A stretch of DNA of 64,000 nt from Williamsia sp. (lineage in GTDB: Bacteria > Bacteroidota > Bacteroidia > Chitinophagales > Chitinophagaceae). Shown piece by piece: positions 1 to 64,000 of the stretch. The position numbers and the translations under genes are program-made. The notes below the pieces were generated by a model. It saw only the letters and a list, made by a program, of their open reading frames with translations. It searched no databases and was not told where the DNA came from. The number at the start of each line of letters is the position of its first letter. The stretch's first letter is position 1. The stretch lies in assembly GCA_015069695.1 (NCBI GenBank), contig JADCRZ010000018.1, forward strand, positions 1 through 64,000, given 5' to 3'.

Positions 1-140
1 GAAGCGTTCAGCAACGAACACGCCCGGTATTGTACAAAAGCTAAATTCATGCAATGGCTGAAAGAAGAATTACCCTCCAATGATAGCTTGTTCGTTGTAG
101 CGCAGTGCAGTAAATTTTAGCCCTTTCAAACAGCCTTGAT
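1..140. repeat. Copy 1 of a ~140-bp dispersed direct repeat (second copy 54732-54872)
   Basis: Shared ends: gaagcgttcagcaacgaacacgcc[c/t]ggta and atagcttgttcgttgtagcg[c/t]agtgcagtaa[a/g]ttttag..ccctttcaaacagccttgat; middle ~60 nt diverged. May extend left of the window. Confidence 0.85.
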
Positions 141-176
141 TTTTTTTGCTTCTTTTTGCATCAAGAAAAAAAGAAG
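134..176. repeat. REP-like motif 1 with interleaved dyads
   Basis: cttgat(135-140)/atcaag(160-165) and cttcttttt(149-157)/aaaaagaag(168-176). Confidence 0.7.
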
Positions 177-193
177 ACGGAGTCCCCGCTCAG

Positions 194-235
194 CCTTGAC
201 TTTTTTGGTTCTTTTTGCGTCAAGGCAAAAAGAAC
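194..235. repeat. REP-like motif 2 with interleaved dyads
   Basis: ccttgac(194-200)/gtcaagg(219-225) and gttctttttgc(208-218)/gcaaaaagaac(225-235). Confidence 0.75.
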
Positions 236-242
236 ACGGCGT

Positions 243-1622
243 CTACAAAAATTCCTTAATATCCTGCATCAACCGCATTGCAATATTGTTAGCCGTCGTT
301 TCAAAATTGCTTTCTGCATAGATGCGGATAATGGGTTCTGTATTGGATGTCCGCAGGTGCACCCAATCCTGGTCGAATTCGATCTTTAGACCGTCTTCTG
401 TGTTGATGGGCTGGCGGCCGTACTTCACTTTGATCTTGTCAAAAAGGGCTTTTACATCAACGCCTTTGCGAAGCTCTACTTTGTTTTTTGAGATAAAATA
501 ATCGGGGTACTGCGAGCGGAAAGATTTGAGACCGCTTTTTTGCTGGGCAAGAGCACTGATAAACAATCCAATGCCGATCAGGGCATCCCTGCCGTAGTGA
601 AAGTCGGGAACAATAATGCCTCCGTTCCCCTCGCCACCAATAACAGCTTCTGCTTCTTTCATTTTGCGCACCACATTCACCTCACCCACGGCCGAAGGGA
701 AATAAGCGCCTCCGTGTTTGATGGTGATTTCTTTCAGGGCTTTTGTGCTGCTCATATTGCTCACCGAGTTGCCGGGCCGTTTAGACAAGACATAATCGGC
801 CACTGCTACCAGGGTAAATTCTTCTCCGAACATGCTGCCGTCTTCACATACAAAACAAAGCCGGTCAACATCCGGATCAACTGCTATTCCAAAAGAAGCT
901 TTTGTTTTTTTTACTTCAGCACTTAAACCCACCAGGTTTTCCGGAAGCGGCTCCGGATTGTGAGCAAACCTGCCGTTGATCTCCCCGTTCAGGAGCACCA
1001 CTTGCTCTATGCCCAGGGCATTCAGCAGGGCAGGAACCGCGAGCGCGCCGGACGAGTTAATGGCATCCACCACTACCTTGTAATTCTTGCTGCGGATGGC
1101 TTCCACATCTGTGAGCGGATAGTTTACCACCGCATCAATGTGCTTTTGCAAAGCCTCTTCATTCAGCATACAGGAACCGAGCTTGTCGGCAGGAGCAAAA
1201 GAAAACGTATCTTTTGCTGCATTGTTTAAGATCCACTCTCCATCATCTGCACTGATGAACTCACCCTGGTCGTTGAGCAGTTTCAGGGCATTCCATTCTT
1301 TGGGGTTGTGACTGGCAGTGATGATAATACCACCAGTGGCCCCTTCCCAGGTTACGGCCAGTTCAACAGTGGGCGTGGTGGTTAATCCCAGATCGATCAC
1401 CTGCACGCCCATAGCGATGAGCGTGTTCACCACCATAGCATGCACCATACCACCGCTGATCCGTCCGTCGCGTCCTACTACCACTTTCCCGCTCCCACCC
1501 TTTTCTTTTATCCAGCTGGCGTACGCGGCTGTGAATTTAACGATGTCGGCAGGTGTCAGATTCTGACCGGGCGTTCCGCCGATGGTGCCCCTGATTCCAG
1601 AGATGCTTTTGATCAATGCCAA
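243..1622 (-). CDS. glmM: Phosphoglucosamine mutase / phosphomannomutase family
   Basis: SISGIRGTIGG, TASHNPKEWNALK, DPDVDRL, GEGNGG motifs; likely TTG start at 1622 (open ORF extends to 1718). Confidence 0.88.
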   Translation of the reverse strand: MALIKSISGIRGTIGGTPGQNLTPADIVKFTAAYASWIKEKGGSGKVVVGRDGRISGGMVHAMVVNTLIAMGVQVIDLGLTTTPTVELAVTWEGATGGIIITASHNPKEWNALKLLNDQGEFISADDGEWILNNAAKDTFSFAPADKLGSCMLNEEALQKHIDAVVNYPLTDVEAIRSKNYKVVVDAINSSGALAVPALLNALGIEQVVLLNGEINGRFAHNPEPLPENLVGLSAEVKKTKASFGIAVDPDVDRLCFVCEDGSMFGEEFTLVAVADYVLSKRPGNSVSNMSSTKALKEITIKHGGAYFPSAVGEVNVVRKMKEAEAVIGGEGNGGIIVPDFHYGRDALIGIGLFISALAQQKSGLKSFRSQYPDYFISKNKVELRKGVDVKALFDKIKVKYGRQPINTEDGLKIEFDQDWVHLRTSNTEPIIRIYAESNFETTANNIAMRLMQDIKEFL

Positions 1623-1736
1623 GAGATATAGATTTGTTTTGGCCCAAAAATAGCAATTTCTCCCCACCCTGGCATGCTGTTTTAGGGTATAGAAAGAGGC
1701 ATTTAAAATTTCACCCATACATTTGAATAAAAAAAC

Positions 1737-2480
1737 ATGGTTGTTCCGGCAGAATGGTTCAAGGAATGGTTCAACTCACCTTACTATCATCAGCTGTATT
1801 TCCACCGCGATGAAAAAGAAGCCGCTGCCTTTATCAGCCACCTGCTGGAACACCTGCAACCCGCACCCGGTTCTCGCATGCTGGATGTGGCCTGCGGACG
1901 GGGGCGCCACTCCAAGATCCTTGCTGCCAAAGGGTTTGATGTAACCGGCATTGACCTATCGTTCGACAGCATCCGTGAGGCACGCAAAGCAGAAGCTGAT
2001 AACCTGCATTTCTTTCAACACGATATGCGGTTGCCTTTCTGGATCAATTATTTCCACTACGCTTTTAACTTCTTTACCAGCTTTGGCTATTTCAGAACAG
2101 AACGGGAAAACAACAACGCAGTGCGCACCATTGCCAGCTCGCTTCAATCAGATGGCATACTGGTGCTCGACTACCTCAACGTGCATTATGCAGAAGACCA
2201 CCTGGTGCATATCACCGACAAGGAAATTGAAGGCGTAAATTTTCATATCACCAAATGGTTTGATGAAACCCATTTTTTTAAAAAGATCATTGTGGAAGAT
2301 GAACAGCTGAATGAGCCCCTTGTGTTTGTTGAAAGAGTGGCAAAATTTACCCTGGGCGATTTCAATGACATGTTTTCATTTCACCATTTACAGCTGCAGG
2401 AAGTTTTCGGCGACTACCATTTTGAGCCTTACCATGTAAAAAAATCGCCCCGCCTGATTATGGTGGCACGGAAAGTATAA
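1737..2480 (+). CDS. Class I SAM-dependent methyltransferase
   Basis: MLDVACGRGRHSKILAAKGFDVTGIDLS SAM-binding motif. Confidence 0.88.
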   Translation: MVVPAEWFKEWFNSPYYHQLYFHRDEKEAAAFISHLLEHLQPAPGSRMLDVACGRGRHSKILAAKGFDVTGIDLSFDSIREARKAEADNLHFFQHDMRLPFWINYFHYAFNFFTSFGYFRTERENNNAVRTIASSLQSDGILVLDYLNVHYAEDHLVHITDKEIEGVNFHITKWFDETHFFKKIIVEDEQLNEPLVFVERVAKFTLGDFNDMFSFHHLQLQEVFGDYHFEPYHVKKSPRLIMVARKV

Positions 2481-2594
2481 CCAGTAAATTGTACCTGCAC
2501 GTTCAGTCTTTCTTATATTTGTCTTTACATGTAAAAAAAATATACATGCGATACTGTCCAAAAACAGGTCAATTTTTATAACGAATCCCATTCT

Positions 2595-3893
2595 ATGGCC
2601 GAAGTTCTTATTCTGCTGACCCTGATCATACTGAACGGTTTGTTCGTGATGTCGGAAATTGCGCTGGTTTCAGCAAGAAAATCGCGGCTGGAGACCGCAG
2701 CCAACAAAGGAGATACGCGGGCGCGGGCAGCCCTCAACCTGGCAGAAAATCCTGAAATCTTTTTATCCGCAGCCCAGATCGGTATTACCCTCATCGCTAT
2801 CCTGACCGGTTTTTACTCGGCCGAAAAATTCAATGTTTACCTGCAGCCTTATATTGAAAAGATCACGGCCCTTAAGCCATATGCGGGAAATATTGCCACT
2901 GTTGTCATCGTGATCATTGTTACGTTTCTGACCATTCTGTTCGGTGAGCTGCTGCCCAAACGGATCGGCATGATCTACGCCGAATCACTGGCAAAAACAG
3001 TGGCCGGTCCCATGAAGCTTTTTGCTACCATCACCCATCCCATCGTTTGGGTGCTTACCCGGCTCAGCACAGTCTTTTTCAAACTGTTCCGCATCAATGC
3101 CGTAAAAGACAGCGCCGTAACGGAAGAAGAAATCAAGGCCATCATCAATGAAGGTACCGAGCAGGGAACCATCCAGGAGGCCGAGCAGGAAATCATTGAA
3201 AGGGTCTTCCACCTCACCGACCGCAACATTACCTCCCTGATGACGCACCGCAGCGACATCATCTGGTTCGATATCAACGACAACGAACAATCCATCAAAG
3301 AAAAAATCCTGCAGGAACCGCACTCAGCTTACCCGATCTGCGACGGACAAATAGACAATATCAAAGGATTGGTATCTATCAAAGACCTGTACGTGATAGA
3401 TGACCTGACCCTTTTCAAAAATATCATGAAGGCGCCCCTGTTTGTGCCGGAAAACAATTCGGCTTACCAGGTGATCGAAAAGTTCAAAGAAACGCAGATC
3501 CACTCCTGCTTTATCGTGGACGAGTACGGAAGCCTGCTTGGTATGATCACGCTCAATGACATCCTGAACGCGATTGTGGGTGATATACCCGCCATGGATG
3601 TGCTCGACTATGAAATCGTACAGCGTGAAGACGGCTCTTACCTGGTAGATGCGCAAATACCCTTTTATGATTTCATGACCCGCTTTGACAAACTGGAGTG
3701 GATCGATGAGCAGGAACAGGATTTTAATACCCTGGCCGGCTTTATCCTGCACCAGATTGAACGCATTCCGGTTATTGGAGACAAACTGGAATGGAGGGGA
3801 TTTCATTTTGAGATCATCGACATGGATGCCCAACGGATCGACAAAGTACTTGTAACGGTTTCCCAGGCAGTCAGGAACCGGATAGAAGGCTAA
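2595..3893 (+). CDS. Hemolysin/CNNM family transporter (DUF21 + CBS pair + CorC/HlyC domain)
   Basis: N-terminal TM DUF21, LMTHRSDIIWFD, CBS region, C-terminal transporter-associated domain. Confidence 0.9.
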   Translation: MAEVLILLTLIILNGLFVMSEIALVSARKSRLETAANKGDTRARAALNLAENPEIFLSAAQIGITLIAILTGFYSAEKFNVYLQPYIEKITALKPYAGNIATVVIVIIVTFLTILFGELLPKRIGMIYAESLAKTVAGPMKLFATITHPIVWVLTRLSTVFFKLFRINAVKDSAVTEEEIKAIINEGTEQGTIQEAEQEIIERVFHLTDRNITSLMTHRSDIIWFDINDNEQSIKEKILQEPHSAYPICDGQIDNIKGLVSIKDLYVIDDLTLFKNIMKAPLFVPENNSAYQVIEKFKETQIHSCFIVDEYGSLLGMITLNDILNAIVGDIPAMDVLDYEIVQREDGSYLVDAQIPFYDFMTRFDKLEWIDEQEQDFNTLAGFILHQIERIPVIGDKLEWRGFHFEIIDMDAQRIDKVLVTVSQAVRNRIEG

Positions 3894-4501
3894 AAATCAA
3901 ACTGGGCCTTTTTTTCCGGGTAAGTGACCCGGATACTTTTGCGGTTGCCTCCTACTGAGGCATGCATGATGCTGATCTGCGTATTGTAGAGATCGTAAAG
4001 AAGACTGTTTGTAATCTCCAGCTTTTTCAGTGCCTTTATGTCATTTACCTGCAGGTAGCACCAGACCGATTCGTTTTCTTTTTCATAGCCCACCCACTGC
4101 ATTAGGACCGGCTTGCCATCTACTTTTAACTGCAGGTTTTTCTGGATATAATCATTCATGATCTTTTCCAGCTGCTTCACATCTTTGGGGTGGGTAATAT
4201 CCACGTTGGTCTTGCTTTGCTGCCTGAGCGTCGCTTCACAATCATCCGCAAACATCTTACAGCTGATCTCAATGATCGACTCCTTGGGATTGTGGTTGAA
4301 CTCTGTTACGCTTACATACAAAGGATGGGCTTCTCCGCTGCTTTGCCCGGAAGCCATTTCTCCCGGTACCGGTAAAATACCTGCCAACCCTGCCAGCCCC
4401 ATCCAGGCCGACCACATCACATGTAAAAAAAGCAAATTCATCTGCAAATAAAATTTTCCGGGAACAAATGTCTGTATTAATTTCAATATCTTCACGGCCA
4501 T
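3890..4501 (-). CDS. DUF6702-like conserved exported protein
   Basis: HPLYVSVTEFNHNPKESIIEISCKMFADDCE; likely true start downstream of the 4501 ATG. Confidence 0.7.
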   Translation of the reverse strand: MAVKILKLIQTFVPGKFYLQMNLLFLHVMWSAWMGLAGLAGILPVPGEMASGQSSGEAHPLYVSVTEFNHNPKESIIEISCKMFADDCEATLRQQSKTNVDITHPKDVKQLEKIMNDYIQKNLQLKVDGKPVLMQWVGYEKENESVWCYLQVNDIKALKKLEITNSLLYDLYNTQISIMHASVGGNRKSIRVTYPEKKAQFDF

Positions 4502-5081
4502 GGGCGATTTTGGCTTTTATTGCAGCCTGGGATGGAACCATATTATAAGCTGGGATGCCCTGGATCATATCTTGTTTATCACAGCGCTTGCTGCCATCTA
4601 TACCCTACCCGACTGGAAACAGGTACTGATCCTGGTTACGGCATTTACCATCGGGCATTCTGTTACCCTGTTTTTAAGTGTCACCAATACAATCCGGTTT
4701 GCTGACCGGTGGGTTGAATTTCTGATCCCTTGCACCATCATTGCAACGGCGATCAGCAATTTGTTCCAGCACCAGTTCACCCGCCGTTCGATCAGACTGA
4801 ATTATTACCTGGCGCTGTTTTTCGGACTGATCCACGGAATGGGCTTTGCCAATACCATCCGGTTTATGCTGGCCAAAGACCAGCACCTGGGCATCAGCTT
4901 GTTTGCATTTAATGTGGGATTGGAAGCAGGTCAGGTTTGTGTCGTTGCCTTTTTACTCCTGCTTTCATTCCTGTTTATAAATAAGATCAGGGTAAACCGC
5001 CGCGAATGGGTGGTATTTTTGTCTGCGGCATCGTTCAGCATTGCTTTACAAATGGGTATAGAGAGAATTCCATATAAATAA
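4500..5081 (+). CDS. HupE/UreJ-like membrane protein
   Basis: GWNHIISWDALDHILFITAL...FTIGHSVTL...GLIHGMGFA. Confidence 0.85.
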   Translation: MGDFGFYCSLGWNHIISWDALDHILFITALAAIYTLPDWKQVLILVTAFTIGHSVTLFLSVTNTIRFADRWVEFLIPCTIIATAISNLFQHQFTRRSIRLNYYLALFFGLIHGMGFANTIRFMLAKDQHLGISLFAFNVGLEAGQVCVVAFLLLLSFLFINKIRVNRREWVVFLSAASFSIALQMGIERIPYK

Positions 5082-5089
5082 ACTGTTCA

Positions 5090-7471
5090 ATGAGAAAAAT
5101 CTTATTCACTTTCCTGGTTGCTCTTTCTGCAGCAGCAGAAGCGCAGGACATTAAAAACAACCCCAATTCAAACCACGGCAACAAGTTTGAACAGCTGGGT
5201 ACCATTCTTCCCACGCCCAACGAATACCGGACCGCCAGCGGGGCACCCGGTCCGAAATACTGGCAACAGCGGGCCGACTACGACATCAAGTGTGAGCTGG
5301 ATGAACCAGGGCAGCGCCTGAGCGGAAGCGAAACCATCAGCTATTTCAACAACTCCCCCGATCAGCTGACTTACTTATGGCTACAGCTGGATGAGAATGA
5401 GCATAGCCTGAGAAAAAACGCCAACTACCAGGACGCCAGCTCCATGCCAGAAAGAGCAACCGACCAGATGCTCAGCCGCATGGACACCAAGAACAAACCC
5501 GATGAGTTTGGCGTGAACCTGGTAAAAGTGACCGATGCGCTCGGCAAACCGCTTCAGTATACCGTCAATAAAACCATGATGCGGCTGGAACTGCCTGCTG
5601 CATTAAAACCCGGACAGAAATTCAGCTTTAAAATTGACTGGAACTATAAAATCACCGACCGCAGGTCAGAAGGCGGCAGGGGCGGTTATGAGTATTTTCC
5701 GGAAGACGGCAACAACCTGTACACCATCACCCAATGGTACCCGCGGCTTTGCGTATACAGCGATTTCCAGGGATGGCAAAACCACCAGTTCACCGGCACG
5801 GGCGAGTTTGCCCTTACTTTCGGCAACTTCAAAGTACAGATGACCGTTCCCGCAGATCATGTAGTTGGTGCTACCGGCGAATGCCTGAACTACCAGCAAC
5901 TGCTCACGCCGGCCCAGTTTTCCCGCTGGCAGAAAGCACAAACAGCCAAAGAGCCGGTAGAGGTTGTAACACTTGATGAGGCCAAAGCAGCTGAAAAACA
6001 AAAAAGCACCCAGAAGAAAACCTATATTTTCAAAGCCGACAATGTGCGCGATTTTGCCTGGACCTCCAGCCGCAAGTTTGTATGGGATGCAATGCCCGCC
6101 ATCGTAGAAGGCAAGAAAGTGATGTGCATGAGCTTTTACGCCAAAGAAGCTTATGGCCTGTACCGCCGGTTCAGCACCAAGGCCGTGGCACATACCATCA
6201 AAACCTATTCAAAATTTACCATTCCTTACCCCTACCCGGTAGCGCAAAGCGTGGAAGCGTCTAACGGCATGGAATACCCGATGATCTGCTTCAACAACGG
6301 AAGAACGCAAAAAGACGGCACCTACAGCGAAGCGACCAAGTACGGTATGCTGGGTGTGATCATTCATGAAGTAGGCCACAACTTCTTCCCCATGATCATC
6401 AACAGCGATGAACGCCAGTGGACCTGGATGGACGAAGGCCTGAATACATTTGTTGAATACCTGACCGAAGAGCTGTTTGATAATAAGTTTCCTTCCCGCC
6501 GCGGACCAGCCTGGTCGATCACCAATTACATGTCGCTGCCCAAAAACCAGCTGGAGCCCATCATGACAAACAGCGAAAACATCATTGGCTTTGGCCCCAA
6601 TGCATACGCCAAACCCGCTACCGGCCTAAATATCCTGCGTGAAACCATTATGGGCCGCGAGATGTTCGACTACGCCTTTAAAGAGTATGCCCGCCGCTGG
6701 GCTTTTAAACATCCCACACCAGCCGATTTGTTCCGCACCCTGGAAGATGCGAGCGGTGAAGACCTGGACTGGTTCTGGCGGGGATGGTTTTACAGCATTG
6801 ATGCCTGTGATATTGCCATCGACAGCGTAAAACATTTCAAAGCAGATTTCAGCGCAGCACCACCGCGGTCAAGGGATTCTGTAATGATGAGAAGGGTTGA
6901 CAGGCCGCAGGTACCTGCTTTTGATGACATATCAAAAGTTCGCAACCGGGAAGACAAAAAAGTTGCCTTCCTTACGGACCAGGATACAACCTTGCGCGAT
7001 TTTTATTGGCAGTATGACCGGGGGCTGGTAGCGGTTGATACATCAGCCGTGGCCATTCCTATCGGCAATTTCCTGGATGCACCGGATGAAAGTGTGAAGG
7101 CCAGTTTTGGCAACAAAAACTTTTACGAGATCAGCTTTAGCAACAAAGGCGGTTTGGTGATGCCGCTGATCATTGAATGGACTTATGCAGACGGCACCAA
7201 GGAAGTAGACCGGATCCCCGCACAGATCTGGCGGAAGAACGAAAACGGGGTCACCAAAATGTTTATGAAAGACAAGGAAGTGGTATCGGTAAAACTCGAT
7301 CCCATGCGCGAGACCGCCGACATCAATGAAGCCAACAATTCATGGCCCAAGATAGCGGCCACATCTAAATTCCAGCTTTTCAAAGCCAGACAGCAGCAGG
7401 CACGCGGCCAGGGAGCTGCCGGTCCCAACCCCATGCAAAAAGCAGTTGAACCGGTTAAGAAGGCGTTTTAA
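5090..7471 (+). CDS. M1 family metallopeptidase
   Basis: IIHEVGHNFFPMIINSDERQWTWMDEGLNTFVEY (HExxH-x18-E). Confidence 0.9.
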   Translation: MRKILFTFLVALSAAAEAQDIKNNPNSNHGNKFEQLGTILPTPNEYRTASGAPGPKYWQQRADYDIKCELDEPGQRLSGSETISYFNNSPDQLTYLWLQLDENEHSLRKNANYQDASSMPERATDQMLSRMDTKNKPDEFGVNLVKVTDALGKPLQYTVNKTMMRLELPAALKPGQKFSFKIDWNYKITDRRSEGGRGGYEYFPEDGNNLYTITQWYPRLCVYSDFQGWQNHQFTGTGEFALTFGNFKVQMTVPADHVVGATGECLNYQQLLTPAQFSRWQKAQTAKEPVEVVTLDEAKAAEKQKSTQKKTYIFKADNVRDFAWTSSRKFVWDAMPAIVEGKKVMCMSFYAKEAYGLYRRFSTKAVAHTIKTYSKFTIPYPYPVAQSVEASNGMEYPMICFNNGRTQKDGTYSEATKYGMLGVIIHEVGHNFFPMIINSDERQWTWMDEGLNTFVEYLTEELFDNKFPSRRGPAWSITNYMSLPKNQLEPIMTNSENIIGFGPNAYAKPATGLNILRETIMGREMFDYAFKEYARRWAFKHPTPADLFRTLEDASGEDLDWFWRGWFYSIDACDIAIDSVKHFKADFSAAPPRSRDSVMMRRVDRPQVPAFDDISKVRNREDKKVAFLTDQDTTLRDFYWQYDRGLVAVDTSAVAIPIGNFLDAPDESVKASFGNKNFYEISFSNKGGLVMPLIIEWTYADGTKEVDRIPAQIWRKNENGVTKMFMKDKEVVSVKLDPMRETADINEANNSWPKIAATSKFQLFKARQQQARGQGAAGPNPMQKAVEPVKKAF

Positions 7472-7494
7472 AAGAATTCTATAAGTAAAACTAA

Positions 7495-7524
7495 CAAAGC
7501 CGCTCTAACGAGCGGCTTTTGTTT
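7495..7524. terminator. Intrinsic terminator between convergent genes
   Basis: aacaaagccgctctaacgagcggcttttgttt hairpin with T tract. Confidence 0.75.
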
Positions 7525-7717
7525 ATGATGGCTTTTTATTGTCTGGCTTTGTTTCTTCCTTGTCTGTACCCTTTTTCAGCCGGCCGGTTTCCGTCAGCTT
7601 CTGGTGCAGCAGCCATTCAATCTGGCCGTTGACGCTGCGGAAATCATCAGAAGCCCATTTTTCCAGGCTCTTATACAAGGATTCATCGATTCTGAGTACA
7701 AAGCTTTTTTTTGCCAT
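7523..7717 (-). CDS. Arc-family ribbon-helix-helix DNA-binding protein
   Basis: SFVLRIDESLYKSLEKWASDDFRSVNGQIEWLLHQKL. Confidence 0.85.
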   Translation of the reverse strand: MAKKSFVLRIDESLYKSLEKWASDDFRSVNGQIEWLLHQKLTETGRLKKGTDKEETKPDNKKPS

Positions 7718-7732
7718 ACAGCTTTTCCAGGA

Positions 7733-8596
7733 TTATTGATACAGGGTTCCGGCATTTAGTACAGGTGTAGCGCCTTTTTCACCGCAAAGCACCACCATCA
7801 GGTTGCTGACCATCGCAGCTTTGCGCTCTTCATCAAGCTGAACGATTTCTTTCTTAGACAATTGCTCAAGGGCCAGTTCCACCATGCCTACCGCACCTTC
7901 CACAATTTTGAAACGGGCCGCTACAATGGCAGTAGCCTGCTGGCGCTGCAACATGGCGCCTGCAATTTCAGAAGCATACGCCAGGTGACTGATGCGAGCT
8001 TCCTTGATCAGGATGCCGGCTGCCGACAACCGCTCGTGCAGTTCTACTTCCAGCAGCTGGTTCACTTTATCGCCGCCATCGCGCAGGGTGATCTCTGCAT
8101 GCTCATCTTCCATATGATCATACGGACAAATGGTGGCCAGGTGACGAACGGCTGCTTCACTTTGGATTTTTACAAACTGCGCATAGTTGGCTACATCAAA
8201 AGTAGCCTTATAGGTGTCGTTCACCTGCCATACGATCACAGCTGCAATTTCGATCGGATTTCCCATTTTGTCATTGACTTTCAAGCGGGTACTTTCAAAA
8301 TTCTCCGCACGCAGAGACAATCGCTGCCTGAAATAAAAAGGATTGACAAACAGCAAACCGTTTTCTTTAACGGAACCAACGTATTTCCCCAAAAAGGTAA
8401 GCACAACAGCCCGGTTGGGACTGATCACGATCAGGCCTTTGAACAGGAAGACGGCCGCTAAAAAAAGGACAAGGGCCCAGAGAGCATTGGATCTATCATC
8501 GTGAATACGGGAGAACATATAAATCGCAGCAACAAAAAACAGGACTGAAAGCCCGAAGGCTAAAAACCCTGAAACAGGTTTGGTAATTTTTTCCAT
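7733..8596 (-). CDS. SPFH/Band 7 domain protein
   Basis: [20 protein letters not shown]...[22 protein letters not shown]. Confidence 0.88.
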
Positions 8597-8674
8597 GGTT
8601 GAGTTTTTAATATCATTATGATATCAAATTTATATCAACTTTTTTAGATTGTCCAACTCTTTTTATCTTGTCGC

Positions 8675-9490
8675 ATGAAAAAGATTTTCTTGTTCCTGTT
8701 TTTGGCCGTTGCGGCAAAGCAGATCAGGGCTGCGGAAACAGACACGATCAATGTATTCAGCGCCAGCATGCACAAAGAGGTTCGCTGCGTTGTAATCAAG
8801 CCCGGCAACTATGCAAGCAGCACAAAAAAGTACCCGGTTGTTTATCTTTTACATGGCTATGGAGGGAATTACAGCCAATGGCCCAAGCTGGCACCACAGC
8901 TAAAGGATGAGGCAGATGGGCTGCAGCTGATCCTGGTTTGTCCGGATGGTGGTGTGGGCAGCTGGTACCTGGACAGTCCGGTAGACACCAGTTTCAAGTA
9001 TGAAACATTTGTAAGCAGGGAGCTGATCAGTTATATTGATGGTCATTTCCGCACCCAGACGGACCGGCACAACCGGGCCATTACAGGTTTGAGCATGGGC
9101 GGGCATGGCGGCTTATACCTGGCCATCCGCCATCCCGATCTGTATGGCGCAGCGGGCAGTACAAGCGGTGGAGTTGACATCAGGCCTTTTCCCAAGAACT
9201 GGGACCTGGCAAAAAGATTGGGTGACACGGTTTGCTGCAAGCAGAACTGGGAAGCCAATACCGTGATCAATGTAGTAGACAACTTACACAAAGGCGATCT
9301 GAAGCTGATCATTGACTGCGGCACGGGAGACTTTTTTCTGCAGGTAAACCGCAACCTGCACCAAAAGCTCTTACAAATGAATATAGAGCACGACTATATC
9401 GAAAGGCCGGGTGCGCACAACAGCGATTACTGGAAGAACAGCATCGATTACCAGTTGCTGTTTTTTAAAAAGTATTTTGATGGGGTATGA
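8675..9490 (+). CDS. Secreted esterase (esterase D/tributyrin-esterase-like alpha/beta hydrolase)
   Basis: YLLHGYGG, GLSMGGHGG nucleophile elbow, signal peptide. Confidence 0.87.
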   Translation: MKKIFLFLFLAVAAKQIRAAETDTINVFSASMHKEVRCVVIKPGNYASSTKKYPVVYLLHGYGGNYSQWPKLAPQLKDEADGLQLILVCPDGGVGSWYLDSPVDTSFKYETFVSRELISYIDGHFRTQTDRHNRAITGLSMGGHGGLYLAIRHPDLYGAAGSTSGGVDIRPFPKNWDLAKRLGDTVCCKQNWEANTVINVVDNLHKGDLKLIIDCGTGDFFLQVNRNLHQKLLQMNIEHDYIERPGAHNSDYWKNSIDYQLLFFKKYFDGV

Positions 9491-9514
9491 TGAGAAGTGG
9501 GATCCAGGAAAAAA

Positions 9515-10171
9515 CTAGTTAACTGTACTTCCGGTTCTAACCTTGATCTTTTTCTTTCCTGCATTTTTCTTTTCCCAATCCAGCACTTCCTGCGGTTTGT
9601 CGACGGCTTTTTTTTCTGTGCCGGCTGAGGCGACTGCATCTTTTTTCTTTCCTTCCAGTACGCCGAGCACATAGTTTTCTGTTTTTACGATCAACCCGCT
9701 GCGGGGGTCATAGTATTTCCACAAACCGTGGCGGATGCCGGCCCCTTCATTTTTGACCACCACGCGTTTGAAATGACCCAGGTGCTCTACGTCCTCTACT
9801 TCCAGCGTGTCGTACACTTTATCAGGATTGATGGCTTTCCAGTTTTCTTCGCGTACAGGATCACCAAAATTGTTGAAGTACATGGATTGACCATCTTTGT
9901 TTCCCCAGCGGTAATTTTCTGTAGCAGTTAGATCGCCCATTTGCGAATAGCGCCGCCACTGCCCCTCCCTTCTGTCGTCTTTGAACTGGCCTTCCTCATC
10001 AAAGCCGGGCTCACCGCGCAAAGGTTCATGATGGATCACCCATTTGCCCTGCTTTTGTCCGTGCGCATCCACCACATTGAGCGTATCGCCTTTCACACCG
10101 ATCATAAAGCTCTTGGGCTGACCGAATCCGGAGAGGGAGAAAAACATACAGGCAGCAAAGAGTAAACGCAT
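9515..10171 (-). CDS. MORN-repeat/YwqK-like secreted protein
   Basis: GKWVIHHEPLRG, REGQWRRYSQMGDL, HGLWKYYDPRSG repeats. Confidence 0.65.
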   Translation of the reverse strand: MRLLFAACMFFSLSGFGQPKSFMIGVKGDTLNVVDAHGQKQGKWVIHHEPLRGEPGFDEEGQFKDDRREGQWRRYSQMGDLTATENYRWGNKDGQSMYFNNFGDPVREENWKAINPDKVYDTLEVEDVEHLGHFKRVVVKNEGAGIRHGLWKYYDPRSGLIVKTENYVLGVLEGKKKDAVASAGTEKKAVDKPQEVLDWEKKNAGKKKIKVRTGSTVN

Positions 10172-10453
10172 AAACTAGGTTTGAAAGTGAACAGATAAAA
10201 CGGCTAAACCACCGTCAGATTGTTTGGGGTATACCAGCAAGTACCCGGCCAACAGGGCCTGTTCAGGCATGCTATCAATAAAATTACAGTTTTTACCAGG
10301 TCTGGTTCAGCAGAGCAGGGTGTTAATAGACCGGCAGCGGATGAAAATATATTTTTCTTAACAGGTACGCCTTCCCTGTCGGCGTGTATGGAAGGCAGAT
10401 AGAGAGGAGGATTCTCTTGCTGGCTTCCTATATTTGCAAGCTTAACAAAGGAG

Positions 10454-11083
10454 ATGAAACATTTTTTGCTGCTCCCCCTTTTTCTGATGCTGATGTTTTT
10501 TTTGCAGGCACAGAAACTCACGGTTGCCCAGATGAAAGCCGGTATGGAAAAAGCACCCAATCCGGTCGCCTATGTTCGCCAGGTGCTTAAGAAAAATTAC
10601 AAGATAGATTCTATCTCGATTGTCAACACAACCCGGTTTTTGAGCCTGGCCGACAGCATAGCTTATACCGGCAAGCTGGGCAAAGTATACGGGCCGGTTG
10701 AGAACAAATACCTGATCCAGGTTTTGGGAAAGGCACCCAATCAGTTTAATCGCATTAGCCAGATCTTTATTGACACGTCTACTTTTACCTTCCGGATAGC
10801 CGACTCGCTGGCCAACAGCATTGTACAACGGATCAAGGATGGAACGGCCAGTTTTGAAGACATGGCAAGCACCTACTCAATGGGCGGCGAATCAAGTACG
10901 CAGGGCGATGTGGGCTGGATGGCCCGCGGATTTCTTGTTCCCGAAATAGAACGCGAGCTTCCCAAGCACAAAAAGGGAGAAGTGTTTAAAGTATGGAGCA
11001 GGACGGGTGTTCACATCCTGAAAAAAACTGCCGACCCCAAGCAAGACGCCGGCTTTGTGCTGCTGCTGCGTGTGATCCTGTAA
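10454..11083 (+). CDS. Parvulin-type peptidylprolyl isomerase
   Basis: QIFIDTS...IVQRIKDGTASFEDMASTYS...GDVGWM. Confidence 0.85.
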   Translation: MKHFLLLPLFLMLMFFLQAQKLTVAQMKAGMEKAPNPVAYVRQVLKKNYKIDSISIVNTTRFLSLADSIAYTGKLGKVYGPVENKYLIQVLGKAPNQFNRISQIFIDTSTFTFRIADSLANSIVQRIKDGTASFEDMASTYSMGGESSTQGDVGWMARGFLVPEIERELPKHKKGEVFKVWSRTGVHILKKTADPKQDAGFVLLLRVIL

Positions 11084-11126
11084 AAAAACTTTCTTCCTTG
11101 CAGAATTAATCTATATTCGCCGCGAT

Positions 11127-11290
11127 TTGGTTTGCATTTAAATTATGCAATTAAAAGGGAAACCGGTGTGAGTCCGGTGCTATCCCCGTAGCTGTAAGCT
11201 CCCCCAGTTGTTCATCTCCATGCCACTGTCGTTCACGCACGATGGGAAGGCCTGAACAATGGAGCAAGCCAGAAGACCTGCCAGATCCCA
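11127..11290 (+). ncRNA. Cobalamin riboswitch
   Basis: gggaaaccggtgtgagtccggtgctatccccgtagctgtaagc ... gaaggcctgaacaatggagcaagccagaagacctgcca. Confidence 0.93.
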
Positions 11291-11397
11291 ATTTATTCAT
11301 TCAAGGCTTTCGGGTGAAAAGCAGGGAATGTAAGCGTCGAAAGACATTTATATTTCTGTTTCTTTATTTTCCTGAAAGCAGTCACTAAAATTTTCAC

Positions 11398-13329
11398 ATG
11401 AAAAGAAATTTTATCGTGGCTGCATTAATCTTTAGCAGCCCCTTATTTGCCCAGCAGGATTCTGTTTACAAAACACTTGACCAGGTTGTGGTTACAGCCG
11501 GTAAATTTCCCCAGAAACAAAGTACAACCGGCAAAGTCATTACCGTGATCAGCAAAGCCGAGCTGGAGAAGAACAGCGGCAGAACGCTTGGGCAACTGCT
11601 CAACGAGCAGGCTGGCATCACCATCGGCGGAGCCCTCAACAATTTGGGTGTCAATCAGGCAATTTATACGAGAGGCGCATCCTCCGGCAGAACCCTGATC
11701 TTGCTTGATGGTGTTCCTGTGTATGACCCTTCGCAGATCACCAACGAGTTTGACCTCAACTTTTTATCGATCAATAATATCGAGAGCATCGAAATATGCC
11801 GGGGCGCCCAGTCAACCTTGTATGGGTCTGATGCCGTTGCCGGCGTGATCAATATCATCACAACAAACAACAGCGCGGCCAAACCCCTGAATGCAAAAGC
11901 GACTTTCAGTGCGGGTAGCTACAACACATTTAAAACCAACCTGCAGCTGTTTGGCAAAACCGGTAAACTGACCTACAATGCCCGCTATGCCAAGCTGGTA
12001 ACAGATGGTTTCTCGGCTGCTTACGACAGCTCACACCGGAAAAATTTTGACCAGGACGGATACAATGGCGATGTGGCCAGTGCCAATGCCATCTACCAGC
12101 TTTCCTCTTCCCTGGCCATCAGGGGCTTTATTCAGTACAGCCGTTACAAGACAGATGTAGACGCCGGCATATTTGCAGATGAAAAAGATTTTTACATCCG
12201 GAACAAAAACCTGATCACGGGAACCGGCATCCGGTTTATAAAAAACGGGGTGCAGCTAACAGCTAATTATCAGTACAGTGACATCACCAGGAATTATCAC
12301 AACGACAGTCTGGACAGACCCGGCTTTTCAAAATTTTCGACCGACGACTATTATGGCAAAACCCAATTTGCCGAAGCCTACGCCAGCATAGAACTGGGCA
12401 GTGGGTTCAGCCTGCTGCAAGGGGCTGATTACCGCTTCAGCAGCATGAACAACCAGTATCTTTCCATCAGTTCCTTTGGTCCGTTCAAGACCGCGTTCAG
12501 AGACACGGTGCATAGCCAGGCATCACTGTACAGTTCGCTTTATTATGGCAGCCGCAACAAAAAGCTCCATGCAGAACTGGGCGGGCGCATCAACGTGCAT
12601 TCAAAATACGGGAGCAACAGCACGTTTACCTTCAATCCCTCTTATGCCCTGGTTGATTCCAGCTTACGGGTATTTGGAAGCTTGGCCACCGGCTTTAAAG
12701 CCCCTACCCTGTACCAGCTGTACTCGGCCTATGGAAACCCCAACCTCAAACCGGAATGGAGCCGCACCTATGAGCTGGGTTTGCAGCAGCAGGCAACGAT
12801 GATCAGCAACAGGATCGTTTTGTTCCACCGGAAAGTGTATGATGGCCTGGACTACAATTACCTGATCAACCGCTACTTCAATATCAACCGGCAAACTGTA
12901 AGAGGTCTGGAAATCGAAAGCAGCTTCCGGCCAGTAAAAGCCGCTTCCATCAGCGTTAACTATACCTACCTGCATCCGGCTGAACAATCTCAAAGCAGGG
13001 TTACTTACAAGGATACGACCTACGATCACCTGCTCCGCCGCCCGCAGCACAACTTAAACCTGAATGTCGATTACCAGTTCAGAAACCTTCTTTACTTCCG
13101 GGTAGGTGCCAAATGGGTCAGCAAACGCTATGATGTAGGTGGTTACAAGCAACCCGATGTACCGCTGGACAGCTATTTTATTTTGAATGCCTATGCAGAA
13201 TGGAAAGTGATCAAACAGGTGAAGCTGTTTGCAGATGCACAGAACTTAACCAACAAAAGATTTTTTGATATCCGGGGATATAACTCGATACCATTTTTGC
13301 TGAATGGGGGTGTTACCATTAGCTTATAA
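11398..13329 (+). CDS. btuB: TonB-dependent outer-membrane receptor, BtuB-like
   Basis: Plug domain (LDQVVVTAGKFPQKQS), 22-strand barrel-like C-terminus, cobalamin riboswitch upstream. Confidence 0.88.
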   Translation: MKRNFIVAALIFSSPLFAQQDSVYKTLDQVVVTAGKFPQKQSTTGKVITVISKAELEKNSGRTLGQLLNEQAGITIGGALNNLGVNQAIYTRGASSGRTLILLDGVPVYDPSQITNEFDLNFLSINNIESIEICRGAQSTLYGSDAVAGVINIITTNNSAAKPLNAKATFSAGSYNTFKTNLQLFGKTGKLTYNARYAKLVTDGFSAAYDSSHRKNFDQDGYNGDVASANAIYQLSSSLAIRGFIQYSRYKTDVDAGIFADEKDFYIRNKNLITGTGIRFIKNGVQLTANYQYSDITRNYHNDSLDRPGFSKFSTDDYYGKTQFAEAYASIELGSGFSLLQGADYRFSSMNNQYLSISSFGPFKTAFRDTVHSQASLYSSLYYGSRNKKLHAELGGRINVHSKYGSNSTFTFNPSYALVDSSLRVFGSLATGFKAPTLYQLYSAYGNPNLKPEWSRTYELGLQQQATMISNRIVLFHRKVYDGLDYNYLINRYFNINRQTVRGLEIESSFRPVKAASISVNYTYLHPAEQSQSRVTYKDTTYDHLLRRPQHNLNLNVDYQFRNLLYFRVGAKWVSKRYDVGGYKQPDVPLDSYFILNAYAEWKVIKQVKLFADAQNLTNKRFFDIRGYNSIPFLLNGGVTISL

Positions 13330-13361
13330 GATAACATTGCTTTGAAAAAGCATTCAAGAGC

Positions 13362-13411
13362 AGGGGTAAGTCAGCTAACAGGAATTCTGCTAATTGACTT
13401 ACCCCTGCTTT
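13362..13411. terminator. Bidirectional terminator hairpin
   Basis: agcaggggtaagtca...tgacttacccctgct with T tract. Confidence 0.8.
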
Positions 13412-13443
13412 TCGGACCATAACACTGATTCGATTGAGGTACC

Positions 13444-13884
13444 TCAGTCCTTGTTCAAAGACAAAGCCAGTACAGCCAGTTCATATCCATACAATCCCAG
13501 GCCGCTGATGGTGCCGCGGCATTTGGCTGAGACGTGGGAGATTTTGCGGAAGTCTTCACGCGCATGTACGTTGCTGATATGAACTTCTATAACGGGGGTT
13601 TTGATCGCAGCAACGGCATCGCCGATCGCGACCGAAGTGTGGGTATAAGCCCCGGGGTTCATGACGATGCCATCCCATTCAAACCCCTTGCGTTGCAATT
13701 CATCTACCAGATCTCCTTCTATATTACTTTGGAAATAACTGAACAGAATATGCGGATGGCTTTGCTGAAGCTGGTCGAAGAACGATTCAAAGCTTGCACT
13801 GCCGTAAATACCCGGCTCCCGTTTGCCTAAGAGATTGAGATTAGGCCCGTTGATGATGGCGATCTTCATGGAACAAAGATGCAC
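13444..13884 (-). CDS. aroQ: Type II 3-dehydroquinate dehydratase
   Basis: IINGPNLNLLGKREPGIYG, MNPGAYTHTSVAI. Confidence 0.92.
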   Translation of the reverse strand: MHLCSMKIAIINGPNLNLLGKREPGIYGSASFESFFDQLQQSHPHILFSYFQSNIEGDLVDELQRKGFEWDGIVMNPGAYTHTSVAIGDAVAAIKTPVIEVHISNVHAREDFRKISHVSAKCRGTISGLGLYGYELAVLALSLNKD

Positions 13885-13928
13885 AAAATAATCTGGCGGC
13901 TGAGGTGAAAAACCGGCTTGTATGCCTG

Positions 13929-15044
13929 TTATGCTGGCTTCCCGGTAGATTCCTTTACCAGCTTGATGAATTCATCGAACAGATACCGCGAATCGTGCGG
14001 CCCGGGGGTAGACTCAGGGTGGTACTGCACAGAAAACGCCGGCTTGCCTTTTACCCGGATACCTTCGATTGAAGAATCGTTGAGGTTGACATGCGTAATT
14101 TCTACGTGCTCAGCCTTTCTGACTGCTTCAGGATCTACACCAAAACCGTGGTTCTGTGTGGTGATCTCACATTTGCCTGTGATCAGGTTTTTTACCGGAT
14201 GATTAAGCCCCCTGTGGCCATGATGCATTTTAAAGGTGGGAATATCATTTGCCAGCGCCAGCAGCTGGTGGCCCAGGCAAATGCCGAAAACCGGTTTGTC
14301 TTCTTTCAGGACATCTTTCACGGTTTTGATGGCATAATCCATAGCAGCCGGATCACCCGGGCCATTGGAGATGAAGTAACCGTCGGCATTAAACGCTTTT
14401 AGTTCATCAATGCCTGTTTTGGCCGGATGGACTTTCACATAAGCGCCTCTTTCTACCATGCATTCCAGGATGTGCTTTTTAATGCCATAATCCATTACAG
14501 CAATACGGACCGGTGCATCCGGATTGCCCATCTCGTATGCCTGTTGGGTGCTCACTACACTGGCCAGTTCGAGGCCATCCATAGAAGGCACTTCCCTGAG
14601 CATGGCTTTTAATTGCTCTACATCATCGATCTCGGATGAGATGATACAGTTCATCGCACCTTTAGTACGGATATGTGTTACAAGTGCGCGGGTATCGATA
14701 TCCTCGATCGCTACGATCCTGTTGTCTTTCAGATACTGATCCAGCGAGCCTTTGGCGATCTTGCGGGAGTACTGCTCTTCCAGGTTCCGCCCGATCAGTC
14801 CCCGGATCTTAACCGTATCGGACTCCACATCATTGTCGGACACACCATAGTTGCCTACATGCACCGTGTTCATGATCAGCACCTGGCCGTAATAACTAGG
14901 GTCCGTAAACACTTCCTGGTAACCGGTCATCCCGGTGTTAAAGCAAACTTCGCCGGTGGTAGTACCGATCAGTCCGAATGATTTTCCGTGATGGACAGAA
15001 CCATCTTCCAGGACCAGGATAGCTTTTTTTTGCTGATTGCTCAT
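13929..15044 (-). CDS. carA: Carbamoyl-phosphate synthase small subunit
   Basis: LEDGSVHHGKSFG...GICLGHQLLALA...NHGFGVDPE. Confidence 0.95.
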   Translation of the reverse strand: MSNQQKKAILVLEDGSVHHGKSFGLIGTTTGEVCFNTGMTGYQEVFTDPSYYGQVLIMNTVHVGNYGVSDNDVESDTVKIRGLIGRNLEEQYSRKIAKGSLDQYLKDNRIVAIEDIDTRALVTHIRTKGAMNCIISSEIDDVEQLKAMLREVPSMDGLELASVVSTQQAYEMGNPDAPVRIAVMDYGIKKHILECMVERGAYVKVHPAKTGIDELKAFNADGYFISNGPGDPAAMDYAIKTVKDVLKEDKPVFGICLGHQLLALANDIPTFKMHHGHRGLNHPVKNLITGKCEITTQNHGFGVDPEAVRKAEHVEITHVNLNDSSIEGIRVKGKPAFSVQYHPESTPGPHDSRYLFDEFIKLVKESTGKPA

Positions 15045-15126
15045 GCTGTGGTAACGCTAATTTTTTTGCAAAGAAATGAAATATGCGGGTTAAATAAACG
15101 AAAAAATTCCTGCGCATTGGCGCATG

Positions 15127-15163
15127 AAAAAAGGGCAAGACCCCGGAAGGTCTTGCCCTTTTT
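15127..15163. terminator. Rho-independent terminator after rplQ
   Basis: aaaaaagggcaagaccccggaaggtcttgcccttttt. Confidence 0.85.
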
Positions 15164-15184
15164 ATGGCGAGAATATGATCTTCC

Positions 15185-15760
15185 TTATTCAGGCTTTTGT
15201 TCTGTTGCTTGTGCTGTTGTGTCCAGGTCTGTTCCAGGTGTTTCCAGGGCTTGGTCAGGATTCGCAGTAGCGGTAGCGTCCTGTGCTGTTTGCTTGGTAG
15301 CATCGGCAGCGGCTTCGCCTCCTTCTTTCTTGCGTCCACCACCGGAACGGCGGGTTCTTCTGGCCGGTTGGGCTTTTTCGTCTACGCCTTTGCCATATAC
15401 TTCGTTGAAATCAACCAGTTCAATCAGGGCTGTTTCAGCAGCATCCCCCGGGCGCGTGCCCAGTTTGATGATGCGGGTGTACCCACCAGGACGGCCGCTC
15501 ACCTTGGGAGCGATCGTGCCAAACAATTCTTTTACCGCGAGCTTATCCTGCAGATAGCTGAATACAACACGGTTCTGGTGTGTGGTATTGTCTTTTGCCT
15601 TGGTGATCAGCGGCTCTACGTATATACGCAGGGCTTTTGCTTTGGCCAATGATGTTACGATCCGCTTGTGCGTGATCAGCTGGCAGGCCAGGTTGCTGAG
15701 CAGGGCTTTGCGGTGTGAAGCTGTTCTGCTGAGGTTTTTAATTTTATCTCCGTGACGCAT
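15185..15760 (-). CDS. rplQ: 50S ribosomal protein L17 with low-complexity C-terminal extension
   Basis: [24 protein letters not shown]. Confidence 0.97.
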
Positions 15761-15821
15761 GACATGTTGTTTATACCCTGTACCGTGTCAGGAATTACAG
15801 GATTTGTTTTGTATTGATTTA

Positions 15822-16817
15822 TTATTCGTCGTCCAGTTTCAGCTTGCTGAGGTCCATACCGAAATGGAGGCCTCTTTCGGTGAGCACCTGCTCGATTTCT
15901 GCAAGGCTTTTTTGTCCGAAGTTTCTGAACTTCATCAGGTCTTCCTGTTCGTACTGCACCAGTTCACTCAGGGAGTTGATCTTGGCAGCTTTGAGGCAGT
16001 TGAAAGCGCGGACTGACAGATCCAGGTCTTCCAGCGGCGTTTTCAGCACTTTGCGCAGCTGAAGGGTTTGCTCGTCAACCATGTCCTCTTTCTTTTCTTC
16101 CTTGCTGTCGAAGGTGATGTTTTCATCGGTGATGATCATCAGGTGCTGGATGAGGATGCGGCTGGCCTGCTTAACGGCTTCTTCCGGATGGATGGTGCCG
16201 TCTGTATTGACTTCGATGATTAATTTCTCGTAGTCGGTGCGTTGTTCCACACGGGTGTTTTCCACGCTGTAGCGCACGTTTTTGATGGGCGTGAAGATAG
16301 AGTCGATGGGGATGTATCCAAAGGGAGCATCCTTTACTTTGTTGTCTTCAGCCGGAACATAACCGCGGCCTTTGCCGATGGTGAGTTCAATGTCAAGCTT
16401 GGCAGAAGGATCCATGGTACAGATCAGCAGGTCGGGGTTCATAACCTGGAAAGATTGCGTACCCTCCTGGATCATACCGGCTGTAAATTCGCTTTTGCCT
16501 TTTATGTGTAAGCTGATTTTTTCGTTCGACGCATCCTGGTCGGTGATCTTTTTAAAGCGAACCTGCTTCAGGTTCAGGATCACTTCTGTGAGGTCTTCTG
16601 TAACCCCTTTGATGGTGGCAAACTCATGGTCAGCACCTTCTACCCGGATGCCAACAATGGCATAGCCTTCCAATGAGCTGAGCAATACCCTGCGCAAGGT
16701 ATTGCCAACCGTAACGCCATAACCTGGTTCCAGCGGGCGGAATTCGAATTGGGCTTCGAAATCGGTAGCCTTTTGCAGAACGATTTTGTCAGGTTTCTGG
16801 AAATTTAAAATAGCCAT
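15822..16817 (-). CDS. rpoA: RNA polymerase alpha subunit
   Basis: FEFRPLEPGYGVTVGNTLRRVLLSSLEGYA. Confidence 0.98.
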   Translation of the reverse strand: MAILNFQKPDKIVLQKATDFEAQFEFRPLEPGYGVTVGNTLRRVLLSSLEGYAIVGIRVEGADHEFATIKGVTEDLTEVILNLKQVRFKKITDQDASNEKISLHIKGKSEFTAGMIQEGTQSFQVMNPDLLICTMDPSAKLDIELTIGKGRGYVPAEDNKVKDAPFGYIPIDSIFTPIKNVRYSVENTRVEQRTDYEKLIIEVNTDGTIHPEEAVKQASRILIQHLMIITDENITFDSKEEKKEDMVDEQTLQLRKVLKTPLEDLDLSVRAFNCLKAAKINSLSELVQYEQEDLMKFRNFGQKSLAEIEQVLTERGLHFGMDLSKLKLDDE

Positions 16818-16888
16818 ATATCTGTTCTAATTTTATTGATGATAAGTGCCTGTGCGTCACCTACCCGTCGCACTCGACATGCGAACAA

Positions 16889-17494
16889 TTACTTACTGTA
16901 CAATTCAACAATCAGCTGTTCCTTAATGTTCTCAGGAACGCTGTCGCGTTCGGGGTAGCTGATAAACACACCTGCTTTCTCTGCATCGTTCCAGTCGAGC
17001 CAGCTGAATTTGGGATTCTTGGTGCCTATGCGGCTGGTGATACCGGTTCTCTCTGAAGTAGAAGGTTTCAGGCTAATGATATCGCCTGGTTTCAGTTGAA
17101 AGGAAGGATAGTTGGTAACCTGTCCGTTTACCATAATGTGTTTGTGGGCAACCAGCTGGCGGGCACCGTTGCGCGAGGGAGAAAGACCCAGGCGGAATAC
17201 GGTGTTGTCCAAACGGGCTTCCAACAGTTTGATCAGGTTTTCACCTGTTACACCGCGGCGGCGGGAAGCTTCTTCAAAAGTTTTGCGGAACTGGCGCTCC
17301 AGTACACCGTAGGTGTATTTTGCTTTTTGTTTTTCACGCAGCTGCAGGGCGTACTCACCCAGGCTTTTGCGTTTTCTGGAAGCCCCGTGCTGACCGGGCG
17401 GGTTGCTGTTTTTGTTGAGCCATTTACCGTTGCCCAGAATCGGCTCACCAAAGATTCTGGAAATTTTTGTTTTTGGTCCTGTATAACGTGCCAT
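16889..17494 (-). CDS. rpsD: 30S ribosomal protein S4
   Basis: MARYTGPKTKISRIFGEPI...LEARLDNTVFRLG. Confidence 0.98.
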   Translation of the reverse strand: MARYTGPKTKISRIFGEPILGNGKWLNKNSNPPGQHGASRKRKSLGEYALQLREKQKAKYTYGVLERQFRKTFEEASRRRGVTGENLIKLLEARLDNTVFRLGLSPSRNGARQLVAHKHIMVNGQVTNYPSFQLKPGDIISLKPSTSERTGITSRIGTKNPKFSWLDWNDAEKAGVFISYPERDSVPENIKEQLIVELYSK

Positions 17495-17594
17495 AATATG
17501 CGTCAGATTTTTGAGTTCCCGGATAAGATTGTAAAAAATCTGAAAATTGAATCTTACCCAGCTTGTTATAAAATAGCGGTAACAATCTTGGATC

Positions 17595-17999
17595 TTATAC
17601 CCTTCTTTTCTTGGGCGGACGGCAGCCGTTGTGCGGCAGCGGGGTTACGTCTTTGATCTGGGTTACTTCGATACCGGAAGTAGCCAGTGCGCGGATGGCA
17701 CTTTCTCTTCCTGAACCCGGTCCCTTTACATATACATCCACCCGGCGTAGACCTGCATCGTAGGCTACTTTGGCGGCATCAGATGAAGCCATCTGTGCGG
17801 CGTAGGGTGTATTCTTTTTAGAACCTTTGAAGCCCATTTTACCGGCGCTGCTCCAGGCAATAACCTGGCCTTGCTTGTTGGTAAGGCTTACAATGATGTT
17901 GTTAAAGCTGGCGGTCACATGTGCGTCGCCGTAGCTGTCAACCTTTACAATTCTTTTTTTCGCAGCAGCTTTTGCGCTGTTGGCTTGTGCTTTTGCCAT
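17595..17999 (-). CDS. rpsK: 30S ribosomal protein S11
   Basis: [26 protein letters not shown]...[15 protein letters not shown]. Confidence 0.98.
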
Positions 18000-18110
18000 G
18001 ATCCTGTTTGTTAACTAGGTAGTCGTTTAATAATAAAACCCTGAATAGTCAGGGTACTCCACAAGCCCTCCCCGGGAAGTAAACCGGATCCGGCGCTTGT
18101 ACAGATTGGA

Positions 18111-18491
18111 TTACTTCTTCGGTGCTTTTTTCTTACCGGCAACCGTCTTGCGTTTTCCCTTGCGGGTGCGGCTATTGGTACGGGTGCGCTGTCCACGAAC
18201 GGGAAGTCCTTTGCGGTGACGCAGACCGCGGTAGCAAGCAATATCCAGCAAACGCTTGATATTGAGTTGCACTTCGGAGCGCAGCTGGCCTTCCACTTTA
18301 AATTCATTGGTGATGAGCGTACGAATTGCATTCAATTCATCGTCATTCCATTGATTTACTTTTTTGTTTACATCAATACCTGCGGTATTGAGGATGTATT
18401 TGGCTGTAGAAGGACCAATACCATAGATATAGGTAAGGCCTATCTCTCCTCTTTTGTTCTTTGGTAAATCAACACCGGCTATACGAGCCAT
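18111..18491 (-). CDS. rpsM: 30S ribosomal protein S13
   Basis: [26 protein letters not shown]. Confidence 0.98.
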
Positions 18492-18575
18492 ATTTCTAGT
18501 TTAGTTTTATGATATTATCTGCTGTTTTCCGGAAACAACAAAAGGCAAATACTTTACTTGCCTCGCTAGTTTACC

Positions 18576-18692
18576 TTATCCCTGTCTTTGTTTGAAACGG
18601 GGATTCTTTTTGTTGATGACATACAATTTGCCCTTCCTTCTCACGATCTTGCACTCCTGGCTTCTTTTCTTGATCGATGCACGTACTCTCAT
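18576..18692 (-). CDS. rpmJ: 50S ribosomal protein L36 (absent from the ORF track)
   Basis: Reverse-strand translation [38 protein letters not shown]. Confidence 0.96.
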
Positions 18693-18775
18693 ATCCGATG
18701 TTTTTGCAGAGCTTACACTCTGTGTTTGTTTAGATTTATCTTTTTTACCCGCCCCGCCTGTTTACCAAAACAAGC

Positions 18776-18994
18776 TTATTTATAGCGGAAAATAATTCTT
18801 CCTCTTGTCAAATCGTACGGACTCATCTCTACCCCGACCTTATCGCCAGGCAGGATCCTGATGTAGTGCATTCTCATTTTTCCGGAGATGGTAGCCAAGA
18901 TCTCATGGCCATTTTCTAACTTCACTCTGAACATCGCGTTGGACAGGGCTTCTATAATTGTACCATCTTGTTTAATGAGTGCTTGCTTCGCCAT
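18776..18994 (-). CDS. infA: Translation initiation factor IF-1
   Basis: [53 protein letters not shown]. Confidence 0.98.
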
Positions 18995-19116
18995 ACTGTT
19001 TTTGGGAGCGCAAAGATAACAAAACCTGCCGAATTAACAGAAAAAAATAATTTTCATTTTTGTGAAAACGCTTTCTGCTTCCGGCAGCCCTTGAAAATAG
19101 AGCGGAATGGGACAAA

Positions 19117-19515
19117 CTAGTTGCGGGCGAGCGTAACTTTTGTCATCTGAAGATAATGGTTCTGAAGCTCGTGCACAGGGATAGCCTGGTTCAGGTGCCG
19201 GCGGTCTTCCCGGTACCAGATATCCATTTTTGAGAAATTGCCCTTCTCGGGTAAGAATATCCTGAAAGGTCCCTTTACATACTTGACGGACCCGTCTCCG
19301 TTTTCCTGTTTTTCAAAATTGAGCTTGTTCAACTGTTCTTCATCCAGCGTGATGGGATAAAGTTCTTCCGGACCAAACCAGAACTCCTGTACCCTTGTTT
19401 GTACAAGGGCCTTTTTTTCTTCTGTATTGAGCTTGTTTACAACACCTTCCCATTTGTCCCCTTCGAAATCCGCCAGAACAAAATCACCTACTTTCAGATC
19501 CTGGAATTTTATCAT
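19117..19515 (-). CDS. Conserved hypothetical protein
   Basis: 132-aa ORF without recognised domain. Confidence 0.6.
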   Translation of the reverse strand: MIKFQDLKVGDFVLADFEGDKWEGVVNKLNTEEKKALVQTRVQEFWFGPEELYPITLDEEQLNKLNFEKQENGDGSVKYVKGPFRIFLPEKGNFSKMDIWYREDRRHLNQAIPVHELQNHYLQMTKVTLARN

Positions 19516-19671
19516 AGAACAGTCAATTTATATTTTTCGAATGTACGAAATGGAATAAAAATTCCAAATAAAAAGCCCATTTTATCAGAAGGTTCCCTCC
19601 TGCCACCTATCTTTCCGGGAATCCGCTACCAACCCGGCAGGGAATGTAACTTGCACCTTTTAATCGAAAAA

Positions 19672-20166
19672 GTGAAACGGATCGGTTTATTATCAGACAC
19701 GCACCATTTTCTTGACGAGCAGGTGTTTACCTATTTCGAACACTGTGATGAAATATGGCATGCAGGCGACTTTGGCACCATCGAGATCGCCGACAGGCTG
19801 CAGGCATTTCGTCCCCTCACAGGTGTATATGGCAATATAGATGGCAGGGACATCCGCACTGTTTACCCCGAACAAAAAAAATGGCGCTGTGAGGAGGTGG
19901 ATGTTTTTATGATCCACATCGGCGGCTATCCGGGCAGGTACGCACCCGGTATAAAAAAACAACTGACCGAACACCCTACCCGGTTGTTTATCAGCGGGCA
20001 CTCACACATACCGCGCGTACAGGCCGATCCGCAGCTGGGTTGTTTGCACATGAACCCGGGTGCAGCCGGCAAACAAGGCTGGCATAAGGTAAGGACCATC
20101 CTGCGTTTTGCCATAGTCGGAAAACAAATAAAAGATTGTGAGCTGATTGAACTGGGAAGCAGGTAA
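19672..20166 (+). CDS. YfcE/MJ0936-type metallophosphoesterase
   Basis: KRIGLLSDTHHFLDEQ...DEIWHAGDFG...FISGHSHIP; GTG start inferred at 19672 (ORF opens at 19399). Confidence 0.85.
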   Translation: MKRIGLLSDTHHFLDEQVFTYFEHCDEIWHAGDFGTIEIADRLQAFRPLTGVYGNIDGRDIRTVYPEQKKWRCEEVDVFMIHIGGYPGRYAPGIKKQLTEHPTRLFISGHSHIPRVQADPQLGCLHMNPGAAGKQGWHKVRTILRFAIVGKQIKDCELIELGSR

Positions 20167-20271
20167 AGACCTGGAAAACACATTCAGAACTATCTGCCGG
20201 CAGCCTGCCCTGGCCTGGTTTTTAAGAGAACATTATCGACTGCCCTTTCTAAAATGGAGTAGTTTTGACGC

Positions 20272-21276
20272 ATGCGCATTTTTTTGCAGAAGCTTGCCGG
20301 ATTGCTGCTGACTCTTTGGCTTTGCAGCTGCCATTCACCTGAGAACAACAGGGCCTCCCGCTCAGCCGTGTTGCACAGCCAGTCTTTTGCACAGCTGACC
20401 GACAGCATCAGCCGGTTCCCCCACGAAGCCCGCTTGTATCTTGACCGGGCTACCCTGCTTACCCAGCAAAACTTTCACGAAATCGCTACAGCCGATTACC
20501 AGCACGCCTGGAAGCTCCGGCCCGATGAAGCCACAGCCCTGGCTTATACCTCCAACCTGTTCCTGACCGGCCAGGAAGAAGCTGCCATCAAACTGCTGCA
20601 CCAGTGCACCCAATCATTTCCGGCCAATCCGGAATTCGCCCGCCGCCTGAGTGAAGCCTATGTTCAAAAAGGGGAGATTCAAAAAGCACTGACCCAGTAC
20701 ACGCTGCTGCTGCAGAACGACTCAGCCAATTTTGATGCCTGGTACCAGAAAGGCTTGTTGCAGGCCCAGCGCAAAGACACTGCTGGCGCGATCTCTTCCT
20801 TTGAAAGGGCTTATCAGCTGCAACCGCTCCAGCTGTATGGCATTTCACTGGCCGATCTATACGCCGAAACTGGGAACCCGCTTGCTTTGCAGCTATGTGA
20901 TAGCCTGATCGGTGTCGACTCCCTGCAAAGAACAACCGATGCCCTGTTTATCAAAGGTGTTTACTTTAGCAATACGCATCAGTACGAGCAGGCACTCCAC
21001 CAGTACGAATCCTGTATCCGCAGAGACTGGAAATTTGTAGAGGCCTACATAGAAAAAGGCATTATCCTGTTCAACCAGCAAAACATCGATGAGGCCCTCA
21101 ATACATTTGCTGTTGCTGCCAAGATAGCTGTTACGTATGCACCTGCTTATTACTGGATGGGACGTTGTTATGAAAAGATCGGCAAAACAGATGATGCCCA
21201 GGAAAGCTATGAACGCGCGATCACGCTGAACAGGGACTATCCGGAAGCAGAAGAAGCACTCAGAAAACTAAAGTAG
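20272..21276 (+). CDS. Tetratricopeptide-repeat lipoprotein
   Basis: LCSCHSPE lipobox-like N-terminus, multiple TPRs. Confidence 0.85.
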   Translation: MRIFLQKLAGLLLTLWLCSCHSPENNRASRSAVLHSQSFAQLTDSISRFPHEARLYLDRATLLTQQNFHEIATADYQHAWKLRPDEATALAYTSNLFLTGQEEAAIKLLHQCTQSFPANPEFARRLSEAYVQKGEIQKALTQYTLLLQNDSANFDAWYQKGLLQAQRKDTAGAISSFERAYQLQPLQLYGISLADLYAETGNPLALQLCDSLIGVDSLQRTTDALFIKGVYFSNTHQYEQALHQYESCIRRDWKFVEAYIEKGIILFNQQNIDEALNTFAVAAKIAVTYAPAYYWMGRCYEKIGKTDDAQESYERAITLNRDYPEAEEALRKLK

Positions 21277-21406
21277 ATCAGCCTGCTCATTCATCCTTAT
21301 ATACAGCATTCTTTCCTAAAATCCGTTTTGTAAACTGCTGACAGCTAAAACCAGGCAGCCAAGCTTTTTATACAAGTTCCCAGTATCTTTACACCAAACA
21401 CTATCT

Positions 21407-22078
21407 ATGCCTCTTGTGGCTCCTTCGCTGCTGGCGTCTAATTTTCTGCGGTTGCAGGAAGAATGCACTATGCTCAACGAAAGTGAGGCTGACTGGTTTC
21501 ACCTAGACGTGATGGATGGCAGGTTTGTTCCCAATATCAGCTACGGACTGCCGGTCATCGAGCAGCTCCGTCCTACCACCCGGAAGCTTTTTGACGTACA
21601 CCTGATGATAGAAGAACCGGAACGTTACGCAGAGGCATTCAAAAAGGCAGGTGCCGATAGTTTAACCATCCACTACGAGGCCTGCAGGCATCTCCACCGG
21701 AATATCCAGCAAATTAAAGAACTGGGCATGCTGGCCGGCGTAGCCCTCAACCCGCATACACCTGTAGCTTTGCTGAACGATATCATAGCCGATATAGACA
21801 TGGTGCTGATCATGAGTGTGAACCCGGGGTTTGGCGGGCAAAAATTCATCCCGCATTCACTGAACAAAATCAGGACGCTGCGGGGCAGGATCGAAGAGAG
21901 GGGACTTTCTGTGCGCATTGAAGTAGACGGCGGGATCACGGTTGAAAACGCCGCTGCTATCGTGGAAGCAGGCGCCGATGTGCTGGTGGCAGGCAGCACG
22001 GTATTTAAATCTCCTGATCCGAAAGAAACCATCCGGCAGTTAAAACACATCCCGGGACTGCGTACATATACAGTGTAG
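21407..22078 (+). CDS. rpe: Ribulose-phosphate 3-epimerase
   Basis: VAPSLLASNFLRLQEE...WFHLDVMDGRFVPNIS...MSVNPGFGGQKFI. Confidence 0.96.
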   Translation: MPLVAPSLLASNFLRLQEECTMLNESEADWFHLDVMDGRFVPNISYGLPVIEQLRPTTRKLFDVHLMIEEPERYAEAFKKAGADSLTIHYEACRHLHRNIQQIKELGMLAGVALNPHTPVALLNDIIADIDMVLIMSVNPGFGGQKFIPHSLNKIRTLRGRIEERGLSVRIEVDGGITVENAAAIVEAGADVLVAGSTVFKSPDPKETIRQLKHIPGLRTYTV

Positions 22079-22139
22079 CGGAACCGGATCTGTCTTGCAC
22101 GCCACGCCAATTCCCCCTTGTCAATCAATCAAAGTCAAT

Positions 22140-23609
22140 ATGAAAACCCTTGGCTTCCTACTGCTTATTGTTTTTTCCACACCCATCCTGGCCCAACAGC
22201 TTCAACCCGGCTTCGACAAAGGGGAAGAAACAGAGATGCTGCGCATTGCCAATCAGACAGCTTTGGAGCAGGAAAACTGGAGCACAGCCCTCGTGCCCGC
22301 CCCTGCCCGTTTTCACATGGTGTACCGCTCACCGGTGATGGGCCTGGGCAACCGCTGGGACCTGTGGAGTGATGCCGGACAGGTGGCCGTGATCAGCATC
22401 CGGGGCACTACGCTGGAGGCAGTGAGCTGGCTGGTTAATTTTTACCAGGCCATGGTTCCGGCAAAGGGACAACTTCGTTTGTCCGGTACCGAAGTTTTTC
22501 CTTACGAACTTTCATCCAATCCCAAAGCAGCAGTTCACACCGGCTTCCTGATCGCGATGGCATTTCTATCGAAGGACATTCTTACCAAGATCGATTCCTG
22601 TTACAAAGCAGGTGTGCGGGATTTTATTGTTACCGGCCACAGCCAGGGCGGGGCGATCTCTTACCTGCTTACCTCTTATTTGCACAACCAGCAGCGGCAG
22701 GGCCGGCTTTCTTCCGGCATCCGTTTTAAAACCTATTGCGGTGCCTCGCCCAAAACCGGCAATCTTTTTTATGCGTACGACTATGAAGCCATGACCCAGA
22801 ACGGCTGGGCTTTTAATGTAGTCAATTCAGCCGACTGGGTTCCGGAAGCCGGTATCTCTATCCAGACCTTCAACGATTTTAATACGACCAATCCCTTTGT
22901 AAACGCCAGGAAACTGATCAAAAAGCAAAAATTTCCCAATAACCTGGTAGGCCGTTATGTATACAACCGATTGGATAAAATTACGCTGCGGGCACAACGG
23001 CGCTTTCGCAGAAACATGGGCAACTTGACATCGCGTTTTGTAAAAAGTTATTTAAAGGGGTTCGAGCCTCCCCAGTATGCCAACACCAGCAATTACGTGC
23101 GTGCCGGAACCACCATTGTGCTGATGGCTGATGAGGCGTATTACAAATCGTATCCTGATGACCCTGCAAAGATTTTTATCCATCATTTTCCCGCGCCCTA
23201 TCTTTACCTGTTGGACAAGCTCCAATTAAACGGGACTTCCAATCAACCCATGCCACCAGCTCCATCGTTAAGCGGCGCCTGGGAACTCAACTATATTTCC
23301 GGCCGCAGGATTGCATTTGAAGGACTTTATCCCAACAAAAAGCCGTTTGTTCAATTCGACCAGGATGCGGGCCGGGTAAGTGGCAACACCAGCTGCAACA
23401 GCTTTGCAGGCCCTTTTAAAATAAATGGATCTTCCATCAGTTTTGCGGAACCATTGGCAACCACCCGCATGGCCTGTCCCGGCGAAGGAGAGCAGGCATT
23501 TCTGGACATGCTGAAAAAAGTCAATGGCTATGCGATAACAGATGGCAAGGTGCTGACTTTTCTGATCGGTGATGTGGCGGTCATGCGTTTTGCAAAAAAG
23601 GAGCTGTAA
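22140..23609 (+). CDS. Secreted class 3 lipase domain fused to a META/HslJ-like domain
   Basis: DFIVTGHSQGGAISYLL; C-terminal GNTSCNSFAGPFKINGSSISFAEPLATTRMACPG. Confidence 0.8.
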   Translation: MKTLGFLLLIVFSTPILAQQLQPGFDKGEETEMLRIANQTALEQENWSTALVPAPARFHMVYRSPVMGLGNRWDLWSDAGQVAVISIRGTTLEAVSWLVNFYQAMVPAKGQLRLSGTEVFPYELSSNPKAAVHTGFLIAMAFLSKDILTKIDSCYKAGVRDFIVTGHSQGGAISYLLTSYLHNQQRQGRLSSGIRFKTYCGASPKTGNLFYAYDYEAMTQNGWAFNVVNSADWVPEAGISIQTFNDFNTTNPFVNARKLIKKQKFPNNLVGRYVYNRLDKITLRAQRRFRRNMGNLTSRFVKSYLKGFEPPQYANTSNYVRAGTTIVLMADEAYYKSYPDDPAKIFIHHFPAPYLYLLDKLQLNGTSNQPMPPAPSLSGAWELNYISGRRIAFEGLYPNKKPFVQFDQDAGRVSGNTSCNSFAGPFKINGSSISFAEPLATTRMACPGEGEQAFLDMLKKVNGYAITDGKVLTFLIGDVAVMRFAKKEL

Positions 23610-23836
23610 GCTTTACGCCTGCTTTCATGATCCTGAACTGTTGCAGCCTGCAGCTGCAGAAGGATGAGAAGAATATTCCCCGGTTTTCAATCGCGCTGGC
23701 TCTTTGAAACCAAAAGATTGTTAAGAATACTGGCAGGATCCAAGAAAGTATGCTTTTTGATACACTTCCCGGTATCATCTTGTCAGCACGCATCCTGACG
23801 GATATAAATCAATTATTAAACAACCTCAGTAAAACT

Positions 23837-24175
23837 ATGAAACAGATTCTCGCAACGCTGGTATTCTCAACGATTTGCCTGATCTCATTTTCCCAGGACA
23901 AAACAGACACTAAAGTTCAGAAAGCAAAGACCAATGTAAAGAACACAGCCGATGATATAAAAGACAAGGCTGAAAAACATACTGATACCCTTGCGCAGGC
24001 CATTGACCGTACAGGCCATAAAGCAAAGAAGGCAGTAAAAAAAGCAGGCAATGAAGTAGCCAGCACAGCAAAAAAAGCTGGCCAGGAAACAAAAAGCGCT
24101 GCAAAAAATGCAGATAAGAAAACCGACTCTTTGGTAAAGAAGGTGATTCCGGGCGCGCACAAAGTAGACAATTGA
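23837..24175 (+). CDS. Small secreted Lys/Ala-rich LEA-like repetitive protein
   Basis: Signal peptide then K/A/T/D-rich heptad-like sequence. Confidence 0.6.
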   Translation: MKQILATLVFSTICLISFSQDKTDTKVQKAKTNVKNTADDIKDKAEKHTDTLAQAIDRTGHKAKKAVKKAGNEVASTAKKAGQETKSAAKNADKKTDSLVKKVIPGAHKVDN

Positions 24176-24196
24176 TTGCTGGAACAGGCTGTTCCA

Positions 24197-24243
24197 TAAA
24201 AAAAGGATTCCGGGTGTTATAAACAATCCGGAATCCTTTTTTA
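24197..24243. terminator. Intrinsic terminator
   Basis: aaaaaaaggattccggg...aatccggaatcctttttta. Confidence 0.85.
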
Positions 24244-24252
24244 TGGAAGCAG

Positions 24253-24777
24253 TCACAGCTCAGCCACAACTGCTGTAATGGCCGGGTCTTTTCTGTAGTG
24301 GTAAGTTGTGCTCTTTGAGCCTATCTGCAAGGAAGTCAGCTTCTGTCCCTGCAAATGACCTTCTGCCGTATAAACCAGGTTCAGCGGACTGCTGCCGTTC
24401 TTTTTTTCCAGTTGCAGCAATTCTTTTACAGGAATGGTCATGGCCGTATTGGCACCATCTGCGTCGGTAAACTTCCATTCTTTTACGATTCCTCCATTTG
24501 CATCCTTGATCAGGATCCGGCGCCCTTTGGCAATCTTGTTTGGTGCATTGCACTGGGAATAATAAATCACCAGGCGGTCGTTGATATTGCTTTTGTCCAG
24601 CTGCAGGCTTTCCAGGCTGAGCGGCTTGTCCACTGTTTGTTTTACAAGAAGCCTGTTGTTCAGATAAATTTCATAGCTGTCGAGTCCGGCTGTTGCAGAC
24701 TGGGTAAATGCCAGAAAAAACAAGGTGAAAAAAGCAGCCAGCGGAGCAAAGCGTTTTGTGAAGGGGGTGTGTTGCAT
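24253..24777 (-). CDS. Conserved hypothetical secreted protein
   Basis: Signal peptide MQHTPFTKRFAPLAAFFTLFFLAF. Confidence 0.6.
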   Translation of the reverse strand: MQHTPFTKRFAPLAAFFTLFFLAFTQSATAGLDSYEIYLNNRLLVKQTVDKPLSLESLQLDKSNINDRLVIYYSQCNAPNKIAKGRRILIKDANGGIVKEWKFTDADGANTAMTIPVKELLQLEKKNGSSPLNLVYTAEGHLQGQKLTSLQIGSKSTTYHYRKDPAITAVVAEL

Positions 24778-25011
24778 AAAATATTTTTTTTGTGAATAAT
24801 TGTAGCACAAAGCAACTCATTGCGCCTCTGCTCTCCTATCTTCTTTGATTAACGGGCTGAAATCCTTGACTATCAGCAAAAAAAATCTCTACAGTGTTCA
24901 GCTTCCGGGTCTGCATGCTTTCTCTGTTGCACTGCTTTGCGTTTCATCAGGCAAAGGCATCCATTCACATAAACCATTTCCGGATCTGGCCTGTGAGCGA
25001 TATATTTAAGG

Positions 25012-26034
25012 ATGAAATTCTTCTGGAAATACAAGCTTGATCATGTTATTTTCTGGAGTATAACCATTGCTTACTATGCTTATATCAAGAGCTCACTCCT
25101 GTTGAAAGCAGGTTTTCACCAGTACCTGCTCGATGTGCTGGTGCGCAATTTTATGCTGGCCTGTATCTGTTATTTCAACATCTACATTTTGTTTCCCCGG
25201 TATTTCAAAAGGGGACGCTATGCCTGGTATGTAAGCGCGCTGCTGGCCTGTCTTCTTCTTTACACCTTTGTCAAAAACGGGCACGACAGGTGGGTGCTCG
25301 GAGGACTGGCAGGCAGTGCTGCCAGCCAGAATTTATTCTCCAATTCCTATTTCAATTTTTCCAATGCGCTGTTCTACCTGGCTTTTTTGCTGGCCCTGGA
25401 ATTAAGCAAGAAATGGTACCAGCAGCAACAGCTGCTTCAGCAGATGCAGGTTGAAAAGCTGCAGACCGAGCTGCGGTATCTGAAAGCGCAAATGAATCCG
25501 CATTTCTTGTTTAATTCCATCAACACGATTTATTTCCAGATCGACCGGAAAAACAGGGAAGCCCGTGAATCGGTAGAAAAATTTTCTGAATTGCTCCGCT
25601 ATCAATTGTATGAATGCAATGAAGACAGGATACCGATCGAAAAAGAAATTGAATATTTAAGGAGCTATGTTGACCTGCAGCGCCTGCGCAAGCATGCAAA
25701 CTATTGCATCCGGTTTCATGCAGGTGATGAAGTACAGCAGTTTTGTATTGCTCCGCTGTTGCTGATCTCTTTTGTAGAAAATGCATTTAAACACGTATCC
25801 ACTTACACGGACCGGATCAATACAATCCAAGTATTGCTTGAACGGCAAAACGGCGACTTTATGTTCCGGGTTGCCAATTCAAAAGACAACGACCGCCTTC
25901 CGCCCAACGACAAGGGCATCGGATTGAAAAACGTGCGGCGAAGACTGGAATTGTTGTATGCGAACAAGTACGATCTGGTTGTAAAAAATGAAGAAACTCT
26001 TTTCTCTGTTCAACTAAAACTCCGGCTGCCATGA
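25012..26034 (+). CDS. LytS/YehU-type sensor histidine kinase
   Basis: AQMNPHFLFNSINTIYFQI (His_kinase motif), GIGLKNVRRRLELLY. Confidence 0.93.
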   Translation: MKFFWKYKLDHVIFWSITIAYYAYIKSSLLLKAGFHQYLLDVLVRNFMLACICYFNIYILFPRYFKRGRYAWYVSALLACLLLYTFVKNGHDRWVLGGLAGSAASQNLFSNSYFNFSNALFYLAFLLALELSKKWYQQQQLLQQMQVEKLQTELRYLKAQMNPHFLFNSINTIYFQIDRKNREARESVEKFSELLRYQLYECNEDRIPIEKEIEYLRSYVDLQRLRKHANYCIRFHAGDEVQQFCIAPLLLISFVENAFKHVSTYTDRINTIQVLLERQNGDFMFRVANSKDNDRLPPNDKGIGLKNVRRRLELLYANKYDLVVKNEETLFSVQLKLRLP

Positions 26035-26750
26035 AAATACCCTGCCTGATCATCGACGATGAACCATTCGCCCAAAAAGGAATGGAAGAGTATGTACGCG
26101 AAACAGATTTCCTGGAGCTGGTAGCCACCTGCGACAGTGCCGTAAAAGCTTATTCTATCCTGCACAAGGAAGCGGTTCAGCTGATTCTGCTCGATATAGA
26201 TATGCCCAAGCTTTCCGGCATCGAGTTTTTGCGATCGCTCAAAAATCCCCCGGCGGCCATCTTTATCACTGCCTATTCCCAATACGCCCTGGAGAGCTAT
26301 GAGCTGGACATCATCGATTACCTGGTGAAGCCTGTTTCCTTTCAGCGGTTCTGCAAAGCCGTGGGCAAAGCAAGAGATTTTCTGTCCAAAAAAGAAGGTG
26401 ATCCATGGGTAGTAAAAGAAGAGAATTATTTCTTTTTAAAGGTAAACAGCAAGTTTGAAAAGATCGCTTATGAAGAAGTGTTGTTTGTGGAAGCCCTGCA
26501 AAACTATGTCTCCGTCCATCTCCGCCATAAAAAACTGATCAGTTACTTAACCCTTTCAAGCCTTGAAAAGCAGCTTCCGCCGGAACATTTTATGCGGGTG
26601 CACAAGTCTTACCTGGTAGCTCTGAACAAGATAGACACACTGGAAGGCAATGTGATTGCTATTGGGGGACAGCAGATTCCGGTGAGCCGGAGTACCAAGG
26701 AGCAATTGATGCACCGGGTAGTGGCTTCCAAGCTCGTAAAGCGGCAATAG
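26031..26750 (+). CDS. LytTR-family response regulator
   Basis: CLIIDDEPFAQKGM receiver; LytTR ...VLFVEALQNYVSVHL...MRVHKSYLVALNKI; overlaps kinase stop by 4 nt. Confidence 0.95.
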   Translation: MKIPCLIIDDEPFAQKGMEEYVRETDFLELVATCDSAVKAYSILHKEAVQLILLDIDMPKLSGIEFLRSLKNPPAAIFITAYSQYALESYELDIIDYLVKPVSFQRFCKAVGKARDFLSKKEGDPWVVKEENYFFLKVNSKFEKIAYEEVLFVEALQNYVSVHLRHKKLISYLTLSSLEKQLPPEHFMRVHKSYLVALNKIDTLEGNVIAIGGQQIPVSRSTKEQLMHRVVASKLVKRQ

Positions 26751-26770
26751 GGTAAAAGCACAAACCAGCC

Positions 26771-28174
26771 TTACTGAACAGCTTTCTTGAGCTCCATATA
26801 CCGTTTGCGCATCTCCGCCAACTTGTCGCGGTAGTTTCGGTTGAATGCCAGGTTCACCGTTTCATACCGGTCGGTTGCCACATTATAGAGTTGCTCGTAA
26901 CCGTTCTCAATGTATCTCAGGTATTTAAAATCCTGGGTTACGACCCCTTCTGTTTGCGGAATGGTTGGACTATTTAAGTAGGTGTGCTCGTAGAAAAAAT
27001 CTTTCCTGGGCGGAACAGAGCCGTTTGCGATCGACAGCAGGTTTTTGCCCTGCATGCGCCCCGGTATGGGCAATCCGGCCAAAGAAACAATAGTAGGAGC
27101 AATGTCGATATTGAGGGCAATCTGATCAGGTTCTCCCCTTCTTTGCTGGCTTGGCAGCAGGGGATCGTACACAATCAGCGGCACCCGGATCGATTCTTCA
27201 TGCCCGTACCATTTGCCTTCCAGGCCATGTTCTCCCAGGTACATGCCATTGTCGCCCATGTAAATGATAATGGTATGATCGGCAATATCGAGTTCTTTGA
27301 GCTGATTGATCAGGTTGCCCACAACCTCGTCTACACCCGTGATCAGCCGGTAATAGTTTTTTACGTTTTCCTGAAACAGCGCGTCGGTGGACAGCAGGGC
27401 TTTCCAGCGTTGCCGGGCAATATTTTGATCGGTGCGGAAAAAAGTAGGGAAGCGGTTCCAGTAGATAGGATCGGCCGTAACGGGTTTGGGGATGATCACA
27501 TCATTGTACAGGTTCTGGTAGCGGGCCTGGGGTATGAACCGGGGAGGATTGCCATCCTGCTCATGCGGAGCTTTGAAACCTACCGATAAACAAAAAGGCT
27601 CTTGCTTTCCGAACTGGTCTAAAAAAATCTTGATAGCATTGGCTACGCTGTCGGTATTGTGAATGATGGTTCCGTCGGCCCGTTTCATCAGATAGTCGGG
27701 CTGCTCTTCTTTCGGACATTTCCAATAATCGAAATAAATCGATGGGGGGTTAATTCTGCCTACACCAAATTTATTGATGTACCCAATTCTGTACCCTGCT
27801 TTTTTTAGCAGAAGAGGGTAGGTATTTGCCAGGGCATCGGGCGAGAAATCGGTCCCGAAATCATTTATTTTGTGCCTGGATTCATATTCTCCGCTCAGGA
27901 TGCTGGCCCGGCTGATGGCACAGATGGAAGTGGTTACATAGGCGTTCCTGAACATCAGCCCCTCTCTTGCCAGTGCGTCGATGTTGGGGGTTTTAACGAT
28001 CGGGTTGCCTGCCACACCCAGGGCATCCCAGCGTTGATCGTCTGTTAATAAGAAAATGATGTTCGGCTTTCCATCATAGTGATCATCTGAGGAGCCTTCT
28101 TTTAAATGCCGGGTACATCCTGCCAGAAAAAGCAGCGCCGGTAAAAGAAGCCGTATACAAAGCCTTTTTTTCAT
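26771..28174 (-). CDS. Sulfatase (arylsulfatase-family) lipoprotein
   Basis: KPNIIFLLTDDQRWDALG...SICAISRASILSG...IYMGDNGMYLGEHGL. Confidence 0.92.
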   Translation of the reverse strand: MKKRLCIRLLLPALLFLAGCTRHLKEGSSDDHYDGKPNIIFLLTDDQRWDALGVAGNPIVKTPNIDALAREGLMFRNAYVTTSICAISRASILSGEYESRHKINDFGTDFSPDALANTYPLLLKKAGYRIGYINKFGVGRINPPSIYFDYWKCPKEEQPDYLMKRADGTIIHNTDSVANAIKIFLDQFGKQEPFCLSVGFKAPHEQDGNPPRFIPQARYQNLYNDVIIPKPVTADPIYWNRFPTFFRTDQNIARQRWKALLSTDALFQENVKNYYRLITGVDEVVGNLINQLKELDIADHTIIIYMGDNGMYLGEHGLEGKWYGHEESIRVPLIVYDPLLPSQQRRGEPDQIALNIDIAPTIVSLAGLPIPGRMQGKNLLSIANGSVPPRKDFFYEHTYLNSPTIPQTEGVVTQDFKYLRYIENGYEQLYNVATDRYETVNLAFNRNYRDKLAEMRKRYMELKKAVQ

Positions 28175-28576
28175 GTATCCTGCGTAAAAGAAACCGTTGA
28201 TATACCTGCAACAAACAAGCCCTCCGGCAGCCTGCCCCTCTTCTTGTTACAGGTCAGTTTCCAGCGTTTAAAGATACGAAAGCATCTTGACGTATTCCAA
28301 ACCCGGTGGGGAAATAAACCGGCAATTAACCGGCTTCAGCCACCTGCCCGTACTCCTTCCTATAAAAATCCGGCTGTAACCCAACCATAGTCCGCTGCAC
28401 AACGATCATGTTGTAACAGCTTGTTCGCAAAGCAGCTATGACGCAAACCCAGCTTTTCTGCCGGTGATCGTGCAGGCTAAAAGCCTTTACCTGCCGGCAC
28501 ATAGCACAATAATTGTAAGTACATACCAGTTTTGCCGGAACAACTACTTGTAATTCACACCTTAAAACAGTTTGCC

Positions 28577-29707
28577 ATGGGAAACCGACGTATACTTACC
28601 TGGATTTTTCTTTTATTTATTGCAGGTGCCTGTAAAAAAGACAAAGGCCCTGAAGTGCTTGTCAACTCCGATCCTACTGATGGTATTACCCTGTATTCAC
28701 CTCTCACCGGCGGAACCACAGATTATGGCAGCGTTCTCCTGCTTGATAAATACGGAAATACCATTGCACAACAACCCACGTCTGCAGATGCCTATAATTT
28801 TGAAAAGTGGACGGCAAACGGCAAAGTACGCTATACTTACCTGCAGCGCGATTTAAATACCAAGCAGACCGATCCTTCCATGATCCCCTGCAATGCCTTT
28901 ATCCTGGATGAAAACTTCGTCAAGCTAAAAAAGATTTCGCTGCTGCCGTATAATGGCCGGACAGATGCACTGGCAGTTGACGGACATGAATTTATTTATA
29001 TTGACGACAACCACTACATCACCCTGTCTTATTTTGAAAAGGGGGTAACCAATATTCCGGCTTCCTTGAATCCGGTCGCCAACTGCAAGGTCGTAACCCC
29101 AATCATTCAGGAAGTGATGAATGACAAAGTTGTTTGGGAATGGCAGGGCGCCGACTATCCTGAATTTTATGCCAACAGCATTGAAAGCAACAAGTTCAGT
29201 GATGCGACCGTATTTCACGATTACATGCACATGAACTCCATGTTTCTTGACCCTACAGACAACAACCTGATTTGCTCGAACCGCAACCAGAACAATGTAA
29301 TCAAAATCAACCGGACCAGCGGTGCCATTATGTGGCGATTGGGAGGCAACAACAGCAATTTCACGCTCACGAGCAACATGAAGTTCCTGCGCCAACACCA
29401 CGCTACCCTTACCGACAACAACCAAACCCTGCTGATATTTGACAACGGCCAGATCACCGAACGCAAATGGAGCCGGATCGTAGAATTTAAGCTGAATACA
29501 AATGAAAATACCGTACAATCGTTCAGCTCGTTTAACCTGCCCGACAGTACATTCTGCCAGTTTATGGGCTCCGTGCAAAAAAGGGGTGATACGTATTTTA
29601 TCGGTTGCGGAAGCACGCCCAAGCTAATGGAGGTGAACTACAAAACCGGAAAGATCAATTTACTTATGAGCTTTCCCAAATATTCTTATCGGGCACTGAA
29701 GTACTAA
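28577..29707 (+). CDS. Arylsulfotransferase (ASST)-like lipoprotein
   Basis: VVWEWQGADYPEFY...DYMHMNSMFLDPTDNNLICSNRNQNNVIKINRTSGAIMWRLGG...RQHHATL. Confidence 0.8.
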   Translation: MGNRRILTWIFLLFIAGACKKDKGPEVLVNSDPTDGITLYSPLTGGTTDYGSVLLLDKYGNTIAQQPTSADAYNFEKWTANGKVRYTYLQRDLNTKQTDPSMIPCNAFILDENFVKLKKISLLPYNGRTDALAVDGHEFIYIDDNHYITLSYFEKGVTNIPASLNPVANCKVVTPIIQEVMNDKVVWEWQGADYPEFYANSIESNKFSDATVFHDYMHMNSMFLDPTDNNLICSNRNQNNVIKINRTSGAIMWRLGGNNSNFTLTSNMKFLRQHHATLTDNNQTLLIFDNGQITERKWSRIVEFKLNTNENTVQSFSSFNLPDSTFCQFMGSVQKRGDTYFIGCGSTPKLMEVNYKTGKINLLMSFPKYSYRALKY

Positions 29708-29723
29708 CATCTCAACCGAAAAT

Positions 29724-29763
29724 AAAAAACACGCCGTGATCAAGCATTGCGGTGTGTTTTTTA
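29724..29763. terminator. Bidirectional terminator
   Basis: aaaaaacacgccgtgatcaagcattgcggtgtgtttttt. Confidence 0.75.
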
Positions 29764-29778
29764 TAAAAGCGTATACAC

Positions 29779-31959
29779 CTACCGTCCGCCACCCGGGCAG
29801 TGCGCCCGCAAATAGGCAGTAAACAGGTCAGACAAATGCCGGCTGGTGCCTTCACCTTCGCTGATGCCATGTGTCCGGTTCGGATAGCTCATGAGCTGGA
29901 ATTGCTTGTCCCATTTCACGAGTTCGTTGATCAGCATTTCTGTTCCCTGGTAATGCACGTTGTCATCGCCGGTTCCGTGTACAACCAGCAGGCTGCCCCG
30001 CAGGTTTCTGGCGTGTGAAAGGGGTGAGCCGGCCTCGTAATCGGCCCTGTTTTCCTGCGGCAGTCCCATGTATCTTTCCTGGTAAATATTGTCGTAGCAC
30101 AGCTGGTTGGCAACCGGTGCTATGGCGATCCCGGTTTTATAGATTTCAGGATACTGGAAAAGCAGGTTCAGGGTCGTGGAACCGCCTCCGCTCCAGCCGG
30201 TTACAGCTACCCGGCTGGAATCAACCCATTTCCATTCCAGGATCTTTTTTGCAGCCATGGCCTGGTCACGGATATTGATGATACCGATTTTCCGGTAAAT
30301 GGCTTTGCGCCAGGCAGCTCCTTTGGGTGCCGGTGTGCCGCGGCCTTCTACCGCCATCTGGATATACCCTTCGGCAGATAAATCGCCTGCGTACAACCTG
30401 TTGGCCGTACCCAGGCTGCCGGCTGCATCCCTGACTGTAAGGCTGGCTGGTTCTGCGTATACGTTGAATACAACGGGATATTTTTTGGTACTGTCGAAGT
30501 TCCGGGGTTTTATCATCCACCCGTCCATGGTCACGCCGTCCTCTGTTGTAACCTGAAAAAATTCAATGGGTGGTGCTTCTACCCTGCCTCCTCTTCCGCC
30601 AGCTCCGGAACTGAGTGAGCGGACAAGTTCGTGGGCTGGAAGACTGACCCATTCTGTTTTTGAGGGATGGGCCAAGCTGGAATAGCTATGCAGGGCAAAC
30701 CTGCCGTCGGGTGATATGTTGTAATTGTGCGTACCCTTTTCTGCTGCCCCGGAAAGCAGGCGGGGCTGGTCGCTGCCCTGGAGCGGGATGCTGTACAGGT
30801 ACTGCTGCGTGGCATTCCCGGGAGATGCCGTGAAATACGCGGTTCCGCCTTTTTCATCTACCGCGCTCAGGCGGATCAGGTCGTAATTTCCGCGTGTAAG
30901 CAGGGATTCTTTTCCATCGCGCGTGATGCGGTACAAATGGCGCCAGCCGTCCTTTTCTGATACCCACAAGAAGGCCTTTCCTCCCTCGATCCAGTTCCAC
31001 CCCGTCGGTTCGTCCTGCACATCGATCCAGGCCTTGTCCTGCTCGCTGTAAATAGAAGTAGCCGCGCCTGTGAGGGCATTACAGATAAATACCTTTGCTT
31101 CGTTCTGTTTCCGGTTAAGCTGCTCCAGGATCAATTCCGAGCTGTTGCCGGCCCATTCCATCCGCGGTATATAGTGCTGGCGCGGATCACCCGGCACCTT
31201 CATCCACTGCGTCTTTGCGGTGGCAATATCCAGCACGCCTACCTTGCAGGGTGAGGGATCTTCTCCGGCTTTGGGGTATTCAACAGGTTTTACAAAGGAG
31301 TAAATAGAGTCGGTATTGTTGATAAGCAGAAAGTTCCTGATCTTGGTCGCATCGATTTGCCAGTAAGCAATCCGGCGGCTGTCAGGGCTCCAGCGAAAAC
31401 CATCCCGGCAATCAAATTCTTCTTCATAGGCCCAGTCAAACGTACCGTTGATCAGCCGTTCTGTTCCGTCCTGTGTAAGCTTGGTTAATTTACCGGTCGC
31501 TAAATTTTCCACGTAAAGATTGTGCTGCGAAACAAAAGCGGCTTTGGTACCATCGGGAGAGATCTTGGCAAACTGGAGGGAGGAAGCCGGCAACCCCTTT
31601 CCCAGTTGAACAAGCGTATGCCGGCTCAGGTCTGCCACCCAGTAATCACCCCGGGTATTCTGCCGCCACACCCTTTTGGTGTTTGTAAACAGCAGCAATT
31701 TTGTTTTATCATCTGTCAGCGAAAAACTCTGAACAGCCAGTGGCGCGGTTTGTCCCTTGGGTATAAGGAGTGAGGAATCAACCAGAACGGATCGATTGAA
31801 AGAAGGCAGTTCGTATGCTGCGATAGCACCTCTTTCAATTGTATAATAACTGCTGCCGTTGTTGGCCCATTTCAGGGCCCCGCCCCGCTGTGCGCAGAGA
31901 GAAGTAACCCAGATACAACCGATCAGCCAGCAGATGATTTTGCCAGAATTCATATTCAA
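29779..31959 (-). CDS. S9 family peptidase (DPP-IV-like)
   Basis: DPPIV_N beta-propeller; VTGWSGGGSTTL catalytic Ser motif; GDDNVHYQGT. Confidence 0.93.
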   Translation of the reverse strand: MNMNSGKIICWLIGCIWVTSLCAQRGGALKWANNGSSYYTIERGAIAAYELPSFNRSVLVDSSLLIPKGQTAPLAVQSFSLTDDKTKLLLFTNTKRVWRQNTRGDYWVADLSRHTLVQLGKGLPASSLQFAKISPDGTKAAFVSQHNLYVENLATGKLTKLTQDGTERLINGTFDWAYEEEFDCRDGFRWSPDSRRIAYWQIDATKIRNFLLINNTDSIYSFVKPVEYPKAGEDPSPCKVGVLDIATAKTQWMKVPGDPRQHYIPRMEWAGNSSELILEQLNRKQNEAKVFICNALTGAATSIYSEQDKAWIDVQDEPTGWNWIEGGKAFLWVSEKDGWRHLYRITRDGKESLLTRGNYDLIRLSAVDEKGGTAYFTASPGNATQQYLYSIPLQGSDQPRLLSGAAEKGTHNYNISPDGRFALHSYSSLAHPSKTEWVSLPAHELVRSLSSGAGGRGGRVEAPPIEFFQVTTEDGVTMDGWMIKPRNFDSTKKYPVVFNVYAEPASLTVRDAAGSLGTANRLYAGDLSAEGYIQMAVEGRGTPAPKGAAWRKAIYRKIGIINIRDQAMAAKKILEWKWVDSSRVAVTGWSGGGSTTLNLLFQYPEIYKTGIAIAPVANQLCYDNIYQERYMGLPQENRADYEAGSPLSHARNLRGSLLVVHGTGDDNVHYQGTEMLINELVKWDKQFQLMSYPNRTHGISEGEGTSRHLSDLFTAYLRAHCPGGGR

Positions 31960-31998
31960 CGAGTTGATTTACTTAATAGATATTTTAAAAACACGGAT

Positions 31999-33738
31999 CT
32001 ACCTTTCAGTGCTTTCCAGCTTTTCCTGCTGCGGTGAAGACAGGGTAAGGGCGGAAGGCGATTTCACCCGTTGAACAGTGATGTAATACATCTTCCTGAT
32101 AGCAGCCGTATCAAACAAAGCGGCCTGTCCATCTACCAACGTGCTGCTCTTCCATTCTGTGGTAGGAAAAATTTTCAGCTTGATCGCATTCCGGTTCAAA
32201 GCCAGCGGCAGGTCGAACCCGGCAACGGAGTTTGTCCAGCGGTAAGACACCCTTTTCTGATCATCGCTGAAATAGTATTCCAGTTGCGGAATTTGTGTGG
32301 TGCGCAGGTACTGGTCAAACACCTTGGTATAATCATGCCCGGCCTGCTTGCTGATATACGCAACGATCTGGGGTGTGGTAACGGTCTGGTGATAGAAGGT
32401 TTTGTTTAATCCGCGGATGATCTGCCGGAAGAGCTCATCGTTGTCGATGCTGTGGCGGATGGCATGGATCATGTTGCCGGCTTTGGGGTACATATCGCCG
32501 CTGCCCTGGTCATTCACATCATAATGGGCAATAATGGGCCGGTCGTTCCGGATGCCCCGGCGGGTTCCGGCGTTGTAATCGTTGCCTGCCGTCTTGCCAA
32601 AAATATAATCTACATACAGGGTTTCGCTGTAATTGGTAAAGCCTTCATGAATGTACATGTCTGCCAGGTCTTTGCTGGTGATGTTGTTGCCAAACCATTC
32701 ATGGCCGCTTTCATGTACAATGATAAAATCCCATTTCATGCCGAGGCCTGTTCCTGAACCATCCCGGCCCCGGTAACCCGGCTTGTAGAGATTGCCATAG
32801 GCAACGGCCGACTGGTGCTCCATGCCGGTGTGCTGCACATCAACCAGTTTATAACCATCTTCATAAAACGGATAAGGGCCCATCCAGTATTCAAAAGCCT
32901 TCAGCATATTGTGTGTTTCGTAGGGCAGGTAGGTTTTGGCTTTTTCAAGATTGTAATCCAGCACCCAGTAGCTAACATCCAGGTTTCCTTTTTCGCCCTT
33001 GTATACCTCCTGAAAGCTTACATATTTGCCGATATAAGGAATGATGCAGTAATTGCTGATCGGATTTTTGACCACCCATTTTGAGGTGGTCGTACCATCC
33101 CCGTTGTTCTTTTTAGACTGAAGCCGGCCATTGCCAACAGCTACCAGGGTATCCGGAACCGTCATGGCCAGCGAGGCACCCTGGTCAGGCTCATCGCTCT
33201 GGTGGTCTTTGCAGGGATACCAGATGGAAGCACCCAGTCCCTGACAGGTAACAGTCATCCAGGGACGGCCCAGCGAGTCTTTGGCAAAGGTCCAGCCACC
33301 GCTCCAGGGTGGACGAGTACTTTCGTGCGGTTTGCCGGAAAAATAGACGGCGATGCGGTGAACGGATAGGGGAGCCTGCGACTGCTGGGCTGTTTCTACA
33401 TGCCAGGCGTTGCCTTCGCGGGTAAAAGAAAGCCGGCTGGTATTGTCGTATACAACGCTGTCAATTTGAAGGGGGTCCTGCAGGTCGATCTGCATGGCCG
33501 GCGGATGCTGCTTGCTGAGCACTTTGTATGTGATCACGTTGCATCCTTCGGTTGTTTTGTTGAGATAATCAGGTTTTACGGAGATGTCGTACCGCTGTAC
33601 ATCCCACCAGGCCCGTTCCGGCGTAATGCTGCCCCGCAGCGTATCTGCATGGGTAAACACTTTTTCTGCCGGCTGCTGGGCACGAACTGTAAGAGAGAGA
33701 GTAGCACAAAGAAGCAATACAGGTAGTAAACGGCTCAT
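31999..33738 (-). CDS. M1 family metallopeptidase
   Basis: IIVHESGHEWFGNNITSKDLADMYIHEGFTNYSE. Confidence 0.93.
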   Translation of the reverse strand: MSRLLPVLLLCATLSLTVRAQQPAEKVFTHADTLRGSITPERAWWDVQRYDISVKPDYLNKTTEGCNVITYKVLSKQHPPAMQIDLQDPLQIDSVVYDNTSRLSFTREGNAWHVETAQQSQAPLSVHRIAVYFSGKPHESTRPPWSGGWTFAKDSLGRPWMTVTCQGLGASIWYPCKDHQSDEPDQGASLAMTVPDTLVAVGNGRLQSKKNNGDGTTTSKWVVKNPISNYCIIPYIGKYVSFQEVYKGEKGNLDVSYWVLDYNLEKAKTYLPYETHNMLKAFEYWMGPYPFYEDGYKLVDVQHTGMEHQSAVAYGNLYKPGYRGRDGSGTGLGMKWDFIIVHESGHEWFGNNITSKDLADMYIHEGFTNYSETLYVDYIFGKTAGNDYNAGTRRGIRNDRPIIAHYDVNDQGSGDMYPKAGNMIHAIRHSIDNDELFRQIIRGLNKTFYHQTVTTPQIVAYISKQAGHDYTKVFDQYLRTTQIPQLEYYFSDDQKRVSYRWTNSVAGFDLPLALNRNAIKLKIFPTTEWKSSTLVDGQAALFDTAAIRKMYYITVQRVKSPSALTLSSPQQEKLESTER

Positions 33739-33794
33739 AAGCTTGGTTTTATGTGGGAGATCACGCTGCTCAAAGCTATCTAAAATCCGCCGGT

Positions 33795-35066
33795 TTAATG
33801 CGAGATGGCGTGATCAGTCTGTATATCCTCGCCTTTCCAGATTTTCACGGTGGTCCAGGGAAGGTCAGCGCCCAGCCAGAAGGGATTGCTGGCTGGCAGT
33901 CCCAACACCAAAAAAGCTTCCGAGCACAGATAAAGGCTGCCGGTGGAAATATAATTTTCTCCGATGCCTGGCTGGTGGCCATACAAGCCGATCTGCAGCC
34001 AGCCCTTTGCATCAAATGTACCGGGTGCCTCTGTTTGCCGTTTGATCATGGTATACAGGGCAGCCCTTACCTGCCGGGGCTCCAGTTCCTTGGGCAAGGC
34101 TTCCATCAGGGCGATCTTGGAAAGCAGGTGGAAAGCACCATAGCGGTAAGCAAGCGAGCGGCCCAGGGGCGGATAAGTTCCTTCCGGTGAGATCAGCCGC
34201 TCCTGCACGGCGGCATAGCGTTGGGCCCGGCGCAGTTCTTCTCCCCATAATTTTGCGTACGGACTTTGCGGATCGTGTTTGACCAGCGCGTCGAGGGTTT
34301 CCAGTAACATGGGGTGCATCACAAAGCTGTTGTAGTAATCCCAGTGAAACTCGGCCCCATCGCCATAGGCTCCATCACCCTTGTACCAGCTCATGAGCTT
34401 TGATACCGCGGTATCGACCTTGGCCCTTTCGTAATTGCCTTCGTAGGTCAGCAGGGCCGCCTCAACGGTAGAGCTGAACAAGACCCAGTTGTTGTTGCCG
34501 GGTTTGATGACGCGGGAAGATTGGAGGGCTTTAAAGACATTTTGTTTGGTGGCTTCATCCAACGGTTTCCACAACTGGTTGGGGGCACGCAGCAGGGCTT
34601 CAGCAAAAAAAGCAGCGTCTACGAGCGGCTGTGCGCCACTTTTGAAGTTCATGAAGTCGGCAGAAGCAGGGTCCACGGCATTTCTGATGCACTGGAGAGC
34701 CAGGTCAATGTATTTTTTGCGCAGCTTTCCCTCGGGCGTGTTGTCAGGGCCCAGTTCCAGCCAGGGGGCCATGCCGGAGAGCAATCTTCCAAAAGCTTCT
34801 AAATAGGTAAAAGAAGGCCGGTCTTTAACGTTGGGAGCGGCCTCGACCGGCATCTGCACGCGAAGCTGGTTTTTGCTCAGGGCATTCAGCACCGGATCAG
34901 CAATGCGGGTAAGCGTTTGTACAAGATAAGCCCGTTCCTGTTCCCCCTGCTTTTCGCCTTGACCGGCTTGCTGTGCCTTGGCAGGAGAAAAGCCCACAAC
35001 AAATAGACACAGGGCGGTAAAAGTCTGTTTGGCAGCGCATCTGATAGTAATAAATCTTATATACAT
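33795..35066 (-). CDS. DUF2264 family protein
   Basis: GDGAEFHWDYYNSFVMHPMLLETL, SPEGTYPPLGRSLAYRYGAF. Confidence 0.85.
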   Translation of the reverse strand: MYIRFITIRCAAKQTFTALCLFVVGFSPAKAQQAGQGEKQGEQERAYLVQTLTRIADPVLNALSKNQLRVQMPVEAAPNVKDRPSFTYLEAFGRLLSGMAPWLELGPDNTPEGKLRKKYIDLALQCIRNAVDPASADFMNFKSGAQPLVDAAFFAEALLRAPNQLWKPLDEATKQNVFKALQSSRVIKPGNNNWVLFSSTVEAALLTYEGNYERAKVDTAVSKLMSWYKGDGAYGDGAEFHWDYYNSFVMHPMLLETLDALVKHDPQSPYAKLWGEELRRAQRYAAVQERLISPEGTYPPLGRSLAYRYGAFHLLSKIALMEALPKELEPRQVRAALYTMIKRQTEAPGTFDAKGWLQIGLYGHQPGIGENYISTGSLYLCSEAFLVLGLPASNPFWLGADLPWTTVKIWKGEDIQTDHAISH

Positions 35067-35216
35067 CTTTGGAGAGGGATTTTTTAAACAGCTTTGGCCG
35101 GAAGCATAAACTTTCCTGGTTTCAAATGTACAGCACCAGGCCGGGCTGCGGAAAGAATTTTAAATTTTGCTTGTATGGACTGTAAAAATTATTTTTGAGC
35201 AAACTAACCCGTTCTT

Positions 35217-35660
35217 ATGCCGGATGAAGAAAAAGAAGTTGTAGAGGCGATTACAAAAGCGATCGACTTGTACAAACAAACTGCTGATAACTTGCGTGTT
35301 GTATTGATCATTTTTGGAACTGTCGGAATTGCAGCAGCCCTGTTCGTAACTGCTTTTGCCGGCGCTGATTTTATCAAGTCTGATGATGCCATCAGTATTC
35401 GTATTGCAGCATTTATAGCTGCGCTGTGTTTAACAGCTTTAACAGCCTTTAATGTACAGGCAAAGGGCAACAACGCCAGAAATGCTTTCCGCCACCTGAA
35501 CCATGCCTACCTGATGTACAGGATCGGAAGGATTACCGTAGCCGAACTGGTAAAGGCAAAAGACGACGCCGAAAAAATCATAGGCAGTGTGGATTTTCAA
35601 ACTTCTATCCACGAAAAGCCGGTGAACGGACCAGACAAGCTGCCGGCTAAATCAATGTGA
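35217..35660 (+). CDS. Hypothetical protein with two TM segments
   Basis: VVLIIFGTVGIAAALFVTAF and IAAFIAALCLTALTAF helices. Confidence 0.65.
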   Translation: MPDEEKEVVEAITKAIDLYKQTADNLRVVLIIFGTVGIAAALFVTAFAGADFIKSDDAISIRIAAFIAALCLTALTAFNVQAKGNNARNAFRHLNHAYLMYRIGRITVAELVKAKDDAEKIIGSVDFQTSIHEKPVNGPDKLPAKSM

Positions 35661-35870
35661 ATTTTCCTTCTTTTTGCAGAGGTTGCCCCATTTTTCAGGA
35701 GAAAAGATGGAAGGTCAGGTGCTGCAAAATAATAAATACCGCTTCCGCTCTTTAAAAAGTTATAAAAAAATTATAACATTGCACTTTACTTTGGATTCGA
35801 TACTCTCTAAAAAAACCTCACTTGCTGCCATTATCCGCCACAAAAAGATTATCTTATCTAATCGACCTAT

Positions 35871-37046
35871 ATGCCATTTCGCGTCCTGAGTAGGCCTTTT
35901 CTCCGTAAATCCCTATTAAACAGCAATTTAGGTAACTTTTCCTTTTATCTTCTTCTTTTTTCCTTGCTTGTTCTCGCCGGCTGCTCCAATCAAGAGCAGG
36001 AAGCCGACACAGACATCTATAACAACCTGGAACTGAACGGAAAGATCAACACGTTTCCGCTTTGTGTGGTACTATCAGACAAGCTGGACGGCAACGATTT
36101 TCCCGCCGACCTGAAGGAATTGTGCAGCTTTTCCAAGACGACCTGTAAAACCCTGCCCATCGCCGGCATCCTGCGCTCAGGCGCCGACATCTATTATACA
36201 TATAACTGCTTTGCAGATCTTAAAATACCCGCCGGAACCGGCAAAGATGAAGCAGGCATCACACAGGCAGTAGAAAAGCAGGTAGCTGATTATTACTCCA
36301 CCACCAAGCTCAAAGAGTACGATTCCCTGCTTACCCCCAACCTGCCCGACTGGAACATCCGGAACCTGCCTGCCATGTATATCAGCAATACGTCAGACAG
36401 CGTATTTTTCTACTCAAACCAGCCCGGCCATCCTTCCAGCATCCAAGTTGGTTACCGGACCTACCCGGTGTACACCAGCGTGGCTGATTTAAGGAAAGAC
36501 ATCGACGCGCTGATCTGCAAGCGGTACGAAAAAGTAGCGGTGTTCTACAATCCCGTGTTTATGGATTCGGCCAACAGGCCTTTAAAGCCCTTGTTTGCAG
36601 CCCGGGGAAAAACAGCCGGCGATTCCTGTTTAGGATCAGCAAGATGGGAAAAACTTCATGACGGTACAGGAGGTTTTATGCTGGGAAGACTGCTGGAAAA
36701 GGACAGCAAAGGTTGTGGCTTTGTTGCACCGCCCCCCGCTCCTTCCATCGCAACCCGCAAACCAGACAACAACCCGGACCAGGCAGCGCAGATACCAACC
36801 AGTCCGGTCCGGAAAAAACCGGAACCGGCCGCCCCGGTTGCTTCTTCTGCAGACCCGGCATTTGACGGACGCGCTGACAACGCGCGGACCGACTACCAAT
36901 GCTTCCGGCGCAGCGAACCTGTTTGCGAACAGGATGACAACAAAAACTTTACCGGCAGAAGGGTGCAATACTGTTATAACAGGGCAGGCCAGGTTGTCAG
37001 AACCATTGTGATCTCAAAATGCGAGGCCGACTGCCGCTGCTTCTGA
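35871..37046 (+). CDS. Hypothetical lipoprotein with Cys-rich C-terminus
   Basis: LLVLAGCSNQE lipobox; C-terminal CFRRSEPVCEQ...YCYN...SKCEADCRCF. Confidence 0.65.
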   Translation: MPFRVLSRPFLRKSLLNSNLGNFSFYLLLFSLLVLAGCSNQEQEADTDIYNNLELNGKINTFPLCVVLSDKLDGNDFPADLKELCSFSKTTCKTLPIAGILRSGADIYYTYNCFADLKIPAGTGKDEAGITQAVEKQVADYYSTTKLKEYDSLLTPNLPDWNIRNLPAMYISNTSDSVFFYSNQPGHPSSIQVGYRTYPVYTSVADLRKDIDALICKRYEKVAVFYNPVFMDSANRPLKPLFAARGKTAGDSCLGSARWEKLHDGTGGFMLGRLLEKDSKGCGFVAPPPAPSIATRKPDNNPDQAAQIPTSPVRKKPEPAAPVASSADPAFDGRADNARTDYQCFRRSEPVCEQDDNKNFTGRRVQYCYNRAGQVVRTIVISKCEADCRCF

Positions 37047-37081
37047 TATATAGTTTCAAGAAAATAAGCGTTATCAATAAA

Positions 37082-38458
37082 ATGCATACAATGAAAAGGC
37101 TCTTTGTACTGTTCAGCTTGCTGACTGTTTTTCTTACATCCTATGCACAGCCAAACCAGGCTATCAGGTATATTAAGATAGGCAATACATACCGGGAAAC
37201 CAACCAGTATAAAGAAGCCGAACGCGCATTGACTGCCGGGCTGGCATCTATCCACCAGCTAAGAGACCGCTATTGGGAAGCAGTGGCTTATGAAAATATG
37301 GGCCTGCTGTACCGTGATATGGAGGATAGCATAAAAGCGCTCCGCTATTTTGACTCTGCTTCCAGGATCTACCAGCAGCTGAACCTGGAAGGAAGCCGCA
37401 TCTCCATGATCCAACTGGGTGAAAGCATCCGCAAAAGAGCCGAGGCTTATGCAGGGATAGACATTGGCTCAACCGGCGTGAAGCTGAGCATTGTACAAGT
37501 TACCCTGGGACGCGAAGGCCGTTACATTTATAATACGAGCAGGGACAGTTCTATCAACTCCAATTTTGCCGATCTGAACTCCAGTGCATTTGAATCCGGA
37601 AAGAATGCCATCCGGCAATTCTTTACGATCATCAACAGCCTGGGCATCAAAGAGGACCATATTTTTGTTGCTTTCAGCAGCGGGGTATTACAGGCACTTG
37701 TGAACCGCCGCATGAGCCAGGACAGTGTGGCCCACATCATTGAGCAGGCTGCGCAGGGCGTTATGCCTGGCTTTCGCCGCCCCATCGAATTCCTGACCGG
37801 CGACCTGGAGGCCAAATACACCAACATGGGTATCGTGCTGCCCAAGTACAAGGAAAGAAGCGTGAGCATCGACATTGGCGGTGGCAATACAAAAGGCGGA
37901 TATTACAATACAAGCGGAGCTTTTGAAGCTTTCTCCCTGCCTTACGGCTCCCGTTTCCTGACGCTGACAGCCAACCAGGATGCACTGCAGGAAAGTATCC
38001 TGTCTGAACTTAAATTATTCAACCAACGTCCCGGCATCCAGAACAAACGCGAGGTATTTTTCCTCGGAGGAATTGTATGGGCCATGGTGAACATCATGTT
38101 TCCTGAAAAAGCCCTTACCGATTATGTAGAATTTACCTACAGCGATGTCACGAATTTCCAGAAACTTTCTTCCGGCGATTATACCAACCTGATCAACTAT
38201 ACAACCGATAAAATCAGCAAGATCACCGACCCGGAACTGGCCTCCCGCGCCCAGAAAAACCTGGAAGCAACCCAGAACACCTTTACGTCTGAAAACCTGC
38301 GCAGAGGTGCTTTGCTGATGGGCGGCATCATGAATGAGCTGCAAACACCTACCCTGAAAAAGCGGTATTATTTCTTAAGCAAGGGCAGCCATATAGCCTG
38401 GGTAACCGGGTATGTCGTGTACAACATTTCTGAAAAATATAGAAACGCAGCTGAATAA
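37082..38458 (+). CDS. Exported TPR + Ppx/GppA-like (ASKHA-fold) fusion
   Basis: Signal peptide MKRLFVLFSLLTVFLTSYAQ, TPRs, AGIDIGSTGVKLSIVQV and VSIDIGGGNTKGGYY phosphate-binding motifs. Confidence 0.75.
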   Translation: MHTMKRLFVLFSLLTVFLTSYAQPNQAIRYIKIGNTYRETNQYKEAERALTAGLASIHQLRDRYWEAVAYENMGLLYRDMEDSIKALRYFDSASRIYQQLNLEGSRISMIQLGESIRKRAEAYAGIDIGSTGVKLSIVQVTLGREGRYIYNTSRDSSINSNFADLNSSAFESGKNAIRQFFTIINSLGIKEDHIFVAFSSGVLQALVNRRMSQDSVAHIIEQAAQGVMPGFRRPIEFLTGDLEAKYTNMGIVLPKYKERSVSIDIGGGNTKGGYYNTSGAFEAFSLPYGSRFLTLTANQDALQESILSELKLFNQRPGIQNKREVFFLGGIVWAMVNIMFPEKALTDYVEFTYSDVTNFQKLSSGDYTNLINYTTDKISKITDPELASRAQKNLEATQNTFTSENLRRGALLMGGIMNELQTPTLKKRYYFLSKGSHIAWVTGYVVYNISEKYRNAAE

Positions 38459-38490
38459 TTTTCTTCGCCAAGCCCCCTATCATCGCTGAT

Positions 38491-39591
38491 ATGAAAAGTA
38501 TATTGCCTTTATTGCTGAGCCTTGTTTTGTTTGCCGGTTGTAAAACCACGAAAACTGTTGCTACCGGTCCATCCGGCAACGGCGCAGTGGCTGCTGTTAC
38601 AAAGACTGGTTTCTTTGATTGTTTTGAAGAAGGCCTTACCGCCAGCGGGCAGCCCGTATGGTGTGAAGCGTCTGCCATTCTTTATGATGGCAATAAGTTT
38701 TTTCTCGCCAACGACAAAGACATGCCTGACCAGCGATCTTCGGTATTTTACTGGACAGCCAAAAAGGGGTTTGCTGATACCAGCAGATCGGCTGTTTACC
38801 TGAATTCGCCGGTGTTTAAACAGGCAAAAAAGTTTGAAGACTTTGCCCTCACGCCCGACGGACGCATTGTTTTTTTATCGACCGCGTTTGACCGTGTAAA
38901 ACCCGGCGCGACCGATTGGAACGGTTACAATACCATTCTTTACTGGCAGGCAGGCAATGAAAACGACCCGCGTGTGCTCAGCGCCAATCATACCGACAGC
39001 ACATCCGTATTCCTGCGCGACAAAATATCCAAAGTACTTACTTCTCCCCTCTTTCCGCAAGGAATGCCTTATTTTAAAATAGAAGGATTGGCCGCCACCA
39101 ACGACCGGCTTTATTTTGGTATCCGGGAAGAAGGGAAAAAATTTGATGAGTTCAGCTACAAGGTAAAGATCGTCTCTGTGGGCTGGCATGTAGCCAATGG
39201 ATTTATTGAGCTGGGAGATGATTACAAGGTGCTGATAGATTTCAATGTAACCGCAGCTTCGCCCGCGCTCAAACAGCCCGTGGGCCTGTCCAGCATTGAA
39301 TACGATCAGTTCAACAACCGCTTCCTGATCCTGACCTCCCACGAAAACGGGGAGAACCTGGATGCTTACTTGTGGACAGCCACTCCCAGCGACCTGGAGA
39401 AAGGCACACTCACCCTGGTAAAAGATGCCAGTGGCAATCCACTTCATTTTTCCCACAAGGGAGAAGACATTGCCGTTGTCAGCAAAAACCGCGTTGTAAT
39501 TATCCATGACGACGACCGCGTTAAATCACAGGTCAACGGCCAAACCAGGCAGCCCAACCAGGCAGCTTACAGCGTGGTGGAATTCCGGTAA
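38491..39591 (+). CDS. Beta-propeller-like lipoprotein of unknown function
   Basis: LFAGCKTTK lipobox; EDFALTPDGRIVFLST, IEGLAATNDRLYFG. Confidence 0.6.
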   Translation: MKSILPLLLSLVLFAGCKTTKTVATGPSGNGAVAAVTKTGFFDCFEEGLTASGQPVWCEASAILYDGNKFFLANDKDMPDQRSSVFYWTAKKGFADTSRSAVYLNSPVFKQAKKFEDFALTPDGRIVFLSTAFDRVKPGATDWNGYNTILYWQAGNENDPRVLSANHTDSTSVFLRDKISKVLTSPLFPQGMPYFKIEGLAATNDRLYFGIREEGKKFDEFSYKVKIVSVGWHVANGFIELGDDYKVLIDFNVTAASPALKQPVGLSSIEYDQFNNRFLILTSHENGENLDAYLWTATPSDLEKGTLTLVKDASGNPLHFSHKGEDIAVVSKNRVVIIHDDDRVKSQVNGQTRQPNQAAYSVVEFR

Positions 39592-39930
39592 GTCATCTGA
39601 ACTTTCCCTTCAGGCGAGTCCCTGCTGCAAAATGTTTCTTTAGCAATATCTCAAGCGGGGATTTGCCTGGGAAGTGTATTAACTTGCCCCTGTACCAGAA
39701 CTTTCTGCTGGACTCCCTTCTCTTCTGCCTGCCCTTTCTCCCCTCCTGTTTACGCTTCAGGCCGGATTTTACCCCGTTTGCTAAGTTCCGGGCACCCTTG
39801 GGAAAATAGTTCGGATCTTAAGCAGGTGATATTTTGTAACTTAGTTCTTACTGATCCTGCTTACCTGCCTAATCATACCCGAATAAATTTTTTCTCATTT
39901 ATTCATCTATTCACCATTTAACTCCAATGT

Positions 39931-40437
39931 ATGAGCCTTAAAACCTTGTTACACCACCTGTGGGAAGCAATTGACAAAGTTTTCAAGAACGCTTCCAAAG
40001 AAGTCCGCGAAGTTGCCCTTCCCGTTGCCGTAAAAGCTGTTGAATCATTAAAAACCCTGATCGACCTGGACCAGTCGGATATGGTCGGGAAAATAGCCGG
40101 TCCCAGGGGTGTGGTATTTGAAGATAAGGTAAGACAACTCCTGCCCAAGATCCTTCTTGAGTTGAAACTCGTCGAAAAATGCGCCAGCAAAGAGACAACG
40201 GAAGAGATCATTGCCTGTGCCGTCAGTGAACTGCGCCTAAGCTCCGACAGGGCCAAAGACGCTTTTTTCCACAGCATCAGCGCCCTGCTCCTCAAAGACT
40301 TATCAGATGGCAAATTAAGCTGGTCGGAATGCGTGGAGCTGGTTGAGTTCTATTACAAGAGCCAGCACAAGCCAGCAGAAGACAAGCAGGAAACAGAACA
40401 ACAACCTGAGCAACCGAAGGAATTGTCTGAACCATGA
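39931..40437 (+). CDS. Hypothetical helical protein
   Basis: 168-aa ORF; its last two codons and stop (gaa cca tga) lie inside palindromic element A. Confidence 0.65.
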   Translation: MSLKTLLHHLWEAIDKVFKNASKEVREVALPVAVKAVESLKTLIDLDQSDMVGKIAGPRGVVFEDKVRQLLPKILLELKLVEKCASKETTEEIIACAVSELRLSSDRAKDAFFHSISALLLKDLSDGKLSWSECVELVEFYYKSQHKPAEDKQETEQQPEQPKELSEP

Positions 40438-40495
40438 TTTACAGGATGGGAGGGATTCGGGGATCGAATCCCTCCCATCCTGTAAATCATGGTTC
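40429..40495. repeat. Palindromic element A (31-bp perfect arms, 5-nt loop)
   Basis: gaaccatgatttacaggatgggagggattcg-gggat-cgaatccctcccatcctgtaaatcatggttc. Confidence 0.93.
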
Positions 40496-40506
40496 TAGAC
40501 TGACAA

Positions 40507-42396
40507 TCACGCCACGTCGTTCACCAGATCTACCTCTACCCGGAGGTTTTCGATGATAAAGTCCTGGCGTTGCTGGGTGTTTTTGCCCATATAGTATTCG
40601 AGCAGCTGCTGGATATGGGTGTCGGGCATCATCATGACGGGTTGTAAGCGCATGTCGGGACCGATGAACCTTCCAAACTCGTCGGGACTGATTTCACCCA
40701 AGCCTTTGAAGCGGGTGATCTCCGGTTTGTTGCCCAGCTTTTTGATGGCTGCCTGTTTTTCGGCTTCGTCGTAACAATAAATGGTTTCCTGTTTGTTGCG
40801 CACCCGGAATAAGGGTGTTTCCAGGATATATACATGCTTGTTCTTGACCAGGTCGGGAAAGAACTGCAGATAGAAGGTCATCATCAGCAACCGGATATGC
40901 ATGCCGTCTACATCCGCATCGGTAGCGATGATGATGTTGTTGTAGCGCAACCCTTCATATCCCTCTTCGATGTTCAGCGCGTGCTGCAAAAGATTGAACT
41001 CTTCGTTTTCGTATACGATCTTCTTTGTCAGGCCAAAGCAGTTCAGTGGTTTACCGCGCAGGCTGAACACAGCCTGTGTTTCCACGTTTCTGGCCTTGGT
41101 GATAGAGCCGCTGGCCGAATCACCTTCGGTGATAAAGAGGGTGCTTTCTTTTTGCTTTTCAAGAATATTGTTTTTATCCTTTCCGGCTGCCTCATCATTG
41201 TAATGATAGCGGCAATCGCGCAGTTTCTTGTTGTGCAGGTTGGCCTTTTTTGCGCGTTCGTTGGCCAGCTTCTTGATGCCTGCCAGCTCTTTGCGTTCAC
41301 GCTCACTTTGTTCAATGCGCTTTTTTAAGGCTTCTGCAGTTGCCGGATTTTTGTGGAGGTAATCGTTTAGATCCTTTGCCAGGAAATCACCGATAAAGTT
41401 GCGCATGGAAGGACCGTTCTCGTAAACGACCTGCGAGCCCAGCTTGGTTTTTGTCTGGCTTTCAAAAACCGGTTCCTGCACACGCACGGAAATGGCAGCA
41501 CAGATGCTGGCACGGATGTCTGCTACATCATAGTCTTTCTTGTTGTAGAACTCCCGGATGGTTTTTACAAAAGCTTCGCGGAATGCGACCAGGTGGGTTC
41601 CCCCCTGCGTGGTATACTGTCCGTTTACAAAGCTGTAATATTCTTCCCCATACTGGTTTTCGTGGGTGATTGCCACCTCAATGTCTTCCCCCTTCAGGTG
41701 GATGATGGGATAGCGGATCTGCTCTTCATCGGTTTCGCGCACCAGCAGATCGAGCAGTCCGTTCTTGCTGACATACCGTTTGCCGTTGAAGTTGATAACG
41801 AGTCCGGCGTTCAGGTAGCAATAATTCCAGATCTGGCCTTCCAGGTGTTCGTTGATATAATGAAAATTGCGGAATACGGTTTCATCCGGGATGAATGTGA
41901 CCTCGGTTCCGTTCTCCTGGTCTGTTTTTGCTTCCCGGTATTCTTTGGTCAGCAGCCCCCGCTCAAATTCAGCCGTTTTTTCCCGCCCGTCGCGGTAAGC
42001 GGTTACTTTAAAATAATTGCTGAGGGCATTAACGGCCTTGGTACCCACGCCGTTCAGTCCCACGCTTTTCTGAAACGCCTTGCTGTCGTATTTGGCGCCG
42101 GTGTTGATCTTGCTAACCACTTCCACCACCTTGCCCAGCGGAATACCCCGTCCGTAGTCGCGCACGGTCACTGTTTTTCCATCAATGGTAATATCTACAT
42201 GACGGCCATAGCCCATGGTATGTTCGTCGATGCAGTTGTCTATCACTTCTTTGATAAGCACATAGATACCATCGTCCGGGCTGCTGCCATCCCCCAGCTT
42301 GCCGATGTACATACCGGGGCGCAGGCGGATATGCTCCCGCCAGTCGAGGCTTTTTATACTTTCTTCGGTGTAATCAAACTGATTTTTTTCTGCCAT
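40507..42396 (-). CDS. parE: DNA topoisomerase IV subunit B
   Basis: [34 protein letters not shown]...[15 protein letters not shown]...[12 protein letters not shown]. Confidence 0.93.
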
Positions 42397-42727
42397 ATCG
42401 TTCTGTAAAATTGTTTGGTTGGGGTTGATAAAACCGGTTCCAATAATAACAAAGTAAAGGAATAAAAGATGAATTTTTGTCTAAATTTTTTAGCAAAACC
42501 CGGAATGTTTTTTGGCCTTCGTAGAATACAAACCAGGAGCGCACCCCCAAAAGCCGGCGCTGCAAAAAGGACATCAAAAACAGATTTTTTATAATTGTAT
42601 ATGTAAACAACCTGGATTTTTATCCTTACATTCGGGATTATCCATTTTCTTCCGGTTGCTGCTGTCCCAGAACCCACTTCCTATCCAAGAACCCGTTGCA
42701 TGCTATCAGGACTTACAACGCAACACC

Positions 42728-43198
42728 ATGAAAAAAATTCTGCTGGTTGAAGACGACCCCGAGATCGTGATGCTGCTTCATCTCCATTTTTCTTTGCCTG
42801 ACTATAGCCTGGCTGTATGTAGTGAGGGTAAGGAAGCCATCGCAAAAGCAGTGAATGATTTTTATGACCTGATCATATTAGACAGGTCCCTGCCTGACAT
42901 AGACGGAGTAGAAGTCTGCAAAACCCTGGTCAGCAAAAAACTGAACCGCCCGATCATCATGCTGGCTTCCGGGCCGGACATAGACATCGTACAGGCCTTG
43001 GGAGCGGGTGCAGATAATTATATAGCCAAACCTTTCAGCATGCTTGAACTGCAGGAGCGTGTAAAAGCGCTGATCCGCCGGGCAGATCAAATTCAAATGA
43101 CACAAACAGATTGCGGAAAAGAGGGCCAGACAGACGGAAGTGCCATCAGAAAGGATGGGAAAAGGTCAAACTTCCAGGGCCCTGTGAACTTGAGCTAA
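42728..43198 (+). CDS. OmpR-like response regulator reduced to the receiver domain
   Basis: MKKILLVEDDPEIVMLL...DLIILDRSLPDIDG...GADNYIAKPFSMLEL; no in-frame wHTH. Confidence 0.85.
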   Translation: MKKILLVEDDPEIVMLLHLHFSLPDYSLAVCSEGKEAIAKAVNDFYDLIILDRSLPDIDGVEVCKTLVSKKLNRPIIMLASGPDIDIVQALGAGADNYIAKPFSMLELQERVKALIRRADQIQMTQTDCGKEGQTDGSAIRKDGKRSNFQGPVNLS

Positions 43199-43389
43199 CA
43201 GCGAAAAAACCTGCTCTCTTGCATTTGCCTGCCGCAAATCCCGTTGAAACAGGTAGCAGGCAGCTCCCCTATATCACTACCCGGCGTGCACGCTGCCGGT
43301 CTGAAGAAAAAGACCATCTCTGTTCCCCTTTCCTAAGCATTGGCGTAGAAAGACCTACCCGGTATAAAATCCATGCCTTTTACTTGTAA
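43111..43389 (+). pseudogene. Out-of-frame remnant of the response-regulator DNA-binding domain
   Basis: Alternate frame reads DRRKCHQKGWEKVKLPGPCELELTAKKPALLHLPAANP, resembling the LTAKEFxLLxLLAxNPG wHTH entry. Confidence 0.6.
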
Positions 43390-43453
43390 GGTTCTGTCGA
43401 CATGGGAATGGTTTTTTGGATGTTGCATCTGAACATCTTAAAAAACCAATGGT

Positions 43454-44098
43454 ATGAAGTACATTAAATTTCTCAGCATACTGTGTAGCATCGGCTTAAT
43501 GATTTCATGCGGCAGCAGTACAAAAGTAACATCGAGCTGGAAGGCAGAAGGAGCTGCTTCCAATTCAACTTCGTTAAAGAAAATAATGGTGGTGGCCCTG
43601 TTGCCGGAGAAAGACCGGAACCTTCAACAGGTGATGGAAAAAGGATTGGTAGACAAGCTGGCAGAAAAGAACATCCAGGCTTTTTCAGCTTATCAGCAGT
43701 ACGGTCCCAACAGCATTTCCAGAAATGAACGGCAGGCGCTCAAACGGATCAAAAAAAGCGGTGTAGATGGCGTAATCACCATCGTACTGCTCGACAAACA
43801 AAAAGAGCGCGACTATGTACCCGGCAATGTTATGGCGCGCCCGTACGGGTTTTACTACAACCGTTTCTGGGGCTATTACACCACCGTTTACGACCGGGTA
43901 TACACACCGGGCTATTATGAAACCAACACCAATTATTTTTTCGAAAGCAATCTGTACAGCCTCAATGCCGACAAATTGCTTTACTCTGCGCAAACCGAAT
44001 CTTTCGATCCCTCTTCCACCGAGCGGCTGGCAAAAGAATACAGCAAGAGCATCGTGGAAGACATGTCGAAAGGCGGCGTGCTGGTGGCGGGGAGATAA
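43454..44098 (+). CDS. DUF4136-like lipoprotein
   Basis: GLMISCGSSTKVTSSWKAEGA, KKIMVVALLPEKDRNLQQVMEKGLVDKL. Confidence 0.7.
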   Translation: MKYIKFLSILCSIGLMISCGSSTKVTSSWKAEGAASNSTSLKKIMVVALLPEKDRNLQQVMEKGLVDKLAEKNIQAFSAYQQYGPNSISRNERQALKRIKKSGVDGVITIVLLDKQKERDYVPGNVMARPYGFYYNRFWGYYTTVYDRVYTPGYYETNTNYFFESNLYSLNADKLLYSAQTESFDPSSTERLAKEYSKSIVEDMSKGGVLVAGR

Positions 44099-44113
44099 TT
44101 TTTACCAGAAGAA

Positions 44114-44163
44114 ACTAAAAAAGGAAAGGGTTGCTGTAGATCATGCAACCCTTTCCTTTTTTG
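44114..44163. terminator. Bidirectional terminator
   Basis: aaaaaaggaaagggttgc...gcaaccctttccttttttgg. Confidence 0.88.
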
Positions 44164-44183
44164 GCTGGCAATATAGAAACTTC

Positions 44184-45437
44184 TTACAAACTGATCACCC
44201 TCACCCGCTGCGGTGAAGGATAGCCACCCCCACGATAATATCCTCTGTTGTTGAACTGCCTGTAATTTCCAGCAGGCTTTTTCACCTTCTTCATAAAGCT
44301 GAAAGACACACCAAAATTCACGACATAATCCGCGAAAGCGGCGTCGCCGATGTAATAGGTTTTGGTAAGATCGGTGCGGATTTTATCCGGTACGCTTTGC
44401 AGGCGGTTGCGCTCGAGGGCGACCGGCACGTTGACAAATGCAGTGAACTTTTTTGCTTTGTATGACAAGCTAGGGTCAGCGGTGATCACATAGCCGGGCC
44501 GGCGGAAGCCATTGCTGCCACCTGCCAGGTCTCTTACCGGTACGCCATCGATGCGGGCACCGGCTCCCAGCGTGAATTTGCTGATGGTAATGTTTGCACC
44601 GAGGCGGGCCATGTACTGATCGGGTACGCTCATCACATCACTGCCATAAGCGATCGTTGCTGCAGAAGGGGTTCTGCCGCGGGCAGTAGATACGCCGTTT
44701 GTTTCGCGCGGATTTACCAGGTAATACAGGTTGGTATACAAACTTACCTTCTTGCCCAGGTTGTAAAAGCCGTTCAGTTCGGTGTTCATGCCCAGGCCGC
44801 CATCACCCAATTGGATCGATTGGTCAACGGGTCCCAATACCCTGCCGCCGCTGGCAGATGTAATAAAGTAATCATTGGCCCGGTAATTTCCGGTAGGCAG
44901 CTTCACACCCAATCCGCCCTGCAGGTTGAAGCGCTTGGATGTTTTGGGATTCATGAGCCATCTGTATGCCGTTACGCGGATATCACCCAATCCGGCATCA
45001 CCCGTAGAATGTCTTTGTCCATCACTGTGTTCATAAAGAGAAGACCGGTCGTTGATGCTGAGAGGTACGCCCACGCTCACAGACCAGCGTTGGTTAAAAA
45101 TGCGTGTTACGCTCAGGTCAAGCGTATAGCTTTTGTTGATCACTTCGGTTCCCTGGGTGTAACGTTGTTTTTGCTCATCCGTACCGGAGAAATGCCTGAA
45201 CGATTGGAAATAACGGTTCGCGGCAGAGAAGGTCCAACCGGATGTACTGGCCTTTTTGGCGGCCCCCTTTGCACTGTACCCTTTTGGTCCCATTCTGTAA
45301 CCAGGGGCGGACGGATAGCCGGGGCGTTGCATAAACATACCGCTGCCTCCCGGACTGCGCATCCCTACACAACCCTGCGAATACATCTTGGTGGAAACAA
45401 GGGTGCAGAGCACCAGCATGGCGTAGATTTTCTTCAT
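44184..45437 (-). CDS. Outer-membrane transporter-like beta-barrel (phenol MetA-pathway type)
   Basis: QGCVGMRSPGG..., alternating beta-strand pattern, GGLGVKLPTGNY. Confidence 0.6.
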   Translation of the reverse strand: MKKIYAMLVLCTLVSTKMYSQGCVGMRSPGGSGMFMQRPGYPSAPGYRMGPKGYSAKGAAKKASTSGWTFSAANRYFQSFRHFSGTDEQKQRYTQGTEVINKSYTLDLSVTRIFNQRWSVSVGVPLSINDRSSLYEHSDGQRHSTGDAGLGDIRVTAYRWLMNPKTSKRFNLQGGLGVKLPTGNYRANDYFITSASGGRVLGPVDQSIQLGDGGLGMNTELNGFYNLGKKVSLYTNLYYLVNPRETNGVSTARGRTPSAATIAYGSDVMSVPDQYMARLGANITISKFTLGAGARIDGVPVRDLAGGSNGFRRPGYVITADPSLSYKAKKFTAFVNVPVALERNRLQSVPDKIRTDLTKTYYIGDAAFADYVVNFGVSFSFMKKVKKPAGNYRQFNNRGYYRGGGYPSPQRVRVISL

Positions 45438-45647
45438 AACATTAGATTTTGTTTAACAACAATTTACCTCTATTAGGAGTGCATTCCAAAAAAATGTTGC
45501 TGGTTGAACCTTGATTGCGCTGATTTTAGGATAGAGCGGATTATTTGAATGATATATGGTAATTTATATGGGGAGAACTGTTTTGATAGCTGAGTTTTTA
45601 TACAATCGTCTTCTTCTTTCATCTTCAAATTCAAGTACAGCATCAAG

Positions 45648-47825
45648 TTAATTAGCAATCACATCTTCCCCCGGATGATAAGTCATCTCCACATGCTTCA
45701 GTACATCTTCTTTATAAAACAAAACATCTTTGAAACTGCCCTCCAGGTACATGGCCGCCTGGTCAGTAAAATGCTTGGAACGGGGATCGCTCCTTTCGCC
45801 GCCGGTAAGGATTGATTTGGCAGTTACCTTTTTTCCAAATTCAATGGCGGCAATAAAGCTGTTGCCCCGGGTGCCATAGCGGAGCTTGGTACCGGGAAAG
45901 CGCACACCTTCAAATGCAGGCAAAGAGCCCCAGGTTGAAGAAGCCAGTCCGGAGGGCAGACTAGGCTGATTGTCATCAAACTTTTCATCCAGTCCTCCCG
46001 TAAGCCGCTGGTACCGGTTGATCTGTCCCCACGGTGTTTTCCAGGAACCGTATTTGTTTTTCAGATCAGCCAGTACTTCTTTCAATGCAAGCAGAAGATT
46101 GTCTCCGGGCACTTTTTCCATGGAAGCTTGCAGTTCATCAAAACCTCTTCTTGGCAGCTGCGGATACACCCGGTATGCCCATTCGATCGCGAGCGCAGTA
46201 GGTACGGAAGCGACGCCGCTTTTTTTATCCCAGCCTTGCAGCAGGTCAACAGGTTCTTTTAATTCCTGTTTTAAAGAATCATTTCCATGCTGCTCGTAAG
46301 CCTTGAAAAGCGGGGGCAGCAGCACATCAAAGGCAGCCAGCGTATGGTCATATCCTGCTGCGATGGTTTTGTCGAGGGTAAAGCCGCTGCCAGCACTTAA
46401 CACCCGTGCGGCGTTGACGGCCCGGAAGTTTTCTGCATCCGGGGCCATGTAAGCAGGATAATCCCCTTTGCGCGGACTGCTGGCACCCGACGCGGTAAAC
46501 GGAGTAGAGTTGCAGTTTTGGATCCAGCCGCTGGCAGGATTGTAAATATGAACGGTTTCATTGAGCGGGTGCAATCCCTTCCATTCGGTGGCCGATGTGC
46601 TGCCGTCTACAGGCTGCTGCCAGTTGAGGCTGGGATCACGCCGGGGCATAAAATTGCCATGCCAGTAAGCGATGTTTCCTTTGTCATCCGCAAAAACAGT
46701 GTTATTGGAATTGTTGGAAAGCAGCTGCATGGTTTTTTCAAACTCGGCAAAGCCATGGGCCTTGGTACGCAGCCAGGACTGCCGCAAAGCATTGAGGGAA
46801 CGGTTGTTTTCTTTCAGGCTCAGCCATTTGCCGTTCCGGCTGCCCACCACCGGACCATGATGGGTATAATAAGCTGTAACCGGAAGCTCCACCAGCCCAT
46901 CTCCCTTTTTGTACCGGATGACCAGTTTCTTTGTACGCACCGGCTTCCATGCATTGTCATATTGATAGAACACAGAGTCACCTCTTTTTACGATTTTTTC
47001 TTCGTACAGGTCAGACACATCGGCAATGCTGGAAGTGTGCATCCAGCCGCAATGTTCATTGAAGCCCTGGTATACAAAGAACTGTCCCCAGGTTACTGCA
47101 CCGTACGCCTGCAGTCCTTCCTCACTCACCATCTGCACTTCCGGGCGGAAGTAGAATGTAACATGGGGGTTTATATAGAGAATAGCATTCTTTGACGCTG
47201 TTTTGGAAGGCCCGATGGCAAAGCCGTTGGAGCCCGTTATGCTGGCTGCGGGATCTTCCACACCACCCCTCAGCATAGCGGATGCATTTACATTCAGCGG
47301 ATAGAGTTCGCGCATATCGCGGGTGGTGAGTCCGCCGGTTTGTGTGGCTCCTATACTGCCATCGGTAAACATAAGGGCATACCAGGGCTCGAAGCGCTTG
47401 AGCACAGCCGGCTTTACATGGGGATGCAGGGCAAGATAATAGTTCACGCCATCGGCAAAAGCATCCAGCAGCTTCTTAAATGGGGCCGGACTTTCCTTAT
47501 AATCCCGGATCGCAGCTGCTGTATCTTCTATCAACTGGAGCTGGAGGTCGTTGTAAACACCTCTTTCCCCATCTACTTCAGCGAGCCTGCCCATCACCTG
47601 CAGGTAGTTTCTTTCCATGCGCACAAAATCATCTTCACATTGTGCGTACATGATGCCAAACACTGCATCTGCATCTGTTTTTCCATATACGTGCGGAATG
47701 CCCCAGTTGTCGCGGATAATGGTAACACGCCGGGCCTCCTGTTTATAACGGTCGGTTTCCAGTTTGGTAAAGGTTTGGGTAAAACCAACAAGGGGAAAGA
47801 GTAAGCAAAGAAAGACAAATCTCAT
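45648..47825 (-). CDS. Penicillin acylase (S45) family protein
   Basis: VTIIRDNWGIPHVYGKTDADAVFGIMYAQCEDDF...ITGSNGFAIGPSKT. Confidence 0.93.
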   Translation of the reverse strand: MRFVFLCLLFPLVGFTQTFTKLETDRYKQEARRVTIIRDNWGIPHVYGKTDADAVFGIMYAQCEDDFVRMERNYLQVMGRLAEVDGERGVYNDLQLQLIEDTAAAIRDYKESPAPFKKLLDAFADGVNYYLALHPHVKPAVLKRFEPWYALMFTDGSIGATQTGGLTTRDMRELYPLNVNASAMLRGGVEDPAASITGSNGFAIGPSKTASKNAILYINPHVTFYFRPEVQMVSEEGLQAYGAVTWGQFFVYQGFNEHCGWMHTSSIADVSDLYEEKIVKRGDSVFYQYDNAWKPVRTKKLVIRYKKGDGLVELPVTAYYTHHGPVVGSRNGKWLSLKENNRSLNALRQSWLRTKAHGFAEFEKTMQLLSNNSNNTVFADDKGNIAYWHGNFMPRRDPSLNWQQPVDGSTSATEWKGLHPLNETVHIYNPASGWIQNCNSTPFTASGASSPRKGDYPAYMAPDAENFRAVNAARVLSAGSGFTLDKTIAAGYDHTLAAFDVLLPPLFKAYEQHGNDSLKQELKEPVDLLQGWDKKSGVASVPTALAIEWAYRVYPQLPRRGFDELQASMEKVPGDNLLLALKEVLADLKNKYGSWKTPWGQINRYQRLTGGLDEKFDDNQPSLPSGLASSTWGSLPAFEGVRFPGTKLRYGTRGNSFIAAIEFGKKVTAKSILTGGERSDPRSKHFTDQAAMYLEGSFKDVLFYKEDVLKHVEMTYHPGEDVIAN

Positions 47826-48042
47826 AGCAGTTTTATTGGTGATGTTGATTGTCTAAGTTAGCTGAATCTGCAAAGAAAGCGGCGTCCATTTTATCAGCTT
47901 GTTTCCAGATCCATTTTTTTATCCACGGGCTGCAGGTTGTATTTTCGCGTGGTGCCTCCGGCATCAACCAGTATCAAACTTTGTATGCCTGTATGCTGTT
48001 TCATCGTTTACAAAGCTTAATACCTGCCACAGGTCCGTCTGT

Positions 48043-48687
48043 TTGAAAAATTATTATACCATACTCGAAGTACCGCCAGCTGCTACCCCGCACGACATCA
48101 AAAAAGCTTACCGCAGGCTGGCTATGCAATACCACCCGGACAAGAACCCCGACAACACAGCAGCCGAATCGCAGTTCAGGGAAATCCAGGAAGCTTATCA
48201 TATCCTGTCTGATCCGGAGCGGCGGTCGGCCTATAACCAGCGCCGTTGGTACCGGCACCATACAGCACCAGCAGCCCAGGAAGCGGTAAACCCGGCTTCC
48301 CTCCTGCAAAAAGCATGGCAGCTGAACCGCTATATCAGCACCATTGATCCCGGATTTTTGAACCTGAAAGCACTCTATAAATACATAAGCGGATACCTGC
48401 TGGGTAAAGATTCCATGCAGCTGCTCCGGGAGGCAAACGATCCGCACGTAAATCAGCAGATCATAACAGCTATCCTTCCCGTCATCAAACCCCTGCGCTA
48501 TGAACCGGCGAAAAGCATCTGCAGCCAGCTTCAACAGCTTGCCGGAACAGATGCCTCTGCCCTCCGCAAGATCGACCTGTTTGTAAAACAAAAAAAGCTG
48601 GCCAGCTACTGGGAGAAGTACCAGCAAGCCCTGGTTATCATCGTTACCGGATTGTTATGCTGGTTGATTTACCTGGTGAGCAAATAA
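48043..48687 (+). CDS. DnaJ-domain protein
   Basis: [39 protein letters not shown] start inferred; C-terminal TM helix. Confidence 0.88.
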
Positions 48688-48787
48688 GGGGAAAGCCGTA
48701 CATTTAAACTGCTCAAAATAGATGAGCAAGTTGACACGCCGGTTCTACGGACCGAGGTACACAGCCTATGAGCACAAACAAATCCAT

Positions 48788-51400
48788 ATGATAAAATTTC
48801 TGGCCCTCTTTGCAGCCTCCGGTTTCTTTTTTTCTGTGGCTGCACAAACCAATTCCAGCAATGACCAGTATCCTTTCCGCAATCCATCCCTTTCCATCGA
48901 AGCCCGGGTGAGCGACCTGGTGTCAAGGCTCACGCTGGAAGAAAAAGTAGGACAGATGGTAAATGGAGCGCCCGCCATTCCGCGGCTGGGCGTACCTGCA
49001 CACAACTGGTGGAACGAGGCCCTGCATGGCGTGGCCCGCACGGGGTATAACGTGACCGTATACCCGCAGGCGATCGGCATGGCAGCTACGTTTGATACGG
49101 CCACCATGTACCGCATGGCTGATTATACAGCAGAAGAAGGAAGGGCTATTTACAACGACAACGTGCGCAAAGGCAAGCCTGGCGGCCAGTACGAAGGACT
49201 CACCTACTGGACGCCCAATATCAATATCTTCCGCGATCCGCGCTGGGGGCGCGGACAGGAAACCTATGGCGAAGATCCTTATCTCACCGGCATGATGGGC
49301 AGGGCATTTGTAACCGGCCTGCAGGGCAATGACCCTCTTTACCTCAAAGCCGCTGCCTGTGCCAAGCACTATGCCGTGCACAGCGGTCCTGAACCCAGCC
49401 GCCATACGTTTGATGTATCACCCAGCAAATACGATCTGTGGGATACGTATCTGCCGGCTTTTCATGAGCTGGTGGTACGCGCCAAAGTAGCAGGCGTGAT
49501 GTGCGCTTACAATGCCATCGAAGGACAACCCTGCTGCGGCAGCGACCTGCTGATGACAGACATCCTGCGCAACCAGTGGAACTTTACCGGCTATGTGACT
49601 TCCGATTGTGGGGCCATCACTGATTTTTTCCGGTTTCACAAAACACACCCCGATGCAGAAAGCGCTTCTGCTGATGCCGTGCTGCACAGCACCGATGTTG
49701 ATTGCGGCAACGCTTATCCTGCCCTGGTAAAAGCAGTAAAAGACGGAAAGATAACCGAACAGCAGCTGGATGTCTCGCTCAAACGCCTGTTCACCATCCG
49801 CTTCCGGCTGGGCCAGTTTGATGCCAACAACAAGTACAACAGCATTACCATGGCTTCGCTGGAAAGTGAAGCGCACAAAGCACAGTCCCTCAAAATGGCG
49901 CGGCAGTCTATTGTCCTGCTCAAGAACGAAGGCAACTTGCTGCCCCTGCGCAAAACCCTGAAAAAGATCGTTGTGCTGGGGCCCAATGCCGACAATCCGG
50001 TTACAGTTTTGGGCAACTACAATGGCAAGCCGTCCCGGATCATTACCCCCCTGATGGGAATCAAACAGGCTGTCGGCAGCGGCACAGAAGTAGTTTACCA
50101 GCAGGCCGTCAATTTTGTAAACGATACCATCTTTGAAGCAGAGGACATCAGCAACCAGTTCTCCATCGACGGGCACAAAGGCTTCCGGGCAGATTACTTT
50201 CAAAACCGGGAACTCAGCGGCGCACCTGTGCTCACGCGCACCGAAGAAAAGATAGACTACGACTGGAACGGCGGCGTACTGATGGCCGGCAAATTTCCGG
50301 CAGAGAACATGTCTGTGCGCTGGACGGCCGATTATACGCCTGATAAAGACGGCAGCATCACACTGGAACTGGGTGGCGATGATGGGTATCGGCTGCGCGT
50401 AGACAGCGCCACAGTGATCAACGACTGGGGCATCCACCGTTTCCGCTCTGCCAAATACACGCTGCAAACCCGGCGGGGCATGCGGGTTCGCATTACCATC
50501 GAATACTTCAACCGGGATGCCGGGGCCTCTGTGCGCTTTGGTGCGGGGCACTGGATCAAACCCGATCCTGCAGCCATTGCTGCCAGTGCAAAAGATGCGG
50601 ATGCCATCATCTACATCGGCGGCATCTCTCCGGTACTGGAAGGAGAAGAGATGGGTGTAAACCTGCCGGGTTTCAGCGGCGGCGACCGGACCTCCATCGC
50701 CTTGCCTGCCGTGCAAACCAACCTGATCAAAGCACTCAAGGAAACCGGTAAACCTGTTGTGTTTGTTATGATGACAGGCAGCGCCCTTGCCATTCCCTGG
50801 GAAGCAGACAATATACCTGCCATCGTAAATGCATGGTATGGCGGCCAGTTTGCCGGAACAGCCCTCGCCGATGTGCTGTTCGGCGACTACAACCCAGCCG
50901 GCCGGCTGCCTGTTACTTTTTACCGCAGCGAAAAAGACCTGCCGGCTTTTGATGACTATACCATGGAAGGACGTACCTATCGCTATTTCAAAGGCCAGCC
51001 CTTGTTTCCGTTCGGATACGGACTAAGCTATACCAGCTTCCGCTACAGCGCACTCTACCTCGGCGCCGGGACAACCCGGGCTACCGCTGTAACAGCCACT
51101 GTACGGGTAACCAATACCGGCAAGCGGGACGGAGAAGAAGTAGTTCAACTGTACGTATCACACCCCGGCCAGCAGGGCAAAGCACCGCTCAGGGCGCTGA
51201 AAGGATTCAAACGCATAGCCCTCAAAGCAGGAGAAACCAAAAATCTTACTTTCATGCTGACGGAGGAAGACATCTCCCTGGTTGACCCCAACGGAACGCT
51301 CAAAAAAGCCCCCGGCACGCTGCGCATAAGCATCGGCGGTAGTCAACCCACAGAACAGGCAAAAGCAGCGGGGACAGTAGTGGAGGGAACGGTGAAGTAG
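48788..51400 (+). CDS. Glycoside hydrolase family 3 with PA14 insertion
   Basis: CAKHYAVHSGPEP, GYVTSDCGAI, PA14-like GFRADYFQNRELSG...GDDGYRLRVD. Confidence 0.93.
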   Translation: MIKFLALFAASGFFFSVAAQTNSSNDQYPFRNPSLSIEARVSDLVSRLTLEEKVGQMVNGAPAIPRLGVPAHNWWNEALHGVARTGYNVTVYPQAIGMAATFDTATMYRMADYTAEEGRAIYNDNVRKGKPGGQYEGLTYWTPNINIFRDPRWGRGQETYGEDPYLTGMMGRAFVTGLQGNDPLYLKAAACAKHYAVHSGPEPSRHTFDVSPSKYDLWDTYLPAFHELVVRAKVAGVMCAYNAIEGQPCCGSDLLMTDILRNQWNFTGYVTSDCGAITDFFRFHKTHPDAESASADAVLHSTDVDCGNAYPALVKAVKDGKITEQQLDVSLKRLFTIRFRLGQFDANNKYNSITMASLESEAHKAQSLKMARQSIVLLKNEGNLLPLRKTLKKIVVLGPNADNPVTVLGNYNGKPSRIITPLMGIKQAVGSGTEVVYQQAVNFVNDTIFEAEDISNQFSIDGHKGFRADYFQNRELSGAPVLTRTEEKIDYDWNGGVLMAGKFPAENMSVRWTADYTPDKDGSITLELGGDDGYRLRVDSATVINDWGIHRFRSAKYTLQTRRGMRVRITIEYFNRDAGASVRFGAGHWIKPDPAAIAASAKDADAIIYIGGISPVLEGEEMGVNLPGFSGGDRTSIALPAVQTNLIKALKETGKPVVFVMMTGSALAIPWEADNIPAIVNAWYGGQFAGTALADVLFGDYNPAGRLPVTFYRSEKDLPAFDDYTMEGRTYRYFKGQPLFPFGYGLSYTSFRYSALYLGAGTTRATAVTATVRVTNTGKRDGEEVVQLYVSHPGQQGKAPLRALKGFKRIALKAGETKNLTFMLTEEDISLVDPNGTLKKAPGTLRISIGGSQPTEQAKAAGTVVEGTVK

Positions 51401-51585
51401 TCTGAACCATGATTTACAGGATTTAAAGGATTCCGGGTATTGGGACTGGTGGATAAGCATGATAGTTAATAATTTTATACCTCCGTCATCAGCTGATCAT
51501 TCAGTCATTAAGCCGGATGAAACATCCCTGCCTATCAGCATTCCAATCCCCGGAATCCTTTAAATCCTGTAAATCATGGTTCAGA
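51401..51585. repeat. Palindromic element B (37-bp perfect arms, ~111-nt inner segment)
   Basis: tctgaaccatgatttacaggatttaaaggattccggg (51401-51437) and its exact reverse complement (51549-51585). Confidence 0.93.
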
Positions 51586-51637
51586 CAGAATCTGTATTTT
51601 GCACCCTCCATCTTACTTATCAAATAGATTTTACCAT

Positions 51638-53023
51638 ATGCAAAAAGTTTTTTTTAGACGGTTCCTGGTTTCCTGTGCTGCTATCGCTGTGTTTCAGACC
51701 GCTTTCTCCCAACCGCCTAAACCACCAATCCAGCCCGCTCCCATGGTAAAGATCGTGACTGTTGACCCGGGGCATTTCCATGCCGCACTGGTACAGAAAT
51801 CTATGTACCCCCAGGTGGATCCTGTGGTGCATGTGTATGCACCCGCAGGGACGGATGTACAGCTGCACCTGGACAGGATAAAAGCCTACAACACCCGAAC
51901 AGACAACCCGACTGCCTGGAAGGAAGAAGTATATACGGGCGATGATTTTTTTGAGCGGATGCTGAAAGACAAGGCAGGCAATGTGGTTGTGCTGGCAGGC
52001 AACAACCGGAAAAAGACCGAGTACATCAACAAATCGCTGCAAGGCGGCTTTCATGTGCTGGCAGACAAACCCATGGTCATCAACAGCAATGAGTTCGAGG
52101 CCCTGAAACAGGCGTTTAAAACTGCCAGCGATAAACACCTGCTGCTATACGATATCATGACCGAGCGTTTTGAAATCACCACTGTATTGCAAAAAGCGCT
52201 TTCTATGATGCCGGCAGTATTTGGCACCCTGGAAAAGGGCACGGCCGGTCAGCCAGCCATCGAAATGAAAAGCGTGCACTATTTTTATAAGGCTGTATCA
52301 GGCGAGATCCTGACGCGGCCGGCCTGGTTCATGGATGTTTCGCAACAGGGCGAAGGCATTGTAGATGTAACCACTCACCTGGTAGACCTGGTGCAATGGG
52401 AAGCTTTCCCGGGCCAGACCCTGCGCTATGCCGATGTTGCCGTAACCAATGCCAAACGCTGGCCCACGGATATGAGTCTGGATGAATTCAAAGCCATTAC
52501 CAAACTGGCGTCTTTCCCGGATTATTTGTCAAAAGATGTTTCCAACAACACGCTCAAGGTATATGCCAACGGGGAGATCAACTACACCCTCAAGGGCGTG
52601 CACGCAAAAGTGACGGCCGTATGGGATTACAAAGCGCCGGAGGGCTCCGGCGATACGCACTACTCCCTCCTGCACGGCACCAAGGCCGACCTGGTGATCA
52701 GGCAGGAAGCCGAACAGAAATACAAGCCTGAACTGTACATAGAACCCCGCGTACCGAATGCTGCGTACGAGCAAACACTCCGGCAGCAGCTGCAACCCGT
52801 CCAGGCGCGGTATCCGGGCGTGGAGCTGGTAAAAACCGCCAAGGGCTGGCAGGTGGTTGTTCCCGACAAATACCGCGACGGGCATGAAGCGCATTTTGGA
52901 GAAGTCACCAAAAACTTTCTGCTGTACCTGAAAAACCGCAACATGCCGGCATGGGAAGTGCCCAATATGCTAACGAAATACTATACAACCACCAAGGCAC
53001 TTGAAATGGCAAAGAGCAAATAG
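51638..53023 (+). CDS. Gfo/Idh/MocA-like oxidoreductase
   Basis: VVVLAGNNRKKTEYINKSLQGGFHVLADKPMVI; putative oxidoreductase C-terminal domain. Confidence 0.85.
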   Translation: MQKVFFRRFLVSCAAIAVFQTAFSQPPKPPIQPAPMVKIVTVDPGHFHAALVQKSMYPQVDPVVHVYAPAGTDVQLHLDRIKAYNTRTDNPTAWKEEVYTGDDFFERMLKDKAGNVVVLAGNNRKKTEYINKSLQGGFHVLADKPMVINSNEFEALKQAFKTASDKHLLLYDIMTERFEITTVLQKALSMMPAVFGTLEKGTAGQPAIEMKSVHYFYKAVSGEILTRPAWFMDVSQQGEGIVDVTTHLVDLVQWEAFPGQTLRYADVAVTNAKRWPTDMSLDEFKAITKLASFPDYLSKDVSNNTLKVYANGEINYTLKGVHAKVTAVWDYKAPEGSGDTHYSLLHGTKADLVIRQEAEQKYKPELYIEPRVPNAAYEQTLRQQLQPVQARYPGVELVKTAKGWQVVVPDKYRDGHEAHFGEVTKNFLLYLKNRNMPAWEVPNMLTKYYTTTKALEMAKSK

Positions 53024-53122
53024 TTTTTGAGGAGCCTGTTGAAACAAGGGAGGGAGAGCCGGCCATTCCCAGGGGCTTTTTACGGTTGTGCATTTACGGC
53101 CTATTCTTTAAAAGATAATTTT

Positions 53123-53875
53123 ATGAAAACAGTCTTGCTTTTTCTTCTTCCCTTCCTCCCTGCCATTCTTGCTGCGCAGACAGATTTACAGTCGGGCGTC
53201 CTTTCCTGGAAGGGCGGACAAACAAAGATGATAGAAGGCAGCACCAGGGACCTGAGCAGCTTCCGGGTGCACACGTCTACGCTGCAACCGGGCAAATCAA
53301 ACCATCCGCTCAAGGCATACGATGATGTGGATGAGATGGTAATTGTAAAGGAAGGAGAGCTCACGGTACAGATCAACGAGGCAAGCAAGCAGATCGGTCC
53401 GGGCGGACTGGCCATGATCATAGCAGGCGACCGGCAAAGTTTTCGCAATGAGGCGGGCACACCGGTTGTTTATTATGTGCTTACCCTCAAATCAAAAAAT
53501 CCCGTCAACATAGAAAGGGGCCGGCAGGGCGGCAGCTTTGTAAAAGACTGGAAAGATTTTGAAGTCAAAAAAACCGACAAGGGCGAATCCCGCCCGGTCT
53601 TCGACCAGCCATCTTCCCAATTCGAACGTTTTGACGTACACGCCACTTCCCTCAACCCGGGCCTTTCCTCCCACGATCCCCACCGCCACCGCGCCGAAGA
53701 GTTTTTCATCCTGCTAAAGGGCGACGTACAAGTCCAATGCGGAGACTCCTTCCACAACGCCCACCCCGGCGACATCGTCTTCCAGGCATCCGAAGTACTC
53801 CACGGCATAAAAAACACCGGCACCGTCCAATGCGCATACATGGTGGTGCAGTGGCATAACAAGAAGGATGATTGA
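53123..53875 (+). CDS. Secreted bicupin protein
   Basis: Two cupin motifs: DEMVIVKEGELTVQI and HRHRAEEFFILLKGDVQVQ...HPGDIVF. Confidence 0.87.
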   Translation: MKTVLLFLLPFLPAILAAQTDLQSGVLSWKGGQTKMIEGSTRDLSSFRVHTSTLQPGKSNHPLKAYDDVDEMVIVKEGELTVQINEASKQIGPGGLAMIIAGDRQSFRNEAGTPVVYYVLTLKSKNPVNIERGRQGGSFVKDWKDFEVKKTDKGESRPVFDQPSSQFERFDVHATSLNPGLSSHDPHRHRAEEFFILLKGDVQVQCGDSFHNAHPGDIVFQASEVLHGIKNTGTVQCAYMVVQWHNKKDD

Positions 53876-53965
53876 CACACAGCGAATAACAACAGCAGCT
53901 AAAAAGCAAGAAGTCATTTTCAAGCTTCGGGTTTTAAAAGGTAAATCTGTAAAAACCACTCCTGT

Positions 53966-54184
53966 ATGGCAGCACTTTTAGACAGCGAGTTGAATGAATA
54001 CAGGCCTTTACTGACGCCGGTTCAAAAAGAGTCTATCCTGAATGTTATAAAATCTTTCGTTGGGCCAGCCAATAAAATCAGCATTGAGCAGTACAACAAA
54101 GAGATAGATGAAGCCGTGGCCAGGGTAGAGGCTGGAGAACTTTATACGCAAGAAGAAGTGGAAAGAATGTCAAAAGAATGGTGA
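53966..54184 (+). CDS. Antitoxin-like small protein of a ParE/RelE-type module
   Basis: 72 aa; ISIEQYNKEIDEAVARVEAGELYTQEEVERMSKEW; followed by degenerate toxin. Confidence 0.65.
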   Translation: MAALLDSELNEYRPLLTPVQKESILNVIKSFVGPANKISIEQYNKEIDEAVARVEAGELYTQEEVERMSKEW

Positions 54185-54478
54185 TGATGCGAAAGATCAG
54201 CCGGGATAAGGGAGCTGTTGTATATTTTAGCAGGTCCACCGGCTACATCCGCAAAAATCTCCCCGGAATGCTGACCAGGTAAAGCAGGAGATTCTTCAAA
54301 AGATTCGTGGGTTACCCCAAACCCCGACATACATCCCTTAGATAAATACAAAAAAGAGAACGATGGCAGTTACCGGTGTTTTGAATTGCATCGGCACCGC
54401 ATCAGTTACCGGGTAAAAGATCAGGAGACCATCATGGCCCGAGTCAGGCACACCAGCCAGCAGCCACAACAATATTAA
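54184..54478 (+). pseudogene. Decayed ParE/RelE-family toxin
   Basis: Read across frames: ADQVKQEILQKIRGLPQTPTYIP[fs]LDKYKKENDGSYRCFELHRHRISYRVKDQETIMARVRHTSQQPQQY*; at least two frameshifts. Confidence 0.8.
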
Positions 54479-54731
54479 TCTCAACCGCATAATACTGCCA
54501 TCGCCCAAAAGTACACAGTCGAACATAGCACAACAGCCGTTTTCCCCACAATCAAAATCCCCTCACTCCCAATCCTCTCCATCCTGAAATCCCTAGCATC
54601 AAGGTGCAGACATCTTCTCTCTTCCTCCCCTTTCCCTTCTTCATCAATGCTTCCTTCTTCGTCTCCTTCTCTCCTTTCTTCCCTTCTCTTCCCCCGGCTT
54701 TTTGAAAGCGGCGTGAAGAAATTTACGGAAC

Positions 54732-54872
54732 GAAGCGTTCAGCAACGAACACGCCTGGTACTATTCTACAGCCCAATCCATGCAACGGCACAAACACCCA
54801 CAACTGCTGAATAATAGCTTGTTCGTTGTAGCGTAGTGCAGTAAGTTTTAGTCCCTTTCAAACAGCCTTGAT
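54732..54872. repeat. Copy 2 of the ~140-bp dispersed direct repeat
   Basis: Alignable end to end with 1-140. Confidence 0.85.
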
Positions 54873-55022
54873 TTTTTTGGTTCTTTTTTTATCAAGGAAG
54901 CTGTTTAGGATTATTTATTAAGGGATTCAAGATAAGGGCCTTATAAAAAAGCACAAGTTTTGCCTAATGTTGAATTTCAGTGCTTTAAGAAAAACCCTAA
55001 ACAACTTCAAGAAAAAAAGAAG
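54866..55022. repeat. REP-like motif 3, interrupted by the MITE-like insertion 54897-55008
   Basis: ccttgatttttttggttctttttttatcaag ... aagaaaaaaagaag; rejoined sequence matches motif 1. Confidence 0.75.
54897..55008. mobile_element. 112-bp MITE-like element with imperfect TIRs and apparent AAG target duplication
   Basis: TIRs GAAGCTGTTTAGGATTATTT / GAAGTTGTTTAGGGTTTTTC(rc); flanking AAG at 54894-54896 and 55009-55011. Confidence 0.75.
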
Positions 55023-55067
55023 GAGATATCCACATCCAATCAACACTTGCTAAATTTTTTATTATGA

Positions 55068-55088
55068 TATACTAAAATGTTTAGTATA
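55068..55088. promoter_or_regulatory. Palindromic operator-like site upstream of dinB
   Basis: tatactaaa-atg-tttagtata, 9-bp perfect arms, 3-nt spacer. Confidence 0.6.
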
Positions 55089-55112
55089 CTTGTATCTACT
55101 AACCAGCAACCC

Positions 55113-56288
55113 ATGTATAGCCAACACCGGTCCGTCGCCCATTTCGACCTGGACGCATTCTTTGTGTCGGTTGAATGTAAAAAGAACAGTGCCCTGAAAG
55201 GAAGACCTATAGCCGTAGGAGGAGGCGATCGCGGCGTGATAGCCGCCTGCAGCTATGAGGCCCGCAAGTTTGGCGTAAAAAGTGCCATGCCCGTCAAACT
55301 TGCCAAACGGCTTTGTCCCCAACTGTTTATCCTCAAAGGCGATATGGAATCTTACTCCCAGCATTCCCGCCAGGTAACCGACATCATTGCTTCACAGGTA
55401 CCCCTATACGAAAAATCAAGCATCGATGAGTTTTATATCGACATGACGGGCATGGACAAGTTCTATGGCTGTGCCCGCTATATCCGCAGCCTGCGCGAAA
55501 AGATCATGAAGGAAACCGGACTGGCTATTTCGTACGGACTGGCCAGCAATAAACTGGTCAGCAAGGTGGCGACCGATGAGGCCAAGCCAAACGGACAGCT
55601 TGAAATTGAGTGGGGGGGCGAGAAACCATTTCTGGCCCCTTTGCGTATAGAAAAGCTGCCTATGATCGGGAAGAAAACCAGCGACCTGCTTCACAGCATG
55701 GGCGTTGATACCATCGCGGTGCTCAGCGAAATACCTGTTGAAATGCTGCAGAACCTGCTGGGCAAAAACGGCACCGAGCTGTGGAAGAGGGCCAATGGCA
55801 TTGATGAAACACCGGTTGTGCCCTATCATGAACAAAAAAGCATTGGTACCGAGAACACCTTTCACAGCGATACGATCGACATTTCCTTCCTGCACCGCGA
55901 GCTGCTGCGCATGACAGAAAGGATTGCCTTTGAACTCCGCTCTACCAGCAAGCTGGCGGGCTGCCTCACCGTAAAGATCCGTTACAGTGATTTTCACACC
56001 CTTACCAAACAAGCCATCATTCCCTACAACGCATCTGACCACCTGCTGATCCAGGAAGCCCGGCAGCTGTTCGACAAACTCTACGACCGGCGTCTGCTTG
56101 TGCGGCTCATCGGCGTGCGCGTGAGCCACCTGATCCCCGGCAACTACCAGATCAATTTATTTGATGATACGCAGGAGATGATCAAGCTGTACCAGTCGAT
56201 CGACAGCATCAAAAAACAGTTTGGAGAAACCAAATTAAAAAGAGCGGCAGGCATCGAGCCTGTAAAAAAACAACCCCTATGTACCTGA
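55113..56288 (+). CDS. dinB: DNA polymerase IV (Y-family); alternative start at 55077
   Basis: SVAHFDLDAFFVSVECKKNSALKGRPIAVGG...YEKSSIDEFYIDMTG...GLASNKLVSKVATDEAKPNG. Confidence 0.95.
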   Translation: MYSQHRSVAHFDLDAFFVSVECKKNSALKGRPIAVGGGDRGVIAACSYEARKFGVKSAMPVKLAKRLCPQLFILKGDMESYSQHSRQVTDIIASQVPLYEKSSIDEFYIDMTGMDKFYGCARYIRSLREKIMKETGLAISYGLASNKLVSKVATDEAKPNGQLEIEWGGEKPFLAPLRIEKLPMIGKKTSDLLHSMGVDTIAVLSEIPVEMLQNLLGKNGTELWKRANGIDETPVVPYHEQKSIGTENTFHSDTIDISFLHRELLRMTERIAFELRSTSKLAGCLTVKIRYSDFHTLTKQAIIPYNASDHLLIQEARQLFDKLYDRRLLVRLIGVRVSHLIPGNYQINLFDDTQEMIKLYQSIDSIKKQFGETKLKRAAGIEPVKKQPLCT

Positions 56289-59245
56289 ATTGCAAATCCT
56301 GGTTCAGCTTCCGGTACGGCACCCTGGAAACCGAAGCCCTGGTAAAACTGGCAAGCAAGCTGGGCATTCCTTCCCTGGCACTTACCAATATCAACAATAC
56401 GCAGGACACGTGGGACTTTGTTGGGTTCTGCGGCAAGCAAGACGTGAAACCCATTGCCGGAACTGAGATCCGGAACGACAGTCATCTCTGCTACGTGCTG
56501 CTTGCGCAGAACAACGAAGGCTTTCTGCATATCAACCGGTTTCTCTCGGAGCACCTGCAGGAGAAAAAACCTTTTCCCGACAAGCCCTTTTTTCCTGGTT
56601 CCGTATGGGTTATTTATCCCTTTGGAAGATACCAGCCCCATGAGCTGCAGCACCACGAATTCATTGGCGTCCAAACAACGGAAGTCAACAAGCTGTATGG
56701 CACTAACACCCACCAGTATGCGCGCAAGTTCGTGATCCGCCATCCTGTTACTTTTCAGAATGACTGGGATGAAAAGAAAAAGGTATACATCAAAGACAAA
56801 GGCACAGGCTACAATGTACACCGGCTGTTGCGGGCCATTGATAAGAACGTCATCGGCTCCAAGCAACAGCCTACAGATGTGGCGGCCCCGCATGAACAGT
56901 TTATCCCTCCTTCCGAGCTGCTGGGCATATTTAGCAATTACCCGGATATTGTTGCCAACACCCGGCAACTGATGGACAGCTGTTCTATCGGAATGGATTT
57001 TAAATCAGAAAAAACAAAGAGGGTATATTCCGCCACTGCTTACGATGATAAAAATTTGCTTGCAAAGCTGGCGCTTGACGGACTGAAACGCCGCTACGGC
57101 CCTGTCAACCGTGTTGCAAAAGAAAGGGTGGAGAAAGAACTGCAGATTATCAACACGCAAGGCTATAATTCATATTTTCTGATTACCTGGGACATCCTGC
57201 GCTATGCGCGCAACCGGGATTTTTTCTTTGTGGGAAGAGGCAGCGGCGCCAACTCGATCGTTGCGTATTGTTTAGACATCACCGATGTGGACCCGCTCGA
57301 TCTTGATCTTTACTTTGAACGTTTTTTGAATCCCCAGCGCAGCTCGCCACCTGATTTTGACATCGATTTCAGCTGGAAAGACCGCGATGAAATCACTGAC
57401 TATATTTTCAAGCGCTACGGGCGCGAGCATGTGTGCCTGCTGGGTTCAGTCACTACCTTTCAGAAACGGGGTGCCATCCGTGAGTTGGGCAAGGTATTCG
57501 GATTGCCCAAAGCAGAGATCGATGCCATGGAACAGGAGGGAGCCGAGCACAAGGATGACAGCCTGCGCAGGCAAGTCAGGAAGTACAGCGACAAGCTGAA
57601 AGATTTTCCCAACCACCTGAGCATCCATGCCGGCGGCGTTCTCATCAGTGACGCACCGGTGCATCAGTACACGGCTACCGAACTGCCGCCCAAAGGATTA
57701 TCCACCTCCCAGATCGATATGCACATCGCGGAAAAGATCAGGCTGACCAAGTTCGATATTTTGAGTCAGCGCGGACTGGGGCATATCCGCGACAGCATCG
57801 AGCTGATCCGCCAGAACCAGGGCGTAAACGTCAACATTCATGACGTGGCAAAACTTAAAAAAGATACGGCGCTCGCTGCCCGCATCAGGGCCGCCGATAC
57901 CATCGGGTGCTTTTATATCGAAAGTCCGGCCATGCGGCAGTTGCTGAAAAAGCTGGAATGCAATGACTACCTTACGCTGGTAGCTGCCAGCAGCATTATC
58001 CGGCCGGGCGTGGCCCAGTCGGGCATGATGCGGCAGTATATCTATCGCTACCACAATCCCGACAAGTTTGAGTACCTGCACCCTAAAATGAAGGAGCTGC
58101 TGGAAGAAACCTATGGCGTGATGGTGTACCAGGAAGATGTGATCAAAGTGGCGCACCATTTTGCCGGACTGGATATGGATGATGCAGATGTACTGCGGCG
58201 GCTCATGAGCGGCAAGTATCGGGGGCATGAACGCTTTGAAGAAATCAGGCAAACCTTTTTCAGCAATTGTGCCGAACGCGGTTACCCGGATGAGATCAGC
58301 CAGGAAGTCTGGCGGCAGATAGAATCTTTTGGCGGCTACTCGTTTTCAAAAGCACATTCGGCCAGCTTTGCCGTGGAAAGCTACCAAAGCCTTTTCCTGA
58401 AAACCTATTACCCGGCCGAATTCATGGTGGCTGTTATCAACAACTTCGGTGGCTTTTACAATACGGAACTGTATTTTCATGAGTTGAAAAGATGCGGTGT
58501 TATTGTCTTGCCCCCATGCGTAAATAGAAGTCAATATCTTACGCGTATTGAAGGCACAACTGTGTACGCTGGTTTTATCCACATCCAGGGCCTGGAAGAA
58601 ACCATGGTAACAGCCCTGCTGGAAGAAAGAAGCAGGAATGGCCCCTACGAACACCTGCAGCACTTTATTGAACGGACTGCGATCGGACTGGAACAGCTCA
58701 ACATCCTGGTACGTGTAGGTGCCCTGCGCTTTACCGGCAAGAGCAAAAAAGAACTGTTGTGGGAAGCCAATTTCTTACAAAAAAAGAACCGGTACACCAC
58801 GGTGAATGCGGCCATGTTTACCGAACCACCGCTCCATTTTACCCTGCCCCGGCTTAGCCAGCATCCGCTTGATGATATACTGGATGAGATAGAGCTGCTG
58901 GGCTTTCCTATTGGCAATGTGTGGAACATGGTTGATATTGATACCCGCCCTTATCAAACTGCTGCCGAATTACCGGCCCTGTTAGGAAAGACTATACAGG
59001 TCATCGGTTATTATGTTACCACCAAGGCCATCCGCACTGCCACCAAAAAAGCCATGCATTTCGGAACATTCCTGGACAAACAGGGTGACTGGATCGACAC
59101 GGTTCATTTTCCTCACTCGTTCCAGTATACGCCGTTTGAGGGAAAGGGGTTTTATGAGCTCAGGGGAAAAGTAGTGGAAGAGTTCGGCGTATATGCAATT
59201 GAGGTTTCTTATTGCAAGAAGATAGGATTGAAAGAGACAAAATAA
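56279..59245 (+). CDS. DNA polymerase III alpha-subunit homologue (short, DnaE2/ImuC-like role likely)
   Basis: PHP-like N-terminus, FVGRGSGANSIVAYCL, PPDFDIDFSWKDRDEITDYIFKRYG; 10-nt overlap with dinB. Confidence 0.9.
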   Translation: MYLNCKSWFSFRYGTLETEALVKLASKLGIPSLALTNINNTQDTWDFVGFCGKQDVKPIAGTEIRNDSHLCYVLLAQNNEGFLHINRFLSEHLQEKKPFPDKPFFPGSVWVIYPFGRYQPHELQHHEFIGVQTTEVNKLYGTNTHQYARKFVIRHPVTFQNDWDEKKKVYIKDKGTGYNVHRLLRAIDKNVIGSKQQPTDVAAPHEQFIPPSELLGIFSNYPDIVANTRQLMDSCSIGMDFKSEKTKRVYSATAYDDKNLLAKLALDGLKRRYGPVNRVAKERVEKELQIINTQGYNSYFLITWDILRYARNRDFFFVGRGSGANSIVAYCLDITDVDPLDLDLYFERFLNPQRSSPPDFDIDFSWKDRDEITDYIFKRYGREHVCLLGSVTTFQKRGAIRELGKVFGLPKAEIDAMEQEGAEHKDDSLRRQVRKYSDKLKDFPNHLSIHAGGVLISDAPVHQYTATELPPKGLSTSQIDMHIAEKIRLTKFDILSQRGLGHIRDSIELIRQNQGVNVNIHDVAKLKKDTALAARIRAADTIGCFYIESPAMRQLLKKLECNDYLTLVAASSIIRPGVAQSGMMRQYIYRYHNPDKFEYLHPKMKELLEETYGVMVYQEDVIKVAHHFAGLDMDDADVLRRLMSGKYRGHERFEEIRQTFFSNCAERGYPDEISQEVWRQIESFGGYSFSKAHSASFAVESYQSLFLKTYYPAEFMVAVINNFGGFYNTELYFHELKRCGVIVLPPCVNRSQYLTRIEGTTVYAGFIHIQGLEETMVTALLEERSRNGPYEHLQHFIERTAIGLEQLNILVRVGALRFTGKSKKELLWEANFLQKKNRYTTVNAAMFTEPPLHFTLPRLSQHPLDDILDEIELLGFPIGNVWNMVDIDTRPYQTAAELPALLGKTIQVIGYYVTTKAIRTATKKAMHFGTFLDKQGDWIDTVHFPHSFQYTPFEGKGFYELRGKVVEEFGVYAIEVSYCKKIGLKETK

Positions 59246-59272
59246 ACGCAGGAACCTGCAAAGAAGGTGTTT

Positions 59273-59374
59273 CCGTTTACAGCCCATTGCAGCACGTTTG
59301 CAGGAAAAATCGTTGAGCACCGTTCCACACCAGGCGATGCCGAGATGGCCAGGCAGACAGGCATGAAAATGTAA
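59273..59374 (+). pseudogene. Possible C-terminal remnant of a SnoaL/NTF2-like protein
   Basis: Open frame PFTAHCSTFAGKIVEHRSTPGDAEMARQTGMKM* without start. Confidence 0.25.
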
Positions 59375-59399
59375 AGAGTTCCTGTACAGTGACCTAAAA

Positions 59400-59437
59400 T
59401 AACAACAGCCAGGCAATGCTGCCTGGCTGTGTGTTGT
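59400..59437. terminator. Bidirectional terminator
   Basis: aacaacagccaggcaatgctgcctggctgtgtgttgt. Confidence 0.75.
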
Positions 59438-59471
59438 AGAGAAACTTGACTTGTGCGTTTATGCCTGCCTG

Positions 59472-62051
59472 TTATTCTTTTACCAATCTGAATACGGCCT
59501 TATCACCCAGTTGTACATGATAGATGCCTTTTGTAAGTGCACTGATGTCAACCTGTTGTTTGCTGCCGGAAACAGTAAATTTCTTTACGACCCTTCCCTG
59601 CATATCTGAAACAATGCCTGTTTTACCGGCGAGCGCGGCATCATTGCTTTCGATGTTGAAGAAGTCTGCAGCAGGTGAAGGATAAAGAATTGTATACGCC
59701 TTATCGCCAGCAAACAGAACCTGCTGCACGGTGCTGTACGTGTAATTGCCATCTTTATCTACCTGTAATAGCCTGTAATAGTTCAAGCCTTTGCCGGGTG
59801 TATTGTCATTGGCTGCGTAATGGCGCAATGCAGACGAAGAACCGGCTGCCTGCACGGTTGCAATGCGGGTAAAGTCGACGCCATTGCTGCTGCGCTCAAC
59901 GCTAAAGTGCGCGCTGTTAAACTCGGAAGCTGTATTCCATTGAAGCAGTACAGCAGTTCCCTGCTGTTTGGCAGTAAAGTCGGTCAGCGTTACGGGCAGG
60001 GTGGCCAGCGTAGTAGCAGTTATAGACGATGCGGGATAGCTTCCCTGACTGGCCACAGAAGTTTTGTTGGCCCTTACGCGATAATAGTAAGTAGTGGCTG
60101 GTGACAGACCGGTAACAGCGTAGGAAGTACCTGTGCCAACGTTCAGCCCGTTGTAACCCGATACAAAAGAACTGAAAGCAGGACTTGTCGAAACATCCAG
60201 TGCGTAGTTGTTCACGGTGCCTACAGTGGGTGCTGTCCAGTTAGCAGTAAACCTGTTACTTCCCACACTGGTTGGAGCCCAAAGGGTAGGAACAACCATG
60301 GCATAGCTTTCCATCCAGTTGGAACTGGTGCCTGTGAGGGCAAAGCCGCTGAGCGTACCAGTGACCCCATTTCCAGAAACATCATATACCGATGTCACTG
60401 AAGAGTTGGTTCCACTTGCTGTTCCTAAGTCGAACTTATAGTAAGCTGTTAAACCAGTTGTTGGATTGATAATGTTGTACATGTTTGACTGGATCTCACT
60501 TTGGGAACGTTGGGTGCTCCAAACACGCACCTCATCGATCGAACCATTGAAGAACCGGTTGGTGCCTGATTGAGACCACTGGCCGATCCTGAAAGATCCG
60601 GTAGGATTGGTCACCCCTACGCCGTTGATATTGCCATAATCTGTTCTGTTACCAACAGGGAGGCCATTTACATATAGTCGCATTGATTCTTTGGTACTGC
60701 CATCCCATGCCGCAGCCAGGTGATACCAGACGCCGGTTGCAAGGTTGGAAACAGGATAGCTGATGTAACTTCCTGCACCGGTCGTAGCATTCATACAATA
60801 GAACGACAGTGCATTGGCATACAAAAGCAACTCGATGCCGGAACTGCCGATCGACCGGCTTATGATTTCCTGGTCGCCCGTAAAGCTGCCGAACCTTGCC
60901 CAGCACTCCATGGTCTTGATATTGGTTGCAGCCAGCGAAGCACCCGAGCCGCCGTCCACATAATCATTTACCCCGTCAAAGTTGAGTGCGTTTCCGGGTG
61001 TGGTCATGGTGGTAGCAGTGAGCGTTACAGCAGCCGAAGTATCGGTACAGCTGTTGGTCACAGCTACTTTGTAATCTCCAGGGATAGTCGCTGTATAGGA
61101 ACTGCCAGTAGCACCGCTGATGGGATTGCCGTTCAGCAACCACTGGTAAGCCGTACCGGTCACGCTTGAACTAAGCGCAAGCGAACTGCCCTCCGGAAAA
61201 GAAGTAGCGCCCCCGGCTGTGTTGATAGATACGGTAGAAAAGGTAACACCATATTTTGCACCGAGGTAACGGTTGACCTGCTGAATCTGGCAATCGGTCA
61301 GCTTTGTGTTGTAAACAATCACTTCTGCAATGTCACCATTGAAACAGTTGTCATCTCCGTCCCAGCCAATCCTGAAACTGGTTTGCGCATCTGTTGTACT
61401 GGTCTGGTCTGTGAACGTGGTAATGGTTTGTCCGTTGAAATAGATATTTGATCCATTGGTTACGCCATAGTTGTATACAGCTGTCATCAAACGGGTAACA
61501 CCCACCGTACCTGCACCGGTAACAATGGCCGCAGGGTTCGTAGGCCCGAGGGAAGCTCCGCCGTTGTTGGCGCCTGCACTCGGATTGCTCGACCAGCTCG
61601 TGAAGAAGAACCGGTCCCAGTTGCCATTGTCATCTCCCCACAAGCCTTGATCTCCACTCTGGGTACCTTGCTTGTAGACGGTAAAAATGGTGACTGCACT
61701 GGAAGAAACGGCCCTGATGTCAACGCCCGCAATCTGGTACACAGAGCCGCTCGTACCGGATACGCGCGCGAAGCGTACGACAGACTTACCATTGATCTGG
61801 TTTGAATAAACCCTTCCGGATGCCTGTCCGGGATACGTAGTGGCGTTGCGTGCACCACCTGATTTGTCATACCAGGTCGTGATCAAAGTACCATCAGCCT
61901 GATTGGCTGTTCCATTGTTAACATCCGAGGCATCAAGCCACAACCGCAGGTTTGCGCTGGCGATGTTAGTAGGAAGTGTTTGCGCCTGCAGGTAAGTCTT
62001 GTTAAGCAGTAGTAGCAAAACTGCGAGGCGACTGAAGTAGCGGTTTTTCAT
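59472..62051 (-). CDS. Large secreted LamG-type/Ig-like/FN3 protein with T9SS type A-like C-terminal sorting domain
   Basis: LamG-like repeats ([59 protein letters not shown]), FN3, C-term [17 protein letters not shown]...[18 protein letters not shown]. Confidence 0.88.
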
Positions 62052-62457
62052 ACAAATGTGATTTGGTGATGGAATGGGAATTATCAAAACGAAGGGCTAT
62101 CCGATTAATTATTCCCGCCCGGGAAGAACCCTCTCTCACCAAATCACAATTTTCAATCTCTAATCGATTTCATTCAGTTTACCCATAAGGGTTTTATGTC
62201 ATGAGCTAAGACATTCTATGTCCTGTTTAGAACTTTCATTTTTTAGTGTCTATTCCACACTTGATAATTTATTCCCGCCCTTACAGCCGCGTTTTTGTTG
62301 ATACCAGGATTGCCTGTCTGCCATCTACCCGTTTTTATGTTCCCATATCATACAACAGAATAAGTTAAAATAGCTCCACAGCCAGGCTGAAAATTATGTG
62401 ACCGGAAATAGTAAAAAGTGAGAATGATCTATATTTATCACGACTAAACTATCAACC

Positions 62458-64000
62458 ATGAAGAAATTGCTGGCTGCCTGGTCTGTTTTTGCTTGCATCC
62501 AACTGCATGCACAAACGAATGCCGCGCTGTACCGATATCCCGATGTATCTGCATCTCAGATTGTATTTACTTATGCCAATGACATATGGATCGTATCCAA
62601 AGAAGGAGGCATGGCTACCAAGTTAAGCTCACCGCCCGGCGTAGAATCTTTCCCCAAGTTTTCACCCGGCGGAAAATCGATTGCGTTTACAGGAAACTAT
62701 GATGGCAACCTGGATGTGTATGTGATCCCTGTTACCGGCGGCGTTCCGCAACGCCTCACCCAACACGGCGGCTCTGACCGGGTAGTTGACTGGACGCCTG
62801 ACGGAAAGCGGGTTCTTTTTGCATCCGGTCGCGAAAGCGGCAAAGAAAGGTTTAACCAATTTTACACCATTGCGCAGGAAGGCGGCCCGGCAGAAAAGCT
62901 ACCCCTGGCATATGCAGAGTTTGGGTCTTATTCACCCGATGGAAAAAGCATTGCGCTGACTTATATATCGCAGGCCTTCCGCAACTGGAAACGGTATCGT
63001 GGTGGCTGGAACGCCGACATTCATGTGTTTGATTTCGCCAAAGGCAGCTCAGAAAAAATTACCACTACCGATGCCTCGGATGAATTTCCCATGTGGCACG
63101 AGCATTCAATTTACTTTCTCTCTGACCGGGGGCCGGAAGTGCGCATGAACCTGTGGCGCTATGACATAGCCTCCAAAGCATTTACGCAACTGACCAATTT
63201 CAAAGATTATGATGCTCACTTTCCCTCTATGGGCCCTGCTGACATTGTAATGGAAGCAGGCGGAAAACTTTACCTGTACGGTCTGGCTTCCCAACAGTTA
63301 AAAGAAGTGGAAATAACGGTGATCACTGACCGCACAGCTTTAAAGCCCTCTGTGCAACAAGCCGACAAATTTATTCAGCATGCAGCCATCAGCCCGGATG
63401 GCAACCGCGCCCTGATCGAAGCAAGGGGTGAGCTGTTTTCGCTGCCGGCAGAAAATGGCTATGTAAAAAACCTGACCCGCTCTTCCGGTTCTGCCGAACG
63501 TACACCAGCCTGGTCGCCGGATGGAAAAATGGTTGCCTACTGGAGCGATCAATCCGGTGAATACGAATTGTGGGTCACGGAACCGGCCCGCGAAAATTCA
63601 AGCCGCAAGCTCACCAGTTATGGTCCGGGCTTCAGGTATACGCCGTACTGGTCGCCCGATAATAAAAAGTTAGCGTTTATCGACAAGGCCATGCAGATCA
63701 TGATCTATGACCTGGGTACGGGTAAAACCACCCCCGTGTGCAAGGGATTAAGAATGATGCACGGCTCCCTGGAGAATTTCCGCTGCAGCTGGTCGCCCGA
63801 CAGCCGCTGGCTTGCCTTCAGCCACGACCTTGAAAACCAGCACGAGGGTGTTTTCTTGTTTGATTACAGCACGGGTAAATTAAGTCCGGTCACCAGCGGC
63901 TTTTACAGTTGCTCGGATCCGGTTTTTGATCCGGAAGGAAAATATCTTTACCTGCTCACCAACCAGTCTTACCAACCAAGCTACAGCAACCTGGATAATA
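62458..64000 (+). CDS. Tricorn-like S41 peptidase, N-terminal beta-propeller part (runs off window; absent from ORF track)
   Basis: MKKLLAAWSVFACIQLHAQTNAALYRYPDVSASQIVFTYANDIWIVSKEGGMATKLSS..., WSPDGKMVAYWSDQSGEYELWV. Confidence 0.85.
   Translation, partial: MKKLLAAWSVFACIQLHAQTNAALYRYPDVSASQIVFTYANDIWIVSKEGGMATKLSSPPGVESFPKFSPGGKSIAFTGNYDGNLDVYVIPVTGGVPQRLTQHGGSDRVVDWTPDGKRVLFASGRESGKERFNQFYTIAQEGGPAEKLPLAYAEFGSYSPDGKSIALTYISQAFRNWKRYRGGWNADIHVFDFAKGSSEKITTTDASDEFPMWHEHSIYFLSDRGPEVRMNLWRYDIASKAFTQLTNFKDYDAHFPSMGPADIVMEAGGKLYLYGLASQQLKEVEITVITDRTALKPSVQQADKFIQHAAISPDGNRALIEARGELFSLPAENGYVKNLTRSSGSAERTPAWSPDGKMVAYWSDQSGEYELWVTEPARENSSRKLTSYGPGFRYTPYWSPDNKKLAFIDKAMQIMIYDLGTGKTTPVCKGLRMMHGSLENFRCSWSPDSRWLAFSHDLENQHEGVFLFDYSTGKLSPVTSGFYSCSDPVFDPEGKYLYLLTNQSYQPSYSNLDN

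Follow-up and report, generated by a model that had tools for sequence, protein, structure and literature searches.

Element A, a long perfect hairpin between convergent genes

In the window, by which we mean the whole 64,000-nucleotide stretch of DNA analysed here, an ORF and a DNA topoisomerase IV subunit B-like gene converge on a palindrome that we call element A (Table 1). The first-pass annotation had described a 31-bp hairpin with exact arms and a 5-nt loop, located between convergent genes, extended outward by a gtct/(a)gac dyad with a one-base bulge, devoid of a T tract and providing the stop codon of the upstream ORF, and all of these points were confirmed. A scan of the window for perfect hairpins (loops of 3 to 10 nt) found the 67 bases at 40429-40495 to be the longest one, with a runner-up of 18 bp that is 13 bp shorter, while the longest hairpins in ten first-order Markov shuffles of the window measured 9-10 bp. 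Outside of the arms, GTCT (40425-40428) pairs with AGAC (40497-40500), leaving the T at 40496 bulged, and the whole palindrome is predicted to fold into one hairpin of -63.7 kcal/mol (RNA parameters). No T tract was seen 3' of either arm on either strand, so that element A does not look like an intrinsic terminator, in which a run of T comes after a GC-rich stem. The last codons of the upstream ORF, GAA CCA TGA, lie within the left arm, and the topoisomerase gene on the reverse strand ends 6 nt past the outer extension.

Table 1. Features at and around element A, and the second copy of the repeat in the window
Feature	Coordinates	Strand	Remarks
168-aa upstream ORF without a known family	39931..40437	+	ends in KELSEP and a stop; TGA at 40435-40437, inside the left arm
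Element A, complete palindrome with its outer GTCT / (T)AGAC	40425..40500	.	sequence; folding
Left arm, 31 nt	40429..40459	+	starts with the family end motif GAACCATGATTTACAGGAT
Loop GGGAT	40460..40464	+	
Right arm	40465..40495	+	exact reverse complement of the left arm
Topoisomerase IV subunit B-like gene, convergent	40507..42396	-	stop codon 11 nt from the right-arm GAACC, on the outer side
Element B, second copy in the window	51400..51586	.	179-bp core; end motif as in element A

The arm motif GAACCATGATTTACAGGAT has four matches in the window, compared with 0.03 expected. Two other structured segments were noted in the window: a perfect 18-bp stem closed by a 10-nt loop at 44117-44162, which is well above chance and has no family end motif, and a cobalamin riboswitch at 11111-11299 (117.7 bits; gathering score, 31.5), which is the sole Rfam match above threshold in the window.

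A dispersed palindromic family with copies at stop codons

A search of the 7.66-Mb genome with the 19-nt arm, allowing up to 3 mismatches, gave 267 matches (128 forward and 139 reverse), while the reversed pattern used as a control gave none in the same genome. Element A is thus one of about 130 copies, well over a hundred, of a dispersed palindromic mobile repeat. The first-pass annotation had proposed such a repeated element and reasoned that an ordinary terminator would have no copies beyond element B or would keep its placement and sequence in relatives: the 267 arms bear out the proposal, and the element is missing from two sites of a congener, where the gene stops at its own TAA.

The family was characterised on 100 loci (1.40 Mb) taken around most of the listed arm matches, together with some filler contigs. 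The outer end of the copies, TGTCT(T)GAACC[A/T]TGATTTACAGGAT, is near-invariant: in a logo of 180 arms, the boundary falls at TGTCT(T) and the sequence from GAACC to AGGAT hardly varies, except for an A or T at position 5. Arms were found in 76 islands with outward inverted ends, 58 of which are simple two-arm pairs and 18 multi-arm. The pairs span 49 to 669 bp, many being about 137 bp long, which places element A near the short extreme, and an alignment of 32 copies measuring 120-160 bp shows a single long stem and, within it, a small hairpin. Nested copies, in which a second element starts within the stem of the first, were seen in L078 (at 7499), L106, L117 (at 9313) and L120 (at 12938), and the nested junctions often lie directly after GGGATT or GGGAAT (11 junctions listed). 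Many contigs of this genome, G000 (for example L093, L101, L104, L113 and L119), end inside arms beside a common flank, ..CTTCACGCCCCTTTCAAAAGGCCGGGGGGAAGAA, which means that a longer multi-copy repeat abuts some of the elements and breaks the assembly.

The copies sit at stop codons. A long ORF reads into 92 of the 180 arm ends and stops between -10 and +15 nt, as compared with 3.4% for random positions. The arm itself provides the stop at 51 of the 180 ends, either at +2 (cTGAacc, 25 ends) or at +9 (CC[A/T]TGA, 26 ends). Since two of three frames hit a stop inside the arm by construction, these +2 and +9 counts alone do not prove targeting, which is instead shown by the pile-up of stops just upstream of the arms (-10 to -3) and by two empty sites. 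Leaving aside islands at the edges of loci, 70 remain, of which 55 have a stop codon within 12 nt of one end or more, 21 of them at both ends. The same tendency was found for arms in other genomes, with 20 of 105 ends from 61 foreign loci lying within 12 nt of a stop codon, compared with 2.0% of random positions.

The empty sites come from the one congener that was compared (G001), a diverged genome with most aligned stretches 64-77% identical and an incomplete assembly (84% complete), in which no arm copy was found. At L082, where both junctions resolve, the gene ends in ALSEP and a stop, from GCACTTTCCGAACCATGA, while its congener counterpart ends in VLS with TAA; at L097, where the left junction resolves, VGKLSEP and a stop corresponds to VGKI and a stop. 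A third candidate, L107, was rejected as its upstream gene is not an orthologue, which leaves L082 and L097 as the only empty sites. By sequence comparison, these two sites show that the element inserted at the stop codon of the upstream gene, an event that would leave the host gene with a short new ending encoded by the arm (LSEP or V, then a stop). Element A, with its KELSEP end, fits this pattern of the family and may have changed the tail of its own upstream ORF, for which no clear orthologue was found (only matches of 24-25% identity in 2 of 28 relatives). The original stop was not enriched beyond the far end of the copies (7 versus 6 of 17), and no convincing target-site duplication was detected among the 58 simple elements: out of 72 offset/length combinations, a single one exceeded the flag (4 versus 0.36, k=4).

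Covarying arms and RNA-level explanations

The inverted pairs carry about 15% stem mismatches on average (median stem of 46 pairs, 68 elements), yet their sequence differs from copy to copy. When 54 elements that do not overlap were compared, the two arms of an element agreed at the variable positions 5, 19-22 and 34-36 well above what was obtained with shuffled pairings (z of 3.1 to 5.7), and the outer flanks (-8 to -5) of the same 54 elements showed no such agreement. Either the arms are copied from each other, or their pairing is under selection.

Selection could act on RNA if the repeat were a bidirectional transcription terminator or an mRNA 3'-end stabiliser, as a strong hairpin between convergent genes and the many copies at gene ends might suggest. 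We consider this highly improbable: beyond the missing T tract, the congener lacks copies, insertion took place at pre-existing stops, and the sequence of the outer 19 nt is conserved, something that a terminator would not require. Moreover, when stem mismatches were oriented by host transcription in 31 elements, there was no G-T excess (47 G-T versus 56 A-C), a result that argues against the stems being constrained at the RNA level alone. The same symmetry weighs against a family of structured small RNA genes, a reading to which the conserved stem-loop in many copies might lead but which we regard as close to negligible, given also that genes read the arms as their 3' ends and that no Rfam family matched the element at gathering threshold, the sub-threshold matches being mostly miRNA hairpin models. 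A secondary 3'-end role alongside mobility is possible.

GxxExxY and IVP genes between inverted arrays

Exact matches to the 23-mer end were found in 27 stretches belonging to named genomes of Bacteroidota, Chlorobiaceae, Ignavibacteria and Poribacteria; with up to 2 mismatches, the end is present in 47 of 395 genomes of the phylum, mostly at low copy, the genome studied here having 189. In 7 of 64 foreign loci picked for the arm alone, the arm adjoins a gene for GxxExxY (PF13366, PD-(D/E)XK nuclease superfamily), one of these genes being cut by the locus end, and no GxxExxY gene lies within the 2-8 kb examined at the other 57. This is about 50 times the chance expectation of 0.14 in 60 distinct loci, a figure derived from the gene density of the sampled genomes on the assumption that genomes average 4.3 Mb. 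Five ORFs of 60 aa or more were listed between arms separated by 230-1600 bp, and both of those with arms close at each end encode GxxExxY. At L231, the arms enclose the gene; at L280, on a viral contig and the only GxxExxY locus on such contigs, the element fits exactly between two genes, the left of which (by eye, a restriction-modification methylase) ends inside the left arm, and the next of which begins just after the right arm. In the genome of element A, no intact GxxExxY gene was found: a remnant of 62 C-terminal residues lies between TGTCTTGAACCAGGATTACACGG-type arms (L139) and is all that is present, which counts against GxxExxY as the mover of the roughly 130 copies. A second arm type, GAACCAGGATTACACGGATCCACGGATTACAGGATT, occurs in the same genome (L101, L105, L121, L124, L134 and L139) and surrounds the GxxExxY remnant. 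A structure model of GxxExxY built from 4 alignment rows was unusable (mean pLDDT 41.5), and the sequence match to T7 endonuclease I (3cae) was not significant (E=1.5).

GxxExxY loci picked irrespective of their flanks (29 of 30 scored) had a median flanking inverted-repeat score of 15.0, compared with 9.5 in 110 same-locus controls, and 21 of the 29 scored above 12, a few of these not being token arrays. The repeats are arrays of 8-10-nt tokens (such as TTAACCACAGAGGCACAGAGACACAGAG) that differ across loci and match within a locus. Genes for 23S_rRNA_IVP, a four-helix protein, likewise lie between inverted arrays, here of 7-9-nt tokens (L281-L310), with 24 of 25 loci scoring above 12 compared with 3 of 100 controls (5 of the 30 loci were dropped for short flanks). 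Both genes are thus usually flanked by inverted short-repeat arrays, a link for which we found no description in open-licence papers. At least one GxxExxY gene was present in 74 of 117 sampled genomes of the family and at least one IVP gene in 72 of 98; IVP genes, common among relatives, are absent from the genome studied here. Ends of IVP arrays lie within 15 nt of a stop codon in 19 of 48 cases.

What may move the repeat, and how it compares with known elements

We propose, with a probability of roughly 0.6, that element A belongs, as a non-autonomous member, to a GxxExxY-carrying family of palindromic mobile elements, and that the copies in this genome owe their movement to a GxxExxY protein whose gene has since been lost or was not assembled. 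The outer 23 bp or so, being conserved in sequence, would be the recognised end, and the rest of the stem would be kept mainly as self-complementarity. In the relatives that carry a gene, inverted arms of identical or similar build flank this single small gene, whose product we infer to cut or resolve the folded end and thereby drive movement, with copies inserting where genes end, usually at the stop codon itself, and leaving no visible target duplication. A small nuclease-like gene may thus move the repeat, although, to our knowledge, PD-(D/E)XK proteins are not usually transposases, which counts against GxxExxY as the mover. Element A itself has a 5-nt loop and no gene, and shares only its ends with the elements in which inverted arrays carry GxxExxY.

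The element may also be mobile as proposed and yet owe its movement to another enzyme, GxxExxY and IVP genes being passengers. The genome without an intact GxxExxY gene, the lack of a gene in most foreign copies and the presence of IVP, an unrelated four-helix protein, in similarly built elements would all agree with this, but we find it less likely in view of the approximately 50-fold excess of GxxExxY at arms and of the two closely flanked ORFs that both encode it. A separate reading is that of a REP/REPIN element moved by RAYT, a Y1 tyrosine transposase. REPs are located near stop codons, and the family resembles REPINs in its inverted palindromic pairs, its tens to hundreds of copies in one species and its intergenic placement just past stops. 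Against this, no Y1_Tnp gene (PF01797) was found in the genome by a search that was positive in 5 of 14 control genomes, the candidate protein is a different one, and the arm ends read TGTCT(T)GAACC rather than bearing a GTAG or CGTC tag at the hairpin base. The stems also greatly exceed the 20-40 bp reported for REPs (PMC3733652). Altogether, we hold a REP/RAYT origin to be improbable; this reading, like that of a terminator, fits worse than a mobile element of the GxxExxY family.

Like MITEs, the copies are short and non-autonomous, have terminal inverted repeats and are amplified in a species-specific manner; unlike MITEs, they show no detected target-site duplication and no linked DDE-type transposase, and the arms of element A almost meet. 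The GxxExxY genes enclosed by like arms (L231, L280 and the L139 remnant) may point to autonomous relatives. ERIC, Correia and Rickettsia palindromic elements are 100-150-bp repeats in transcribed intergenic sites, with RPEs entering coding sequence. The family resembles them as a palindromic interspersed repeat and differs in that the stop codon is its preferred place. Finally, 23S rRNA intervening sequences are likewise inserted segments that hold a small gene of the IVP type, but the IVP elements described here lie between protein genes, and element A is gene-less. The family works like REPINs and MITEs, but no Y1 transposase, end tag or target duplication was found that would place it with either.

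More tentatively, and at somewhat less than even odds, GxxExxY could define a class of minimal mobile elements that spans phyla and has yet to be described, the four-helix IVP protein doing so for parallel elements. Each would consist of one gene of about 125 aa between inverted arrays of 7-10-nt tokens. A folded palindrome would then be moved by a PD-(D/E)XK nuclease and not by a transposase, to stop codons and without target duplication, spawning gene-less palindromes such as element A, with the arms being copied from each other at each round.

GxxExxY and IVP are common annotations without a known function, and their inverted short-repeat setting gives them a testable role. The covarying paired arms raise a concrete mechanistic question, namely whether arms are copied or folding is selected. 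As for the preference for stop codons, it shows how a mobile repeat can find room among closely spaced genes or within operons and do little damage, even as it alters the last residues of the host protein.

Follow-up and report, generated by a model that had tools for sequence, protein, structure and literature searches.

A gene-less palindromic element beside a GH3 gene, a probable relative of palindrome-ended elements that carry a GxxExxY nuclease gene

Element B, a long palindrome directly behind a GH3 gene in the 64,000-nucleotide stretch of DNA analyzed here (the window), is very probably a non-autonomous, gene-less relative of palindrome-ended elements that carry a gene for a GxxExxY protein. 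The explanation that we favor overall, and regard as probable, is that element B is a gene-less copy of a mobile family composed of two arms of phased short motifs and one GxxExxY gene. Element B shares its ends with other elements, a GxxExxY gene lies within such ends in many genomes, and the host genome holds a decayed gene of the matching subfamily. Across relatives, the type of end differs by protein subfamily, and orthologous spacers are occupied in some genomes and empty in others.

GxxExxY and IVP genes occur near dispersed repeats; the claims made here rest on the tests described below. GxxExxY proteins are very numerous (at least 600 matching stretches in one genome scan), and the papers found describe no role for them. 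Searches of the literature for the repeat sequence, the family names, and the topic, with a coverage that left out most subscription journals, returned no account of these elements and no description of GxxExxY function or of flanking repeats.

Element B and its copies in the host genome

The features referred to below are as follows.

51400..51586, no strand: element B, a gene-less palindromic element, GTCTGAACC...GGTTCAGAC, delimited by inverted-repeat search and fold, with ends common to 257 half-sites in the genome
51400..51443, plus strand: left arm of element B, whose outer 24 nt, GTCTGAACCATGATTTACAGGATT, are the family end and are followed by further GGATT repeats at a spacing of about 9 nt
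51444..51542, no strand: interior of element B, 99 nt, free of any GxxExxY remnant, of a class common to two other copies (L027 and L364)
51543..51586, minus strand: right arm of element B, the reverse complement of the left arm
51398..51400, plus strand: TAG stop codon of the GH3 gene (48722-51400), whose last base is the first base of element B
40425..40500, no strand: element A, a short member of the same family with the same outer sequence, which gives the TGA stop codon (40435-40437) to an open reading frame at 39931-40437

The two arms of element B are 44 nt long and 98% complementary, with 99 nt between them. The palindrome described in the original prediction is therefore real; the perfect pairing reported for its arms also holds, over 38 bp rather than 37 bp and from a start one base earlier (51400), and the weak inverted similarity noted beside the arms (attgg..ccaat) forms part of the 44-nt arms. 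Folded as RNA, the element reaches -96.2 kcal/mol compared with -41.4 +/- 4.1 kcal/mol for shuffled sequences (z = -13.5, with none of 200 shuffles as stable), and folding as DNA gives z = -13.0. The element abuts the GH3 stop codon exactly, as had been proposed, because the first G of GTCTGAACC doubles as the last base of the TAG, and its 3' end lies about 50 nt upstream of the likely start of an oxidoreductase gene. Pfam supports the gyrB-like, GH3, and oxidoreductase genes around the element, in agreement with the earlier gene calls.

The outer sequence that elements A and B were said to share occurs four times in the window against 0.01 expected. It also marks a dispersed repeat, as suggested: searching the 7.66-Mb host genome with the 20-nt end of element B, allowing up to three mismatches, yields 257 half-sites and none for the reversed control, and the genome holds about 130 scattered copies of the palindromic element. 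Among 48 distinct whole copies sampled, which range from 45 to 614 nt, the commonest class measures about 133 nt and has as its consensus a single near-complete palindrome, center included, while the class of element B is smaller, including only two other copies, and has an interior that is longer and different. The idea that element A is a short version of element B thus stands as regards the shared ends and fails in its simple form: given this range of lengths and several unrelated interiors, element A is not just element B minus its interior. No GxxExxY remnant is present in element B or in the 47 other sampled copies. Additional palindromes are frequently nested within long copies, and those in L033, L036, L042, and L045 are of other kinds, as in the example around CCTGTAAGGGCGC.

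The arms of the host copies repeat their motif about every 9 nt (lag-9 periodicity, z = 19.9), and each copy pairs with itself better than with other copies. Over 31 copies, arms from the same copy match each other at 0.895; random pairing of arms between copies gives a mean of 0.816 and stays at or below 0.850 throughout 10000 permutations. At the variable arm positions 20-24, the within-copy match is 0.79 versus 0.46 for random pairing.

Placement was analyzed in the window and fifteen 20-kb stretches, 364 kb in all and 88% coding by simple open reading frame calling; these stretches were picked around known copies, and so show where copies lie and not how dense they are. All 15 whole copies are outside open reading frames. 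For most of them a stop codon is no more than about 10 nt away, and divergent genes flank none of the 15. Several other copies appear, like element A, to supply the stop codon of the preceding open reading frame. Such gene-end placement, together with the very stable hairpin and the matching arms within each copy, is what would be expected if the palindromes were host RNA or DNA elements, such as terminators or mRNA stabilizers, selected for the hairpin and not for mobility. We consider this very improbable in view of the near-absence of the palindromes from a genome of the same genus (G001, three weak matches), the nested palindromes, and the three copies with a common long interior, as well as the observations, presented below, that related ends enclose a nuclease gene and that such elements occupy orthologous spacers only sporadically.

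GxxExxY genes within related ends

A RAYT/Y1 transposase had been put forward as a possible autonomous partner. This candidate is not supported: a search with PF01797 gave zero matches in the host genome and found matches in five control genomes. PF05635 (IVP) was also rejected as the partner in the host, with no match in that genome, though it is found in similar elements of relatives. The only PF13366 match in the host genome is a C-terminal GxxExxY remnant between related ends, GTCTTGAACCAGGATTACACGGAT..ATCCGTGTAATCCTGGTTCAGAC. This remnant resembles the C terminus of a subfamily with the motif GNGFQE, and the profile of that subfamily (A2) scores it above the broad profile (A1). Element B itself has no GxxExxY gene and hence is not the autonomous form, and because the only such gene found in the host genome, located elsewhere, is broken, element B is likely a remnant from an earlier period of activity. 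The lack of an intact GxxExxY gene in the host genome, despite many palindrome copies, counts against the explanation that we favor.

In the wider bacterial family, GxxExxY is present in 126 of 200 genomes, and the GTCTGAACC palindrome end in 137 of 399, with zero for the reversed control in every row. The suggestion that similar repeats are dispersed in Bacteroidota genomes is thereby supported, as the same end type recurs in a phylum-wide sample. When GxxExxY loci are drawn from palindrome-bearing genomes, intact genes lie directly within GTCTGAAC..GTTCAGAC arms and often extend into the right arm. All of these genes belong to one subfamily, in which GNGFQE replaces GPGLLE at the name motif; since the loci were fetched by the GxxExxY gene, such arms may also enclose other genes. 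Family genomes in which TGTCTGAAC..GTTCAGACA arms enclose an intact GNGFQE gene are represented by L200, L205, L206, L211, L213, L214, L216, L218, L220, and L197, and GTCTGAACCATGATT-type ends, of the same type as those of element B, likewise enclose GNGFQE-type genes. A second, phylum-wide sample (L267-L296), drawn with the GNGFQE-subfamily profile and thus chosen by protein and not by ends, again has GTCTGAAC..GTTCAGAC-type ends in most GNGFQE loci. As for possible carriers, eight plasmid records match a GNGFQE-type protein. Only two viral contigs with GxxExxY were seen (L165 and L166) and no phage record matches a GPGLLE-type protein, so phages are not an obvious carrier.

The palindromes and the gene also co-occur among genomes: GTCTGAACC palindromes are found in 51 of 126 genomes with GxxExxY versus 5 of 74 without (p = 8e-8), a stronger association than that with the presence of the IVP family (p = 0.02). 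At the level of single loci, inverted repeats scoring at least 11 flank 65% of 75 GxxExxY loci from several phyla, compared with 4.6% of 1040 shifted controls taken from those same loci. Around GPGLLE-type genes, the arms are mostly of the kind exemplified by TTAACCACAGAGGCACAGAG (CACAGAG...). Classified by end, GNGFQE loci comprise 23 of the GTCTGAA type and none of the CACAGAG type, and 62 GPGLLE loci are of the CACAGAG type; the patterns put a small number of loci in the wrong class (L096, L067, and L068 as GTCTGAA-type and L139 as CAGAT-type), which leaves the picture unchanged.

Beyond these classes, similarity between arms correlates with similarity between proteins (Mantel r = 0.50, p = 2e-4, the largest of 5000 permutations reaching 0.08), and the tree of the GNGFQE subfamily requires 5 changes of end type compared with a mean of 11.7 after shuffling, none of 200 shuffles being as low. 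The type of end thus tracks the protein phylogeny. We grade these associations, the co-occurrence among genomes included, as strong but not decisive, because shared ancestry inflates such tests. The co-variation also appears within each subfamily, but is no longer significant there (p about 0.1) once close proteins are thinned, which counts against our favored explanation.

The main rival is that the palindromes are mobilized in trans by some other enzyme and that GxxExxY is a passenger. IVP genes, whose products have an unrelated fold, occupy similar palindrome-ended elements; a gene within such arms may therefore be cargo, a point that weighs against the explanation we favor, as does a host genome rich in copies with no intact GxxExxY. 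Given that the end type tracks the nuclease subfamily, that palindrome presence tracks GxxExxY much better than IVP, and that the host genome has no Y1 transposase, we judge the passenger role to be a serious but distinctly less likely alternative to a family in which GxxExxY and its arms belong together.

The protein encoded within the elements scores above the curated cut-off of PF13366 (PDDEXK_3), GxxExxY being the NCBI product name. Among GxxExxY proteins, the catalytic D, ExK, and QxxxY residues vary little or not at all. For a structural model of a GPGLLE-type member (pLDDT 95), the best fold matches are Cas4 SSO0001 (E = 0.001, TM 0.48-0.56 on the query) and lambda exonuclease, at borderline significance; a sequence search of solved structures found no relative. 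From its conserved residues and modeled fold, GxxExxY is predicted to be a PD-(D/E)XK nuclease resembling Cas4 and lambda exonuclease. In one genus, the GxxExxY domain is fused to a RecQ helicase N terminus beside a carB-like gene (L297 and L298; G555:C17 and G433:C22), an arrangement compatible with a role on structured DNA.

Occupied and empty sites, and a possible route of spread

Orthologous spacers provide a comparison of occupied and empty sites. The spacer between a Gfo/Idh-like oxidoreductase gene and a sugar-isomerase-like gene measures 21-22 nt in G217, G327, and G263, three species belonging to the same genus, while in a fourth species of that genus (G298) it is 541 nt long and contains a GxxExxY element. 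Elsewhere the same spacer holds three other element types, including GxxExxY elements with different arms in other genera. Across a set of loci (L243, L255, L237, and L260, and L246 and L249), at least four GxxExxY element types were observed in the spacer, with gene-less CCCCTTTAGGGG palindromes in two genomes. A second spacer, located before a gene starting near TLGELKKSGY, is occupied in three genomes, two of which have a GTCTGAAC-type element there and one an element of another type. At the site of element B, the GH3-oxidoreductase pair is kept in none of 29 relatives examined, and the same-genus genome G001 offers no usable empty site.

A target-site duplication is absent in 23 of 24 gene-carrying relatives, which counts against the favored explanation. 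In the one instance among the 24 (L274, G036:C12:6218), a GxxExxY element is flanked by a perfect 39-bp direct repeat of the gene end. The same lack of duplications, along with the lack of a Y1 gene in the host genome, speaks against ordinary MITEs left behind by a DDE or Y1 insertion sequence after loss of its transposase. Terminal inverted repeats and many short gene-less copies are what such MITEs would display; on balance, we find them very improbable, marginally more so than selected host hairpins.

Within the favored explanation, that the nuclease is the mobilizer of the elements is an evenly balanced proposition. If it is, the nuclease would recognize the arms of its own element, probably in hairpin or cruciform form, and its cut or resection could be followed by repair or template switching through which short spacers at gene ends acquire a copy of the palindrome. 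Arms without a gene, such as those of element B, would be moved in trans by enzyme encoded at another site in the same cell. Where the long RNA hairpin lies between two cistrons, it may be tolerated, or processed in the way that RNase III processes ribosomal intervening sequences, and the insertion would then be nearly silent.

More broadly, and more tentatively, these may be phylum-spanning, transposase-less elements in which a minimal nuclease of the Cas4/lambda-exonuclease kind recognizes and propagates its own palindromic ends and diversifies together with them, with gene-less copies moved in trans and IVP elements as a parallel class linked to the puzzle of 23S rRNA intervening sequences. 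If GxxExxY is linked to these self-complementary ends, which differ with the protein, a large class of palindromes dispersed through the genomes of environmental bacteria would be explained, and the function of GxxExxY could be tested concretely and cheaply.

Comparison with known systems

With Cas4, lambda exonuclease, and RecB-type nucleases, GxxExxY shares the predicted fold and the D, ExK, and QxxxY motif. It differs in comprising only about 125 amino acids and in being encoded by a solo gene between inverted repeats.

The ribosomal intervening sequence of Coxiella burnetii with its S23/IVP protein has inverted terminal repeats, a 28-bp RNA stem, and one small open reading frame that does not encode a transposase (PMC4990558). 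Such sequences have been termed selfish, and their mobility has been long suspected and is unproven (PMC4990558). The GxxExxY elements are alike in being small, in having inverted repeats that form a long stem, and in carrying one small non-transposase open reading frame. In contrast, ribosomal intervening sequences are located in 23S rRNA genes, whereas element B is flanked by GH3 and oxidoreductase genes and GxxExxY elements lie between protein genes, and the S23/IVP protein is unrelated to PD-(D/E)XK nucleases. Genes for IVP/S23 four-helix-bundle proteins (PF05635) were also observed in family genomes (L317-L346), at up to 17 per genome, and in 92% of cases, versus 5% of shifted controls, they are flanked by inverted repeats in which short motifs such as AAGTTGTAAGTATTAAGT recur in phase. 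The IVP palindromic elements could possibly represent a dispersed form of the ribosomal intervening sequences, which would open a new approach to the spread of intervening sequences with S23/IVP proteins.

REP sequences and REPINs with a RAYT tyrosine transposase (REPtrons and TIRtrons; PMC3733652 and PMC3116915) likewise consist of extragenic palindromes in high copy number together with a less frequent gene that has the same sequence on either side. They differ in their Y1/HUH gene, their GTAG/CGTC tag, and their palindromes of 20-40 bp, whereas here there is no Y1/HUH gene, no such tag was seen, and the arms are at least 40 bp long. In architecture, the elements described here are nearest to the ribosomal intervening sequences and to the REP/RAYT systems, but without a defining feature of each.
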